In this document: positions 1 to 50,491 of the stretch, one piece after another
How positions within the stretch are numbered: the first letter of the stretch is position 1
How the letters are laid out: every line of letters begins with the position of its first letter
DNA from: a bacterium
Lineage (GTDB): Bacteria; Sysuimicrobiota; Sysuimicrobiia; Sysuimicrobiales; Segetimicrobiaceae
Assembly (NCBI GenBank): GCA_035295165.1
Contig: DATGJN010000020.1
Span: forward strand, 1 to 50,491
Length of the DNA stretch: 50,491 nt
Reading direction: 5' to 3'
Notes under the pieces: model-generated
What the model was told of the DNA's origin: nothing
Databases searched by the model: none
What the model saw: only the letters and a program-made list of their open reading frames with translations
Program-made: the position numbers and the translations under genes

Positions 1-110
1 ATGAAAGGTCCGAACATCATCCACGTCCCCACCTCGCAGCAGTCGGGCCACCTCCTCCTCGCAGGGATTTGGTGACCCAGATTCAGTCGGGGTGGGGAAT
101 TTTACTCCGG
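1..110. mobile_element. possible terminal region of an insertion sequence (partial, low confidence)
   Basis: The first 110 bases contain no recognisable gene. A short open frame from position 1 ends at TGA 73-75, and the stretch around 90-110 (gtggggaattttactccgg) resembles the non-coding tail seen downstream of some IS transposase operons. This is recalled resemblance only; no inverted repeat partner is visible because the window is cut here. It fits the accessory character of the next 4 kb. Confidence 0.2.
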
Positions 111-230
111 CTCTTTGAGGAGTCTAGCACCGGTCGTGACACAGCGTCCATCGGGCGTACTGCGCGGCGCCCCCGGTGGCAACGATGCACGCGCGTGCAC
201 ATCGGTGGCATACGTTTGACCGAAAAACGG

Positions 231-401
231 GACGTTGGCGGGCTGGCGTACAGTCCACGGTCCTTTGTCTTTTTGACGGAGACCTTCTTTATCAATCCGC
301 GGGGACGGATCGTGGGCAAGTTTCTGGGCGAGCTGCTCGACGCATCGGCGGGACGCCGCGCGGTCGAGGCCCTCTTGGCGGACCGGCGCCTCGTCCCGTA
401 G
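231..401 (+). pseudogene. C-terminal fragment of a thioredoxin/redoxin-like (TlpA-type) protein
   Basis: The frame ending at 401 reads TETFFINPRGRIVGKFLGEL followed by a short helical tail. This matches the last strand and helix of TlpA/ResA-type thiol-disulfide proteins, where the motif is usually PxTFFIDxxGRIV with a G. The active-site CxxC half of the domain is absent upstream, and the preceding sequence in this frame does not look like a thioredoxin fold. It is therefore read as a remnant, probably cut off by whatever rearranged the left end. It could be a chance match, because only about 45 residues are informative. Confidence 0.35.
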
Positions 402-410
402 CCGGCGTTC

Positions 411-1487
411 CTAGTAGCCGTTGCCTGGGTAGCTCCACAGGTGCCGCCCGATTGGGTTGCTGGCGCCCGGGGTGACGCCGGCCGGCAGCACGTCCACGCC
501 GTCCGGGACGTTGAGGTAGCCGGGCGCCGTGCCAGGCACCCCCGTGTGGCCGTACTGCCAGACGATACGCTTCGTGGCCGGATCGATCACGATGACACGG
601 TGGTTGAAATCGTCATTCAGCAGCACCATCCGGTTCGGCAGCTGCACGGCGAGCGACGGGTGGTTGAGGCGCCCGGGACCCGACAGCACCTGGTACTGCC
701 AGAGCACCTTGCCTTTGGGTGACATGATCACGATTGCGCCGGGGTTGGTGTAGAACACGCAGATTACGTTGCCGTCCGGCGTGAAGTTGGCATCGGACGG
801 GTAGTAGAACGCGGATGGAAACCGCAGCGTCCACACCACGCGTCCCTCGCGGTCGAGCAGGATCGCGTCGTTCCCGTTGATCTGCGTCACCAACATACCC
901 TGATCGGGCGCCGGAAAGTCGCCGTTCGGCGCGGAGAAGTACCGCGGCGGATCGATCCGCATCACGCCGGTGTGGCCGTACTGCTTGATGATCCGCTTGG
1001 TCCGGCGGTCGATGAACACGATTCGCTGGTTCTTGATGTCGGCCGCGGTGATGAGCCCGCCGCCGCGGGCGTACAGGAAGGCGTCGTCCGGGGTATTGAG
1101 GTAGCCTGGCGCGCGCCCCGGCACGCCGGGGTGACCGTAGCTCCAGACGATCCTGCGGGTCCGGAAGTCGATGATCGAGATCATGTGGTGGTCTTCTTCG
1201 TTGGTGATGATCTCGTCGAAGTGCGGGCCGAAGAAGACATCGTCGTCGTCTCGCAGGGGAGACGCCCGGCCGGGCTGCGGCATCTGCCATACGATGTGCT
1301 TGTCCGGCGTGACGAGCAGGATCCGGTTGTTGCTCGCGTCGGCGATCAGCACATCGTCGGGGAGAACCGGGTTGGCCCGGCGGGCACCCCAGGGGAGCGC
1401 CTGCGGGGCAGGGCTTGCGGGTGGGACCGCGCCGCCGGCCAGGAGCGCGCAGACGAGGACTCCGTTCACGATCAGACCGCGATGCAT
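411..1487 (-). CDS. secreted PQQ-like beta-propeller repeat protein
   Basis: This encodes a 358-residue protein of unknown specific function. The chosen start at 1487 gives a typical signal peptide (hydrophobic core near residues 5-20 followed by an Ala/Pro-rich cleavage region), so the product is probably exported. The body is all-beta with repeated blades containing DPATKRIVWQYGHTGV-like units. Three copies of a YGHxGVPGxAPGYLNxPD-type motif lie near residues 117-134, 170-188 and 311-329; the middle one is degenerate. Such blades occur in PQQ-binding-like and NHL/arylsulfotransferase-like propellers, but no cofactor or catalytic residues can be assigned. An upstream in-frame Met would add 52 non-signal residues and is rejected. 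The gene stands alone, beside the decayed recombinase element. Confidence 0.75.
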   Translation of the reverse strand: MHRGLIVNGVLVCALLAGGAVPPASPAPQALPWGARRANPVLPDDVLIADASNNRILLVTPDKHIVWQMPQPGRASPLRDDDDVFFGPHFDEIITNEEDHHMISIIDFRTRRIVWSYGHPGVPGRAPGYLNTPDDAFLYARGGGLITAADIKNQRIVFIDRRTKRIIKQYGHTGVMRIDPPRYFSAPNGDFPAPDQGMLVTQINGNDAILLDREGRVVWTLRFPSAFYYPSDANFTPDGNVICVFYTNPGAIVIMSPKGKVLWQYQVLSGPGRLNHPSLAVQLPNRMVLLNDDFNHRVIVIDPATKRIVWQYGHTGVPGTAPGYLNVPDGVDVLPAGVTPGASNPIGRHLWSYPGNGY

Positions 1488-1639
1488 GATCCCATCATAG
1501 TACAGCGCCCGTCTCGGACACCGCGGCGAGCGCGCGGCGGACACTTGATGGCGCGCGAGTTCATTTGTCGAGATCTCCCTCGAACTCCACCCCTTGCACT
1601 GATGACGACCGTTGCGGAAGGATCTCCTTAGTCGACCCC

Positions 1640-2296
1640 TCAACTCGTGGTAGATACCCCTTGATCCATAAGCTCTTCCGCGCGGCGGTTGGGACTACCC
1701 TTTCTCAAAGCCCGTGAAACCGCCGAAACGGTCACGCCTATTTGACGTGCCGCCTGACTGCGGGACAGCGTACCGGCTTCTATAGCGGGCCTCAGAGCCT
1801 CCAGGTTACCATCCAGCACTGCGGGTCGACCGATAATATGCTTCCCCTGCTTCCTGGCACGCTCCATACCTGCCCGGTTGCCCGGACGCGTTCTGAGATG
1901 AGACTGCGCTCGAACTGCGCGAACGATGCCAGAATGTTGAGCATCAGATCGGCAACTGGCGAGGTTCCCGACGTGTCGAGCCACGGTTCCGAATACGACC
2001 GCAACCCCACGCCCCACCGACGGAACTCCTCAACGGCCGTCGCCATGTGCGCGACTGACCGGAAGGCCCGGTCGAGCTTCCAGACGAGAATCGCATCCAA
2101 CTTTCGGCGGGATGCCTGGGTGAGTAGCTCCCGCCAGGCCGTTCGGCCGCGTAGATCGGTCGCGCTGGCGTGGTCGACGTACTCCCCTGCCGACGACCAT
2201 GCCTGGGCCGTGACGAACTCGCGAAGCGGAAGTAGCTGGGTGTCGGGATTCTGTTCCCTGTCACTAGTGGAAACTCGAGCGAGTGGAGGTCGCCAT
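1640..2296 (-). pseudogene. frameshifted small serine recombinase (resolvase/invertase family)
   Basis: Two reading frames together make one Pin/Res-type recombinase. The N-terminal catalytic part (about 2289 down to 1885) reads ARVSTSDREQNPDTQL, with the nucleophilic Ser, then KLDRAFRS and FAQFERSLISERVRA. The C-terminal part (about 1885 to 1640) continues as AGMERARKQGKHIIGRP and a helix-turn-helix (SQAARQIGVTVSAVSRAL). The frames join at a tandem 8-bp duplication, TGCCCGGT-TGCCCGGA at 1871-1886. Removing one copy restores a continuous ERVRAGMERARKQGK. The start also looks damaged: an ATG at 2296 is one base out of frame with ARVSTSD. The gene is inactive as it stands and points towards the other recombinase. 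Confidence 0.8.
1871..1886. repeat. 8-bp tandem duplication that frameshifts the small recombinase
   Basis: TGCCCGGT is followed at once by TGCCCGGA on the plus strand, differing only in the last base. The minus-strand protein frame changes exactly here. Deleting 8 bp restores the conserved segment between the catalytic domain and the helix-turn-helix. Confidence 0.75.
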
Positions 2297-2512
2297 CGGG
2301 CCGGATTGGGGTGCCACGGTAGATCAGTTCGTCGAGGGATCGTCGGGATGACCGCTCGGCAGCTCACGCGGCACTCTGAGGTTCCTCGGCGCCGCTCGCT
2401 CCCCTTGGACGATGGGCACGCGTGTGCAAGCGAGCCTGAACGGTTGTTCGCGCAGGACGGCTCTGGCACCGCTGCCGAATACTCCCGCCATTCACAAGAC
2501 TCTACCGAGACG

Positions 2513-2596
2513 ATGACCCAACTCTCCCCTGCGGTTCGTGAGTTTCTGGACGGGCTCGCCGGGATTATCGCCCGCGATATCCTTCGGAGCCGGTGA
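2513..2596 (+). CDS. small protein translationally coupled to the large serine recombinase
   Basis: A 27-codon frame starts at ATG 2513 and reads TQLSPAVREFLDGLAGIIAR, then RDILRSR and stop. It looks like an amphipathic helix. Its TGA (2594-2596) overlaps the ATG of the recombinase (2596-2598) in a TGATG arrangement, which favours real coupled translation. Short helical proteins directly before large serine recombinases are seen in other mobile elements, but I cannot name a family or function. The frame stays open well upstream, so the true start could be earlier, though nothing upstream looks protein-like. Confidence 0.4.
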   Translation: MTQLSPAVREFLDGLAGIIARDILRSR

Positions 2597-4026
2597 TGGG
2601 GAGTCGCGACGCAACACAGGACGCTCCGCGCCTAGCGGCGGCAGTCTACGCTCGGTTTTCCTCCGAGCGCCAGAAGGCGACCTCGATCGAGGACCAGGTC
2701 AACCTGTGCCGCGAGGCAGCGGAGCGGTTCCGCTGCACAGTCCTCTCGGACCACGTGTACGGGGATGTCGAAATCAGCGGTGCCGTCGAACAGCGGCCGG
2801 CCTACTCGGCACTCCTGGCCGCAGCCAAGGCGAAACGGATCGATGCGATTCTCGTGGAGAGTCAGGACCGCCTGTGGCGCGACCAGGGCGAGTTGCACCA
2901 TGCCCTGAAGCGTCTGCGATTCTGGGGCACACGGGTCTTTTCTGTCATGGCGGGCACCGACCTGACCGAAAAGACTGGTAGCCTGCTCGCGTCGGTTACG
3001 GGGTGGAAAGATGAAGTGTTCCTCGAGGATCTCCGCGAGAAGACCCGGCGCGGAATGCTCGGCCAGATCAGGCGGGGGCTATGCGCTGGTGGTCGCGCAT
3101 ATGGTTATCGCAGCCAGCCGATCCTCGACGATCACCAGCAAATCACCGGCTACCGCAGGGTCATCGATCCTGATGAAGCTGGCACCGTGCGGCGGATCTT
3201 CGAGCTCTACGCCGCCGGGTATTCGCCGAAGACGATCGTCCACGTTCTGAACGACGAGCGTGTGTCTCCTCCGCGCCCGGTGCGGGGTCGGCGGCTACGG
3301 GGCTGGACGTGGACGACGGTAAGCGGATCGTCCAAGAAGGCGTTCGGCATCCTCCACAACCCGATCTATGTCGGGCGCCTCGTGTGGAACCGCAGCCGCA
3401 AGGTGCGAGATCCTGAGACCGGCAAACGCACCATGCGGATGCGGCCCAAGGACGAATGGACCTGGACCGATGCCCCGGCACTGCGGATCGTGCCCCAGGG
3501 ACCTGTGGGACCAGGTGCAGATCCGCCGGCAGAATCGGCAGAGCTCTCCGGCTGCCGCGTCGGGTCGCAAGCCGAAGTACCTGTTCAGCGGCCTGCTCAT
3601 CTGTGCGGAGTGCGGAAGTCGGTACACCCTTCAAGACTCCACCCGCGGCTACTACGCCTGTAGCGGTCACGTGAATCGGGGCGCCGCCGTCTGCGCGAAT
3701 ACCAAGAAGGTCCGTCGCGATCGGCTCGAAGCGGAGCTATTGGATGCGTTGTTCAACGAGTTGTTCACGCCGGCCGCGGTAGCCTATCTTACGCAGCAGG
3801 TCGATGCTGCTATTGCTCGAGACTCAGAGAGTCTGCATGATCGGCGGACTAGTTTGGAGCGCGACCTCATCCAGGCCAAGACCGAGCTCGCGAACGTCCT
3901 CGACGCGATTCGGCAGGGCCTCGCCACGCCTGCGACCAGACATCTGCTGGAAACGTGCGAGCGCCGTGTGGTCGAGTGCGAGGCGGCGCCGCTGTCGATA
4001 GTGATCGCACGCTATCTCGGTGATCT

Positions 4027-4034
4027 GCGCGCGC
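4027..4034. repeat. GC dinucleotide run carrying a 2-base expansion
   Basis: The run GCGCGCGC sits at the point where the recombinase protein leaves its conserved frame. Removing one GC unit gives the continuous sequence LRATLSTDVEAARLL. Together with the CCCC run at 3493-3496 it marks slippage-type mutation. Confidence 0.6.
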
Positions 4035-4187
4035 AACGCTCAGCACCGATGTCGAGGCGGCTCGGTTACTATTGGCGAAACTCCTCGGATCCGTCATCCT
4101 GAGGCGAGTAGGCCCACACCTGGTCGCAGAAATCGAGGGCAACATGGAGGCGATGCTCAATAGCGAGGAAGTGTGTAGTGATAACCA

Positions 4188-4209
4188 TGGTGCCGGGAGG
4201 GGGATTTGA
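4188..4209. other. candidate attachment-site core at the tRNA-Leu 3' end
   Basis: The tRNA 3' end (read on plus as TGGTGCCGGGAGGGGGATTT) coincides with the last codons of the repaired large recombinase frame. That is the layout expected at an att junction of an integrated element. No second copy of this sequence was found between 1 and 4187, so the other end must lie left of the window or has been lost. Confidence 0.35.
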
Positions 4210-4273
4210 ACCCCCACGGGTTGCCCCACACGCCCCTCAAACGTGCGCGTCTGCCAGATTCCGCCATCCCGGC
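4188..4273 (-). tRNA. tRNA-Leu (anticodon GAG)
   Basis: An 86-base class II tRNA is encoded on the minus strand. The acceptor stem is GCCGGGA/TCCCGGC, followed by discriminator A and an encoded CCA. The anticodon stem CACGT/GCGTG closes the loop TTGAGGG, giving anticodon GAG, which reads CUC and CUU leucine codons. The T arm contains GGTTCAAATCC. The long variable arm fits leucine. A consensus promoter lies just upstream at 4316-4345. Confidence 0.95.
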
Positions 4274-4315
4274 GCGGAGAAAACGCCCTGCCCGGTCAGG
4301 CGGCAGGGACAGCTC

Positions 4316-4345
4316 ATTATACGAATCGCCCTGGGACGGTGTCAA
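4316..4345 (-). promoter_or_regulatory. consensus sigma-70-type promoter of tRNA-Leu
   Basis: On the minus strand TTGACA (4340-4345) is separated by 18 bases from TATAAT (4316-4321), a perfect match in both boxes. Transcription would start near 4308, giving a leader of about 35 bases. The leader can form a 7-bp hairpin (CCCTGCC/GGCAGGG, 4286-4308) right at the RNA 5' end. Confidence 0.85.
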
Positions 4346-4418
4346 TCAAGTCGGCTTCGCAGCGATCTACCGAAACACAACCGGTCGCCGCTGGCGCTGC
4401 CGCGATCGCGGCGGCGAC

Positions 4419-5459
4419 TCAGGGCCGCAAACGCGGCGCGGGCGTCCGTCCGGGAATCCGGCCGCGCTTGGCGATGGGGCGGCCGTTAATCTCGTGAAGA
4501 TCCATCGTCATGTCGATCGGCGACGCGCCGCTCACGTAGCTTCCAACCCCGAACGCGGAGACGCCGGCCTCAATCAGCGCCGGGATCCGTTCCGGCGTGA
4601 CCCCGCCCGACACGAAAATCTGAACGGCCGGATGCCCGGCGAGCGCGAGCCTCGCCCGGACCTCGCGGACGAGGTCCGGGGTAACGCTGCCCCGCTCGCG
4701 GGGCGTGTCGAGCCGGATTGCGGACAGGTCAGGCCCCATCGCCTCGGCGATGCGCACGGCCTCGACCGTCTCGTCCGTGAACGTGTCGACGAGCACGAGC
4801 CGCGGCACCCCGGACGGCATGAGTTCATGATACGCGGTGGCGGCCCGCAGTGTGTCACCGACGAGGAGAATGAATGCGTGCGGCATGGTGCCCACCGGTT
4901 CTTGGCCGGCGAGTTTCGCGCCGAGAATGCATGCGGCGCCGCGCATGCCGCCGACAATCGCCGCGCGCTCCATGACAGGCGCGACGGCCGGGTGGACGTG
5001 GCGCGCACCGAACGAATACACCGGAGTCTCCCCCGCCACCGCAACCACGTGCCGGGCCGCCGTCGCCCAGCCGCTCGGGTGGGAGAGCATCCCGAGAAGC
5101 ACGGTCTCGTACATGCCGAACTGCCCGTATGGCCCCTCGATGCGCATCACCACTTCGCGGGCCGAGAACGTCTCCCCGTCCCGGAGGGACTCGATGAGCA
5201 CCCCGGTGTTTCGCAACAGATAGCGCACCTCGTCCACGCCCGCGAGCACGCCGTCGCTGCTGGCGAAGATCTCCGCCACCACCGGCGTGTCGGCCAACCC
5301 TAAGGATCGGAGAATCTCCAACGTGCGGACGAAATAGATGTCGGTCGTGGCGCCGGCGAGGATCTCCTCGTGCGAGGCGCTGTGGAGGCGATGCTGGGCG
5401 TCGGCGGTGTACCGGCCGACGTCGTCGAGCGATGTGAAGGCGGTCGGCTTCCGCGGCAC
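4419..5459 (-). CDS. pncB: nicotinate phosphoribosyltransferase (short, archaeal-like type)
   Basis: The 346-residue protein would transfer phosphoribose from PRPP to nicotinate in NAD salvage (Preiss-Handler pathway). Family features visible are the N-terminal TTDIYFVRTLEILR segment, the FGARHVHPAVAPVMERAA loop, and the C-terminal barrel motifs RLDTPRERGS and IFVSGGVTPERI ending in FGVGSYVSG. The length fits the short Thermoplasma-like class rather than the longer E. coli PncB. The barrel resembles quinolinate phosphoribosyltransferase (NadC), but the GARHVHP loop and absence of the NadC N-terminal pattern favour PncB. The GTG start at 5459 follows a GAGG-like ribosome site. It is last in the run after secG, with a 14-base gap. 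Confidence 0.85.
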   Translation of the reverse strand: MPRKPTAFTSLDDVGRYTADAQHRLHSASHEEILAGATTDIYFVRTLEILRSLGLADTPVVAEIFASSDGVLAGVDEVRYLLRNTGVLIESLRDGETFSAREVVMRIEGPYGQFGMYETVLLGMLSHPSGWATAARHVVAVAGETPVYSFGARHVHPAVAPVMERAAIVGGMRGAACILGAKLAGQEPVGTMPHAFILLVGDTLRAATAYHELMPSGVPRLVLVDTFTDETVEAVRIAEAMGPDLSAIRLDTPRERGSVTPDLVREVRARLALAGHPAVQIFVSGGVTPERIPALIEAGVSAFGVGSYVSGASPIDMTMDLHEINGRPIAKRGRIPGRTPAPRLRP

Positions 5460-5473
5460 CTCGGAACCGGCTG

Positions 5474-5704
5474 TCAGCGACCGAACTTAGTGATGACGAG
5501 GACGAGCGACGTGATGCCGAATACGATCGCCAGCGATGATGTCACCCGGAGCAGCAGGGTTTCGCGAGGCTTAGGCCCGTGGAACAGACGGGCGCCCCCG
5601 CCGCCGATGGAGCCGAGCCCTTCGCCCTTGGGGCCCTGGAGCACGATCACCCCGACAACGGCGGCGGCGGCAATGAGATGAATAATCAGGATCACGTTCG
5701 TCAC
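5474..5704 (-). CDS. secG: protein translocase subunit SecG
   Basis: A 76-residue membrane protein with two hydrophobic segments (about residues 3-23 and 52-72) flanking the conserved GxGGIGGG-like loop (EGLGSIGGGGARLF). SecG associates with SecYE and assists preprotein export. It follows tpiA, an association common in Gram-positive-type genomes. The 193-base gap upstream holds no gene. An AT-rich TATGCTAATCT stretch near 5735 could be a weak promoter, but no convincing -35 box is visible. Start is GTG 5704, preceded by a GGGGGTG tract. Confidence 0.93.
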   Translation of the reverse strand: MTNVILIIHLIAAAAVVGVIVLQGPKGEGLGSIGGGGARLFHGPKPRETLLLRVTSSLAIVFGITSLVLVITKFGR

Positions 5705-5897
5705 CCGGACACCCCCAAACTACAGCCTTACTAGATTAGCATACTCCGGGATGCCGTCCAAGGCCCCAACCGGGCCTGCCAGCCCAAGGGCTGCCATCCG
5801 GCCCGACCGAAGAACGGGACCAGACTCACGGGGAACCCCGAACAGGCGCGTGCGGGGCGCCGGGGTACGCACCGGCTTGGGTCCGGGGGTCATCAGT

Positions 5898-6656
5898 CTA
5901 GCGCGCGGCCGCGCGTACGATCTCGGCGAACGCGCCGGCGTCGAGGCTGGCCCCACCAACGAGCGCCCCGTCGATGCCCGGTCGCTCGAGGAACTCGCCG
6001 ATGTTGGCGGGTTTGACGCTGCCGCCGTACAGCACCCGAACCTTCTCGGCAGCAGGGACGCTCCCGGCGGTGGCGAGCTGGGCGCGGATCAGCGCGGCCA
6101 CGCGGTCCGCCTCGGCGCCAGTCGCGGTCAAGCCGGTCCCGATCGCCCAGACCGGCTCGTACGCAATCACGACGTCGTGCAGTCGGTCGGGAGGGATCGT
6201 GTTGGTCGCCGCCGAGAGCTGGCGGACGATCACCCCGTCCGCGTCGCCGCGCTCCCGGTCCTGCAGTCCCTCCCCGACGCACACGATCGGCGTGAGGCCG
6301 TGGGCCAGCGCGGTTTGCGCCTTGAGACCGACGTCCGCGTCGCGTTCCCCGCAATACAACCGCCGCTCGGAGTGCCCGAGGATGACGACGCGGCAACCCA
6401 GATCCACCAGCATCGGCGCGGCGATCTCGCCGGTGTAGGCACCCTCGGGCTCCCAATGCATGGTCTGGGCGCCCAAGAGCACACTCGTCCCCTCGATAGC
6501 CCGCCCCACCGCCTCCAGCGCGGTCGCCGGCGGGCACAGGACGACCTGCGGACCGGTTATCTCCGCGACCGCCGCGACGACGTCCCGCGCCAGCCGCACA
6601 GCGGCCTCGCGCGTCAGGTGCATCTTCCAGTTACCGGCGATGAGAGGTACGCGCAT
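5898..6656 (-). CDS. tpiA: triosephosphate isomerase
   Basis: This 252-residue TIM-barrel enzyme interconverts dihydroxyacetone phosphate and glyceraldehyde-3-phosphate. The substrate Lys is in AGNWKMHL (residue 11), the catalytic His in ILGHSERR, and the catalytic Glu in AYEPVWAIGTG. The phosphate-binding loop near the C-terminus reads VLYGGSVKPAN. Length is normal. It lies 16 bases after pgk, in the glycolytic run gap-pgk-tpiA. Confidence 0.97.
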   Translation of the reverse strand: MRVPLIAGNWKMHLTREAAVRLARDVVAAVAEITGPQVVLCPPATALEAVGRAIEGTSVLLGAQTMHWEPEGAYTGEIAAPMLVDLGCRVVILGHSERRLYCGERDADVGLKAQTALAHGLTPIVCVGEGLQDRERGDADGVIVRQLSAATNTIPPDRLHDVVIAYEPVWAIGTGLTATGAEADRVAALIRAQLATAGSVPAAEKVRVLYGGSVKPANIGEFLERPGIDGALVGGASLDAGAFAEIVRAAAR

Positions 6657-6672
6657 CCGATGTGGGTGACGC

Positions 6673-7851
6673 CTAGGCGTCCTGCAGGACGGCGACCCCC
6701 GGCAGCGTCTTGCCCTCCATGAACTCCAGCGAGGCGCCCCCGCCGGTGCTGACGTGCGTCATCTTCCCGGTGTATCCGAACTCCTCGACTGCGGCGCCGG
6801 TGTCGCCGCCGCCGACGATCGACTCTCCGCAGGACTCCGCGACCGCCTTCGCGATCGCGCGGGTGCCCTCGGCGAACGCCGGGATCTCGAACACCCCCAT
6901 CGGACCGTTCCACAGCACCGTCCCCGCGCTGGCAATCGGCGCGCCGAACGCCGCAACCGTCCGCGGGCCGATGTCCACACCCGCCCACCCCGCGGGGATC
7001 GCACGGGCGTCCACCACGCGCGTCGGGGCACCGGCCTCGACGCGCTCCGCCACGACCACGTCCACCGGGAGCACCAGGGTCACGCCGCGCTGCTCCGCCT
7101 CCTGCATCAACTCGCGGGCAAGGTCCAGCCGGTCCGCTTCGCACAGCGACGACCCGATCTCGGCGCCGCCCGCGCGCAAAAATGTGTAGCACATACCGCC
7201 GCCGATGAGCATCGTCTGCGCGAGCCGAAGCAGGTTGCGGATCACGCCGATCTTGTCGCCGACCTTGGCCCCGCCCAGAATGACGACGAGCGGGCGCTGG
7301 GGCTGCTCCAAGACCTTGCCGAGGAACTGGAGCTCGCGCTCCATCAGGAGGCCCGCCACCGCGGGCAAGAACGCCGCGATCCCCGCCGTGCTGGCGTGCG
7401 CCCGGTGTGCGGTGCCGAATGCGTCATTCACGTACACATCGGCCAGCGCCGCGAGTTGCTTCGCGAATGCGGGATCGTTGGCTTCCTCTTCCTTGTGGAA
7501 CCGCAGGTTCTCGAGCAGCACCACGTCGCCGGGCCGCATCGCCGCAACCGCGTCCGCCACCGCCGGGCCGACGCAGTCGTCGAGCTTGCGCACCGGCCGG
7601 CCCAGCAATTCGCCGAGGCGCGCCGCGACCGGGTCCATCCGCAGCGCGGGATCGGGCCCTTTCGGCCGCCCCAGGTGAGAGGCGAGAATCACGGCGGCGC
7701 CGTGCTCGAGCAGGTAGGTAATCGTCGGCAGCGACGCGACGATCCGGAGATCGTCGGTGATGCGCCCCCCCTCCAACGGCACGTTGAAGTCCACGCGGAC
7801 GAACACGCGCCGCCCCTTCACCTCGATGTCCCGAATCGTCTTCTTCCGCAT
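6673..7851 (-). CDS. pgk: phosphoglycerate kinase
   Basis: A 392-residue monomeric kinase that makes ATP and 3-phosphoglycerate from 1,3-bisphosphoglycerate and ADP. Diagnostic segments are [12 protein letters not shown] (residues 14-25), [35 protein letters not shown], and the C-terminal [13 protein letters not shown] and [13 protein letters not shown]. The start at 7851 is chosen because it places the conserved [13 protein letters not shown] segment at the N-terminus. An earlier in-frame Met would overlap gap with a non-conserved extension. It is 26 bases after gap. Confidence 0.97.
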
Positions 7852-7877
7852 CGGCCGCCCTGAGTGTGCCGGGGTGC

Positions 7878-8885
7878 TCAGGCGCCCCGCTCGATGATGT
7901 AGTGCACGAGATCGGCGATGCGGCACGAGTAGCCCCATTCATTGTCGTACCAGGACAGGACCTTGACCAGGTCCCCCACGGCCATCGTCGACGCCGCGTC
8001 CACGATCCCGCTGCGAGGATCGCCCTTGAAGTCCATCGACACGAGCGGTTCGTCCGTGTATCCGAGGTAGCCCTTCAGCTCGCCTTCCGCCGCCCGCTTG
8101 AACGCCCGGTTGATGTCGTCCACCGACCCGGGCTTCTCCAGCGTCACGGTCAGGTCCACCAAGGACACCGTCGGGGTGGGCACCCGCAACGCCAGCCCGT
8201 TCATCTTCCCCTTCAACTCCGGCAGCACGATCGAGATCGCCTTCGCGGCCCCGGTGGTCGTGGGGATGATGTTCAGCGCCGCCGCCCGCGCGCGCCGCAG
8301 GTCCCGATGCACCGTGTCGAGGATCACCTGATCGTTCGTGTAGGAGTGGATCGTGTTCATGAAGCCGCTGCGGATCCCGAACGACTGGGACAGGACCTTC
8401 GCGGTGACGGACAGGCAGTTGGTCGTGCAGGAGCCGTTGCTGACGATGCGGTGCTTCGCCGGGTCGTACGCGGTGTGGTTGACGCCCATGTTGACGGTGA
8501 TGTCCTCGCCCGTCGCCGGCGCGGTGATGACGACGCGCTTGGCGCCGCCGCCCGTCAGGTGGGCCACCGCCTTCGCCGCATCCGTGAACCGCCCCGTGGA
8601 CTCGATGACGAGGTCGACGCCGTGGGTGCGCCAGGGGAGCTTGGCGGGATCCCGTTCGGAGAGCACATCGATCTTCCGGCCGTCAATGACGATCGCGGCC
8701 TCGCCGGATTCGACCGTCCCGGGGTACTGCCCGTACGTGCTGTCGTACTTGAATAGATGCGCGTTCGTCCTGACGTCCGTCAGATCGTTGACGGCGGCGA
8801 CCTCCATCGCCGGATACCGGTTGAGCATCGCCCGTAACACCAATCGGCCGATCCGGCCGAACCCGTTGATCCCGATGCGCGCCAT
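7878..8885 (-). CDS. gap: glyceraldehyde-3-phosphate dehydrogenase (NAD-type)
   Basis: A 335-residue type I GAPDH. The Rossmann motif INGFGRIGR is at residues 5-13, the catalytic Cys is in [10 protein letters not shown], and the catalytic His is in [11 protein letters not shown]. The C-terminal WYDNEWGYS segment is intact. The residue after the second beta strand is Asp (VNDLTD), consistent with NAD rather than NADP preference. The ATG at 8885 has a purine-rich AAGGGGG ribosome site. It opens the glycolytic set, 69 bases after the Sbp gene. Confidence 0.97.
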
Positions 8886-8954
8886 GCCGCGCCCCCTTCT
8901 CCGTGCGCGGGACGCCCCGCGCGCCCACGCACTCTCACTACTAGTATATCGCGC

Positions 8955-9320
8955 CTACGTCTCGCCCGCCTCGAGCGGTGGCGTACGCCACACCAGCCCC
9001 ATGAGGTCCCGGCGGATGAAGCCGATGTTGTTGAAGATCCGGATGCTGAATGCGACCACGGCGCCCAGGTAGATGTCCAGCCCCAGCAGATCGCCGAGCG
9101 CGGTCAGCCCCGCGGCAAACAGGGTATTGACAACGAACCCGGAGAGAAACACGCGCAGGTCGAACCGCCCCTCGAACTGCGCGCGGGCACCTCCGAGCAG
9201 CGTGTCGACCGCCGCGAGGATCGCGATCGCGCTGTACTTGACGTAGGTCAGCGGCACCTGGAAGCTGACGAGCAGCCCCAGGGCGAGGCCGGCCAGCAGC
9301 CCCACGATCGGCAGTACCAT
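8955..9320 (-). CDS. sbp: Sbp (small basic protein, DUF1290) membrane protein
   Basis: A 121-residue integral membrane protein of the DUF1290/Sbp family, of unknown biochemical role. In Bacillus the homologue sits with DUF881 proteins near the division genes. Three hydrophobic segments are visible (about residues 3-20, 24-40 and 62-92), with the family segments TYVKYSAIAILAAVDTLLGG and FSIRIFNNIGFIRRDL. The start at 9320 has an excellent GGAGGTGAGCG ribosome site. It follows the DUF881 gene by 5 bases. Confidence 0.85.
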   Translation of the reverse strand: MVLPIVGLLAGLALGLLVSFQVPLTYVKYSAIAILAAVDTLLGGARAQFEGRFDLRVFLSGFVVNTLFAAGLTALGDLLGLDIYLGAVVAFSIRIFNNIGFIRRDLMGLVWRTPPLEAGET

Positions 9321-9325
9321 CGCGC

Positions 9326-10054
9326 TCACCTCCCCGTGTCGACCGGTGTGGCGAACCGGTGCACAAACGTGCCCGCGTACGCCGACAACCGGACGTCGCT
9401 CTCGACCGCCACCGTGACCGGAAAATCGAACGCGCGCAGCTCGTCGAGAATGCCGCCGCGTGCCGTGACCACGGTCCGCAGCGCGTGCGGATCGCCGATC
9501 GCCTCGATGCGGTACGGCGGCGCGAGCCGGCGCGCGTTGCACAAGATCGTCGTGCCGACGCAGGAGATGCCGGTCGTCCCGACGACACGTTCGCCGTTGA
9601 CGGCGACGGCCTCGGCGCCTCCGGCGAACAGCGCGGCGACGACCGCGTACACGTCGGAGTAGTGGATCAATACCAAGTTCGGATCTTCGCCCGGCCGGAG
9701 CGCGCGCGTGCTGTCGGAGATCGTGACGAGCACGCCCGGCCCGTGCACGGCGCTCAGTCCGGCGAGGGTCCGCATCCGGCTCAGGTCGGCGGCGAGCGCC
9801 GCCGTCGCTTCCCGGCCGGCCGCCGCCCGCTGCTCCTCGTCGGCGATGCCCTGCCGCAGTTCCGCCAGCCGTTCGCGAAGGTCCGCCTGGCGTTGCTCGG
9901 CCTGCTGATAGCGGTACGCCACCTCGCCGAGGCGTCCGGAGGTCACCTGCAGGCTCGTTTCGATCGAGCGCTCCGTGCGCACCTGCACCGCGAGCACGAA
10001 GCCCACGGCAAGCGCAACCGCGGTCAGGCCGATCTGCCAGGAACGCGCCGTCAT
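9326..10054 (-). CDS. DUF881 family membrane-anchored protein (YlxW/YlxX-like)
   Basis: A 242-residue protein with one N-terminal membrane segment (about residues 8-24) and an external part. A coiled coil covers about residues 35-95 (RYQQAEQRQADLRERLAELR). The DUF881 domain contains GPGVLVTISDSTR, the NLVLIHYSDVYAVVAALFAG region and GTTGISCVGTTILCN. YlxW/YlxX homologues are envelope proteins of unknown function placed beside sbp and division genes in Bacillus; here the pair is preserved without division genes. The start at 10054 has a GGAGAG ribosome site. Confidence 0.85.
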   Translation of the reverse strand: MTARSWQIGLTAVALAVGFVLAVQVRTERSIETSLQVTSGRLGEVAYRYQQAEQRQADLRERLAELRQGIADEEQRAAAGREATAALAADLSRMRTLAGLSAVHGPGVLVTISDSTRALRPGEDPNLVLIHYSDVYAVVAALFAGGAEAVAVNGERVVGTTGISCVGTTILCNARRLAPPYRIEAIGDPHALRTVVTARGGILDELRAFDFPVTVAVESDVRLSAYAGTFVHRFATPVDTGR

Positions 10055-10068
10055 CGCCGTCTCTCCGC

Positions 10069-10983
10069 TCACGCGGCTCCGGGGGCCCGACTTTCCTCGC
10101 GGCCGGCGGGCGAGACGCGGAGCATGCCCCACTGCAGTGTGCTCACGGCCTCGACGGAGCGCCGCGGTGCGGCGATGTCCAGCGCGACGCCGCCCGGCCG
10201 CACGCCCAGGACCGTGCCGAGGGCCACCAACCCGCCGTCCGCGTCGGCGAGCCCGACGAGCCGGTGTCGAAGCTCGCGAGCCGGCAATTCGGCGACGATG
10301 CGGGCGGCGGGGACGCGGCGTCCGGCATGGACGACACTCCGCTCCTGCCGCACCGTGTCGAGGTTCAGGGTCAAGGTGCGGGCGTCTCGAAAGTACTGCG
10401 CAAACTGGTGCTCGCGAAACGCCCGGCGCTCCCGGCTCGAGCGCTTCCGCGCCCGCAGATCGGGGCGGAGACGGTGGACCGTCACGCCCCCAGGCATGCG
10501 CGCGAGGATCGCCTCGACCTCTTCGGCGCGCTGGATCGCGACTACGTGCCGCGGCTCCGCCGCACGTACCTCTCGAACCTTGGCTGCGACCGCCGCCGCG
10601 CCCTCGATCCACCCGGTGGTATCGACCACGATCGTCGAGGCGCCGAGCGCCTGCGCCCGCGTGATCAACCGCACGATCCCGTCGACCACGAACCGGTGCG
10701 TGTCGCGGGGAGAGGTGTCGCCGACAAAGTAGGCAGCGCGAAGCGGGATCTCGATCATCCGTCGCACGGGACGGTCCACCATGCCCAATCCAACCGTGGT
10801 GGGCGGGCCCAGATCCGACTGCCCGGTGTCGGCGTCGACGATCGCTGGCCGGCGTCCGGCGCGAACCGCGCCGTTGGCCAGCGCGGTGGCGAATGTCGTT
10901 TTGCCGACGTCCACCGACCCAAGGATCACCACGACGCCTGGCGCGTCCAGGATCGCGCTGATCGCCTTCCGCCACTCCACCAT
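10069..10983 (-). CDS. Clp1/Grc3-like P-loop polynucleotide kinase family protein
   Basis: A 304-residue protein whose N-terminal two thirds match the Clp1 P-loop domain. Walker A is GSVDVGKTTF (residues 22-31), followed by IVDADTGQSDLGPP (about 48-61), the signature of eukaryotic Clp1/Nol9/Grc3 5'-hydroxyl polynucleotide kinases. Further segments are FVGDTSPRDT and VVDTTGWIEG. The last 100 residues form a small beta-rich domain. In eukaryotes and archaea these enzymes phosphorylate RNA 5' ends; the bacterial role is not established. The gene sits between V-ATPase subunit D and the DUF881-sbp pair on the same strand, so it is probably cotranscribed. Confidence 0.8.
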   Translation of the reverse strand: MVEWRKAISAILDAPGVVVILGSVDVGKTTFATALANGAVRAGRRPAIVDADTGQSDLGPPTTVGLGMVDRPVRRMIEIPLRAAYFVGDTSPRDTHRFVVDGIVRLITRAQALGASTIVVDTTGWIEGAAAVAAKVREVRAAEPRHVVAIQRAEEVEAILARMPGGVTVHRLRPDLRARKRSSRERRAFREHQFAQYFRDARTLTLNLDTVRQERSVVHAGRRVPAARIVAELPARELRHRLVGLADADGGLVALGTVLGVRPGGVALDIAAPRRSVEAVSTLQWGMLRVSPAGREESRAPGAA

Positions 10984-11036
10984 CGTGCCCTCGCCACGCC
11001 GGCGTCGCCCCGACGGCGTGGCCCGCGTGCGGCCGT

Positions 11037-11681
11037 CTACGTCCCGGACGAGGCTTTGGCCTCCAGCTTCTTCTTGATGCGCTTGAGCCGAAACACGTCC
11101 TCGCGGGCGCGCTGCTCTAGGACGTCGCGGATGTACCGGATCTCGCCCCGGATCCGCGGGATCACCACTTGCTCGAGCGCGTTCACCCGGCGGGTCGTCT
11201 TCTTGATCTCTTCGCCGATCTTGCGGAGCGTCACCTCGGTGCTCGCGACGTCCAGCAGCGCGGCGACGATCTCCTCGAAGTGGTCAGCGCTCTCCACGGT
11301 GCGCGATGTCACCGCCACGGGGTCCTGTCCGCGGGTGAGCACCGTGCGCCGCACTTCGTCCGTGGTAATCGTGGGGATGCGGGTTCCCCACACGTTCCTG
11401 CTGTCGATCCCGACCTCGAGGCGGCGCCCGTCGGCGAGCGCCGCCGACTCAAGCACCTCTCGCCCCTCGACCGCCTTCGCGAGGCTCAGCAGCGTGTAGG
11501 CTTCGCCGGCGGTCTGCATCAACCGCTCGCGCGCAGCGAGCGCGCGCCGGACGATGTTGAAAAAGTCCGCGACCAGCGCGTCGCGCTTGCGCTTCAGCAG
11601 ATCGACCCCCTGCTGCGCCAGTTTGACCTGGTTCTGGCGCTGCAGGAGGTTCATTCGGGTTGGGCTGATCGTATCGGCCAT
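11037..11681 (-). CDS. atpD: A/V-type ATPase subunit D (central stalk)
   Basis: A 214-residue, mostly alpha-helical protein forming the rotor shaft between the A3B3 head and the membrane ring. The N-terminus reads SPTRMNLLQRQNQVKLAQQG and the C-terminal helix RVNALEQVVIPRIRGEIRYI, both typical of subunit D. It is the last gene of the ATPase operon, 78 bases after subunit B. Confidence 0.95.
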   Translation of the reverse strand: MADTISPTRMNLLQRQNQVKLAQQGVDLLKRKRDALVADFFNIVRRALAARERLMQTAGEAYTLLSLAKAVEGREVLESAALADGRRLEVGIDSRNVWGTRIPTITTDEVRRTVLTRGQDPVAVTSRTVESADHFEEIVAALLDVASTEVTLRKIGEEIKKTTRRVNALEQVVIPRIRGEIRYIRDVLEQRAREDVFRLKRIKKKLEAKASSGT

Positions 11682-11759
11682 CGGTGTGCTCGCTCCGCTC
11701 GCCGCCGTGTGTCGCGCGAGACGGGACCTGCGTCCCGCCCGTCGGTGTGGGCGCGCGCG

Positions 11760-13178
11760 CTAGACCCGGATCTCGCCGGGCCGGTAGACCTTCTCCAACT
11801 GCTCCCCGTAGTAGTATTTATCCACGTGATCCTTGCTGATCCGCGTCAGCGCCGTCTTCGGGAACGTCGACAACAGTTTCCAGCCCAGGGTCAGCGAATC
11901 CTCGATAGACCGGTCCGCCCCGCCCTGGTTGATGAACTCCTTCTCGAACCCGTCCGCGAAGCGCAGATACAGACGGTCGTTTTCCGTCAACGCCTCCTCG
12001 CCGATGATCGCGACGAGACGCCGGAGGTCCAGGCCTTGCGCGTACGCCGAGTACAGCTGGTCGGCGACCTGCCGGTGGTCGACACGCGTCCGGCCCTTGC
12101 CGATGCCGTTGTTCATGAGACGCGACAAACTCGGCAGCGGGTTGATCGGCGGGTAGATCCCCTGCCGGTGCAGCGGGCGCGCCAGCACCAGCTGCCCCTC
12201 CGTAATGTACCCGGTCAGGTCGGCGATTGGGTGCGTGATGTCGTCGTCGGGCATCGTCAGAATCGGCACCTGCGTGATCGTCCCCTTCTTGTTCTTCAGA
12301 CGGCCGGCCCGCTCGTAGATGCTGGCGAGGTCGGTGTACATGTAGCCGGGGTAGCCGCGCCGGCCGGGGATCTCTTCGCGCGCGGCGCCGATCTCGCGCA
12401 GCGCCTCACAGTAGTTGGTCATGTCGGTCAAGATCACGAGCACCTGCATGTCGAGTTCGTAGGCGAGGTACTCGGCGACCGTGAGCGCGGCGCGCGGCGT
12501 CATCAGCCGCTCGATCGTCGGATCGTCGGCGAGGTTCATGAACACCACGCTGCGCGCGAGCGCCCCGGTGCTCTCGAACTCGTGGATGAAGAACGACGCC
12601 TCCCGCTGAGTGATCCCCATCGCGCCGAACACCACCGAAAACTGCTCGGCCTCGCCGAGCACCTTCGACTGGCGCGCGATCTGCGCGGCGATTTCGTTCG
12701 CGGGCAGCCCGGCCCCGGAAAAGATCGGCAGCTTCTGCCCCCGCACCAAGGTGTTCATCACGTCCACCGTGGAGATCCCGGTCTGGATGAACTCGGCGGG
12801 CTTCTCCCGCGCGACCGGGTTGATCGGCGCGCCGAGGATCGGGATCCGCTTCTCGGGGATGATCGGCGGCAGCCCGTCGATCGGGTCGCCGAGGCCGTTG
12901 AACCGGCGCCCGATCATCTCGCGGCTGACCGCGATCCGGGCGACGTCCTCGCGCAGACTGAGCGACGTCTTGGCGAGGTCCATCCCGCGCGTCTCCTCGA
13001 ACACCTGAATCACCGCGTTCCGGGTGGAGACCTCGATCACCTGTCCGCCGCGGACGCTGCCGTCCTGGACGTGGATCTCAACGATCGCCCCGTACGACAG
13101 GTCCTTCGCGCCCTCGACGAACAACAGCGGTCCCGAGATGTAGTTGATGCTGGTATAGCGCTTAGTCGCCAGGTTCAT
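11760..13178 (-). CDS. atpB: A/V-type ATPase subunit B (non-catalytic)
   Basis: A 472-residue regulatory nucleotide-binding subunit of the A3B3 head. It lacks a normal Walker A; the equivalent loop reads [10 protein letters not shown], as in V-type B subunits. The [13 protein letters not shown] and [14 protein letters not shown] segments are conserved. The ATG at 13178 overlaps the stop of subunit A by four bases (ATGA). The frame runs much further upstream only because it overlays subunit A in another phase. Confidence 0.97.
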
Positions 13179-14977
13179 CGGACTCCCTCCTTCGCCGCGG
13201 CGCCGCGCTGCCCGTCGCCGCCCGCAGCCGCCCCCGCGTGCCCCTTGAACGCCGCGGGCAGCTCCCGCAAGAACTCGTCGATGACGGTCTTGAACTTGTC
13301 GTTTGGCACTTCCTTGAACCGGGCGATCTGTTCGTTCTGCGGCAGATTGAGCATCTCGTCGATCGTCATATCCCCTTTGAGCGCGACGCCCGCGGCTTCG
13401 TAGAACGCCCGCATCCCGCGAACCATCCAATACGCCTTCTCCAGCGTGCACGAGGCGTCCACCTCGCTGAACGCGCTCTGCTGGAGGAAGAACTCGCGGA
13501 TCATCCGGCCGAGCTCGATCACCAGCCGCTCGTCGTCCTGCAACGCATCCGGCCCCACGAGCTGGACCACTTCCTGCAGGCCGGCCTCGCGGGCCAGGAT
13601 CGCGCTCAACCAGCTCCGCTGCTCGGTGAAGTCCTTCGCCACGTTCTCGGCGTACCAGGCGTTGAGCAGGCTCTCGTACAGGCTGTAGGACCGGTTCCAG
13701 TTGATCGACGGGAAGTGCCGCCGGTAGGCGAGCTGCGCGTCCAACGACCAGAACGCGCCCACGATCCGCAGCGTGCTCTGCGTCACCGGCTCCGACAGGT
13801 CGCCGCCCGGCGGCGATACCGCGCCGACCACCGTCACGGCGCCGACGCGCTGGTCCTTGCCGAGCACGACCGCGCGGCCGGCCCGCTCGTAGAACGCGGA
13901 CAGCCGGCTGGCGAGGTACGGCGGGTAGCCTTCCTCCGCCGGCATCTCCTCCAGCCGGGAGGAGATCTCGCGCAGCGCTTCGGCCCAGCGGCTCGTGGAA
14001 TCGGCCATCAACGCGACGCGGTAGCCCATGTCGCGGAAGTACTCCGCCATCGTGACGCCGGTATAAATGCTCGCCTCGCGGGCCGCGACGGGCATGTTCG
14101 AGGTGTTCGCGACCAGGATCGTCCGCTCCATGAGCGGGCGTCCGTTCCGCGGGTCCTCGAGCTCGGGGAACTCGGTCAGCACGTCGGTCATCTCGTTCCC
14201 GCGCTCGCCGCAGCCGACGTAGACGATGATGTCCGCGTTCGACCACTTGGACAGCGTCTGCTGCACGACCGTCTTCCCGCTGCCGAACGGCCCGGGCACC
14301 GCCGCCGTCCCTCCCATCGCCACCGGGAACAGGACGTCCAGCACCCGCTGCCCGGTCACGAACAGCTCCGTCGGCTCCAGCTTCCGCGCGGCGGGGCGCG
14401 GCACGCGCACCGGCCACGTGGTCATCATGCGGAGCTCGATCCCGCCCTTCAGCCGCGCGACGACGTCGGTCACCTTGAACTCGCCGCCTCTGATCTCGGC
14501 GAGCTCGTCCTCGGCGACGTCCGGGGGGACCATGATCCGGTGCGCGTACGAGTACTCCTGCACCTCGCCGATCACGTCGCCCGGCCCGACCCGGTCGCCC
14601 GCCTTGGCCTTCGGCACGAACGTCCACTTCCGCTCCCGATCCAGGGAGTTCACGACGACGCCGCGCGAAATGAAGTCGCCTTGGGCCTCGCGGATCTTGT
14701 CGAGCGGGCGCTGGATGCCGTCGTAGATGCTGCTCAGCATCCCGGGGCCCAGTTCGAGCTGCAAGGGCGCATCGGTGGACTCCACCGGCTCGCCGACGAA
14801 CAGCCCCGAGGTATCCTCGTACACCTGCACGAACGCCGTGTCCCCGTCCAGCCGGATGATCTCGCCGATCAGCTTCTCCCGGCCCACCCGCACGATGTCG
14901 TACATGCGCGCGCCGGCCAGGCCGTGGGCGATCACCGCCGGGCCCGAGATGCGCGTAATCTCGCCTACGACCGCCAT
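13175..14977 (-). CDS. atpA: A/V-type ATPase subunit A (catalytic)
   Basis: A 600-residue catalytic subunit. Walker A is [12 protein letters not shown] (near residue 230), with the catalytic Glu in GCGERGNEM and [16 protein letters not shown] downstream. The approximately 90-residue non-homologous insertion typical of A/V-type A subunits precedes the P-loop ([15 protein letters not shown]). The ATG at 14977 has a GGGGAGGACGG ribosome site. The tail after about residue 580 is Ala/Gly-rich and non-conserved. Confidence 0.97.
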
Positions 14978-15011
14978 GGGTCCGTCCTCCCCGCGGAATG
15001 CGACTCCGTCC

Positions 15012-15329
15012 TCACTTGAGCTTCACGTAGAATCCGATGTGCTCTTTCACGAGGCGGGCGATGTACGCCTCCCCGCTCTCCATCTCCACCCGGGCCGGCG
15101 GCAGCGGCACGACGATCGGCAGATCCCGGCCGCGCAGGAGCCGGGCGCGCGCCTCGTCGGTGCCGGCGAGCAGGTCCTCGTTCACCGCGACGACGCCGTA
15201 CCCCGCCGCGATGCACGCCTGGAGCTCTTCGAGGGCACGGGCGGGCGTGTCCGCCTCGCGCACTTCCACCCCGGCGAGACGGAACCCCGTCGCCGTCTCG
15301 CCGTCGGTGATCACCGCCATCTTATACAT
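15012..15329 (-). CDS. atpF: A/V-type ATPase subunit F
   Basis: A 105-residue small rotor protein that binds subunit D and modulates activity. The [20 protein letters not shown] start and the [10 protein letters not shown] and LPIVVPLPP segments are typical of the family. It overlaps the end of subunit C by 8 bases and lies 34 bases before subunit A. Confidence 0.93.
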
Positions 15330-16341
15330 TCACGAGCTCCCGGCGCGCGACGTCCTCGGGAATGCCGAGTTGGCGCGCGTGCGCGACGACGCGCAGGTTG
15401 CTGACCTCGGCGCCCTTCCGCGCGAGGTATCCGATCACCACGTCCAGCGCGAGCGGATCCCCCATGTACATCCGGGCGGTCATCCGCACGAACGACTGGT
15501 CGATCGCCCGTTCCATCTCCGGCAGATCCTCGGTCCCGGTCAGGTCGGCGCCGAACAGCCGCATCGTCGCGACCTCGGAGAGGCTCGACTGCGGATCGGC
15601 GAGCGTGAGAAAGCGCTCCAGCGGCAACGATCCCCCCGAGACGAAGAACCGCTCCCGCTCCTCGCGGGGCAGGTCCTTGATCCGGCGCAGCTTGAGCGCC
15701 GTCTTCAGGTTGGTCATCGTGACCTCCGCCAGGAGGTACCGGCGGAGCGCGGACTCGCCCTCGGTGTCGGCGATCCGCATGCCGTACCGGACGTAGGCGC
15801 GGTCGAGCGCCATCTCCACGTCGAGCAAGCTGCCGCCGCGCTGCGCCGCGTCCACGCCTTCCCGCAGCGCACGGGCGAGCGGGTGCATCCACGTAACGAG
15901 CGTATCCGCGATCGCCTTGAGGTCCGGCTGCTGCAGCAGTTCCTTGAGCTTCACCTCGCTCAAGAGGCCCCCCGGAAACAGCGTGCCGAGGATCTCCTCC
16001 TGGCTTCGCCCCGTGGACTTCCCCCGGATGATCGCCCGGATGTTCTGCAGATCGTACCGCAGCAGCACGACCTCGATCACGTCCCGGGGAGTGCCGTCCG
16101 CGAAACTCAGGATGCGTTGGGTCGTGTGGTAGAAGTTCTGCGACAACGCTTCGTCGACCGCCCGCACGCCGGCGAAGCGGCTCAGCGCCTCCTGCAGCTC
16201 GAGGTTGTACGGGGTGTCGGCCAGCGCCTGGATGACCGCCTCCAGGTCGGGGGCGTGGAGGAGCTCCTCGGCGCGTCCCGGCGGAAGCAGACGGGATTTC
16301 ATGACCTTGACGCGCGCGTTGATGTACGCGAAGTCGCCCAT
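15322..16341 (-). CDS. atpC: A/V-type ATPase subunit C (d-type rotor adaptor)
   Basis: A 339-residue helical, funnel-shaped adaptor that couples the central stalk to the K ring. The start FAYINARVKVMKSRLL and the repeated helical modules (YDLQNIRAIIRGKSTGR and later EVTMTNLKTALKLRRIKDL) match the family. The start at 16341 is chosen for its conserved N-terminus; the longer frame overlaps subunit E. Expected order E-C-F is present. Confidence 0.93.
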   Translation of the reverse strand: MGDFAYINARVKVMKSRLLPPGRAEELLHAPDLEAVIQALADTPYNLELQEALSRFAGVRAVDEALSQNFYHTTQRILSFADGTPRDVIEVVLLRYDLQNIRAIIRGKSTGRSQEEILGTLFPGGLLSEVKLKELLQQPDLKAIADTLVTWMHPLARALREGVDAAQRGGSLLDVEMALDRAYVRYGMRIADTEGESALRRYLLAEVTMTNLKTALKLRRIKDLPREERERFFVSGGSLPLERFLTLADPQSSLSEVATMRLFGADLTGTEDLPEMERAIDQSFVRMTARMYMGDPLALDVVIGYLARKGAEVSNLRVVAHARQLGIPEDVARRELVNV

Positions 16342-16369
16342 CGGCCTCGACGTCAGCGGCTGCGGGGGC

Positions 16370-16954
16370 TCACGCGCCCCACAGCACCTCCGCGACCCGG
16401 GAGACCAGTTCGCGCCGCGCGCGGGCGAGCCGACCGGGCAGCATGTTCTCAATGATCGCCCGTCCGTCCTGGCTCACGAGACGGACGCCGTCCCGCACGC
16501 CGGGAGCTTCTCGCACCTCCGCGTCGAGACCGAGCTCTCGCACGACCTCGCGGGCCGCGTCCGCGTCCCCAGGGGAGACCTCCACCGCGACACGCCCGCC
16601 GGAGACCCCCCGCGCCGCCTCCCGGAGCAGAGCGCGGATCATCGCCCGCCGGCGCGCCGGATCGGCCGCCGCGGCGCGCACCTCCGCCTCCGCGCGCTCG
16701 AACACCGCGCGGATGCCCTCGTCCTTCGCCGCGAGCACGAGCGCCGCCGCCCGCAGGCTGGCGGTGCTGGTGGCGCGAGCGTGCTCCTGCGCGCGCTCTC
16801 CCTCCAACCGGTGCCGGCCCGCCGCCAGCGCCTCCTCGGCCTCGCGGCGCCCGGCCGCGAGGATCTCCTCCGCCCGCGCCCGGGCCTCGCCGAGGGCCTT
16901 GTCCTTCTCGGCCCTCGCCTCCCGTTCGAGCAGCTGGCTCAGCTCGGATCCCAT
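16370..16954 (-). CDS. atpE: A/V-type ATPase subunit E (peripheral stalk)
   Basis: A 194-residue protein with a long charged N-terminal coiled coil (about residues 1-75, rich in Ala, Glu and Arg) and a globular C-terminal domain ending GRAIIENMLPGRLARARREL. It pairs with subunit G/H to form the stator that holds the head. It starts 25 bases after subunit K. Confidence 0.9.
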   Translation of the reverse strand: MGSELSQLLEREARAEKDKALGEARARAEEILAAGRREAEEALAAGRHRLEGERAQEHARATSTASLRAAALVLAAKDEGIRAVFERAEAEVRAAAADPARRRAMIRALLREAARGVSGGRVAVEVSPGDADAAREVVRELGLDAEVREAPGVRDGVRLVSQDGRAIIENMLPGRLARARRELVSRVAEVLWGA

Positions 16955-16979
16955 GAGATCGTTCGCCCCCGGGATCGGG

Positions 16980-17303
16980 CTACAGCTTCCCGTACAGGAA
17001 GAACGCCATCACGAACCCGAAGATGACCAGCGTCTCCGGAAGCACGAACAGCACCAGCATCAGTCCGAACATCTCCGGCCGCTCGGCGATCACGCCCGCC
17101 GCCGCACCCAGGATGCGGGACTGTGCGATGCCGGTACCGACGGCGCCCAGGCCGATCGCCAATCCGACGCCGATGCCCATCGCGCCCGCGCCGGGGCTGA
17201 CCTCCGGTTTTGCCCCCGCCTGTTGCGCCGACGCGGCCAGCGAGAATCCGATCACGAACAGCGCCGCGACGGTCAGAGCGAGCAGGACATTCCGTTGCCT
17301 CAC
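16980..17303 (-). CDS. atpK: A/V-type ATPase subunit K (membrane proteolipid)
   Basis: A 107-residue single-hairpin proteolipid. Residues 1-29 form an apparent cleavable leader (ALFVIGFSLAASAQQ). The two rotor helices follow, with the ion-carrying Glu in VLPETLVIFGF and a Gln in the first helix (GTGIAQSR). The GTG at 17303 overlaps the stop of subunit I (GTGA). The Q plus ET pattern occurs in both sodium- and proton-type V-ATPases, so ion choice is open. Confidence 0.92.
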   Translation of the reverse strand: MRQRNVLLALTVAALFVIGFSLAASAQQAGAKPEVSPGAGAMGIGVGLAIGLGAVGTGIAQSRILGAAAGVIAERPEMFGLMLVLFVLPETLVIFGFVMAFFLYGKL

Positions 17304-19258
17304 GAGACTCCACCTCCGGTACGTTGGAATGGGCGATAGCGGTGCCCGGTGTCCTGGTAGTACTTGAACGCGGAGAAGAACTCGACCCAGAAAAGACGTG
17401 CCGGCTGCAGAATATGCCCGATCAGCGTGAGGCCGAAGAACAGCATGTGGCCGAGCGCGCCGACGAGCACGCCCAACACGAGAACCGCGAACCCGCTCCC
17501 GAGCTGGTTCGCCACGTTCGCGAGCGCCACGGACGCCATCCCGACCGCGAAGATTCGCGCGTACGAGATGAACGCGCCAAACGTGGAAATCGACTCCATG
17601 ACCCACATCAGGCTGGAGAGCGACACGGAGAGGACGAGCGCGAGCAGGAACACGACCGCGCTGACGAGCATCACGGGACTGAAGAAGCTCGACGGGAGCA
17701 CGTGGACCTGGGTCGCCATCCACAGGAAGACCGTGGTTCCGCCCCCGATGAGCGCGAGCGCCTCGAGGAGGTCCTTGCGGTGCCGGTGCCTGACCGCCTT
17801 GGCGATGTGCATCACTTGACCGAGGTAGACCTGCACGAGGCCGAACCCGATCGACAGGTACAGGTACGTGGTCAGGTTCTCGATCCGGTCGAACATCGGG
17901 TGGAACCCCGGGAAGAGCCGTTCCGGCAGATACCCGAAGAACTCCCCAAAGACCACGCCGAACACCATCGTCCACGCGGTCATCCAGCCGAGCAGCGTGG
18001 CCACCTGACGGAGGATGGGCACCGGCAGCGTGAATCCGAAATCCATGCCGGCGATGACCGCGCGCCACGGCCGACCCAATCTCGCCCGCGAGGCGAAGAA
18101 CAGCGTGATCGCGAGCAGGAGCAACCCGTACCCGACGTCCCCGATGATCAACCCCACCCACAGGGGCATGCCGACCGCGAAGAAGATCGTGGGGTCAAAC
18201 GTCCCGTACTTGGGCGGATCGAAGATGGCGAGAAACAGCTGGAACGGCTTGACCCACCCCGGGTTGTCGAGCAGCACCGGCACCTGTTCCGCGTGGTGGA
18301 TCGGCGCCGGCTCATGGAACACGAACACGTCGGCGCCGAAGCGCTTGCGCAGCGCGGTGCGGATCGCCCCGACCTGACGCGTCGGCGCCCAGCCGTACAG
18401 GGTGAACGTATAGCGCGATTGCGGGATCTGCAGCATCAGCTCGAACCGATGCACCGCGTCCCGCGCGACGGTCGCGATCGCGGCCACCTCGGCGCGCCAC
18501 TTGCGCGACAGATGCATCAGCCCGGCGCGCAGGTTCTCGAGTTCCCCCGGCAGACGGCGGCCGCGTTCTTGCAGATACGGCACGGCCTCGCCGAGCGGCT
18601 TTCCCTGGACGCTGGCCGGGAGCCGGAGCTCGCTGGCGCCCGCCCGCGTGAGGGCCCCGCGCACGGCCTCGGCATCCTCGGCCGTAAACGCCACCACCAC
18701 GCCCACCCGCCGGTCGTCCACCTGGCGGGCGACGAACGCCGCGCGTCCGTGGGTCGCCTGCGCCAGCTCGGTGCGCAGCGCCTCGACCGCGCCCGCCTTC
18801 GCCTCGAGGACGAACCCCGCCGCGTTCACGCGCGTGCTCGTCTCGAGGAGCGCGAGCAACGGCCCCAGCGCTTCGATCGCCGGCCCGTAGGCCCGGAGCA
18901 GCTCGAGCTCTTCCTCCGCATCCAGCAGCCGACGGGTGAGGTCCTTCGCCTCCGCGTCGATCGGCTCGACGCGCCGGCGAAGGGCATCCGGGGACTGGCT
19001 CAGGAACGCGGCAGTGTCGACGATGGGGATCTCGATTGCGGGAAGCAGGGCCAGCACGCCCTCCGACAACGCGCGCAGGGCGTCCCAGCTGGCGCGGTCG
19101 GCCTGGTCGGCGTCCGACAACTCACGCGGCGCGAACGTCTCGTCGGCCGCGCGGACGTGGTCGACGTGGAGCGCGCCGAGTTCCTGGACCGCCTCCACGA
19201 CGTCCCGCTGAAGCCGCCGGGGCCCGAGCACCGTGATCCGGCTCATGGACACAATCAT
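17300..19258 (-). CDS. atpI: A/V-type ATPase subunit I (membrane stator, a subunit)
   Basis: A 652-residue protein with a cytoplasmic half (about residues 1-350) and a membrane half with about seven or eight segments. The membrane half contains FFAVGMPLWVGLIIGDVGYG and SISTFGAFISYARIFAVGMA, which includes the conserved half-channel Arg. The C-terminus reads FWVEFFSAFKYYQDTG. It forms the ion half-channels facing the K ring. Its ATG overlaps the stop of the upstream G/H gene by four bases, supporting the start at 19258 over MSRITVLGP four codons later. Confidence 0.95.
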   Translation of the reverse strand: MIVSMSRITVLGPRRLQRDVVEAVQELGALHVDHVRAADETFAPRELSDADQADRASWDALRALSEGVLALLPAIEIPIVDTAAFLSQSPDALRRRVEPIDAEAKDLTRRLLDAEEELELLRAYGPAIEALGPLLALLETSTRVNAAGFVLEAKAGAVEALRTELAQATHGRAAFVARQVDDRRVGVVVAFTAEDAEAVRGALTRAGASELRLPASVQGKPLGEAVPYLQERGRRLPGELENLRAGLMHLSRKWRAEVAAIATVARDAVHRFELMLQIPQSRYTFTLYGWAPTRQVGAIRTALRKRFGADVFVFHEPAPIHHAEQVPVLLDNPGWVKPFQLFLAIFDPPKYGTFDPTIFFAVGMPLWVGLIIGDVGYGLLLLAITLFFASRARLGRPWRAVIAGMDFGFTLPVPILRQVATLLGWMTAWTMVFGVVFGEFFGYLPERLFPGFHPMFDRIENLTTYLYLSIGFGLVQVYLGQVMHIAKAVRHRHRKDLLEALALIGGGTTVFLWMATQVHVLPSSFFSPVMLVSAVVFLLALVLSVSLSSLMWVMESISTFGAFISYARIFAVGMASVALANVANQLGSGFAVLVLGVLVGALGHMLFFGLTLIGHILQPARLFWVEFFSAFKYYQDTGHRYRPFQRTGGGVS

Positions 19259-19605
19259 TCGCGGTCCCCGAGGACCTCGCGCACGACGACATCTGCGGCC
19301 CGAGACAGCCGCTCCGCGGCCCGCGTCCGAATTGTCTTCGCCTCGGCGCCGGCGCGCTCGAGGATCTCCGCCGTGACCTTCTGCGCCTCGGCGGTCCCCG
19401 CGGCCGCGGCCTCCGCCGCCTCGCGCTCCAACTGCCCCCGGGCGCGCGCACGAATCTCCTCGGCCTCGCGCTGCGCCTGCTCGACGAGCCGCGCGGCCTC
19501 GGCTTTGGCCCTGGCTAACTCTTCCTGTAGCGAACGCTCTTTGTCGGCAATTTCTCGGAGGATCTGATCGTCGGAGGAATGCGTAGAGGCATCAGATTGT
19601 GCCAT
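19255..19605 (-). CDS. atpH: A/V-type ATPase subunit G/H (peripheral stalk coiled coil)
   Basis: A 116-residue, almost wholly coiled-coil protein rich in Ala, Glu and Arg (KERSLQEELARAKAEAARLV). Its position as first gene of the operon and size match the stator partner of subunit E. The start at 19605 has a GGGAG ribosome site; earlier in-frame Met codons lack one. Composition alone cannot distinguish G from H, and low-complexity helices make family assignment weaker than for its neighbours. Confidence 0.75.
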   Translation of the reverse strand: MAQSDASTHSSDDQILREIADKERSLQEELARAKAEAARLVEQAQREAEEIRARARGQLEREAAEAAAAGTAEAQKVTAEILERAGAEAKTIRTRAAERLSRAADVVVREVLGDRE

Positions 19606-19698
19606 GGACACTCCCATAGACAAAAAAATAGCGCCCGTGGACCGAGGCCGTTCTCGCTCCCACGCGGCCCTCGGACGCCGGGGCCGTTGGCTGATCCG

Positions 19699-19728
19699 AT
19701 CGTAACAAACCACGCGAAGCCCTGTCAA
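19699..19728 (-). promoter_or_regulatory. promoter of the A/V-ATPase operon
   Basis: TTGACA (19723-19728) is followed after 18 bases by TACGAT (19699-19704) on the minus strand, with an extended TG element (TGTTACGAT). The predicted start is near 19692, giving a leader of about 87 bases. The leader can fold a CCGAGG/CCTCGG hairpin (19642-19674) and carries a seven-U run (19622-19628) upstream of the ribosome site of subunit G/H. Confidence 0.75.
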
Positions 19729-19845
19729 GGCCGGTGCGGGTGCGGCGACGGCGCTCATGCGGACGCCTCCGGCGAGTGCGCTCTGCTGACGCAGGCCCAT
19801 TCTCGCACCGCGCCGGCGGGCCGACAATTCCGCGCGAGGTCATGG

Positions 19846-19870
19846 CCCGCGCCGGCCGTCCCGGCGCGGG
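19846..19870 (-). terminator. GC-rich hairpin directly after nuoN
   Basis: CCCGCGCC and GGCGCGGG form an 8-bp perfect stem with a 9-base loop, beginning 5 bases after the nuoN stop. There is no U-tract, so it may be an mRNA 3'-end stabiliser or a factor-dependent end rather than an intrinsic terminator. Its place between two operons supports a boundary function. Confidence 0.35.
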
Positions 19871-19874
19871 AACG

Positions 19875-21314
19875 CTAGACCCGGAGCAGCATCGACGCGC
19901 GCTGGACGAGCCGGATAAACGGCTCAGGGAATACACCGAGCAGGAGCGTCGCCGCGGCGGTGACGCCGAGCACCGCGCGCGCCAGTCCGCCCTCGGGGGC
20001 CGCGGACGCATCGGCCGGTGCGGGCGCGTACATTACCCGCAGCACACCCAGGTAGTAGTAGAGCGACGCGGCGCTGTTCAGGATGCCGACGACGGCAAGC
20101 CAGCCGAACCCGCTCTGCAGGGCGGCGCCGAACAGGCTGAGTTTCCCCCAGAACAACGCGGTCGGCGGCACGCCTGAGAGCGACAGCATGAACACGACCA
20201 TGGCGAGCCCCGACAGCGGCGCGCGCCGGGCGAACCCAGCGTAGTCGGCGATCGCGTCCGAGCCGAGCGCGCGTTCGGCCGCGATCACGACGGCGAACGC
20301 GCCGACGTTCGTGAACACGTACGCCAACAGGTAGTACAGCACCGCCGCGACGCCGGACCCGACGGCCGTCGGTGACGCGACCAGCGCGACGACGCCGATC
20401 ATCATGTAGCCGGCGTGCGCGATCGAGCTGTACGCGAGCATGCGCTTGATGTTCTGCTGGGACAGCGCGAGCAGGTTGCCCACGCTCATCGTCACCGCGG
20501 CGAGCGCCGCGAGGATCGGGACCCACGCTCCGGGGGGCAGGGCGACGTAGAACACCCGCAGCAGCGCGGCGAACGCGGCGGCCTTGCTGCCGACCGACAG
20601 AAACGCGGTGATCGGCGTCGGCGCGCCCTCATAGACGTCCGGTGTCCACTGGTGGAAGGGCACGAGCGATGTTTTGAAGCCGAGCCCCGCCAGGATCAGC
20701 ACCGCGGCGACGACGACGAACGGCGCGGGCATCTCGGCGATCCGGGGGGCGAGCCGGTACAGGTTCGTGCTGCCGCCCGCCCCGTACAAGTACGAGAAGC
20801 CGTACAGCATGATCGCCGACGCCGCCGCGCCGAAGAAGAAGTACTTCACCCCCGCCTCGCTGCTCTTGCGGTCGCCCTTCAGCGAACCCGCGAGCACGTA
20901 GGAGACGAGCGACACGAACTCGATCGCGAGAAACAGCAGGATCAGATCGGCGGCCGCGGCCATCGCCACGAGCCCCAGCACCATGAAGACCGTGAGCACG
21001 TACACTTCGCCCTCGTGCGGCTGGCGCCGGTCCCGGAAGAACGCCATCGCCGCGAGCAGCACGAGCAGCCCGCTCGCCTCGGCGACGATCTTGAAGAACG
21101 CCGCGAACGCGTCGATCGCGTACGTGCCGCCGAAGACGAGGCGCGGCGCGACGCCGAGCAGCGCGAAGGACGGCACCAGGGCGACGGCGAGGCCCGCGAC
21201 GCCAATCCACCCGACGAGTCGCTTGGCCTCGGGGCCGGTGAACAGCTCGATGACGAGCAGTCCGAGCCCGAGCAGCCCGAGCAGCAGCTCCGGGGTGATC
21301 AGCCGAAGATCCAC
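19875..21314 (-). CDS. nuoN: NADH-quinone oxidoreductase subunit N
   Basis: A 479-residue multi-spanning antiporter-like subunit of complex I. The central proton-channel region reads FKTSLVPFHQWTPDVYEGAP, followed by SVGSKAAAFAALLR with the conserved Lys and QNIKRMLAYSSIAHAGYMM. It is the last gene of the nuo operon, 16 bases after nuoM. Confidence 0.96.
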   Translation of the reverse strand: MDLRLITPELLLGLLGLGLLVIELFTGPEAKRLVGWIGVAGLAVALVPSFALLGVAPRLVFGGTYAIDAFAAFFKIVAEASGLLVLLAAMAFFRDRRQPHEGEVYVLTVFMVLGLVAMAAAADLILLFLAIEFVSLVSYVLAGSLKGDRKSSEAGVKYFFFGAAASAIMLYGFSYLYGAGGSTNLYRLAPRIAEMPAPFVVVAAVLILAGLGFKTSLVPFHQWTPDVYEGAPTPITAFLSVGSKAAAFAALLRVFYVALPPGAWVPILAALAAVTMSVGNLLALSQQNIKRMLAYSSIAHAGYMMIGVVALVASPTAVGSGVAAVLYYLLAYVFTNVGAFAVVIAAERALGSDAIADYAGFARRAPLSGLAMVVFMLSLSGVPPTALFWGKLSLFGAALQSGFGWLAVVGILNSAASLYYYLGVLRVMYAPAPADASAAPEGGLARAVLGVTAAATLLLGVFPEPFIRLVQRASMLLRV

Positions 21315-21330
21315 GCGCGTCCTCCGCCCA

Positions 21331-22839
21331 TCATCGGACCAGGCTCAAGATGTTGGTCATCGCGAGGTTGATCATCGCCACAAGCGGCCCGGGGTAGATG
21401 CCAAACAGCACCATCAGCGCGCACAGCGGCGCCACCGCCCACCGCTCCCGGCCGTCCAGATCCGGCAGCGCCGCCCACCGCGTGTTGAGCGGTCCGAAGA
21501 ACAGCCGGTACACCGCCCACAGGAAGTACGCGACCGTCAGCACCACCCCGACGAGGGCGAGTACCGTCAGCGCCGGGTAGATCTGGTACGCCCCGAGAAA
21601 AATGAGAAACTCGGCGACAAACCCCATCAGCCCCGGAAGCCCGAGCGACGCCAGGATCGCGAGCAGCGCGACCCCAGAGAACACCGGCATCCGCGCCCAC
21701 AGCCCGCCGAACTCCGTGAGATTGCGTGTGCCCGCCTCGCCGTCCGCGAGGACCCCCGCAACCAGGAACAACGCGCCGGTGATCACGCCGTGTGCCAGCA
21801 TCTGCAGCGTGGCGCCGCTCAGCGCCTTCGTCGCCGCGTCCGTGAGCGGTCCGCCGCCGCCGGCGGCCGCCGCCGCGGCCACCCCGAGCATCACGTAGCC
21901 AAGATGCCCCACGCTGCTGTACGCGATCAGACGTTTGAAGTCGGTTTGCGCCATGGCGACGAGCGCCCCGTAGACCGCCCCGATCACGGCCAGGACGGCA
22001 ACCAGCCCCGCCATCTGCCGGAACGCGTCGGGCAGCAGCGGGAGCACGATCCGGATGAACCCGTAGGCGCCGAGCTTCGACAGCACGCCCGCGAGCAGCA
22101 CGCTCCCGGCCGTGGGCGCCTCGGCGTATGCGTCGGGCAGCCACGTGTGGAACGGGAACAGCGGCACCTTGATCCCGAACCCGAGGAAGAACCCCCAGAA
22201 CGCCAGCACGGCGAGCGGCAGGCTGTGCGCCAGCGGCCGCTGGCCGATCAGCTCGACGATGTCGAACGTGCGGGGCGAGGCGTGCAGGTACACGAGCAGG
22301 ATCGCGAGCAGCATCGCGAGCGAGCCCGCGAGCGTGTAGATGAAGAACTTCATCCCGGCGTACGCGCGCCGAGGCCCGCCCCAGATGACGATGAGAAAGT
22401 ACACCGGCACCAAGCTGACTTCCCAGAACACGTAGAACAGGAAGAAATCGAGCGCCACGAAGACGCCGATCAACCCGGTCTCGAGCAGCAGCAGGAGGAT
22501 CATGTACTCCTTGACGCGCGTCTCCACGCGCCAGGAGTACGCGACGCACAGGGCGACCAGCAGCGCCGTGAGCACCACAAGCGGCAGGCTCAGCCCGTCG
22601 GCGCCGAGGTGATAGCTGATCCCGATCGACGGAATCCACGGGATACGCTCGACGAGCTGCAACGCACCGGCGCGGGCGACGGCGATCGCGGCCGCCGCCC
22701 ACACCGCAGCGGCGAGATCGGCGAGCGCCGTCACCATCGCGACGATGCGAAGGGTGGGCAACCGGTCGCGGGGGACCGCGAGCAGCGCCAGCGCGCCGGC
22801 GACCGGCAACCAGAGGACGACGCTTAAGAGGCCGCTCAC
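21331..22839 (-). CDS. nuoM: NADH-quinone oxidoreductase subunit M
   Basis: A 502-residue antiporter-like membrane subunit. Diagnostic segments are FYVFWEVSLVPVYFLI with the conserved Glu, FPFHTWLPDAYAEAPTAGS, and TDFKRLIAYSSVGHLGYVM. The GTG start at 22839 overlaps the nuoL stop (GTGA). The longer open frame upstream overlays nuoL and is not used. Confidence 0.96.
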   Translation of the reverse strand: MSGLLSVVLWLPVAGALALLAVPRDRLPTLRIVAMVTALADLAAAVWAAAAIAVARAGALQLVERIPWIPSIGISYHLGADGLSLPLVVLTALLVALCVAYSWRVETRVKEYMILLLLLETGLIGVFVALDFFLFYVFWEVSLVPVYFLIVIWGGPRRAYAGMKFFIYTLAGSLAMLLAILLVYLHASPRTFDIVELIGQRPLAHSLPLAVLAFWGFFLGFGIKVPLFPFHTWLPDAYAEAPTAGSVLLAGVLSKLGAYGFIRIVLPLLPDAFRQMAGLVAVLAVIGAVYGALVAMAQTDFKRLIAYSSVGHLGYVMLGVAAAAAAGGGGPLTDAATKALSGATLQMLAHGVITGALFLVAGVLADGEAGTRNLTEFGGLWARMPVFSGVALLAILASLGLPGLMGFVAEFLIFLGAYQIYPALTVLALVGVVLTVAYFLWAVYRLFFGPLNTRWAALPDLDGRERWAVAPLCALMVLFGIYPGPLVAMINLAMTNILSLVR

Positions 22840-24707
22840 CAGGCCAGCCTCACCAGCACGATGATCACGACGCCGAGCGCGGCGAGCAACAGATACGTTT
22901 CCTCGCGCCCGGTCTGGACGTACCGCAGGCCGAGCCCCAGCTGGCGCGCGCCCCAGCCGACGAGATTCACGAGGCCGTCGACGACGTACCGGTCGATCGC
23001 GCCGGCGAGCCAGACGACGACGGCACCGACGCGCACGAACACCCACTCGTAGGCGTCGTCGACGTAGTACTTGCGCACGAGCAGCACGTACAGCCACCGC
23101 AGATCCCGCTTCAGGCGCTCCGGCGACGCGATCCGCCAGGGATAGAGCGCGCCGGCCGCGACCCAGCCGGCGACCGCAACGGCGACCGACGCCAGCAGCA
23201 CGCCGGTGTTGCCCGCCGGGGCCCCGGCCCCCACGAAGCGGATGAACCGCCCGAACGGATCGCCGAACGCGTCGGCGCCCACCCATCCCAGCACGACCGC
23301 GAGCACGCCGAGGATGACGAGCGGCACGGTCATCACGGCGGGGCTCTCATGGGGCACCCCGGCATGCCCGCCGCGCGCGTCCGCGGGCGCATCGCCGCCG
23401 CGAAACTCCCCGGCAAACGCGTACCAGCAGAGCCGCCCCATGTACAGCGACGTCAAGAAGGCGCCGGCCAGACCGAGCAGCCAGAGCGTGCGGTCGTGCG
23501 TGTAGGCCGCGAGCAGGATCGCGTCTTTGCTGAAGAACCCGGCGAACGGCGGGATCCCCGTCAGCGCGAGCGTCGCCGCGACGAACGTCCAGAACGTGAT
23601 CGGCATCGCGCGGGCCAGGCCGCCCATCCGCTTCAGGTCGTTCGTCGCGACGGCGTGGATGATGCTCCCGGCCGCGAGAAACAGCAACGCCTTGAACACC
23701 GCGTGCGTGATCAGGTGGAACATCCCGGCGCTGTACCCGAGCACCCCAAGCCCGAGCATCATATAGCCGAGCTGGCTCATCGTCGAGTACGCGAGCACGC
23801 GCTTGAGGTCGTCCTCCACGACACCCATCGTCGCCGCCGCCAGCACAGTGATCCCGCCGACGTACGCCACGATCGTCAGCGCCTCGTGTCCCGGGGACAG
23901 CAGGAACAATGGGTACGCTCGCGCCACGAGGTACACGCCCGCCGCCACCATCGTCGCGGCGTGGATCAGCGCGCTCACCGGCGTCGGGCCTTCCATCGCG
24001 TCCGGCAGCCACACGTGCAGCGGCACCTGGGCGGACTTGCCGACCGCGCCGCCGAACACGAGCAGCGCCGCCACCGTGAGGAACGGCCCCCCGAGGCCCC
24101 CCGTCCCGATCGCGTGGAAGATCTCGTCGAACCGAAGCGAGCCGGTGCGGAGGTAGAGCATCAGGATGCCGATCATCATCGAGAAGTCGCCGATCCGCGT
24201 CACGATAAACGCCTTCAGCGCCGCGCGCGCCGCGGCCGGACGCTCGAACCAGAACCCGATCAGCAGGTAGGAGCACAGGCCGACGAGCTCCCACCCCACG
24301 TAGATGAACAGCAGGTTGTCGGCGAGAACCAGGAACAGCATCGAAAACTGGAACAGCGACAGGTACGAGAAGAATCGCGGGTACCGTGGGTCGCCCGCCA
24401 TGTAGCCGACCGAGTAGATCGTGATCAACGACGCGACGCACCCGACCATCGCCAGCATCACCGCGCTCAGCGGGTCCACGACGAACCCCACGACGAGCGG
24501 CCGGCCGGCGGCGATCCACGTGAACGTCAGGTCGGCCCGCGCGCCCGCGGCCGCCTCGGCCAGCACCGCGAGGCCACCGAGGGCGGCGAGGACGATCGCG
24601 GCGATCGAGACGTAGGCTCCGCGGCCGGGCAGCCGCTCCCCCCAGAACGTCACCGCGACGAACGCGGCGAGCGGGAGCAGCGGGATGATCCACACGGCGG
24701 CGGTCAT
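22836..24707 (-). CDS. nuoL: NADH-quinone oxidoreductase subunit L
   Basis: A 623-residue antiporter-like subunit, the distal end of the complex I membrane arm. The central region reads VPLHVWLPDAMEGPTPVSAL with IHAATMVAAGVYLVAR, followed by DDLKRVLAYSTMSQLGYMM. The C-terminal 120 residues contain the amphipathic lateral-helix region and final membrane segments. Length matches NuoL rather than NuoM or Mrp antiporter subunits. It follows nuoK by 10 bases. Confidence 0.96.
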   Translation of the reverse strand: MTAAVWIIPLLPLAAFVAVTFWGERLPGRGAYVSIAAIVLAALGGLAVLAEAAAGARADLTFTWIAAGRPLVVGFVVDPLSAVMLAMVGCVASLITIYSVGYMAGDPRYPRFFSYLSLFQFSMLFLVLADNLLFIYVGWELVGLCSYLLIGFWFERPAAARAALKAFIVTRIGDFSMMIGILMLYLRTGSLRFDEIFHAIGTGGLGGPFLTVAALLVFGGAVGKSAQVPLHVWLPDAMEGPTPVSALIHAATMVAAGVYLVARAYPLFLLSPGHEALTIVAYVGGITVLAAATMGVVEDDLKRVLAYSTMSQLGYMMLGLGVLGYSAGMFHLITHAVFKALLFLAAGSIIHAVATNDLKRMGGLARAMPITFWTFVAATLALTGIPPFAGFFSKDAILLAAYTHDRTLWLLGLAGAFLTSLYMGRLCWYAFAGEFRGGDAPADARGGHAGVPHESPAVMTVPLVILGVLAVVLGWVGADAFGDPFGRFIRFVGAGAPAGNTGVLLASVAVAVAGWVAAGALYPWRIASPERLKRDLRWLYVLLVRKYYVDDAYEWVFVRVGAVVVWLAGAIDRYVVDGLVNLVGWGARQLGLGLRYVQTGREETYLLLAALGVVIIVLVRLAW

Positions 24708-24717
24708 CGGCGCGACG

Positions 24718-25026
24718 CTACCATTTCATGAGGTTCAGATCGTCGACGTAGGTGGTCTCGAAACGGCGGTACGCGGCCAGGATCAGCGCCAACCCGACCG
24801 CAGCCTCGCACGCGGCCAGCGTGATCACGATCAGCGCGAAGATCTGGCCCTGCATCGCCCCGGGCGCCGCGTACTTGTTGAACGCGACGAGGTTGATGTT
24901 CGCGGCGTTCAACATCAGCTCGATCCCCATGAGCATCGCCACCGCGTTGCGGCGGGACAGCACGGCGTACAGCCCGAGGCCGAACAGGAGCGCGCTGAGG
25001 ACGAGATAGTGCGCCAGCGTGATCAT
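24718..25026 (-). CDS. nuoK: NADH-quinone oxidoreductase subunit K
   Basis: A 102-residue subunit with three membrane helices. The conserved Glu in helix two is in MGIELMLNAANIN, and the second conserved Glu in LAACEAAVGLAL. The ATG at 25026 overlaps the nuoJ stop by four bases (ATGA). Confidence 0.95.
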   Translation of the reverse strand: MITLAHYLVLSALLFGLGLYAVLSRRNAVAMLMGIELMLNAANINLVAFNKYAAPGAMQGQIFALIVITLAACEAAVGLALILAAYRRFETTYVDDLNLMKW

Positions 25027-25523
25027 GCGTCGTCCTCTTTCCTGGCGATCATGATCGCGCCGACCAGCGTCACGAGCAGCACGACCGACGTGCTCTCGAA
25101 CAACAGCAGGTTCGGGCCGAGAAAGCTCTGCCCGATCGCGCCCGGCGTGTACGACGGGAGCGTCCCCGCCCCCTGCGCCCACGGCGTGCGGCCGGCGAGC
25201 GCGACGAACAGCGCCGCGACGGCCGCCGCGACCGCCGCGGCGATCGGGGCCTGCTCGTTTCGCTGCCGGACGCGCAGGCCGGTGCCGCCTTCGGTGAGCA
25301 TGATCACGAACAGGATCAGCACGGTGATCCCGCCGGCGTAGATCAGCACCTGGATGCCGGCAAGGAACTCCGCGTTCAGCAGGATGTAGACGCCGGTCAC
25401 GCCGAGCAGCGCGGGGACCAGGGCGACCGCGCTGTGCACGAGGTTTGGGCTGCTGACGACGACGATCCCCGACGCGAGGATGATCGCCGCGAGCACGTAG
25501 AAGGCGATCGCTTCCCCGCTCAT
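25023..25523 (-). CDS. nuoJ: NADH-quinone oxidoreductase subunit J
   Basis: A 166-residue membrane subunit with about five helices. FLAGIQVLIYAGGITVLILF contains the flexible pi-bulge helix region conserved in NuoJ. The C-terminus (VLLVTLVGAIMIARKE) is also typical. Start 25523 overlaps the nuoH stop (ATGA). Confidence 0.94.
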   Translation of the reverse strand: MSGEAIAFYVLAAIILASGIVVVSSPNLVHSAVALVPALLGVTGVYILLNAEFLAGIQVLIYAGGITVLILFVIMLTEGGTGLRVRQRNEQAPIAAAVAAAVAALFVALAGRTPWAQGAGTLPSYTPGAIGQSFLGPNLLLFESTSVVLLVTLVGAIMIARKEDDA

Positions 25524-26500
25524 CGATGCGCGCCCGTCACGAAGTACGCCGTCACGACAAGGTTCAGCAGCGCCACCGGGATCAGGACCTTCCAGGAAAA
25601 GCCGAGCAACTGGTCGATGCGGAACCGCGGGTACGTCCACCGCACCCACATGAACACGAAGACCAACGCATACAGCTTGATCAGGAACCAGACGACCGAC
25701 GGCAGCGCGGGTCCGTGCCAGCCGCCGAGAAACAGGGTCACGGCAAGCGCGGCCATGGCGAACATCTCGCCGTACTCGCCGAGTTGAAAGAGCGCGAAGC
25801 GCATCCCGGTGTATTCCGAGAAGTACCCTGCCACCAGTTCGCTCTCGGCCTCCACGAGGTCGAACGGCGCGCGGTTCACCTCCGCGGTGGCGGCCGTCAG
25901 GAAGATCAGGAACGAGATCGGTTGCGACACGACGAACCACAGATGGGTCTGCATGTTCACGATCGTCACCGTGGACAGCGAGCCGGCGAGCAGCGAGATC
26001 GTGATCAGCACGAGGCCGATCGGGATCTCGTAGCTCACCATCTGCGCGGCCGAGCGCAGGCCCCCCAACAGCGCGTACTTGTTGTTCGACCCCCATCCGG
26101 CCATGAGGATCCCGACGACGATCAAGGACGACGTCGCGGCGAAATAGAGCACCCCGATGTTGAGATCCCGGAAGATCAGCGGCCCCCAGCGCGTCGCGCC
26201 AAACGGCAGGACGACGTAGTCCAGCAGCGCCGCCAGCGGCACGATCACGACCGCGCTCGCGAAGATCGCGGCATCCGCGTTCTGCGGCACGATGTACTCC
26301 TTCTGGAGGAGCTTGATCGTGTCCGCCACCGTCTGCAGCAGGCCCCGGGGGCCGACGTGTGTCGGCCCGATGCGACTCTGCATCCAGCCGCTGATCTTGC
26401 GCTCGAGCAGGACCCCGAACATCGCCGCGACGACCGCCACGCCGCTGAAAATGACGATCGTCCCGACCACCGCGCGCAGGGCCTCGAGGTACCAGGGCAT
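25520..26500 (-). CDS. nuoH: NADH-quinone oxidoreductase subunit H
   Basis: A 326-residue membrane subunit that forms the quinone-binding cavity at the junction with the peripheral arm. Conserved parts are LLERKISGWMQSRIGPTHVG, AEVNRAPFDLVEAESELVAG, and a C-terminal WTYPRFRIDQLL. The ATG at 26500 overlaps the nuoA stop (TGATG). In-frame starts at 26503 (GTG) and 26509 (ATG) are possible. The quinone-site Glu and Arg residues are intact, implying that a peripheral arm does dock. Confidence 0.95.
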   Translation of the reverse strand: MPWYLEALRAVVGTIVIFSGVAVVAAMFGVLLERKISGWMQSRIGPTHVGPRGLLQTVADTIKLLQKEYIVPQNADAAIFASAVVIVPLAALLDYVVLPFGATRWGPLIFRDLNIGVLYFAATSSLIVVGILMAGWGSNNKYALLGGLRSAAQMVSYEIPIGLVLITISLLAGSLSTVTIVNMQTHLWFVVSQPISFLIFLTAATAEVNRAPFDLVEAESELVAGYFSEYTGMRFALFQLGEYGEMFAMAALAVTLFLGGWHGPALPSVVWFLIKLYALVFVFMWVRWTYPRFRIDQLLGFSWKVLIPVALLNLVVTAYFVTGAHR

Positions 26501-26856
26501 CACGCCCATTCCAGCGCGCCTTTCCGCCACGCGTACGCGAGGCCGAGGGCCAGGATCGCGAGGAAGATCACGATCGAGGCGAACGCCGGCGGGCCGAGGC
26601 TACGGGCCACGACCGCCCACGGGTACAGGTAGATGATCTCGACGTCGAACACAACGAAGATCAGGGAAAACAGGTAGTACCGGATGTTGAACTGCGACCA
26701 CGCCTGCCCGATCGGCTCCACGCCGGACTCGTACGTCTCACGCTTGTGGGGATACGAGCTCCGCGGGCTGATCAACCAGATGATCGCGAACGGCAGGGAC
26801 ACCATCCCCGCCCCGACGATCACGAAGATCGCGACGTATCCCCAGTCGAGCAGCAT
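26500..26856 (-). CDS. nuoA: NADH-quinone oxidoreductase subunit A
   Basis: A 118-residue subunit with three membrane helices and the long loop carrying YESGVEPIGQA, followed by FVVFDVEIIYLYPWA. It opens the operon, with a GGGGGAGAG ribosome site. nuoB, C, D and I, which normally follow nuoA, are absent; nuoH comes directly next. Confidence 0.95.
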   Translation of the reverse strand: MLLDWGYVAIFVIVGAGMVSLPFAIIWLISPRSSYPHKRETYESGVEPIGQAWSQFNIRYYLFSLIFVVFDVEIIYLYPWAVVARSLGPPAFASIVIFLAILALGLAYAWRKGALEWA

Positions 26857-26874
26857 CTCTCCCCCTAACCCACG

Positions 26875-26896
26875 CGGCGGGATGCGCATCCCGCCG
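26875..26896 (-). promoter_or_regulatory. 22-bp perfect palindrome in the nuoA leader
   Basis: CGGCGGGATGC is followed by its exact reverse complement, ending 18 bases before the nuoA ATG and next to the ribosome site. As RNA it would form a 9-bp stem with a GCGC loop; as DNA it could be a dimer-binding operator. A second perfect hairpin, GTCCCC-gaca-GGGGAC, lies further upstream in the leader at 26981-26996. Confidence 0.5.
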
Positions 26897-27088
26897 GCCG
26901 CGTCGCACACCGATGCCCCGTTCCTCGACCGCACATCGTCCGAGGAGACCCGGGGCCGTCAGGACGGTGTGTGTTCTTCCGTCCCCGACAGGGGACGACC
27001 GGGGCAGGTGTGTCGCCTCTCGGGGGCCGTCGGTAAGTGGTGCAGTGTGAAGAAACCTGTCCCTGCGATGGGGCAAATCACGGATGTC

Positions 27089-27118
27089 ATCCTAGTATTG
27101 TTCGCGCACGGGTGTCAA
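27089..27118 (-). promoter_or_regulatory. promoter of the nuo operon
   Basis: TTGACA (27113-27118) is 18 bases from TAGGAT (27089-27094) on the minus strand. Predicted start near 27082 gives a leader of about 225 bases containing two perfect hairpins. The -35 box begins only 5 bases after the yvcK stop, so nuo has its own promoter even though it follows yvcK closely. Confidence 0.65.
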
Positions 27119-27123
27119 GACTC

Positions 27124-28488
27124 CTATACCGGGGCCACCGCGTGCCGGGTCTCGGGGGACACGGTCGCCAGCAGCTGCACGAGCACCGCGGCGATCTTGC
27201 GCGGATCGTGCCGCACCAGCTCGTGCTCGCTGATGAGATCCTCGGGAGCCGGGCGCAGGCCGAGCGCGCGGATCGCGTCCACGTCCGGCTCGACCGGCTC
27301 CGCCCCCTCCCGGCTGTACCGGGCCAAGAGCGCCTGGTTGCGCGGCCGGCGATCGTTGACGAGCACGTGCTCGAACAACCCCGGTCCGGCCTGCTCGAGC
27401 AGCACCCGCACGTGGTCGGACGCCTTGAATCCACGCGTCTCCCCGTGCTGCGTCATGACGTTGCAGATGTAGACCTTCAGCCCGCGAGCGCGGCGCAGTG
27501 CGTCGGCGACCCCGTCGACCAACAGGTTGGGCAGGATGCTCGTGTACAGGCTGCCCGGCCCCAGCACGATGAGGTCGGCCTCCGCGATCGCGTCGAGCAC
27601 GTCCTGGGGCGCGGGCACATGCGCGGGCTCGAGAAAAACGCGGCGGATCGTTCCGCCCGCGCGGGTGATGGCCGACTCCCCCTTCACGACCGTCCCGTCG
27701 ACGAACTCGGCGCACAGGGTCACGTCGTGCAGCGTCGTCGGGAGGACGCGCCCGCGGATCGCCAGCACCTTGCTGCACTCCTTGAGCGCGGTCTCGAGAT
27801 CCCCCGCGACCTGCGACATGCTCGCGATGAACAGGTTGCCGAAGCTGTGCCCGTCGAGCGCGCCGCCCTTGAACCGGTGCTCGAACAGACGCGTCAGCAA
27901 CGGCTCTGCCTCGGCCAGCGCGACCAGGCAGTTCCGGATGTCGCCAGGCGGCAGGATTCCCTGCTCCCGCCGGAGCCGGCCGGACGATCCCCCGTCGTCG
28001 AACACCGTGACGACGGCGGTGAGATTCGTGCTCTCCCGCTTGAGCCCCCGCAGCAGCGTGCTCAGCCCGGTGCCGCCGCCGAGCACGACGATCTTTGGGC
28101 CCCGCTGCAGCTGTCGCTGTTGCACGAGCAGCTCGACGAGGCGCGGATCGCCGCGCGGCAGGAAGACGTCTACGATCGAGCGGATCGTCTCCCGCAGGCC
28201 GAAGATGATGATCGCAACACCGAGCAGGACCAGCAGCAACCCGCCGAGCATCGGGGAGAACACATGGCCGGTGACCCGGTAGGCGACGTCGATCGCCTGG
28301 ATCAGCGCGAGCTCCAGCACCCCGAGCAGCTTCACGTTGACGACAAGGGCCACGCCGGTGCTGACCAGAAAGATCCCGACGGCCATCACCGCGACCCACC
28401 GCTTCACGCCCAACCCCGGCTCGAGCCAGCGCAACCATACGCGCAGCCGGCCGAAGGGGGCGCCGTTCGACGCTCCGTTCAGGCTCAT
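27124..28488 (-). CDS. yvcK: YvcK/GlmR family protein with N-terminal membrane anchor
   Basis: A 454-residue protein. Residues 131-454 are the CofD-like YvcK domain (GGGTGLSTLLRGLK at 137-150, VFDDGGSSGRLRRE, GPGSLYTSILPNLLV). In Firmicutes it controls carbon flow into the cell wall and binds UDP-GlcNAc. Two membrane helices precede it (about 31-51 and 79-97), absent from the roughly 320-residue Bacillus protein, so this version is membrane-bound. The ATG overlaps the rapZ stop (ATGA). The usual next gene, whiA, is missing. Confidence 0.92.
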   Translation of the reverse strand: MSLNGASNGAPFGRLRVWLRWLEPGLGVKRWVAVMAVGIFLVSTGVALVVNVKLLGVLELALIQAIDVAYRVTGHVFSPMLGGLLLVLLGVAIIIFGLRETIRSIVDVFLPRGDPRLVELLVQQRQLQRGPKIVVLGGGTGLSTLLRGLKRESTNLTAVVTVFDDGGSSGRLRREQGILPPGDIRNCLVALAEAEPLLTRLFEHRFKGGALDGHSFGNLFIASMSQVAGDLETALKECSKVLAIRGRVLPTTLHDVTLCAEFVDGTVVKGESAITRAGGTIRRVFLEPAHVPAPQDVLDAIAEADLIVLGPGSLYTSILPNLLVDGVADALRRARGLKVYICNVMTQHGETRGFKASDHVRVLLEQAGPGLFEHVLVNDRRPRNQALLARYSREGAEPVEPDVDAIRALGLRPAPEDLISEHELVRHDPRKIAAVLVQLLATVSPETRHAVAPV

Positions 28489-29396
28489 TCCTTCCTCACA
28501 TCCCGATGCTTGATCCGGACCGGATATCCCGCGTCGCGGAGAAACTTGGTGAGATCTTCTCCGACCACGACCGACCGGTGCTTCCCCCCGGTGCAGCCGA
28601 TCGCGATCGTCAGGTGGGTCTTGCCCTCGGCGGCGTATTGCGGCAGCAGGTAGCCGAGCAGGTCGTGCAGGCGCCGCTCGAACTCCTGCGTCTGCTCCCA
28701 CTGCAGCACCCACTCGCGCACTTCGGCACTGTGGCCGGGCAGGGTGCGCAGGGTCTCTACGTAGTGCGGGTTCGGCAGGAACCGCACGTCGAACACGAGG
28801 TCGGCGTCGAGCGGGATGCCGTGCTTGTAGCCGAACGTCGTCACGCCGACCACGAGCGAGTGCGCGCCGGACGCGCGGAGGAAGGTGTCGGCGAGCTCTT
28901 CCCGCAATTCGCGCGCGCTGAGCCCGCTCGTGTCGATGATCTTGTGCGCGCGCTCCTTGAGCGGCTGCAGCCGCCGCCGTTCGCTGCGAATGCCGTCGAG
29001 CACGCTGCCGCCGAGGGGATGCTTGCGGCGCGTCTCCTCAAATCGCCGCACCAGGACCTCGTCGGACGCGTCCAAGAACAGGATCTGGAACCGGATCCCC
29101 ATCGCTGCAAGCCCGGCGAGAGCCGCATCGAGCGCGTTGAAGAATTCGCCGCCGCGCACATCGATCACAAGCGCGACGCGGCGGATGCGGCCCTGCGACT
29201 CCTGGATGATCTCCGCGAACTTCGGAATCAGCGCGGGGGGCAGATTGTCCACGCAGAAGAACCCCAGGTCCTCGAGCGCGTGCATCGCTTGGGACTTCCC
29301 CGCTCCGCTCAGTCCGGTGACGATGAGGAACTCGACGCCCCCGGCGACCACGGCGTCCGCGGGTTGATTGGTCGTCGGCTGCGGGAGGGTCGTCAC
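28485..29396 (-). CDS. rapZ: RapZ/YvcJ family nucleotide-binding protein
   Basis: A 303-residue P-loop protein. Walker A is GLSGAGKS (residues 28-35), then FFCVDNLPP, and the C-terminal domain contains FGYKHGIP, DVRFLPNPHYVETLR and IGCTGGKHRSV. In E. coli RapZ is an RNA adaptor controlling glmS mRNA decay; in Firmicutes YvcJ is a nucleotide hydrolase. The GTG at 29396 overlaps the upstream gene's stop (GTGA). An earlier in-frame Met would run across the holin-like gene and is rejected. Confidence 0.94.
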   Translation of the reverse strand: MTTLPQPTTNQPADAVVAGGVEFLIVTGLSGAGKSQAMHALEDLGFFCVDNLPPALIPKFAEIIQESQGRIRRVALVIDVRGGEFFNALDAALAGLAAMGIRFQILFLDASDEVLVRRFEETRRKHPLGGSVLDGIRSERRRLQPLKERAHKIIDTSGLSARELREELADTFLRASGAHSLVVGVTTFGYKHGIPLDADLVFDVRFLPNPHYVETLRTLPGHSAEVREWVLQWEQTQEFERRLHDLLGYLLPQYAAEGKTHLTIAIGCTGGKHRSVVVGEDLTKFLRDAGYPVRIKHRDVRKE

Positions 29397-29734
29397 ACGG
29401 TCACCAGGCGGGAGAGCACGAAGCTGATCACGCTCAGCACGATCGCACCGACCAGCGCCGAGAAGAAGTTCACAATCACGAGCCGGTGGGTCACCGCGGC
29501 GACCACGTAGAGCATCCCGGCGTTGACCACGAACGTGAACAGACCGAGGGTCAGGATCGTCAGCGGCAAAGTGAGCAGCAGCAGGATCGGCCGTAAGACT
29601 GCGTTGACGATCCCGAGGACCAGCGCGGCGATCACGGCGTTCGTGAAATTGGCCACCTGCAGGCCCGGGACGACGAGCGTAGTCAGATACAGAGCCACGG
29701 CGTTGATTGCCCAGCGGATCAGCAGCCCGACCAT
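29393..29734 (-). CDS. small four-helix membrane protein (phage holin IV/PF04020-like)
   Basis: A 113-residue protein with four hydrophobic helices (about residues 4-20, 30-50, 54-78 and 88-110) and the family core IVNAVLRPILLLLTLPLTIL. PF04020 proteins are widespread, mostly chromosomal, and of unknown role despite the holin name. It leads the rapZ-yvcK operon. No Shine-Dalgarno sequence is seen, and a TATAAT box lies 8 bases before the ATG, suggesting leaderless translation. Confidence 0.85.
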   Translation of the reverse strand: MVGLLIRWAINAVALYLTTLVVPGLQVANFTNAVIAALVLGIVNAVLRPILLLLTLPLTILTLGLFTFVVNAGMLYVVAAVTHRLVIVNFFSALVGAIVLSVISFVLSRLVTV

Positions 29735-29742
29735 GTGACTTC

Positions 29743-29748
29743 ATTATA
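29743..29748 (-). promoter_or_regulatory. TATAAT -10 box of the holin-like/rapZ/yvcK operon
   Basis: A perfect TATAAT on the minus strand ends 8 bases before the start codon at 29734, so transcription would begin at or next to the A of ATG. No good -35 box lies at 16-18 bases. This is the arrangement of leaderless promoters in Deinococcus and Actinobacteria. Confidence 0.6.
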
Positions 29749-29860
29749 GCATGCCCCCCCGGCGCGACAGGGGATCGCCTCCGCGCCGCCGTACCCCATA
29801 CGCGCCGTTCCGGATCGCATCGCTCCCGTCTCTCCAACGCGGAGCCCGCGGGGTGACAGG

Positions 29861-31045
29861 GTGTCTGTTCGCGTCGACGTCGCCGTGATCGGCGGCGGCG
29901 TCATCGGATCGTCGATCGCCTATCATGTGGCGCGCCGGGGCCGGCGGGTCGCCGTGTTCGACATCGCGGCCCCTGCGTCGGCGCCGAGTGCGTCGTGGGC
30001 GAGCGCCGGCGGCGTCCGCCAGCAAGGGCGGGACCCCCGGGAATGGCGCCTCACGCGCGAGGCCGCCGCCCGGTGGCCGGCGCTCACGACCGAACTGGGC
30101 GCCGATCTCGAGTACCGTCAGGGCGGGCACCTGCACCTCGTGGAACGCGACGAGGATTTGCGGGCCCTCGAAGCGCGCGTCGCCCGCGAGCGCGCCGCCG
30201 GCCTCGACGTGCACATGGTCTACGATCGGGACCTGCGCGCCGTCGCGCCGGATGTGATGGCGAGCGCGCGCGCGGGGGCGTACAGCCCGGGCGACGGCCA
30301 GGCCAACCCGAGGCTGACGACCCGCGCGTTCGCGGCCGCCGCGGTGGCGCGGGGCGCCACGTACTACACGAGCGCGGCGCCGGCCCGGTTACTCCACGAC
30401 GGCGACCGGATCGAGGGCGTCGAATCGGCAGCGGAACGCGCGGCGGCGGAGTGGGTCGTGCTCGCCGCGGGCGCGTGGAGCACGCCCGTGGCCGCGGAGG
30501 TCGGACTCGACCTTCCCATTGCGACGCGCGCTCCTCAGATGCTGCTGACGGACCCAGCCCCCGCGGCGCTCGTTCCGACGGTCACCGCCGCCGGGCACCG
30601 CCTGTCGCTCAAACAGCTGCCGTCGGGCGAGTTCTTCATCGGCGGCGGATGGCCGAGCGACATCGACCACAAGCGCATGTCGTGCGCCGTGCGGAGCGAG
30701 CACGTCGACCGCAGCCGGTGCGTCGCGGCCGCCGTGTTTCCGCCGCTCCGGTTGCGACGGATCGCGCAGGTCTGGTGCGGCCTGGAAGCCCAGAGCATCG
30801 ACGGGGTGCCGCTGCTCGGCATGGTGCCGGGACTGGACGGGCTGTGCGTCGCCGTGGGATTTTCCGGGCACGGTTTCCAGCTCTCGCCGGCCGTCGGCCG
30901 GGCGGTCGCCGATCTGCTCACGGGCCGCTGGACGGAGGCGCTCGAGCCGCTGTCGCCGTCGCGGTTCGTCTCCCTCGCCGCCGCCGCGATCCGCGCGTTC
31001 CGAAGCGAAGCCGACACCGGCATCCCGCCCGGCGCGCTCGGGTAG
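29861..31045 (+). CDS. FAD-dependent oxidoreductase, DAO (glycine/D-amino-acid oxidase) family
   Basis: A 394-residue flavoprotein. The dinucleotide-binding motif VAVIGGGVIGSSIAYHVARRG is at residues 7-27, and the C-terminal FAD motif reads GLCVAVGFSGHGFQLSPAVG. The central segment LPSGEFFIGGGWP also fits the DAO fold shared by glycine oxidase, sarcosine oxidase beta and related dehydrogenases. The substrate cannot be read from sequence. No thiamine or sarcosine genes flank it. It is monocistronic and divergent from the holin-like gene; GTG 29861 is the likeliest start. Confidence 0.85.
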   Translation: MSVRVDVAVIGGGVIGSSIAYHVARRGRRVAVFDIAAPASAPSASWASAGGVRQQGRDPREWRLTREAAARWPALTTELGADLEYRQGGHLHLVERDEDLRALEARVARERAAGLDVHMVYDRDLRAVAPDVMASARAGAYSPGDGQANPRLTTRAFAAAAVARGATYYTSAAPARLLHDGDRIEGVESAAERAAAEWVVLAAGAWSTPVAAEVGLDLPIATRAPQMLLTDPAPAALVPTVTAAGHRLSLKQLPSGEFFIGGGWPSDIDHKRMSCAVRSEHVDRSRCVAAAVFPPLRLRRIAQVWCGLEAQSIDGVPLLGMVPGLDGLCVAVGFSGHGFQLSPAVGRAVADLLTGRWTEALEPLSPSRFVSLAAAAIRAFRSEADTGIPPGALG

Positions 31046-31188
31046 CGGGTCTCCTCCCGGGCGTTCGCGCCATCGAACAGCCGTGTCCCACGGAACGGCC
31101 GATATGCGTCCTGGTCGGACACGACGAGGAGTTCCGCGCCGTCAGGGTGCCCGACCGGCGACAATGGGTGTGACAGTGACGCGATCGG

Positions 31189-32058
31189 CTACCGCAGCGC
31201 GGCTCTGACCAGCGCCGCGACGCCGCTCGGCAGCGTCGCGACCCGCGCGCCGGCGGTTTCGAGCGCCTCGATCTTGTGGTCGGCCGTGCCCTCGGTCCCG
31301 GAGATCACGGCCCCAGCGTGTCCCATCCGCTTGCCGGCCGGTGCGGTGCGGCCGGCGATGTAGGCGACGACCGGCTTTCGGACGTTCGCCTGGATGTACC
31401 GGGCGGCGGCCTCCTCCGCGCTGCCGCCGATCTCGCCGAGCAACACGATCGCCCGTGTGTCGGGATCCGCGTTGAACAGCTCCAGCGCTTCGACGAATGA
31501 GGTCCCGACGACCGGGTCTCCGCCGAGCCCGACCGCCGTCGACTGCCCGAGCCCGGCGCGCGTCAGCCCCGCGACGACCTCGTACGTCAGCGTGCCGCTG
31601 CGGGAGACGAGGCCGACCGGTCCCGGTTCGAACAGCTGCGTCGGCATGATCCCGACGCGGCACTGTCCCGGCGTCGTCACCCCGGGGCCGTTCGGGCCGA
31701 GCACCCGGACGCCCTGCTGTCGCGCGTATCCGACGACCTCGATCGCGTCGTGCACCGGCATCCCCTCGGTGATGATGACGACGGGATCGAGCCGGCTGGC
31801 GATCGCCTCGAGGGCCGCGTCACGCGCGAACCGCGCGGGAACGAAGATGCAGCACGCGTTCGCGCCCGTGGCGCGCACCGCCTCGTCCACGGTATCGAAC
31901 ACCGGCACGTCGTGCGTCCTGGTGCCGCCTTTGCCGGGGGTCACCCCGGCAACGACCTTGGTCCCCGCGTGTAGCATGAGGCCGGTGTGGAACGCACCCT
32001 GGTAGCCCGTGATCCCTTGGACCAGCAGGCGCGTCTGGCTCCCAACGATGACGGCCAT
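31189..32058 (-). CDS. sucD: succinate-CoA ligase, alpha subunit
   Basis: A 289-residue CoA-binding subunit. It has the Rossmann-like CoA motif [13 protein letters not shown] (residues 13-25), [13 protein letters not shown], and the phosphorylated catalytic His in [11 protein letters not shown]. With SucC it makes ATP or GTP from succinyl-CoA. Its ATG follows the sucC TAG without a gap. Confidence 0.97.
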
Positions 32059-33183
32059 CTACCGGCCTCCCCGCTTCGCGGCGCCGCGCGCCAGCTCGAC
32101 CGCCATCCGTGCTCCCTCGTCGGGGTCCAGACCGGCCGCGATGCCGGCGTCCTTGAGAATCTTCTGCCCCTCCGCCTCGTTCGTCCCGGTGAGCCGGATG
32201 CTCGCCGGCACCTTCGGCGGGTTTTCGACGATCCCGCGCGCGACGTCGTCGCACCGCGTGATCCCGCCGAAGATGTTGATGAACACGGCGCGCACCCCGG
32301 GTTTCCGCTGGACGATCCCGAGCGCCGTCTGCATCGCTTCCGCGCTCGCGCCCCCGCCGACATCGAGGAAGTTGGCCGCGCGGCCGCCGAAGTGCGCGAG
32401 CAGATCGAGCGTGCTCATCACGAGTCCCGCGCCGTTTCCGATCACCGCGATGTCGCCGTCCAGCTCGACGTACGAGAGCCCGTGTTTCTTGGCGGCGGCC
32501 TCGAGCTCGGTCATCTCCTCGTTCGCCGGCAGCCCCGCGTGGCGGTAGAGCGCATTGTCGTCGAGAACCAGCTTGGCATCCACGCACAACAAGTGGCCGC
32601 CGACCAGCGCCAGAGGGTTGATCTCCGCGAGATCGGCGTCCTCGGCCCAGTACAGTCGGTACAGGGTGGCGGCGATCTTCACGAACTCCTCGAGCAGGGC
32701 GCCCGTGAACCCGAGCCGGCGGCCCACGACGCGCGCCTGGAAATCGGGGAAGCCGAGGAACGGGTCCGCCTCGGCGCGGGCGATCTTCTCCGGCGCCGTG
32801 TGGGCGACCGTCTCGATCTCCACGCCGCCCTCGGCCGACGCGATCGCGGCGACCCGCCCGGTGGTCCGATCGGTCACGAACGCCAGATAGTATTCCTTCT
32901 CGATATCCGCGGCCTCGACGACCAGCACGCGCGTGACGCGCTCGCCCTTGATGTCCATCCCGAGGATCGCCCGGGCCCGCTCCTCGGCTTCCTTGGGGGT
33001 CGCGGCGAGTTTCACGCCGCCCGCCTTGCCGCGCCCGCCGACGAGCACCTGCGCCTTCACGACCACCGGATAGCGGAGCGTGAGCGTCGCAACCTGCTCG
33101 GGCCGCTCGATGACCGTGCCCTTCTGCACCGGAAGCCCGTACCGAGCAAAGTACTCCTTGGCCTGGTACTCGTGCAGCTTCAT
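32059..33183 (-). CDS. sucC: succinate-CoA ligase, beta subunit
   Basis: A 374-residue ATP-grasp subunit. The start MKLHEYQAKEYFARYG is diagnostic. VLVGGRGKAGGVK is the glycine-rich loop, AEINPLAL the metal-binding segment, and FINIFGGITRCDDVARGIV the CoA-ligase core. The start at 33183 is chosen from this conserved N-terminus; the upstream open frame overlaps mdh. The gap to mdh is 4 bases. Confidence 0.97.
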   Translation of the reverse strand: MKLHEYQAKEYFARYGLPVQKGTVIERPEQVATLTLRYPVVVKAQVLVGGRGKAGGVKLAATPKEAEERARAILGMDIKGERVTRVLVVEAADIEKEYYLAFVTDRTTGRVAAIASAEGGVEIETVAHTAPEKIARAEADPFLGFPDFQARVVGRRLGFTGALLEEFVKIAATLYRLYWAEDADLAEINPLALVGGHLLCVDAKLVLDDNALYRHAGLPANEEMTELEAAAKKHGLSYVELDGDIAVIGNGAGLVMSTLDLLAHFGGRAANFLDVGGGASAEAMQTALGIVQRKPGVRAVFINIFGGITRCDDVARGIVENPPKVPASIRLTGTNEAEGQKILKDAGIAAGLDPDEGARMAVELARGAAKRGGR

Positions 33184-33187
33184 TGCC

Positions 33188-34126
33188 CTACCCCTTGACC
33201 AGCGCGACGTTCTCGCGGATGCTCTTGACCGCTTCGTCGAACGCGGCCCGCTCGACGCCCTCGAGCGGGATCTCGTAGATCCGCTCCACGCCGCCGGCCC
33301 CGAGGATCGCCGGCACGCCGACGTACAGATCTTGGACCCCATACTGGCCGGTCAGATATGCCGACAGCGGGATCACGCGCTTGCGGTCCTGCAGGATCGC
33401 CTCGACCATCTCGCAGATCGCCGCCCCCGGCGCGAAGAACGCGCTGCCGGTCTTGAGCAGGCCGACGATCTCGGCGCCTCCCTTGCGCGTCCGCTCCACG
33501 ATCGCCGCGATCTTGTCCGGCGGCAGCAGCAGGCGGAGCGGCATGCCGCCGACGGTCGCGAGACTCGCAAGCGGGACCATGTGGGTGTCGCTGTGCGCCC
33601 CGATCACGAGCGCCGACACGTCCCGCACGGACACCCCGAGCTCGCGGGCGATGAACGTCCGGAACCGCGTGCTGTCGAGGGCACCGCTTTGCCCCATCAC
33701 GCGCGCGGGCGGGAACCCGCTCGCCTTGTACGCGAGATACACCATCGCGTCGAGCGGGTTGGTCACCACGATCAGGCAGGCCCGCGGCGACCGCCGCGTG
33801 ACCTCTTGCGTCACCTTCGTGACGATCCCGGCGTTGACGTTCAGAAGATCCTCGCGGCTCATCCCCGGCTTGCGGGCGACGCCGGCGACGATCACGACGA
33901 CGTCGGATCCCGCGGTGTCATCGTAGTTGTTGGTCCCCGTGATCGTGACGTCAAACCCCTCGATCGGGCCCGCCTGGCTGAGGTCGAGCGCCTTGCCCTG
34001 CGGCATCCCCTCGATCACGTCCACGAGCACGACGTCGGCAAGCCGGTGCGACACGAGCCACTGCGCCGCCGAGTGCCCGACGTTGCCCGCCCCCACGATG
34101 CTGACCTTTGCTCGCGTTCCCGCCAC
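33188..34126 (-). CDS. mdh: malate dehydrogenase (LDH-like type)
   Basis: A 312-residue NAD-dependent enzyme. The Rossmann motif VSIVGAGNVGHSAAQ is at residues 8-22, with NAD-type Asp at the end of the second strand (VLVDVIEGM). Substrate and catalytic residues are in VAGVARKPGMSREDLL, VVTNPLDAMVY and the active-site His in VIGAHSDTHMVPL. The usual GGHGD there is GAHSD, a mild deviation. ARKPGMSR (Arg at the specificity loop) favours malate over lactate. GTG start with AGGAGA ribosome site. Confidence 0.93.
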   Translation of the reverse strand: MAGTRAKVSIVGAGNVGHSAAQWLVSHRLADVVLVDVIEGMPQGKALDLSQAGPIEGFDVTITGTNNYDDTAGSDVVVIVAGVARKPGMSREDLLNVNAGIVTKVTQEVTRRSPRACLIVVTNPLDAMVYLAYKASGFPPARVMGQSGALDSTRFRTFIARELGVSVRDVSALVIGAHSDTHMVPLASLATVGGMPLRLLLPPDKIAAIVERTRKGGAEIVGLLKTGSAFFAPGAAICEMVEAILQDRKRVIPLSAYLTGQYGVQDLYVGVPAILGAGGVERIYEIPLEGVERAAFDEAVKSIRENVALVKG

Positions 34127-34185
34127 CGACGTGTCTCCTTCTCCGGCGCCGACTAGCGTCCCCTACCCCTTCGCCGGGTGCGCTC

Positions 34186-35430
34186 CTAGAACTGGTCGAT
34201 CACGGCGGTCGCGAACTCGCTGGTCCTGACTTCGCGGGCCCCGTCCATCAACCGCGCAAGGTCGTAGGTCACGATCTTCTTGCGGAACGTCGCCTCGAGC
34301 CCACGGACGACCGCGTCGGCGGCCTCGGTCCACCCGAGGTGCTCGAGCATCATCACCCCGGAGAGAATCAGCGAGCCGGGGTTGACCTTGTCCTGGTTCG
34401 CGTACCGGGGTGCGGTGCCGTGGGTCGCCTCGAAAACCGCGTGGAAGTCGCTGATGTTCCCGCCGGGGGCCATCCCGATGCCGCCGACCTGAGCCGCGAC
34501 CGCGTCCGACAGGTAGTCGCCGTTCAGGTTGGAGGTGGCGATCACGTCAAACGATGTCGGTCGGGTGAGCACGTGCTGGAACGTGACATCCGCGATATAG
34601 TCCTGGATCAGCACCTTTCCGGCCGGCACCTTGCCGCCGTGCGTCTTCTCGACGTCGTCCCACGGAATCGTGCGGTCGCCGAACTCCTCGCGTGCCAGTT
34701 CGTACCCCCAGTCCTTGAACGCGCCCTCCGTGTACTTCATGATGTTGCCCTTGTGGACGAGCGTCACGCTCTTGCGGTGACGGTCGATCGCGTACCGGAG
34801 CGCCTTGCGGATCAGGCGCTTGCTGCCGTACGGGCTCATCGGCTTGAGGCCTACGCCGGAGTCCTGACGGACCTTCCATTTGAACTCCTGGTTCACGAAG
34901 TCGATCAACTTTTTCGCCTCGGGCGTGCCACTCGCGAACTCGTAGCCGACGTAGATGTCCTCCATGTTCTCGCGAAAGATGATCATATCGACCTGCTCCG
35001 GGTGCTTGACCGGGCTCGGCACGTTCTCGAAGTGCCGGACCGGACGCACGCATGCGTACAGATCGAGGAGCTGACGCAGCGCCACGTTCAGGCTGCGCAT
35101 CCCGCCGCCCACCGGCGTCGTCAGCGGTCCTTTGATCCCGACGACGTAGTGGGAGAACGCGCGCAGAGTGTCCTCCGGCAGCCACGTCTTGAAGCGGTTG
35201 AACGACTTCTCGCCGGCAAACACCTCGAACCAGACGATCCGCCGCTTCTTCCCGTACGCCTTCGCGACCGCGCCGTCGAGCACGCGCACCGTCGCCTTCC
35301 AGATGTCGGGGCCGGTGCCGTCGCCTTCGATGTAGGGGAGGATCGGCGTGTCGGGGACGTGCAGCGTGTTGTCTCGGATCTCGATCGGCGCACCCTCTGT
35401 GGGAGGGGTCAGCGAGTCAAACGTCGGCAT
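34186..35430 (-). CDS. icd: isocitrate dehydrogenase, NADP-dependent
   Basis: A 414-residue homodimeric enzyme close in pattern to E. coli Icd. [13 protein letters not shown] opens the domain; the substrate loop [20 protein letters not shown] holds the Ser phosphorylated by AceK in E. coli. NADP determinants are kept: APRYANQDK (Arg-Tyr for Lys-Tyr) and VTYDLARL (Tyr and Arg). No aceK is in the window. ATG 35430 with AAGGAG ribosome site; the 102-base gap after sdhB shows no clear promoter. Confidence 0.96.
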
Positions 35431-35532
35431 GACGGCGTGCTCCTTCGCTCAGGATCGGTGGCCGGGCCGCCCACTCGCCGGCCCCCGGCCGCCGCTCAGG
35501 TCGTGTCCGCCCCGGCGCGGCGCCCCGCGTTC

Positions 35533-36285
35533 CTAGGTGCCGCGTGGTTCTTTCCGCCCGCCGAAAACGCGGAGCAGGGCACGCCACGGATCGAAGTACT
35601 CATCGGCGACGCGCTCCTTGAGCGGGATAATGGCGTTGTCGGTAATGTGAATGTGCTCGGGGCAGACCTCTTCGCAGCACTTCGTGATGTTACAGAACCC
35701 GATCCCGCCGCGGCCGTGGAGCAGCGCCGTGCGCGACAGCGTGTCCTTCGGATGCATCTCCAGCCCGGCGATGCGCACCATGAACCGAGGGCCGTAGTAC
35801 CGGTCCGTGCCGTCGTGCTCGCGGAGCACATGGCAGACGTCCTGACACAGGAAGCACTCGATGCACTTCCGGAACTCGAACAACCGGTCCACGTCCTCCG
35901 CGTACATCTTCCACGGCCCCTGGTCGTTCGGCGCGGGCGTGAACGGCGGGATCTGCTGGTTCACCCGGTAGTTCCACGAGACGTCGGTCACGAGGTCCTT
36001 GATCAGCGGAAACACCTTCATCGGCCGGACCGTGATCGGCTGCCCCGCGAAGTCGTCGAGACGCGTCTTGCACATCAACCGGGGCTTCCCGTTCACCTCT
36101 GCGCTGCACGACCCGCACTTCGCGGCCTTGCAGTTCCACCGGCACGCCAGCGTAGAGTCCTGGTGCGCTTGGATGTAGTGGATCGCGTCGAGGACGACCA
36201 TCCCCTCGGTCACCGGCACCTGGTAGGTGCGGAGGTCGCCGCCGCTTTTGTCGCCTCTGAAGACGTGGAACGTTGCTTCTGCCAT
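35533..36285 (-). CDS. sdhB: succinate dehydrogenase iron-sulfur subunit
   Basis: A 250-residue electron-transfer subunit. The N-terminal ferredoxin domain has CRWNCKAAKCGSC and a fourth Cys in LMCKTRL for the 2Fe-2S cluster. The C-terminal domain has CIECFLCQDVC, and CNITKCCEEVCPEHI for the 4Fe-4S and 3Fe-4S clusters. It docks on SdhA and passes electrons to the membrane quinone site. It lies 84 bases after sdhA. Confidence 0.95.
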   Translation of the reverse strand: MAEATFHVFRGDKSGGDLRTYQVPVTEGMVVLDAIHYIQAHQDSTLACRWNCKAAKCGSCSAEVNGKPRLMCKTRLDDFAGQPITVRPMKVFPLIKDLVTDVSWNYRVNQQIPPFTPAPNDQGPWKMYAEDVDRLFEFRKCIECFLCQDVCHVLREHDGTDRYYGPRFMVRIAGLEMHPKDTLSRTALLHGRGGIGFCNITKCCEEVCPEHIHITDNAIIPLKERVADEYFDPWRALLRVFGGRKEPRGT

Positions 36286-36369
36286 CGTTGCCTCCCGCCG
36301 GACGTTTGCCGGCTACGCCGGCGCGCCCCCGTCAGAAAATTCCGCGCACCGGCGTATACGCCCCCCGGC

Positions 36370-38091
36370 TCATGCCTTCGCCTCGAGCAGCCGCGCGAGC
36401 TCCGGCGGGATCTGCGGCACCGGGCGCGTCGACACCGCCATTCCCGCGTCGGTGTGCTTGACCACAAGGTTTTTGCGGCCCCACTCCGGGTTCTGGTCCG
36501 GAAAGTCGAGTCGCCAGTGGGCCCCTCGGCTCTCCGTCCGCTCGATCGCGGACCGCAGGATCGCCTCGCACAGCACCAGCATGAAACGAACGTCGCGGCA
36601 CGTGTGCCACCCGGGGTTGAACAGCTGCGACCCGCCGACGTGCATGCGATCGGCCCGCGCCTGCAGGGTCAAGATCTTCTCCAGCCCGGCCTTGAGCTCG
36701 TCGCCCTTCCGGGCGATCCCGGCGTGCGTACCCATGACTTCCTGCAGCTCCTCGTGGAGCTGGTACGGGTTCTCTGCGCCGTTCGCCTCGAACGGCCGCA
36801 GCAGGAGCTGCCGCTCCGCGTCCGCCTGCCCGTCGTCCACCCGCGGCGCGCGATCGAGGCCCTTCGCGTACCGCGCCGCGTGCTCGCCTGCGCGCCTGCC
36901 GAACACCACGAGGTCGCTCAAGGAGTTGCCGCCGAGCCGGTTCGCCCCGTGGAGCCCGGCCGCGACCTCGCCGCCGGCGTACAGCCCGGGGACCGTCGTG
37001 GCGCCCTCGCCGGCCGCCACGCGCACCCCGCCCATCACGTAGTGGATGGTCGGCGCGACCTCCATCGGCGACTTGGTGATGTCGATGTCGGCGAGCTTGA
37101 GGAACTGATCGTACATGCTCGGCAGCTTCTTCTTGATGAAGTCCGCGCCGCGATGGGAGATGTCGAGGAACGCGCCGCCGTGCGGGCTCCCGCGGCCGGC
37201 CTGGACCTCCTTGTAGATCGAGCGCGCAACCACGTCGCGGCTGCTCAGGTCCATCTTCTTCGGATCGTACCGCTGCATGAACCGCTCACCTTCGGAGTTC
37301 CGGAGAATCCCGCCCTCCCCGCGCACCGCTTCCGTGACCAGAATCCCGCGCACCCCCGGCGGCCAGACCATGCCGGTCGGGTGGAACTGCACCATCTCCA
37401 TGTCCATCAACTCCGCGCCGGCCTCGTACGCCATCGCGCAGCCGTCCCCGGTGCACTCCCACGAGTTGCTCGTGACCTTGAAGAGTTTGCCCCATCCGCC
37501 GGTGCCGAGGACGACCGCTTTGGCCTTGATCAGCACGAATCGCCCGTCCTCCCGCCGGTATCCGAACGCCCCGGCGATCCGGTCGCCGTCCTTGAGCAAC
37601 CGCGTCAGGGTCACTTCCATGTGAACCTCGACGCCGCTGTGGATCGCCCGATCTTGGAGGGTGCGGATCAGCTCCAGCCCCGTGCGGTCGCCGACGTGAC
37701 ACAGCCGGCGGTACGTGTGCGCCCCGAACGGACGCTGCATGATCCGCCCGTCCGGCGTGCGGTCAAACAGGCCTCCCCAGCGCTCCAGTTCGTAGACGCG
37801 GTCGGGGGCTTCCTTGGCAAAGATCTCGACCATGCGGTAATCGTTGATCATCTGCCCGCCGCGCATCGTGTCGGCGAAGTGGACCTCCCAGCCGTCCTTG
37901 GGATCCAGGTTCGCCAGCGCGGCGGCGATGCCGCCCTCGGCCATCACCGTGTGGGCCTTCCCGAGCAGCGACTTGCAGACGAGGCCGACCTTGACGCCGG
38001 CCTCGGCGGCCGCGATCGCCGCGCGCAACCCCGAACCGCCCGCGCCGATCACGAGCACGTCATATTGGTGCGACTCGTACCACTCAGCCAC
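36370..38091 (-). CDS. sdhA: succinate dehydrogenase flavoprotein subunit
   Basis: A 573-residue FAD subunit. The FAD motif VLVIGAGGSGLRAAIAA is near residues 11-27, and the covalent-FAD region reads KSLLGKAHTVMAEGGIAAAL with His. The substrate loop FHPTGMV, and later GLYAGGEVAAGLHGANRLGG, are conserved. The GTG at 38091 is chosen because the long upstream frame overlays sdhC. It starts 41 bases after the sdhC stop. Confidence 0.95.
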   Translation of the reverse strand: MAEWYESHQYDVLVIGAGGSGLRAAIAAAEAGVKVGLVCKSLLGKAHTVMAEGGIAAALANLDPKDGWEVHFADTMRGGQMINDYRMVEIFAKEAPDRVYELERWGGLFDRTPDGRIMQRPFGAHTYRRLCHVGDRTGLELIRTLQDRAIHSGVEVHMEVTLTRLLKDGDRIAGAFGYRREDGRFVLIKAKAVVLGTGGWGKLFKVTSNSWECTGDGCAMAYEAGAELMDMEMVQFHPTGMVWPPGVRGILVTEAVRGEGGILRNSEGERFMQRYDPKKMDLSSRDVVARSIYKEVQAGRGSPHGGAFLDISHRGADFIKKKLPSMYDQFLKLADIDITKSPMEVAPTIHYVMGGVRVAAGEGATTVPGLYAGGEVAAGLHGANRLGGNSLSDLVVFGRRAGEHAARYAKGLDRAPRVDDGQADAERQLLLRPFEANGAENPYQLHEELQEVMGTHAGIARKGDELKAGLEKILTLQARADRMHVGGSQLFNPGWHTCRDVRFMLVLCEAILRSAIERTESRGAHWRLDFPDQNPEWGRKNLVVKHTDAGMAVSTRPVPQIPPELARLLEAKA

Positions 38092-38132
38092 CCCGGCGCA
38101 CCCTCCCCCTCGCCCCTCTCGTCGGCACCGGC

Positions 38133-38861
38133 CTAGAACAACCTCGGGTCGGTGATGACCCCTGCCATCAGCAGCCGCACGTATACGTCGGCGAGTCCGA
38201 CGGAGAACAGACTCGCCCACGCCCACATCGGATGGCGGTGGTTGAACGGATTGACCCACTGCCACGCGCGGTATCGGACGCGCCCGCCGTGCGCGCAGGA
38301 ATAGCAATCGAGGTTCCCGCCGACGATGTGCCGGAACGCGTGGCAGCCAGCGGTGTACCCCGTCAGGAGCACGACATTGGCGAGGAACAAGAGCGACCCG
38401 AGATGGACGCCAAACTGTCCGTTGAAGACGAACGCGTCGATCGCGTCCTTCCACAGGAAGGCGAGCACGATGATCGCCAGGTACAGGAAGAAACGATGCA
38501 GGTTATTGAGGAGGAACGGAAACGCGGTCTCGCCGGCGTACCGTCCGCGCGACTCGCCAATCGCGCAGGACACCGGGTCCCGGAAGAACGAGCGGTAGTA
38601 GGCTTTACGGTAGTAGTAGCATGTGGCCCGAAACCCCAGCGGCGCCCACAGCACCCACCACGCGGGTGAGATCGGAATCCCGGCGATCCTGATCGGCGGT
38701 GAGTAGAACGGCGAGAGGTACGGAGCGAAGTACCCGTGTCCCTGGAGCGCCACCCAAATGGAGTACACGCCGAACGCACTCAGGATCACGACCGTTGCAA
38801 TTGGTTGGAGCCACCAAGGATACGCCGGGGCGTACGAATGCGACGCCGTTTCGTCAGCCAT
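38133..38861 (-). CDS. sdhC: succinate dehydrogenase membrane anchor (single five-segment cytochrome b-like subunit)
   Basis: A 242-residue membrane protein with about five hydrophobic segments (near residues 18-38, 63-82, 117-137, 147-167 and 211-234). It contains a Cys/Tyr-rich loop (FRATCYYYRKAYYRSFFRDP) and HAFRHIVGGNLDCYSCAHGG, resembling the anchors of actinobacterial SDHs. Several His residues could bind haem. It is the only anchor gene; no separate sdhD is seen. Identity rests on position before sdhA-sdhB and on this pattern. Confidence 0.8.
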   Translation of the reverse strand: MADETASHSYAPAYPWWLQPIATVVILSAFGVYSIWVALQGHGYFAPYLSPFYSPPIRIAGIPISPAWWVLWAPLGFRATCYYYRKAYYRSFFRDPVSCAIGESRGRYAGETAFPFLLNNLHRFFLYLAIIVLAFLWKDAIDAFVFNGQFGVHLGSLLFLANVVLLTGYTAGCHAFRHIVGGNLDCYSCAHGGRVRYRAWQWVNPFNHRHPMWAWASLFSVGLADVYVRLLMAGVITDPRLF

Positions 38862-38932
38862 GGGAACCGTCCGGAAGCCTGACCTGAGAACCTGTAGCGT
38901 GCTTCGGTCCGGGTTTCGGCGTTTCCTCCCCT

Positions 38933-38957
38933 CGCCCCGCACCGGCGGTGCGGGGCG
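38933..38957. promoter_or_regulatory. 11-bp inverted repeat in the sdhC / protease divergent region
   Basis: CGCCCCGCACC and GGTGCGGGGCG are exact reverse complements around a GGC centre. The element lies 72 bases before sdhC and 116 bases before the plus-strand protease gene. There is no T-run on either side, so a terminator is unlikely. It could be an operator for one or both genes. Confidence 0.4.
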
Positions 38958-39073
38958 GCTGCGCGCAGGAACGTGGCGTGCGCCGAGTGAAACCCACCGC
39001 GATGATCCGGCGGTGCGCGACCATCGCCCACCCGGACATGATGCGGACTCGCACGGCTGGCGGGAGCACGTCC

Positions 39074-39928
39074 ATGAGCATCAACTTCACGGACCTCTTC
39101 TGGCTCTTATTCGTCCTCTCGGTGCTGCAACCGGTGCTCGCGCGGCAGTTGCAGCAGATGGCGCGACTCCGCCTGCTGCAGCTGCTCGAGCGCCAGCGGG
39201 GCAGCCGGGTGATCGCGCTCATCCATCGTGAGGAGACGGTCAACTTCCTCGGCATCCCGATCGTCCGCTACATCGACATCCAGGACTCGGAGAACCTGCT
39301 GCGGGCGATTCGCCTGACGTCCCCCGAGCTCCCGATCGACGTGATCCTGCACACCCCGGGAGGGCTGGTGCTCGCGGCGGAACAGATCGCCCGCGCCCTG
39401 CGCGATCATCGCGGGCGAGTCACGGTGTTCGTGCCGCACTACGCGATGTCCGGAGGCACGCTGATCGCCCTCGCCGCCGACGCGATCGTCATGGACGAAC
39501 ACGCCGTCCTCGGTCCCGTCGACCCGCAGCTCGGCCAGTATCCCGCGGTCTCGATCATCGCGGTGGTCGATCGCAAACCTATCGAGCGGGTGAACGACGA
39601 GACGCTGATCCTCGCGAACATCGCCAGGAAGGCCGTGGCGCAGGTCCGGGCGGTGGTCGTCGAGCTCGTCTCGCGCCGGCTCCCGTCCGACCGCGCGGAG
39701 GCGCTCGCCACCAGGCTGGCCGGCGGCGAGTGGACACACGACTATCCGATCACGGTGACGGAGGCCCGCGCGCTCGGCTTCGAGGTCTCGACGGACGTGC
39801 CGCGCGCGATCTACGATCTGATGCAGCTCTACCCGCAGGCGGGGCGGAACCGCCCCTCGGTCGAGTACGTGCCGCTCCCGTACCGGATGCCCGCGGTCCC
39901 GCGCTCGCCCGACCCGCGGGAGAAGTAG
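39074..39928 (+). CDS. Clp-fold membrane serine protease (SDH/SppA-like, PF01972)
   Basis: A 284-residue protein with an N-terminal membrane helix (about residues 6-22, DLFWLLFVLSVLQPVLA) and a crotonase/ClpP-like domain. The glycine strand IDVILHTPGGLVLAAEQIA precedes the nucleophile region FVPHYAMSGGTLIALAADAI with Ser, then MDEHAVLGPVDPQLG. This matches the SDH_sah family of membrane-anchored ClpP-like proteases in bacteria and archaea, whose substrates are mostly unknown. It is the only plus-strand gene between sdh and his, divergent from sdhC. Confidence 0.85.
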   Translation: MSINFTDLFWLLFVLSVLQPVLARQLQQMARLRLLQLLERQRGSRVIALIHREETVNFLGIPIVRYIDIQDSENLLRAIRLTSPELPIDVILHTPGGLVLAAEQIARALRDHRGRVTVFVPHYAMSGGTLIALAADAIVMDEHAVLGPVDPQLGQYPAVSIIAVVDRKPIERVNDETLILANIARKAVAQVRAVVVELVSRRLPSDRAEALATRLAGGEWTHDYPITVTEARALGFEVSTDVPRAIYDLMQLYPQAGRNRPSVEYVPLPYRMPAVPRSPDPREK

Positions 39929-39965
39929 CCCGCGCCGCGACCCGGCGGGGCCGCCACCGGCGCGT

Positions 39966-40526
39966 CTATCGGGCGGGGATCCAGGTCGCGTCCGCGTTGC
40001 CGGCCATGTGGTTCGCGGCGCGCGCGAGCACGAAGAGCAGGTCCGAGAGCCGGTTCACGAACCGGAGCAGGTCCGCGTTGACCGGCGCATGAGCGGCCAG
40101 CGTCACGATCTCCCGCTCCGCGCGCCGCGCCACCGTCCGCGCCACGTGCAGCGCCGCCGCGGACGGCGTGCCGCCGGGCAGGACGAACGTCTTCAACGGA
40201 GGCAGCGCGTCCTCGAACCGGTCGATGTCCCCCTCGAGCGCGGCCACCCACGCCGGCGCCACCCGCTGGATGTGGGCCGCAGCCGCAGAGGACGCCGTCG
40301 GGGGCGTGGCGAGCTCGGCGCCAAGATCGAAGAGGTGGTGTTGGAGCCGCGCCAGGACCGCGTCGATCTCCGGTGCCGGACCCGCAGCGCGGGCCACGCC
40401 GAGCGCGGCGTTGGTTTCGTCGATCGCCCCGTACGCGCGCACGCGGAGATCGTCCTTCCGGACCCGCTGCCCGCCGAAAAGACTCGTGTCTCCGCTGTCG
40501 CCGGTGCGGGTGTAGATCCGCGTCAC
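39966..40526 (-). CDS. PduO-type cob(I)alamin adenosyltransferase
   Basis: A 186-residue trimeric ATP:corrinoid adenosyltransferase that makes adenosylcobalamin. The N-terminal ATP-binding motif TRTGDSGDTSLFGGQRVRKD is near residues 6-25, followed by RAYGAIDETNAALG, and the helix VARTVARRAEREI is also characteristic. It implies that B12 is salvaged or made for B12-dependent enzymes elsewhere. GTG start at 40526, 27 bases after the S9 peptidase gene; convergent with the protease gene. Confidence 0.93.
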   Translation of the reverse strand: MTRIYTRTGDSGDTSLFGGQRVRKDDLRVRAYGAIDETNAALGVARAAGPAPEIDAVLARLQHHLFDLGAELATPPTASSAAAAHIQRVAPAWVAALEGDIDRFEDALPPLKTFVLPGGTPSAAALHVARTVARRAEREIVTLAAHAPVNADLLRFVNRLSDLLFVLARAANHMAGNADATWIPAR

Positions 40527-40553
40527 TCGCCCAGCCGGCGCGGACGGGGCCGC

Positions 40554-42617
40554 TCACTCATCGGCCGCCACGCTCTCCCGCCGGCCCCCCGTGGTCGCGA
40601 CGCCCTCGTCCGCCCCAGCGAGATACGTCCGAAACCACGCGGTAATGTGGCGCAGGCGCTCCAGCCGGTGCTTGGGCTGCCCGTTCCGCGAGAGGTCGTG
40701 ACTCTCGTTCGGAAACCGCACGAACAGCGTCGGCACGCCCTGCTTCTTCAGCGCGACGAAGAGCTGCTCGCCCTGCTCGATCGGACACCGGTGGTCGTTC
40801 TCGCTGTGCAGGATGAGGGTCGGCGTTTGCATCTGGCGGACGTAGGTGATCGGCGAGCGCTCGCGGTAGAACTCCGGGGATTCCCACGGCTCCCCAGGAT
40901 ACTCCCAGAATCCCTTCATGTAGGCGAGGTCCGACGTGCCCCACTGGCTGGAGGCGTTGCTGATGCCGCGCATCGTCACCGCGGCGCGGAAGCGTTGGGT
41001 ATGCCCGACGATCCAGTTCGTCATGAACCCTCCGTAGCTGCCGCCGGCAACCCCCAGCCGGTCAGGGTCGATCCACGCGTACGTCGCGATCGCGTGATCG
41101 ACGCCGCGCATCAGATCCTGGTAGTCCTTTCCGCCCCAGTCGTGGCGCGTGCCCGCCGTGAACGTCTGACCGTATCCCTGGCTGCCGCGCGGGTTCATGT
41201 AGATCACGCCGTACCCTTCCGCGACGAGGAGCTGCAGTTCGTGGAAGAACGCATGGCCGTACGCGGCGTGCGGCCCGCCGTGAACCTCGAGAATCGTCGG
41301 CACGCGGCCGCCCTTGGCGGCGGCCGGCCGCAGGACCCACCCCTCGACCGTCCATCCATCCACGCTGGCGAACTCGAAGCGGTCGGGGGACGCGAGCGCG
41401 AGCGTGCGGAGCAGCGGTCCGGTGTGGTCGGTGAGCCGCCGCAGCGAGGCCGGCGCGGCCCCGAGGTCCGCAACCGCCACCTCGCCCGGCGTGAGCGGGT
41501 CGCTCTCCACGCACGCCACCCGTCCCGTCCGCGGCGCCACCGAGCACCCGATCAACTCGTGGTCGCCCCGCGTCTCCGGGCGGACCGGCCCGCCGTCCGC
41601 AGCCACCGAGGCGATCTGCGTGCTCCCACCGTCACCGAGCATGAAGAACAGCCGGCGGCCGTCGGCGGACCAGGTGAGGCCACCGGACGACGGGTGCGCG
41701 CGCATGTCCGTGACGATGTGGTGGCCGACGCTCCGGTCGGCATCCGCGGTCAGGCACGCGGGGTCGCCGCCGGCGGCGGGCACGACCCACACCTGCCAGT
41801 TGGTGGCACCCCAGCACGTGTTGTCGTGTCCGATGTAGGCGATGCGGCTGCCGTCCGGGGACCACGCCGGCGACTGGATCGGTCCGATCCCCCGCGTCAG
41901 CCGGCGCGCCGGCGCGGACGGTGGGATCTTGCCGGTCGGGATGATCCACACGTCGGCCGTGTTCGTCAAATCCGCGTTCGGATCCGGGTTTGCGGCGTAC
42001 GCGAGGGTCGTCCCATCCGGCGACCACGCCGGGAAGAGGTGATCGTACTCCCCCTGGGTCAGCGGCCTCGCGTCCCCGCCGGACGCAGCCACGATGAAGA
42101 TCTGCTTCCAGCGCCCGTCCCAAAAGCCTTCGCCGTCCTGCTTGTAGCGAAGCCTCGAGATCACGCGGACGTCGCTGTCGTCGCGGGACTCCGGTGCCGC
42201 CGGCGGCTTGCCCACGAACGCGAGCGAACGGCCGTCCGGGGCCCAGGCGAGATCCGACGGCGACATCTTCCCCGAGGTGAGCGGCCGCGCCTCGCCGCCC
42301 CCGATCGGAATGACCCAGATCTGCTTGTCGCCGCCGCGATCCGACACGAACGCGATCTGCGCGCCGTCGGGCGACCACCGAGGACTGATGTCGCGGCCCT
42401 TCGCGGTCGTCAGCTGGCGCGGCGCGCCCCCGCCCGAGGGCACGACCCACAGGTGCGTGCGGTAGGCGTTCGCGTCCCGGTCCGCGGTCGTCACGGTGTA
42501 CGCGATCTGGGAGCCGTCCGGAGAGAACTGCGGATCGTTCACCACGGGGAGCGCCACCAGGTCCTCGATCGTGATCAACCGGCGGCCGGCATCTTTCTTC
42601 GGTTCCTTGTTCGCCAC
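40554..42617 (-). CDS. S9 family prolyl oligopeptidase/acylaminoacyl-peptidase-like
   Basis: A 687-residue peptidase. An N-terminal beta-propeller built from TolB/DPP-like WSPDG repeats covers about residues 10-400; SPRWSPDGAQIAFVSDRGG is one blade. The C-terminal alpha/beta hydrolase has its nucleophile in VAGGSYGGFM (Ser about 527), Asp in SENDHRC (about 608) and His in NESHDL (about 640). No signal peptide is visible, so it is probably cytoplasmic and degrades oligopeptides. GTG start 42617. Confidence 0.93.
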   Translation of the reverse strand: MANKEPKKDAGRRLITIEDLVALPVVNDPQFSPDGSQIAYTVTTADRDANAYRTHLWVVPSGGGAPRQLTTAKGRDISPRWSPDGAQIAFVSDRGGDKQIWVIPIGGGEARPLTSGKMSPSDLAWAPDGRSLAFVGKPPAAPESRDDSDVRVISRLRYKQDGEGFWDGRWKQIFIVAASGGDARPLTQGEYDHLFPAWSPDGTTLAYAANPDPNADLTNTADVWIIPTGKIPPSAPARRLTRGIGPIQSPAWSPDGSRIAYIGHDNTCWGATNWQVWVVPAAGGDPACLTADADRSVGHHIVTDMRAHPSSGGLTWSADGRRLFFMLGDGGSTQIASVAADGGPVRPETRGDHELIGCSVAPRTGRVACVESDPLTPGEVAVADLGAAPASLRRLTDHTGPLLRTLALASPDRFEFASVDGWTVEGWVLRPAAAKGGRVPTILEVHGGPHAAYGHAFFHELQLLVAEGYGVIYMNPRGSQGYGQTFTAGTRHDWGGKDYQDLMRGVDHAIATYAWIDPDRLGVAGGSYGGFMTNWIVGHTQRFRAAVTMRGISNASSQWGTSDLAYMKGFWEYPGEPWESPEFYRERSPITYVRQMQTPTLILHSENDHRCPIEQGEQLFVALKKQGVPTLFVRFPNESHDLSRNGQPKHRLERLRHITAWFRTYLAGADEGVATTGGRRESVAADE

Positions 42618-42754
42618 GGTCTCTCGTCACCCCCGGTTCGATGTCATGCGCCCGGTGGCGCAGGAACGCACGCGCGGGACGCCCGTGCGGGGATAGGCAC
42701 ACGTGGTGCACGTTCGCCGGTCCGCGAACCGCTCCCTCCCGGTCCCGGGCGACG

Positions 42755-43489
42755 TCACCGCCCGAGCGCGAGCCGCTGCGCGAGCACCGAAGGAAGGTCG
42801 CGGGCGGCCATCTTGGCCTGCGTCGTCGCGAGCGCGTACGAAACACGCCGCAGGGTAACCGTTCCCGCGTCGGCGTCGAGGATCAAGTAGGACGCGCGCG
42901 GATCGCCGTCGCGGGGCTGGCCCACGCTGCCCACGTTGACGATGTAGCGGGCGTCCGGCCTCAGCCGGACCGGCGAGCCCGGAGGCAGCGTCACGGTGCC
43001 GACCCTGCCGTCGGGTTCGAGAACGAATGCGCCCGGGATGTGCGTATGGCCGACGAAACAGCACGTGAACGCGGCGGCAGAGAAGTTCGCGAGCGCGGCG
43101 GGCAGATCGAGGATGTACTCCTCGATCGGATCGCGCGGGCTGCCGTGGACCGCGAGGCCGCCGGCGATATCCCGCCGGAGCGGCAGCGCGGCAAGCCACG
43201 TCCGCGTCTCGGCGAGGAGCACGGTCTGGGTCCACTCGATCGCGGCGCGTGCGAGCGCGCTGAACGTGTCGAGATCGACCGCACCGAGCGCCGCCCGGTC
43301 GTGATTCCCGGCCACCGTGGCGGCACCCAGGTCGCGCACGCGGGCCGCGCACTCGTTGGGGTCGGGGCCGTACCCTACGACGTCGCCGAGGCACACGTAC
43401 GCGTCCGGCCGCCCCGACCCGGCCTCGGCCAGGACGGCCTCGAGCGCCTCCAGGTTCGCGTGGACATCGGAGAAAATCGCGTACCGCAT
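42755..43489 (-). CDS. metallophosphoesterase (YfcE/calcineurin-like)
   Basis: A 244-residue phosphoesterase with all metal-binding blocks in order: FSDVHAN (residues 6-12), LGDVVGYGPDPNE (about 34-46), AGNHDRAA and FVGHTHIPG. The INVGSVGQPRDGDPRA segment matches bacterial YfcE/MJ0936-like phosphodiesterases. The substrate is unknown. It lies between hisIE and the S9 peptidase gene; the 68-base gap to hisIE leaves open whether it belongs to the his operon. Confidence 0.88.
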   Translation of the reverse strand: MRYAIFSDVHANLEALEAVLAEAGSGRPDAYVCLGDVVGYGPDPNECAARVRDLGAATVAGNHDRAALGAVDLDTFSALARAAIEWTQTVLLAETRTWLAALPLRRDIAGGLAVHGSPRDPIEEYILDLPAALANFSAAAFTCCFVGHTHIPGAFVLEPDGRVGTVTLPPGSPVRLRPDARYIVNVGSVGQPRDGDPRASYLILDADAGTVTLRRVSYALATTQAKMAARDLPSVLAQRLALGR

Positions 43490-43557
43490 CGGGGCAGCGC
43501 AGCCCCCCTCAACCGCGTGCGGCGCGGGGGCTCCGCAGGGGGGTCACGGGGGCACCG

Positions 43558-44271
43558 TCAGCGCCGGCGTTTCGCCAGCTCGCCGAACACACGCGCCGGG
43601 TCGACGCCCTGATAGACGAGCAGCACCAAGATGTGAAACCACAGGTCCGCCGTTTCCTCGACGAGCCTCGAGGGTGTCTCCTTTCGCGCCGCGCGGGTCA
43701 CTTCGGCGGCCTCTTCCATGACCTTCTCGTTCAAACGCGCCAGCCCCTCGGCGAAGAGACCGGAGGTGTACGACCCGGCCCGGGGCTCGCGCCGCCGGTC
43801 GACGAGGACCGCGGCCAGCTCCCCGAGGATCTCCGGACCGGACGCCCCGGCCGCTGCGCGGTCGCTGGGCGCCGGCGCGGCGGCGGGGCCAGCGCGTTCG
43901 GCGCTGGCGGCGCCGGGCGGCGCTTCGACCGCGCGGACCCTGCCGTCTTCGAGGACGAGGCTTCTATAGAAACAGGTCGCGTGACCGGTGTGGCAGGCCG
44001 GCCCGACCTGGTCCACGGCCAGCACCAGGGCGTCCCCGTCGCAGTCCATCCTGACGGCGCGCACACGCTGCGTGTGCCCCGATTCCTCTCCCTTGCGCCA
44101 CAGGCGCCGTCGGCTGCGGCTCCAGTACCACGCCTGCCCGGTGGCGAGGGTTCGCTCCAGCGCCTCCCGGTTCATGTGCGCCACCATCAGGACGGCGCCG
44201 GTCGCGGCGTCCTGCGCCACCGCCATGACCAGGCCGGCCGCATCGAAGGTCACGGCATCGGCTTCACGCAT
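43558..44271 (-). CDS. hisIE: bifunctional phosphoribosyl-AMP cyclohydrolase / phosphoribosyl-ATP pyrophosphatase
   Basis: A 237-residue fusion doing histidine steps two and three. HisI spans about residues 1-115, with [28 protein letters not shown] and the zinc ligands in [13 protein letters not shown]. An Ala/Pro-rich linker (about 116-145) leads to HisE with [16 protein letters not shown] and [14 protein letters not shown]. It follows hisF by 3 bases and ends the his run. Confidence 0.95.
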
Positions 44272-44274
44272 GAC

Positions 44275-45045
44275 TCAGACTCCCTCCACCGGACGCACGG
44301 GCACCCCGTGGTCCGCCATGAACGTCTTGACCGCGGCGATACTGTATTTGCGATAGTGGAAAATCGAGGCCGCGAGCACGGCGTCCGCGTCCGCCTCCAC
44401 GATGGCGTCGAGGAGGTGCTGCGGGGTCCCGGCGCCTCCCGACGCGATCACCGGAATCCGCACCGCCCGCGTCACCGCGCGGGTCAGCTCGACGTCGTAC
44501 CCGTCCTCGTGTCCGTCCTCGTCCATGCTCGTCAGCAGCAACTCCCCCGCGCCGAGGGCGGCCGCGCGCTGGGCCCACCCCACCGCGTCCAGGCCCGTCG
44601 GGGTGCGCCCGCCGTGCACGTACACCTCCCACCGATCGGGGCCCACGCGCCGGGCGTCGATCGCGATCACCACGCACTGGCTGCCGAACTGGAGCGCCGC
44701 CTCGCGGATCACATCGGGGCGCTGCACGGCGGCGGTGTTGATGCCCACCTTGTCGGCGCCCGCCCGCAGCATGCGGCGCAGGTCGGCGACGGTCCGGAGC
44801 CCTCCCCCCACGGTGAACGGGATCGTGAGCACTTCGGCGGTCTTCCGCACGACGTCCTCCATGATCCCCCGGCCCTCGTGGCTCGCGGTGATGTCCAGGA
44901 ACACCAGCTCGTCCGCGCCCTCGCGGTCGTACAGTGTCGCGAGCTCGACCGGGTCCCCGGCGTCACGGAGGTTCACGAAGCTCGTCCCTTTGACGACACG
45001 GCCCTCCGTGACGTCCAGGCAGGGGATCACGCGGCGCACCAGCAT
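44275..45045 (-). CDS. hisF: imidazole glycerol phosphate synthase, cyclase subunit
   Basis: A 256-residue (beta-alpha)8 barrel that uses ammonia from HisH to make imidazole glycerol phosphate and AICAR. The start reads [18 protein letters not shown] with catalytic Asp, and the second catalytic Asp is in [15 protein letters not shown]. The start 45045 lies one base after the hisA stop. Confidence 0.96.
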
Positions 45046-45046
45046 C

Positions 45047-45769
45047 TCAGGCCGCCGCGGCGAGCAAGTCCTCGAGGCTCGCCCGCCCCTCGTACAGCGC
45101 CCGGCCAACGATCACGCCTTCGAGCCCTCGGGCCTCGAGCGCCCGCAGGCGGCGCACGTCGGCGGCCGAGGCGACGCCGCCCGACGCGATCACCGGCACG
45201 TTCGCGACGCCGAGCATCGCCTCGAACGCGGCCAGGTTCGGACCGTCGAGCATGCCGTCGCGGCCGGTGTCCGTGTAGATGATCCGCCGCGCGCCCGCGC
45301 CGGTGACCCGCGTCGCCGCCTCGAGCGCGGGTTCACCGGTCGTGGTCACCCACCCCTGCGTCACCACCGCCCCGCCTCGCGCATCGATGCCGACCGCGAT
45401 GCGGTCGCCGAACCGCGCGCACGCGTCCCGGAGCAGCTCCGGGGACGTCGCGGCCATCGTCCCCAGGATGACGCGGGCGGCGCCCTCCGCGAGATAGCGC
45501 TCGATCGTCGCGAGGTCGCGGATGCCTCCGCCGACCTCGACGGGGACGCGAAGCGCGCGGATCAGGCGGATGATCGTCCCCTCGTTGCCGGGTCGCCCGT
45601 CGAACGCCCCGTCCAGGTCGACGACATGCACCCACGCGGCGCCTGCGTGCTGCCAGCGAAGCGCGGCCGCGACGGGATCGTCGCCGTACACCCGCTCCCG
45701 ATCGGCCGCCCCCTGGATCAGGCGCACGCACCGCCCGCCGCGAATGTCAACGGAAGGAAGCACCAGCAC
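45047..45769 (-). CDS. hisA: phosphoribosylformimino-5-aminoimidazole carboxamide ribotide isomerase
   Basis: A 240-residue barrel isomerase. [14 protein letters not shown] holds the catalytic Asp near the N-terminus and [16 protein letters not shown] the second catalytic Asp. [11 protein letters not shown] is a phosphate loop. The GTG at 45769 overlaps the end of hisH by 23 bases; GTG 45763 is an alternative. No usable start exists after the hisH stop without losing the catalytic Asp. Confidence 0.94.
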
Positions 45770-46373
45770 CGGCGACCCACCTCGCAACGTTTTGGAGCAT
45801 CCGCACGCCGACGGGCCCGGACTTCTCGGGGTGGAACTGCGTCGCCCAGAGGTTATCCCGGCCGACCACGGCGGCGATGTCGCCGCCGTACGACGTGGTG
45901 GCCGCGACGAGCCCGGCGTCCGCGGGTGCGACGTGGTAGGAGTGCACGAAGTACACGTACGCTCCGCTGGCGATGCCCGCGAGCAGGGGCGACGGACGCT
46001 CGACCCGCAGCTGGTTCCAGCCCATGTGCGGCACCTTGACGGCCTCCGGCAGCCGGACGACGCGCCCGGGCAGCACACCGAGGCCCAGATGGAGCCCATC
46101 CTCCTCGCTCTCGTCGAACAGCAACTGCATCCCGAGACACACGCCGAGGAACGGCCGACCCGCGCGCACGTGCTCGGCGATCCGCTCCGCCCACCCGAGC
46201 GCGCGCAGCCGCGCGACCGCCGGGCCAAACGCGCCGTCCCCGGGGACGACGAGCGCGGTCATCGACTCGAGCCCCTGCGGGGTCTCCACGACCCTCGCGT
46301 CGAGCCCGAGCCGCAGAAGCGCCTGGCGGATGCTGTGCAGGTTGCCGGCGCCGTAGTCGACGATCGCGATCAC
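45747..46373 (-). CDS. hisH: imidazole glycerol phosphate synthase, glutaminase subunit
   Basis: A 208-residue class I glutamine amidotransferase. The catalytic Cys is in FLGVCLGMQLLF, and His-Glu in TQFHPEKSG. The oxyanion strand reads VVPGDGAFG. It delivers ammonia to HisF. The ATG overlaps the hisB stop by four bases. Confidence 0.96.
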   Translation of the reverse strand: MIAIVDYGAGNLHSIRQALLRLGLDARVVETPQGLESMTALVVPGDGAFGPAVARLRALGWAERIAEHVRAGRPFLGVCLGMQLLFDESEEDGLHLGLGVLPGRVVRLPEAVKVPHMGWNQLRVERPSPLLAGIASGAYVYFVHSYHVAPADAGLVAATTSYGGDIAAVVGRDNLWATQFHPEKSGPVGVRMLQNVARWVAGAGASFR

Positions 46374-46960
46374 GCCAGGGTCCCTTTCGTCGACGGCACG
46401 TCGCGGATGCGCGGGTCGAGTTCCGTCGCGCGGTCGAGCGCCAGGGCCAGCGCTTTGAACGCGGCCTCGACGATGTGATGGGCGTTCCGACCGTGCAGCA
46501 GCACGAGGTGCAGCGTGATCCCGGCGTTCACCGCGAACGCCCGGAAGAACTCCTCGGTGAGATCGGTGTCGTAGGCGCCGAGGCGTTGGCGCGCCACGGG
46601 CACGCCGTAGTGGAGAAACGGCCGCCCGCTCACGTCGGCCACCGCCAGCACCAACGCTTCGTCAAGCGGCGCGTGCGCGGACGCGAATCGCCGAATACCC
46701 GCGCCGTCGCCGAGCGCGTCCCGCAGCGCGCGGCCGAGCGCGATCCCGACGTCTTCGACGGTGTGGTGGGCGTCCACGGCCAGGTCGCCGGTCGCGGTCA
46801 CCGTGAGATCGAACCGGCCGTGGCGGGCGATCTGGGCGAGCATGTGGTCGAGGAACGGGATCCCGGTCGCAATGTCGCTTCGGCCGGTCCCGTCGACCGC
46901 CCAGGCGGCGTCCACGCGCGTCTCGCCCGTCTCCCGGACCACGCGCCCGCGTCGGCTCAT
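46370..46960 (-). CDS. hisB: imidazoleglycerol-phosphate dehydratase
   Basis: A 196-residue monofunctional dehydratase without a phosphatase domain. The manganese-binding motifs are FLDHMLAQIARHG, DAHHTVEDVGIALG and HGRNAHHIVEAAFKALA. Its start overlaps the hisD stop by four bases (ATGA). Confidence 0.97.
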   Translation of the reverse strand: MSRRGRVVRETGETRVDAAWAVDGTGRSDIATGIPFLDHMLAQIARHGRFDLTVTATGDLAVDAHHTVEDVGIALGRALRDALGDGAGIRRFASAHAPLDEALVLAVADVSGRPFLHYGVPVARQRLGAYDTDLTEEFFRAFAVNAGITLHLVLLHGRNAHHIVEAAFKALALALDRATELDPRIRDVPSTKGTLA

Positions 46961-48267
46961 TCGCCCTGTCCCCGCGCCGTCACGGCCAGCACGTGCGCGG
47001 GGAAGTCTTCGTACCGCCCGAGGTGTTCCACAACCGGCCTGGCGGCGGCGAGCCCACGCGCGTCCAGATGCGCGACCGAGGTCGTCTTCAGATAGCTGAG
47101 GACGGTCACGCCGGATCCGACCCGCGCGAACCCGCCGGTCGGCAGCGCGGCGGGCACGCCGAGCGCGTAGTTGCCGGCGGAGAATGGCGTGTCCTGGCCG
47201 AGCAGCACCTCGCCCGCGTTCCGGATGCGGCCGAGGGTCGCCAACGGATCCCGGGTCGCGACCTGGAGATGCTCGGGCGCGTACAGGTTCACGAACGCGA
47301 TGGCCTCGTCAAGCGTCGGCGCGACGACCGCGCCGCCGCAGTCACTCAACGCCGCCTCCGCAAACTCACGCCGCCACGCCGGCAGCTGTCCGAGATAGCG
47401 CGGCAGCATCGCCTGCACCTCGTCCACCAGCGAGGCGGACGCCGTGACGAGGATCGCCGCCGAGTCTTTGCCGTGTTCGGCCTCGTTCAGCAGATCCAGC
47501 GCGAGACGGGACGGGTCCGCGGAGTCGTCCGCGAGGATCATGGATTCGGTCGGGCCGAGCACGGAGAGGAGCCGCACCCCGAACGCCTGCACCGCGATCT
47601 GCGCGGCGGTCACGTAGGGGTTGCCCGGCCCGCCGAGGAGGCGCACCCGCGGAAACGTCGCGGTGCCGAAGGCGAGTGCGGCCACGCCGGCGACGCCGTT
47701 TGCGCGAAACACCTGCGTGACCCCGAGCAGATCGGCCGCGACCAGCAGGGCCGGATCGGCGCGCCCGTCCTTGCGCGGCGGGACCAGCACGGCGATCTCC
47801 TCGACCCCAGCCACCACCGCGGGTGTCACCATGGTGATGAACGTCGACGGGAACGCTCCCTTGCCGCTCGGCACGTACACGCCCACGCTCTCGACCGGCG
47901 TCCACTTGACGCCCACCGTAATGCCCGGCTCCAGCTCGTCCATCGCGAGCTGAGGCGGCCGCAGCCACTCGCTGTAGCGACGGGCGCGATCGATGCTCGT
48001 GGCCAGCGCGGTGCGAAGGCCGTCGTCCACGGCCTCGTGCGCCTGGACGAACTCCTCCCGGCCGACGCGTAGCCGGTCCGGCGGCAGCGTGACACCGTCG
48101 TGGCGCTGCGTGTACTCGACGACCGCGGGGTCGCCGCGGCGTTGGACGTCCTCGACGATCCCCCGCACGTGCGCGATCCGTTCCGGCGCGAACATCTCCG
48201 CGCTCGAGCGCCCGAGGATCCGCTGCAACCGTGCGGACGAAACCTCGCCCAGCTTCACCACGTCCAC
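46957..48267 (-). CDS. hisD: histidinol dehydrogenase
   Basis: A 436-residue zinc enzyme doing the last two oxidations. Conserved are GVYVPSGKGAFPST, LGGPGNPYVTAAQ, LGPTESMILADD, NEAEHGKDSAAIL and NLYAPEHLQVATRD with catalytic Glu-His. The GTG at 48267 is supported by an AAGGAGGG ribosome site; the longer upstream frame would run into the hisG-hisD gap and lacks conservation. Confidence 0.96.
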   Translation of the reverse strand: MDVVKLGEVSSARLQRILGRSSAEMFAPERIAHVRGIVEDVQRRGDPAVVEYTQRHDGVTLPPDRLRVGREEFVQAHEAVDDGLRTALATSIDRARRYSEWLRPPQLAMDELEPGITVGVKWTPVESVGVYVPSGKGAFPSTFITMVTPAVVAGVEEIAVLVPPRKDGRADPALLVAADLLGVTQVFRANGVAGVAALAFGTATFPRVRLLGGPGNPYVTAAQIAVQAFGVRLLSVLGPTESMILADDSADPSRLALDLLNEAEHGKDSAAILVTASASLVDEVQAMLPRYLGQLPAWRREFAEAALSDCGGAVVAPTLDEAIAFVNLYAPEHLQVATRDPLATLGRIRNAGEVLLGQDTPFSAGNYALGVPAALPTGGFARVGSGVTVLSYLKTTSVAHLDARGLAAARPVVEHLGRYEDFPAHVLAVTARGQGE

Positions 48268-48328
48268 ACGCGTCCCTCCTTGTACCGCGCTGTGCGGCCG
48301 ACCGTCCGACTCCGGCGGCCCCGCCGGG

Positions 48329-48985
48329 CTACGCCGACGGCGCGGCCGTGCGCTGCCTGACCGCAGCCCGCAGCCGCTCGACGACGGCCGCGACCGCGTC
48401 CGCACGGCTGCGCAGGCTCACGCGGTTGACCACCAACCGGGCGGTGGCCTGAAACAGCTCGGCGACCTCCACCAGGTGGTTCTCCGCGAGCGTCCGCCCC
48501 GTCATCACGAGATCCATGATCCCGTCGGCGAGACCGACTTGAGGAGCGAGCTCAACCGCGCCGTGCATGGTGATGATGTCGACCGAGTGGCCCCGGCTCC
48601 AGAAGTACCGTTCCGTCACGCGCGGATACTTTGTCGCGATGCGCAACGGACTCTTTCGCTCCCACGTCTCCGCCGCGTCCTGCGGGAACGCGAGGATCCC
48701 CCGGCAGAATCCGAACCCAAGGTCCACCAACTCGTAGACGTCGCACGCTTGCTCGAGAAGCGTGTCCTTGCCGGCGATGCCCAAGTCCGCAGCACCGTGT
48801 TCCACGTACGTCAGCAGATCCACCGGTTTCGCGATCAGACAGCGGATCGTCCCGTCGACACCCGGGAGGATCAGCCGCCGGGTGTCGCGCCACGCTCCCG
48901 CCGCCAGATACCCGCCGGCCTCGAGCGTCGCCATCGCCCCTTCCAGCAGGCGTCCGGACGGGATCGCGATCGTGACCATGCTCAT
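48329..48985 (-). CDS. hisG: ATP phosphoribosyltransferase, short catalytic subunit
   Basis: A 218-residue HisG-S. VTIAIPSGRLLEGAM opens the protein, with KPVDLLTYVEHGAADLGIAG and the PRPP-binding loop DGIMDLVMTGRTLAEN downstream. The C-terminal ACT-like regulatory domain of long HisG is absent, so activity needs HisZ, encoded directly upstream (ATGA overlap). This first step of the pathway is normally feedback-controlled by histidine through HisZ. Confidence 0.96.
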   Translation of the reverse strand: MSMVTIAIPSGRLLEGAMATLEAGGYLAAGAWRDTRRLILPGVDGTIRCLIAKPVDLLTYVEHGAADLGIAGKDTLLEQACDVYELVDLGFGFCRGILAFPQDAAETWERKSPLRIATKYPRVTERYFWSRGHSVDIITMHGAVELAPQVGLADGIMDLVMTGRTLAENHLVEVAELFQATARLVVNRVSLRSRADAVAAVVERLRAAVRQRTAAPSA

Positions 48986-50244
48986 GACGTGGTCTCCTCC
49001 CCTGCGGGACCGACGAGGTCCGCTAGCGCGACGGTGTGCTCCCGGCCGTCGCGCTCCCGCACCACGACCGCCTGCCCGCGCACCAGCAGCGCGCGTTCGA
49101 CCCCCCGCGCGATCGCCTCGCGCGCCACCACGTCCCACGCGCGGCCCTGCACCTCGACGGCCACCGTGAGATCGTGAGCCCGCAGCGCCCGTGCGCAGGC
49201 GAGCGCCGCCTCGCGGCTCCCGTTCTCGAACGCCACGACGGCATCGGGCGCCCACGCGTCCACCGCGCCTTCCTCGGCGGACAGCACGCGCTCGACGCGC
49301 ACGGCGAATCCCGTTGCGGGCCATGAGACGCCGAAGCGTTCCAACAGCCGGTCGTACCGGCCGCCGCCCAGCAGCGGGACGCCGAGGGTCGGGGTGTGCC
49401 CCTCGAAAACGATGCCCGTGTAGTAGTCGAAGTCCCGGATGATGCTGAGATCGACCGTCACCGCGTCCCACGCGCCCGACGCGCGGAGCATCCGCTGCAA
49501 CGCGGCGAGGTCCTGCACGACCGCGCGGACCTCGGGCGCGTCCGCAAGCCGCCCGGCCTCTTCCAGCGCGCTCGGCCCCTGGAGCGTCGGCAGCGCCAGC
49601 AAGGCGCGTACATGGGACGGCGCCGCGCGCTGCGTTTCCAGCAGGCGGCGCAACCCCACGAAGTCCTTCTGGTAGAGCAGCGCGCGCACGTCCTCCAATT
49701 CCGGTTCGGGGAGATCCAGTCCGGCAAGCAGGCCGCGCAGGAAACCGACGTGGCCGAGACTGATCGAGAACTGTCCGACGCCGGTCGCCTGCAGCGCTTC
49801 CACCGCCATCGTCACGATCTCGGCGTCCGCCTCGAGGGTCCCCGCTCCGATAAGCTCGCACCCCACTTGCGGAAACTCCCGCAGCCGCGCGGATCCGGCC
49901 TCGCGCCACCGGAACACCTGCCCGGCATAGGCCAGCCGCAACGGCAGCGCGGTGCCGCGCAGCCGCGTCGCGACAAGACGCGCCACGGGTGTCGTGATCT
50001 CGGGCCGTAGCGCGAGGAGCTCCCCACCGCGGTCCACAAGCTTGAACAGGCTGTCGCCCGCCGCGCTCCCCTCGCCCCGCACCAGCACGTCAAGGTACTC
50101 GAGCGTAGGGGTGGTCACCTCGCGGTACCCCCACCGCCGCACGCGCCCCAGAATCCCGCCGACGACCTCCCGCACCCGGGCGGTCTCGTCCGGGAGCAGG
50201 TCGCGGGTGCCCGACGGGATCTGTTGCCAGCGCTCCAGGTGCAT
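48982..50244 (-). CDS. hisZ: ATP phosphoribosyltransferase regulatory subunit
   Basis: A 420-residue histidyl-tRNA-synthetase paralogue that lacks tRNA charging and instead regulates short HisG. PSGTRDLLPDE, ALRPEITTPVARLVATRLR and FRWREAGSARLREFPQVGCELIG are present, and IIRDFDYYTGIVFEGHTP lies later. The ATG at 50244 is preferred; a TTG at 50271 (nine codons earlier) lies within a palindrome. First gene of the his operon. A true HisS is unlikely given its place next to short hisG and the loss of the anticodon-binding pattern. Confidence 0.92.
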   Translation of the reverse strand: MHLERWQQIPSGTRDLLPDETARVREVVGGILGRVRRWGYREVTTPTLEYLDVLVRGEGSAAGDSLFKLVDRGGELLALRPEITTPVARLVATRLRGTALPLRLAYAGQVFRWREAGSARLREFPQVGCELIGAGTLEADAEIVTMAVEALQATGVGQFSISLGHVGFLRGLLAGLDLPEPELEDVRALLYQKDFVGLRRLLETQRAAPSHVRALLALPTLQGPSALEEAGRLADAPEVRAVVQDLAALQRMLRASGAWDAVTVDLSIIRDFDYYTGIVFEGHTPTLGVPLLGGGRYDRLLERFGVSWPATGFAVRVERVLSAEEGAVDAWAPDAVVAFENGSREAALACARALRAHDLTVAVEVQGRAWDVVAREAIARGVERALLVRGQAVVVRERDGREHTVALADLVGPAGEETTS

Positions 50245-50262
50245 CAGCGGGGAACCGTCCTT

Positions 50263-50278
50263 CTTTATCAAGATAAAG
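50263..50278. promoter_or_regulatory. AT-rich 16-bp palindrome before hisZ
   Basis: CTTTATC-aa-GATAAAG is a near-perfect dyad with only 4 G/C bases out of 16 in a very GC-rich region. It lies 18 bases before the hisZ ATG, where a repressor or an RNA hairpin could block translation. Confidence 0.45.
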
Positions 50279-50299
50279 CGCTACCGCAGCAAAGACATC

Positions 50300-50321
50300 C
50301 GACGTATGGTAACATACGTCG
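50300..50321 (-). promoter_or_regulatory. 9-bp inverted repeat in the his leader
   Basis: CGACGTATG and CATACGTCG are exact reverse complements around GTAA. The element lies just downstream of a TATGAT -10-like box (50334-50339), so it would be at the 5' end of the his transcript or act as an operator. No histidine-codon-rich leader peptide or terminator hairpin with a U-tract was seen. Confidence 0.45.
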
Positions 50322-50333
50322 CCCCCACCGTCA

Positions 50334-50339
50334 ATCATA
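50334..50339 (-). promoter_or_regulatory. candidate -10 box of the his operon
   Basis: TATGAT matches five of six consensus bases on the minus strand. At 17 bases upstream the sequence is GAACTA, a poor -35 box that falls at the apparent end of the insertion sequence. The original -35 may therefore have been replaced. Confidence 0.35.
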
Positions 50340-50355
50340 CCCAACCCTACCTGTA

Positions 50356-50491
50356 GTAGTTCAGCAATAATGTCACCCCCTAACAGTTCCGTGACTATGT
50401 CACCCTGGGACTATGACCAGGGAGACGATCATGTTGAGTCAGAAGGATCAACAGCGCGTGCAGGTCCTGACACAGGTCCATCGGGGCACGG
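50356..50491 (+). mobile_element. left end of an insertion sequence (ISNCY/IS481-like), cut by the window edge
   Basis: The sequence from about 50356 carries two spaced copies of an ATGTCACCC motif (AATGTCACCC near 50369 and TATGTCACCC near 50396) before a transposase-like start. That pattern resembles the terminal repeats of a family of helix-turn-helix/DDE transposons. The exact left boundary, target duplication and right end cannot be determined here. Confidence 0.5.
50413..50491 (+). CDS. transposase N-terminus (partial)
   Basis: The frame reads MTRETIMLSQKDQQRVQVLT and continues QVHRGT to the window end. It resembles the start of ISNCY-like transposases, where MLSQKDQQRVQVL precedes a helix-turn-helix used for end binding. 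Start may be ATG 50413 or the in-frame ATG 50431. Only 26 residues are present, so the family is tentative. Confidence 0.5.
   Translation, partial: MTRETIMLSQKDQQRVQVLTQVHRGT

Follow-up and report, generated by a model that had tools for sequence, protein, structure and literature searches.

A conserved Clp1-family polynucleotide kinase gene in the bacterial family Segetimicrobiaceae and its possible role in RNA decay

The window analyzed here is a 50,491-nucleotide stretch from the genome of a soil-dwelling, uncultured member of the family Segetimicrobiaceae (phylum Sysuimicrobiota), and positions 10069-10983 of its minus strand hold an open reading frame (P0001) with an ATG start that encodes a 304-aa protein of the Clp1 family of polynucleotide 5'-kinases. 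The Pfam profile CLP1_P matched this protein with an E-value of 1.1e-41 (143 bits; cut-off, 26.6) over profile positions 1-187 of 188, i.e., a full-length kinase domain, and the protein was the sole match above the family cut-off in the whole 4.79 Mb genome. The closest sequence in the Protein Data Bank was that of human Clp1 (E = 2.3e-14), followed by C. elegans Clp1, NOL9, and Grc3. NCBIfam yielded no fitting model for the protein; its ParA and MinD models, whose cut-offs are 180 or higher, scored ~19-20 bits.

The gene lies between other genes of the same strand. Upstream is a gene for subunit D of a V/A-type ATPase (11037-11681, minus strand; PF01813, E = 9.7e-52), and downstream are genes for a DUF881 protein (9326-10054, minus strand; PF05949, E = 2.3e-38) and the small basic protein Sbp, or DUF1290 (8955-9320, minus strand; PF06947, E = 4.4e-30), as a preliminary description of this DNA had it. 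Subunit D is separated from the kinase gene by 53 nt and the kinase gene from DUF881 by 14 nt. Since all three genes are on one strand and neither gap contains a terminator-like site on that strand, their cotranscription is plausible. No promoter-like sites were found near the kinase gene by a search that carries little information in a high-GC genome. This genome encodes ATPase subunit D once more at a separate location (G000:C10:3042-3662, minus strand), at 59% identity. After the glycolysis genes, window positions 4419-5459 (minus strand) hold a quinolinate/nicotinate phosphoribosyltransferase-like gene (QRPTase N and C domains) that was also present in 8 of 11 relatives' stretches, the remaining three ending before its place.

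To describe the active site, we aligned 11 Segetimicrobiaceae kinase proteins, i.e., the window's and 10 relatives that are 50-65% identical to it, and scored the patterns given in PMC6777427, with Walker B in a looser form. All 11 proteins carry the Walker A pattern GxxxxGK[ST]; in the window this P-loop reads GSVDVGKTT (residues 22-30; 10894-10920, minus strand), with G22, G27, K28, and T29 invariant. Walker B of the Clp1 family is defined as [D/E]hhQ (PMC6777427), and the window protein has D52-T-G-Q55 within the region DADTGQ (residues 50-55; 10819-10836, minus strand), where D50, D52, G54, and Q55 are invariant and the looser [DE]xxQ occurs in 11/11 proteins. Both motif strings quoted in the preliminary description, GSVDVGKTT and DADTGQSD (residues 50-57), are thus present. 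The clasp, [T/S/L]xGW, is T122-T-G-W125 (10609-10620, minus strand) and is likewise invariant in the 11 proteins, as are the lid arginines R181, R186, and R190 (10414-10443, minus strand), the first two of which form the RxxxxR pattern and all three of which have aligned arginine counterparts in C. elegans Clp1. The conservation analysis of lid and substrate-clamp residues that had been proposed as a check therefore found catalytic, clasp, and lid residues intact in all 11 family proteins. Among 72 relatives outside Segetimicrobiaceae, Walker A and Walker B were each found in 72, the clasp in 45, and the lid in 28; fixed motif search ranges may explain part of the clasp and lid shortfall.

A structure model of the protein, built with the alignment of the 11 family members (mean pLDDT, 90.3; pTM, 0.90), was compared with known structures by Foldseek and VIA-align. 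The best matches were human Clp1 (8hmy; Z = 28.3 over 274 residues, rmsd 2.9) and C. elegans Clp1 (4ohv to 4oi1; Z = 26.0-27.5 over 280-281 residues), with alignments spanning both the kinase and the C-terminal domain of the model. Grc3 scored 20.0-23.4 and NOL9 18.0, whereas SRP/FtsY GTPases aligned with the kinase domain only (Z of at most 13.1, over 146 residues, and alignments of ~150 residues or less). These scores, together with the sequence matches, support a protein nearer to Clp1 than to Grc3 and bear out the original assignment as a Clp1/Grc3-like polynucleotide kinase homologue. The contrary outcome that had been considered, i.e., an unrelated SIMIBI NTPase that had lost the catalytic residues, did not materialize. 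Membership in the other SIMIBI families (SRP, FtsY, and MinD) found no support, with MinD and ParA far below their cut-offs and SRP/FtsY at Z = 13.1 against 28.3 for Clp1.

Residues ~200-298 of the model (10090-10386, minus strand) form a predicted C-terminal beta domain. In profile-profile comparison this region matched the C-terminus of archaeal Clp1 (probability, 97.0; E = 8e-11) and the C-terminal part of two sets of bacterial relatives (probabilities, 97.3 and 98.0). A kinase domain followed by a C-terminal domain is the archaeal-type make-up of Clp1, and bacterial Clp1 is said in PMC6777427 to lack the archaeal C-terminal domain; as worded there, the statement does not hold for the 304-aa protein. 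The eukaryotic N-terminal domain is absent, since only ~16 residues precede the first strand of the P-loop domain in the model.

These features allow comparison with known relatives. Human and C. elegans Clp1, although the best structural matches over the kinase and C-terminal domains, have the eukaryotic N-terminal domain that the window protein lacks, and we know of no reason to expect TSEN or Pcf11 partners in a bacterium. Grc3 and NOL9 share the superfamily and fold but score lower, are larger proteins, have Las1 as a partner, and are not the nearest group. The archaeal Clp1 of Pyrococcus horikoshii (Jain and Shuman, 2009, as cited in PMC6777427) has, like the window protein, a kinase and a C-terminal domain without a eukaryote-type N-terminal one. 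The archaeal Clp1 proteins that we sampled differ in the domain of life of their hosts, and most are longer proteins that carry additional residues ahead of the kinase domain. The Clp1 of the bacterium Thermus scotoductus has the same kinase domain and motifs and also lacks an N-terminal domain, but as described in PMC6777427 it is only about 27 kDa, with no C-terminal domain and a less conserved lid, whereas the window protein has a C-terminal domain and a conserved lid.

Within Sysuimicrobiota the kinase gene was found in 12 of 43 genomes, comprising 12/12 from Segetimicrobiaceae and 0/31 from outside that family. Relatives of the window's gene occupy the corresponding position in 11 other genomes, and ANGP1 genomes and genomes of the Centralia soil project are among the records that carry it; Segetimicrobiaceae is described as the most abundant Sysuimicrobiota family in soils (PMC11604079). 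Eight pairs of Segetimicrobiaceae kinase genes gave dN/dS ratios of 0.18-0.36 (Nei-Gojobori), showing that the gene is under purifying selection. Considering the profile score, the relatives at the same place, and these ratios, the match to the Clp1 family is not a chance one, and the Clp1 kinase gene of Segetimicrobiaceae is real and complete-looking. Clp1-type kinase genes were already known from scattered bacteria, just 14 bearers having been counted among 1,543 complete bacterial genomes (PMC6777427); to these the present data add an entire, uncultured bacterial family in which a two-domain Clp1 is fixed and apparently intact. In a quick tree, the 11 Segetimicrobiaceae proteins formed a single group with full support at the end of a long stem. 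The tree placed them beside Methanophagales-type archaea without starred support, and an alternative clade with six Bacillota proteins was not rejected and scored slightly better (p = 0.57). Presence and absence alone may fit a gain in Segetimicrobiaceae as well as a loss in the other families. A search of plasmids gave no match to the 304-aa protein.

The preliminary description had also called the kinase gene cotranscribed with envelope and ATPase genes, and the kinase might be supposed to serve the V-ATPase/envelope/glycolysis operon, e.g., in ATPase assembly or regulation. Indeed, the kinase gene directly follows ATPase subunit D in 12/12 Segetimicrobiaceae genomes, and the gaps that flank it in the window are short. 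After the kinase come DUF881, Sbp, and GAPDH in 7 of the 12 genomes and GAPDH directly in the other five (genus g4). However, the same gene order exists without the kinase. From other Sysuimicrobiota families we took 12 stretches, two of which end shortly after subunit D; Clp1 was absent from all 10 readable ones. Nine of the 10 keep the order subunit D-DUF881-Sbp-GAPDH-PGK-TPI, in which 55-228 nt separate the aligned portion of subunit D from that of DUF881, and the tenth (L117) reads subunit D-Sbp-GAPDH-PGK-TPI. The order is therefore independent of the kinase. Moreover, in G026 and G027, two genomes that belong to the same genus as the window's, the kinase, at 65% identity to the window protein, stands beside a different ATPase, with subunits A, I, and D only 55-57%, 28-29%, and 37% identical, respectively. 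Outside Segetimicrobiaceae, one of 74 Clp1 loci gave a weak match to subunit K, and the other ATPase and glycolysis queries gave none. Since related families keep the same neighbors without the kinase, the ATPase and glycolysis genes say little about its job. A functional tie to the V-ATPase or envelope genes was accordingly rejected, and a part for the kinase in their operon, largely refuted already, is very improbable. The ATPase operons of G026 (G026:C67; L022) and G027 (G027:C74; L023) occupy the same chromosomal place as window positions 11037-19258, a pattern that resembles in situ replacement of the entire ATPase.

The gene product is likely a working Clp1-type kinase that would transfer the gamma phosphate of ATP to a 5'-hydroxyl RNA end, judging from homology to assayed relatives, a bacterial one among them: Clp1 of T. 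scotoductus is an active RNA 5'-kinase (Saito, 2019; PMC6777427). Its substrates are probably single strands and, weakly, DNA. That bacterial members have no settled function, as first described, thus remains true of their biological role but not of their kinase activity, which is known for the T. scotoductus protein (PMC6777427). Yeast Clp1 is a case in which the fold has outlived the activity (PMC6777427), and the window protein could, as yeast Clp1 does in mRNA 3'-end processing, act as a kinase-dead regulatory or scaffold NTPase. That all four motifs are kept in 11/11 family proteins at 50-65% identity argues against this, leaving it improbable; an NTPase that has diverged away from kinase function is less likely than a kinase, given that the catalytic, clasp, and lid residues are all preserved. 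An active kinase could instead heal 5'-hydroxyl ends of RNA (or DNA) for an ATP-dependent ligase that joins 5'-phosphate and 3'-hydroxyl ends. The chemistry would be the same as that of known repair kinases, for which T4 Pnkp with Rnl1 and the bacterial Pnkp-Hen1 system are precedents, and a DNA ligase is presumably encoded in the window's genome. DNA is a further substrate of archaeal and bacterial Clp1 (PMC6777427). However, no PF09414 RNA ligase was found in the 12 Segetimicrobiaceae genomes, the 6 of 31 other Sysuimicrobiota genomes that have one are all without the kinase, and no PNKP-type ligase was found in the window's own genome, so that we regard repair as rather unlikely. A search for T4 Rnl1-type ligases matched nothing anywhere, controls included, and hence is no evidence of absence.

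Over repair by a kinase-ligase pair we tentatively favor a role in passing cleaved RNA to decay, a reading that we hold at somewhat short of even. RNase J prefers a 5'-monophosphate. Endonucleases and toxins would leave RNA fragments with 5'-hydroxyl ends, on which the kinase would act by giving them a 5'-phosphate. This would take them away from the ligase RtcB, which needs a 5'-hydroxyl, and turn them into substrates for 5'-phosphate-dependent decay, such as that by RNase J; the kinase would not be partnered with a ligase as in classical kinase-ligase repair. In animals, Clp1 phosphorylation has been discussed as a pathway competing with RtcB (PMC13247085). We prefer decay because a 5'-phosphate would lead away from RtcB, the only RNA ligase found among the types searched, and toward 5'-phosphate-dependent decay, and because the Segetimicrobiaceae genomes lack PF09414 ligases while 12/12 have RNase J, encoded on contig C19 in the window's own genome (G000), and 8/12 have RtcB. 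RNase J was found in only 8/31 other Sysuimicrobiota genomes (Fisher p = 8e-6), a difference to which we give little weight as the test treats related genomes as independent; with the kinase limited to a single family, the joint occurrence of kinase and RNase J amounts to one evolutionary event. RtcB, present in 27/31 other Sysuimicrobiota genomes, showed no association with the kinase (Fisher p = 0.19) and was rejected as a partner or required antagonist. It was not found in 4 of the 12 kinase-bearing genomes, two of which are over 95% complete, and so cannot be the kinase's sole reason. Outside the phylum's kinase-bearing family, 29/32 other Clp1-bearing bacteria have RtcB, a count without a matched base rate. 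To our knowledge, bacteria lack eukaryotic tRNA splicing, mRNA 3'-end factors, and Las1. Since the rest of Sysuimicrobiota is without the kinase and Segetimicrobiaceae lack the PF09414 ligase but have RNase J, the family offers a clean case in which to ask what purpose a Clp1 kinase has without those systems.

Loci from other lineages hint that bacterial Clp1 may belong to nucleic-acid turnover. At 32 bacterial Clp1 loci outside Segetimicrobiaceae, several of them from related organisms, we collected the same-strand proteins lying up to two genes from Clp1 and analyzed 80 of the 84. These included nine RecJ-family nucleases, four adenosine deaminases, and three YhaM 3'-5' exoribonucleases, and Pfam matches were to DHH (seven), HD (three), and SIR2 (two); these nuclease neighbors occur in lineages other than the window's and not beside its own kinase gene. 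It is possible, though slightly less likely than a decay role in Segetimicrobiaceae, that bacterial Clp1 in general is a switch committing cleaved RNA to decay, denying 5' ends to RtcB and licensing 5'-phosphate-dependent nucleases. The licensed nucleases would be RNase J here and the RecJ-like DHH nucleases encoded beside Clp1 in other phyla. A limited literature search turned up no paper on Clp1 with RNase J, nor on an RNA kinase together with RNase J and 5'-hydroxyl decay. In a profile search, a protein of ~135 aa was encoded directly before Clp1 at 10 of the 32 loci (L061, L069, L072, L075, L083, L086, L087, L089, L094, and L102), which come from several bacterial phyla; the two members scanned had no Pfam match. 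The gene for this protein often follows that for a RecJ-like DHH nuclease or an adenosine deaminase. In three Bacillota (L038, L041, and L042), Clp1 lies downstream of a YhaM-type OB-HD 3'-5' exoribonuclease, near a SIR2 protein.
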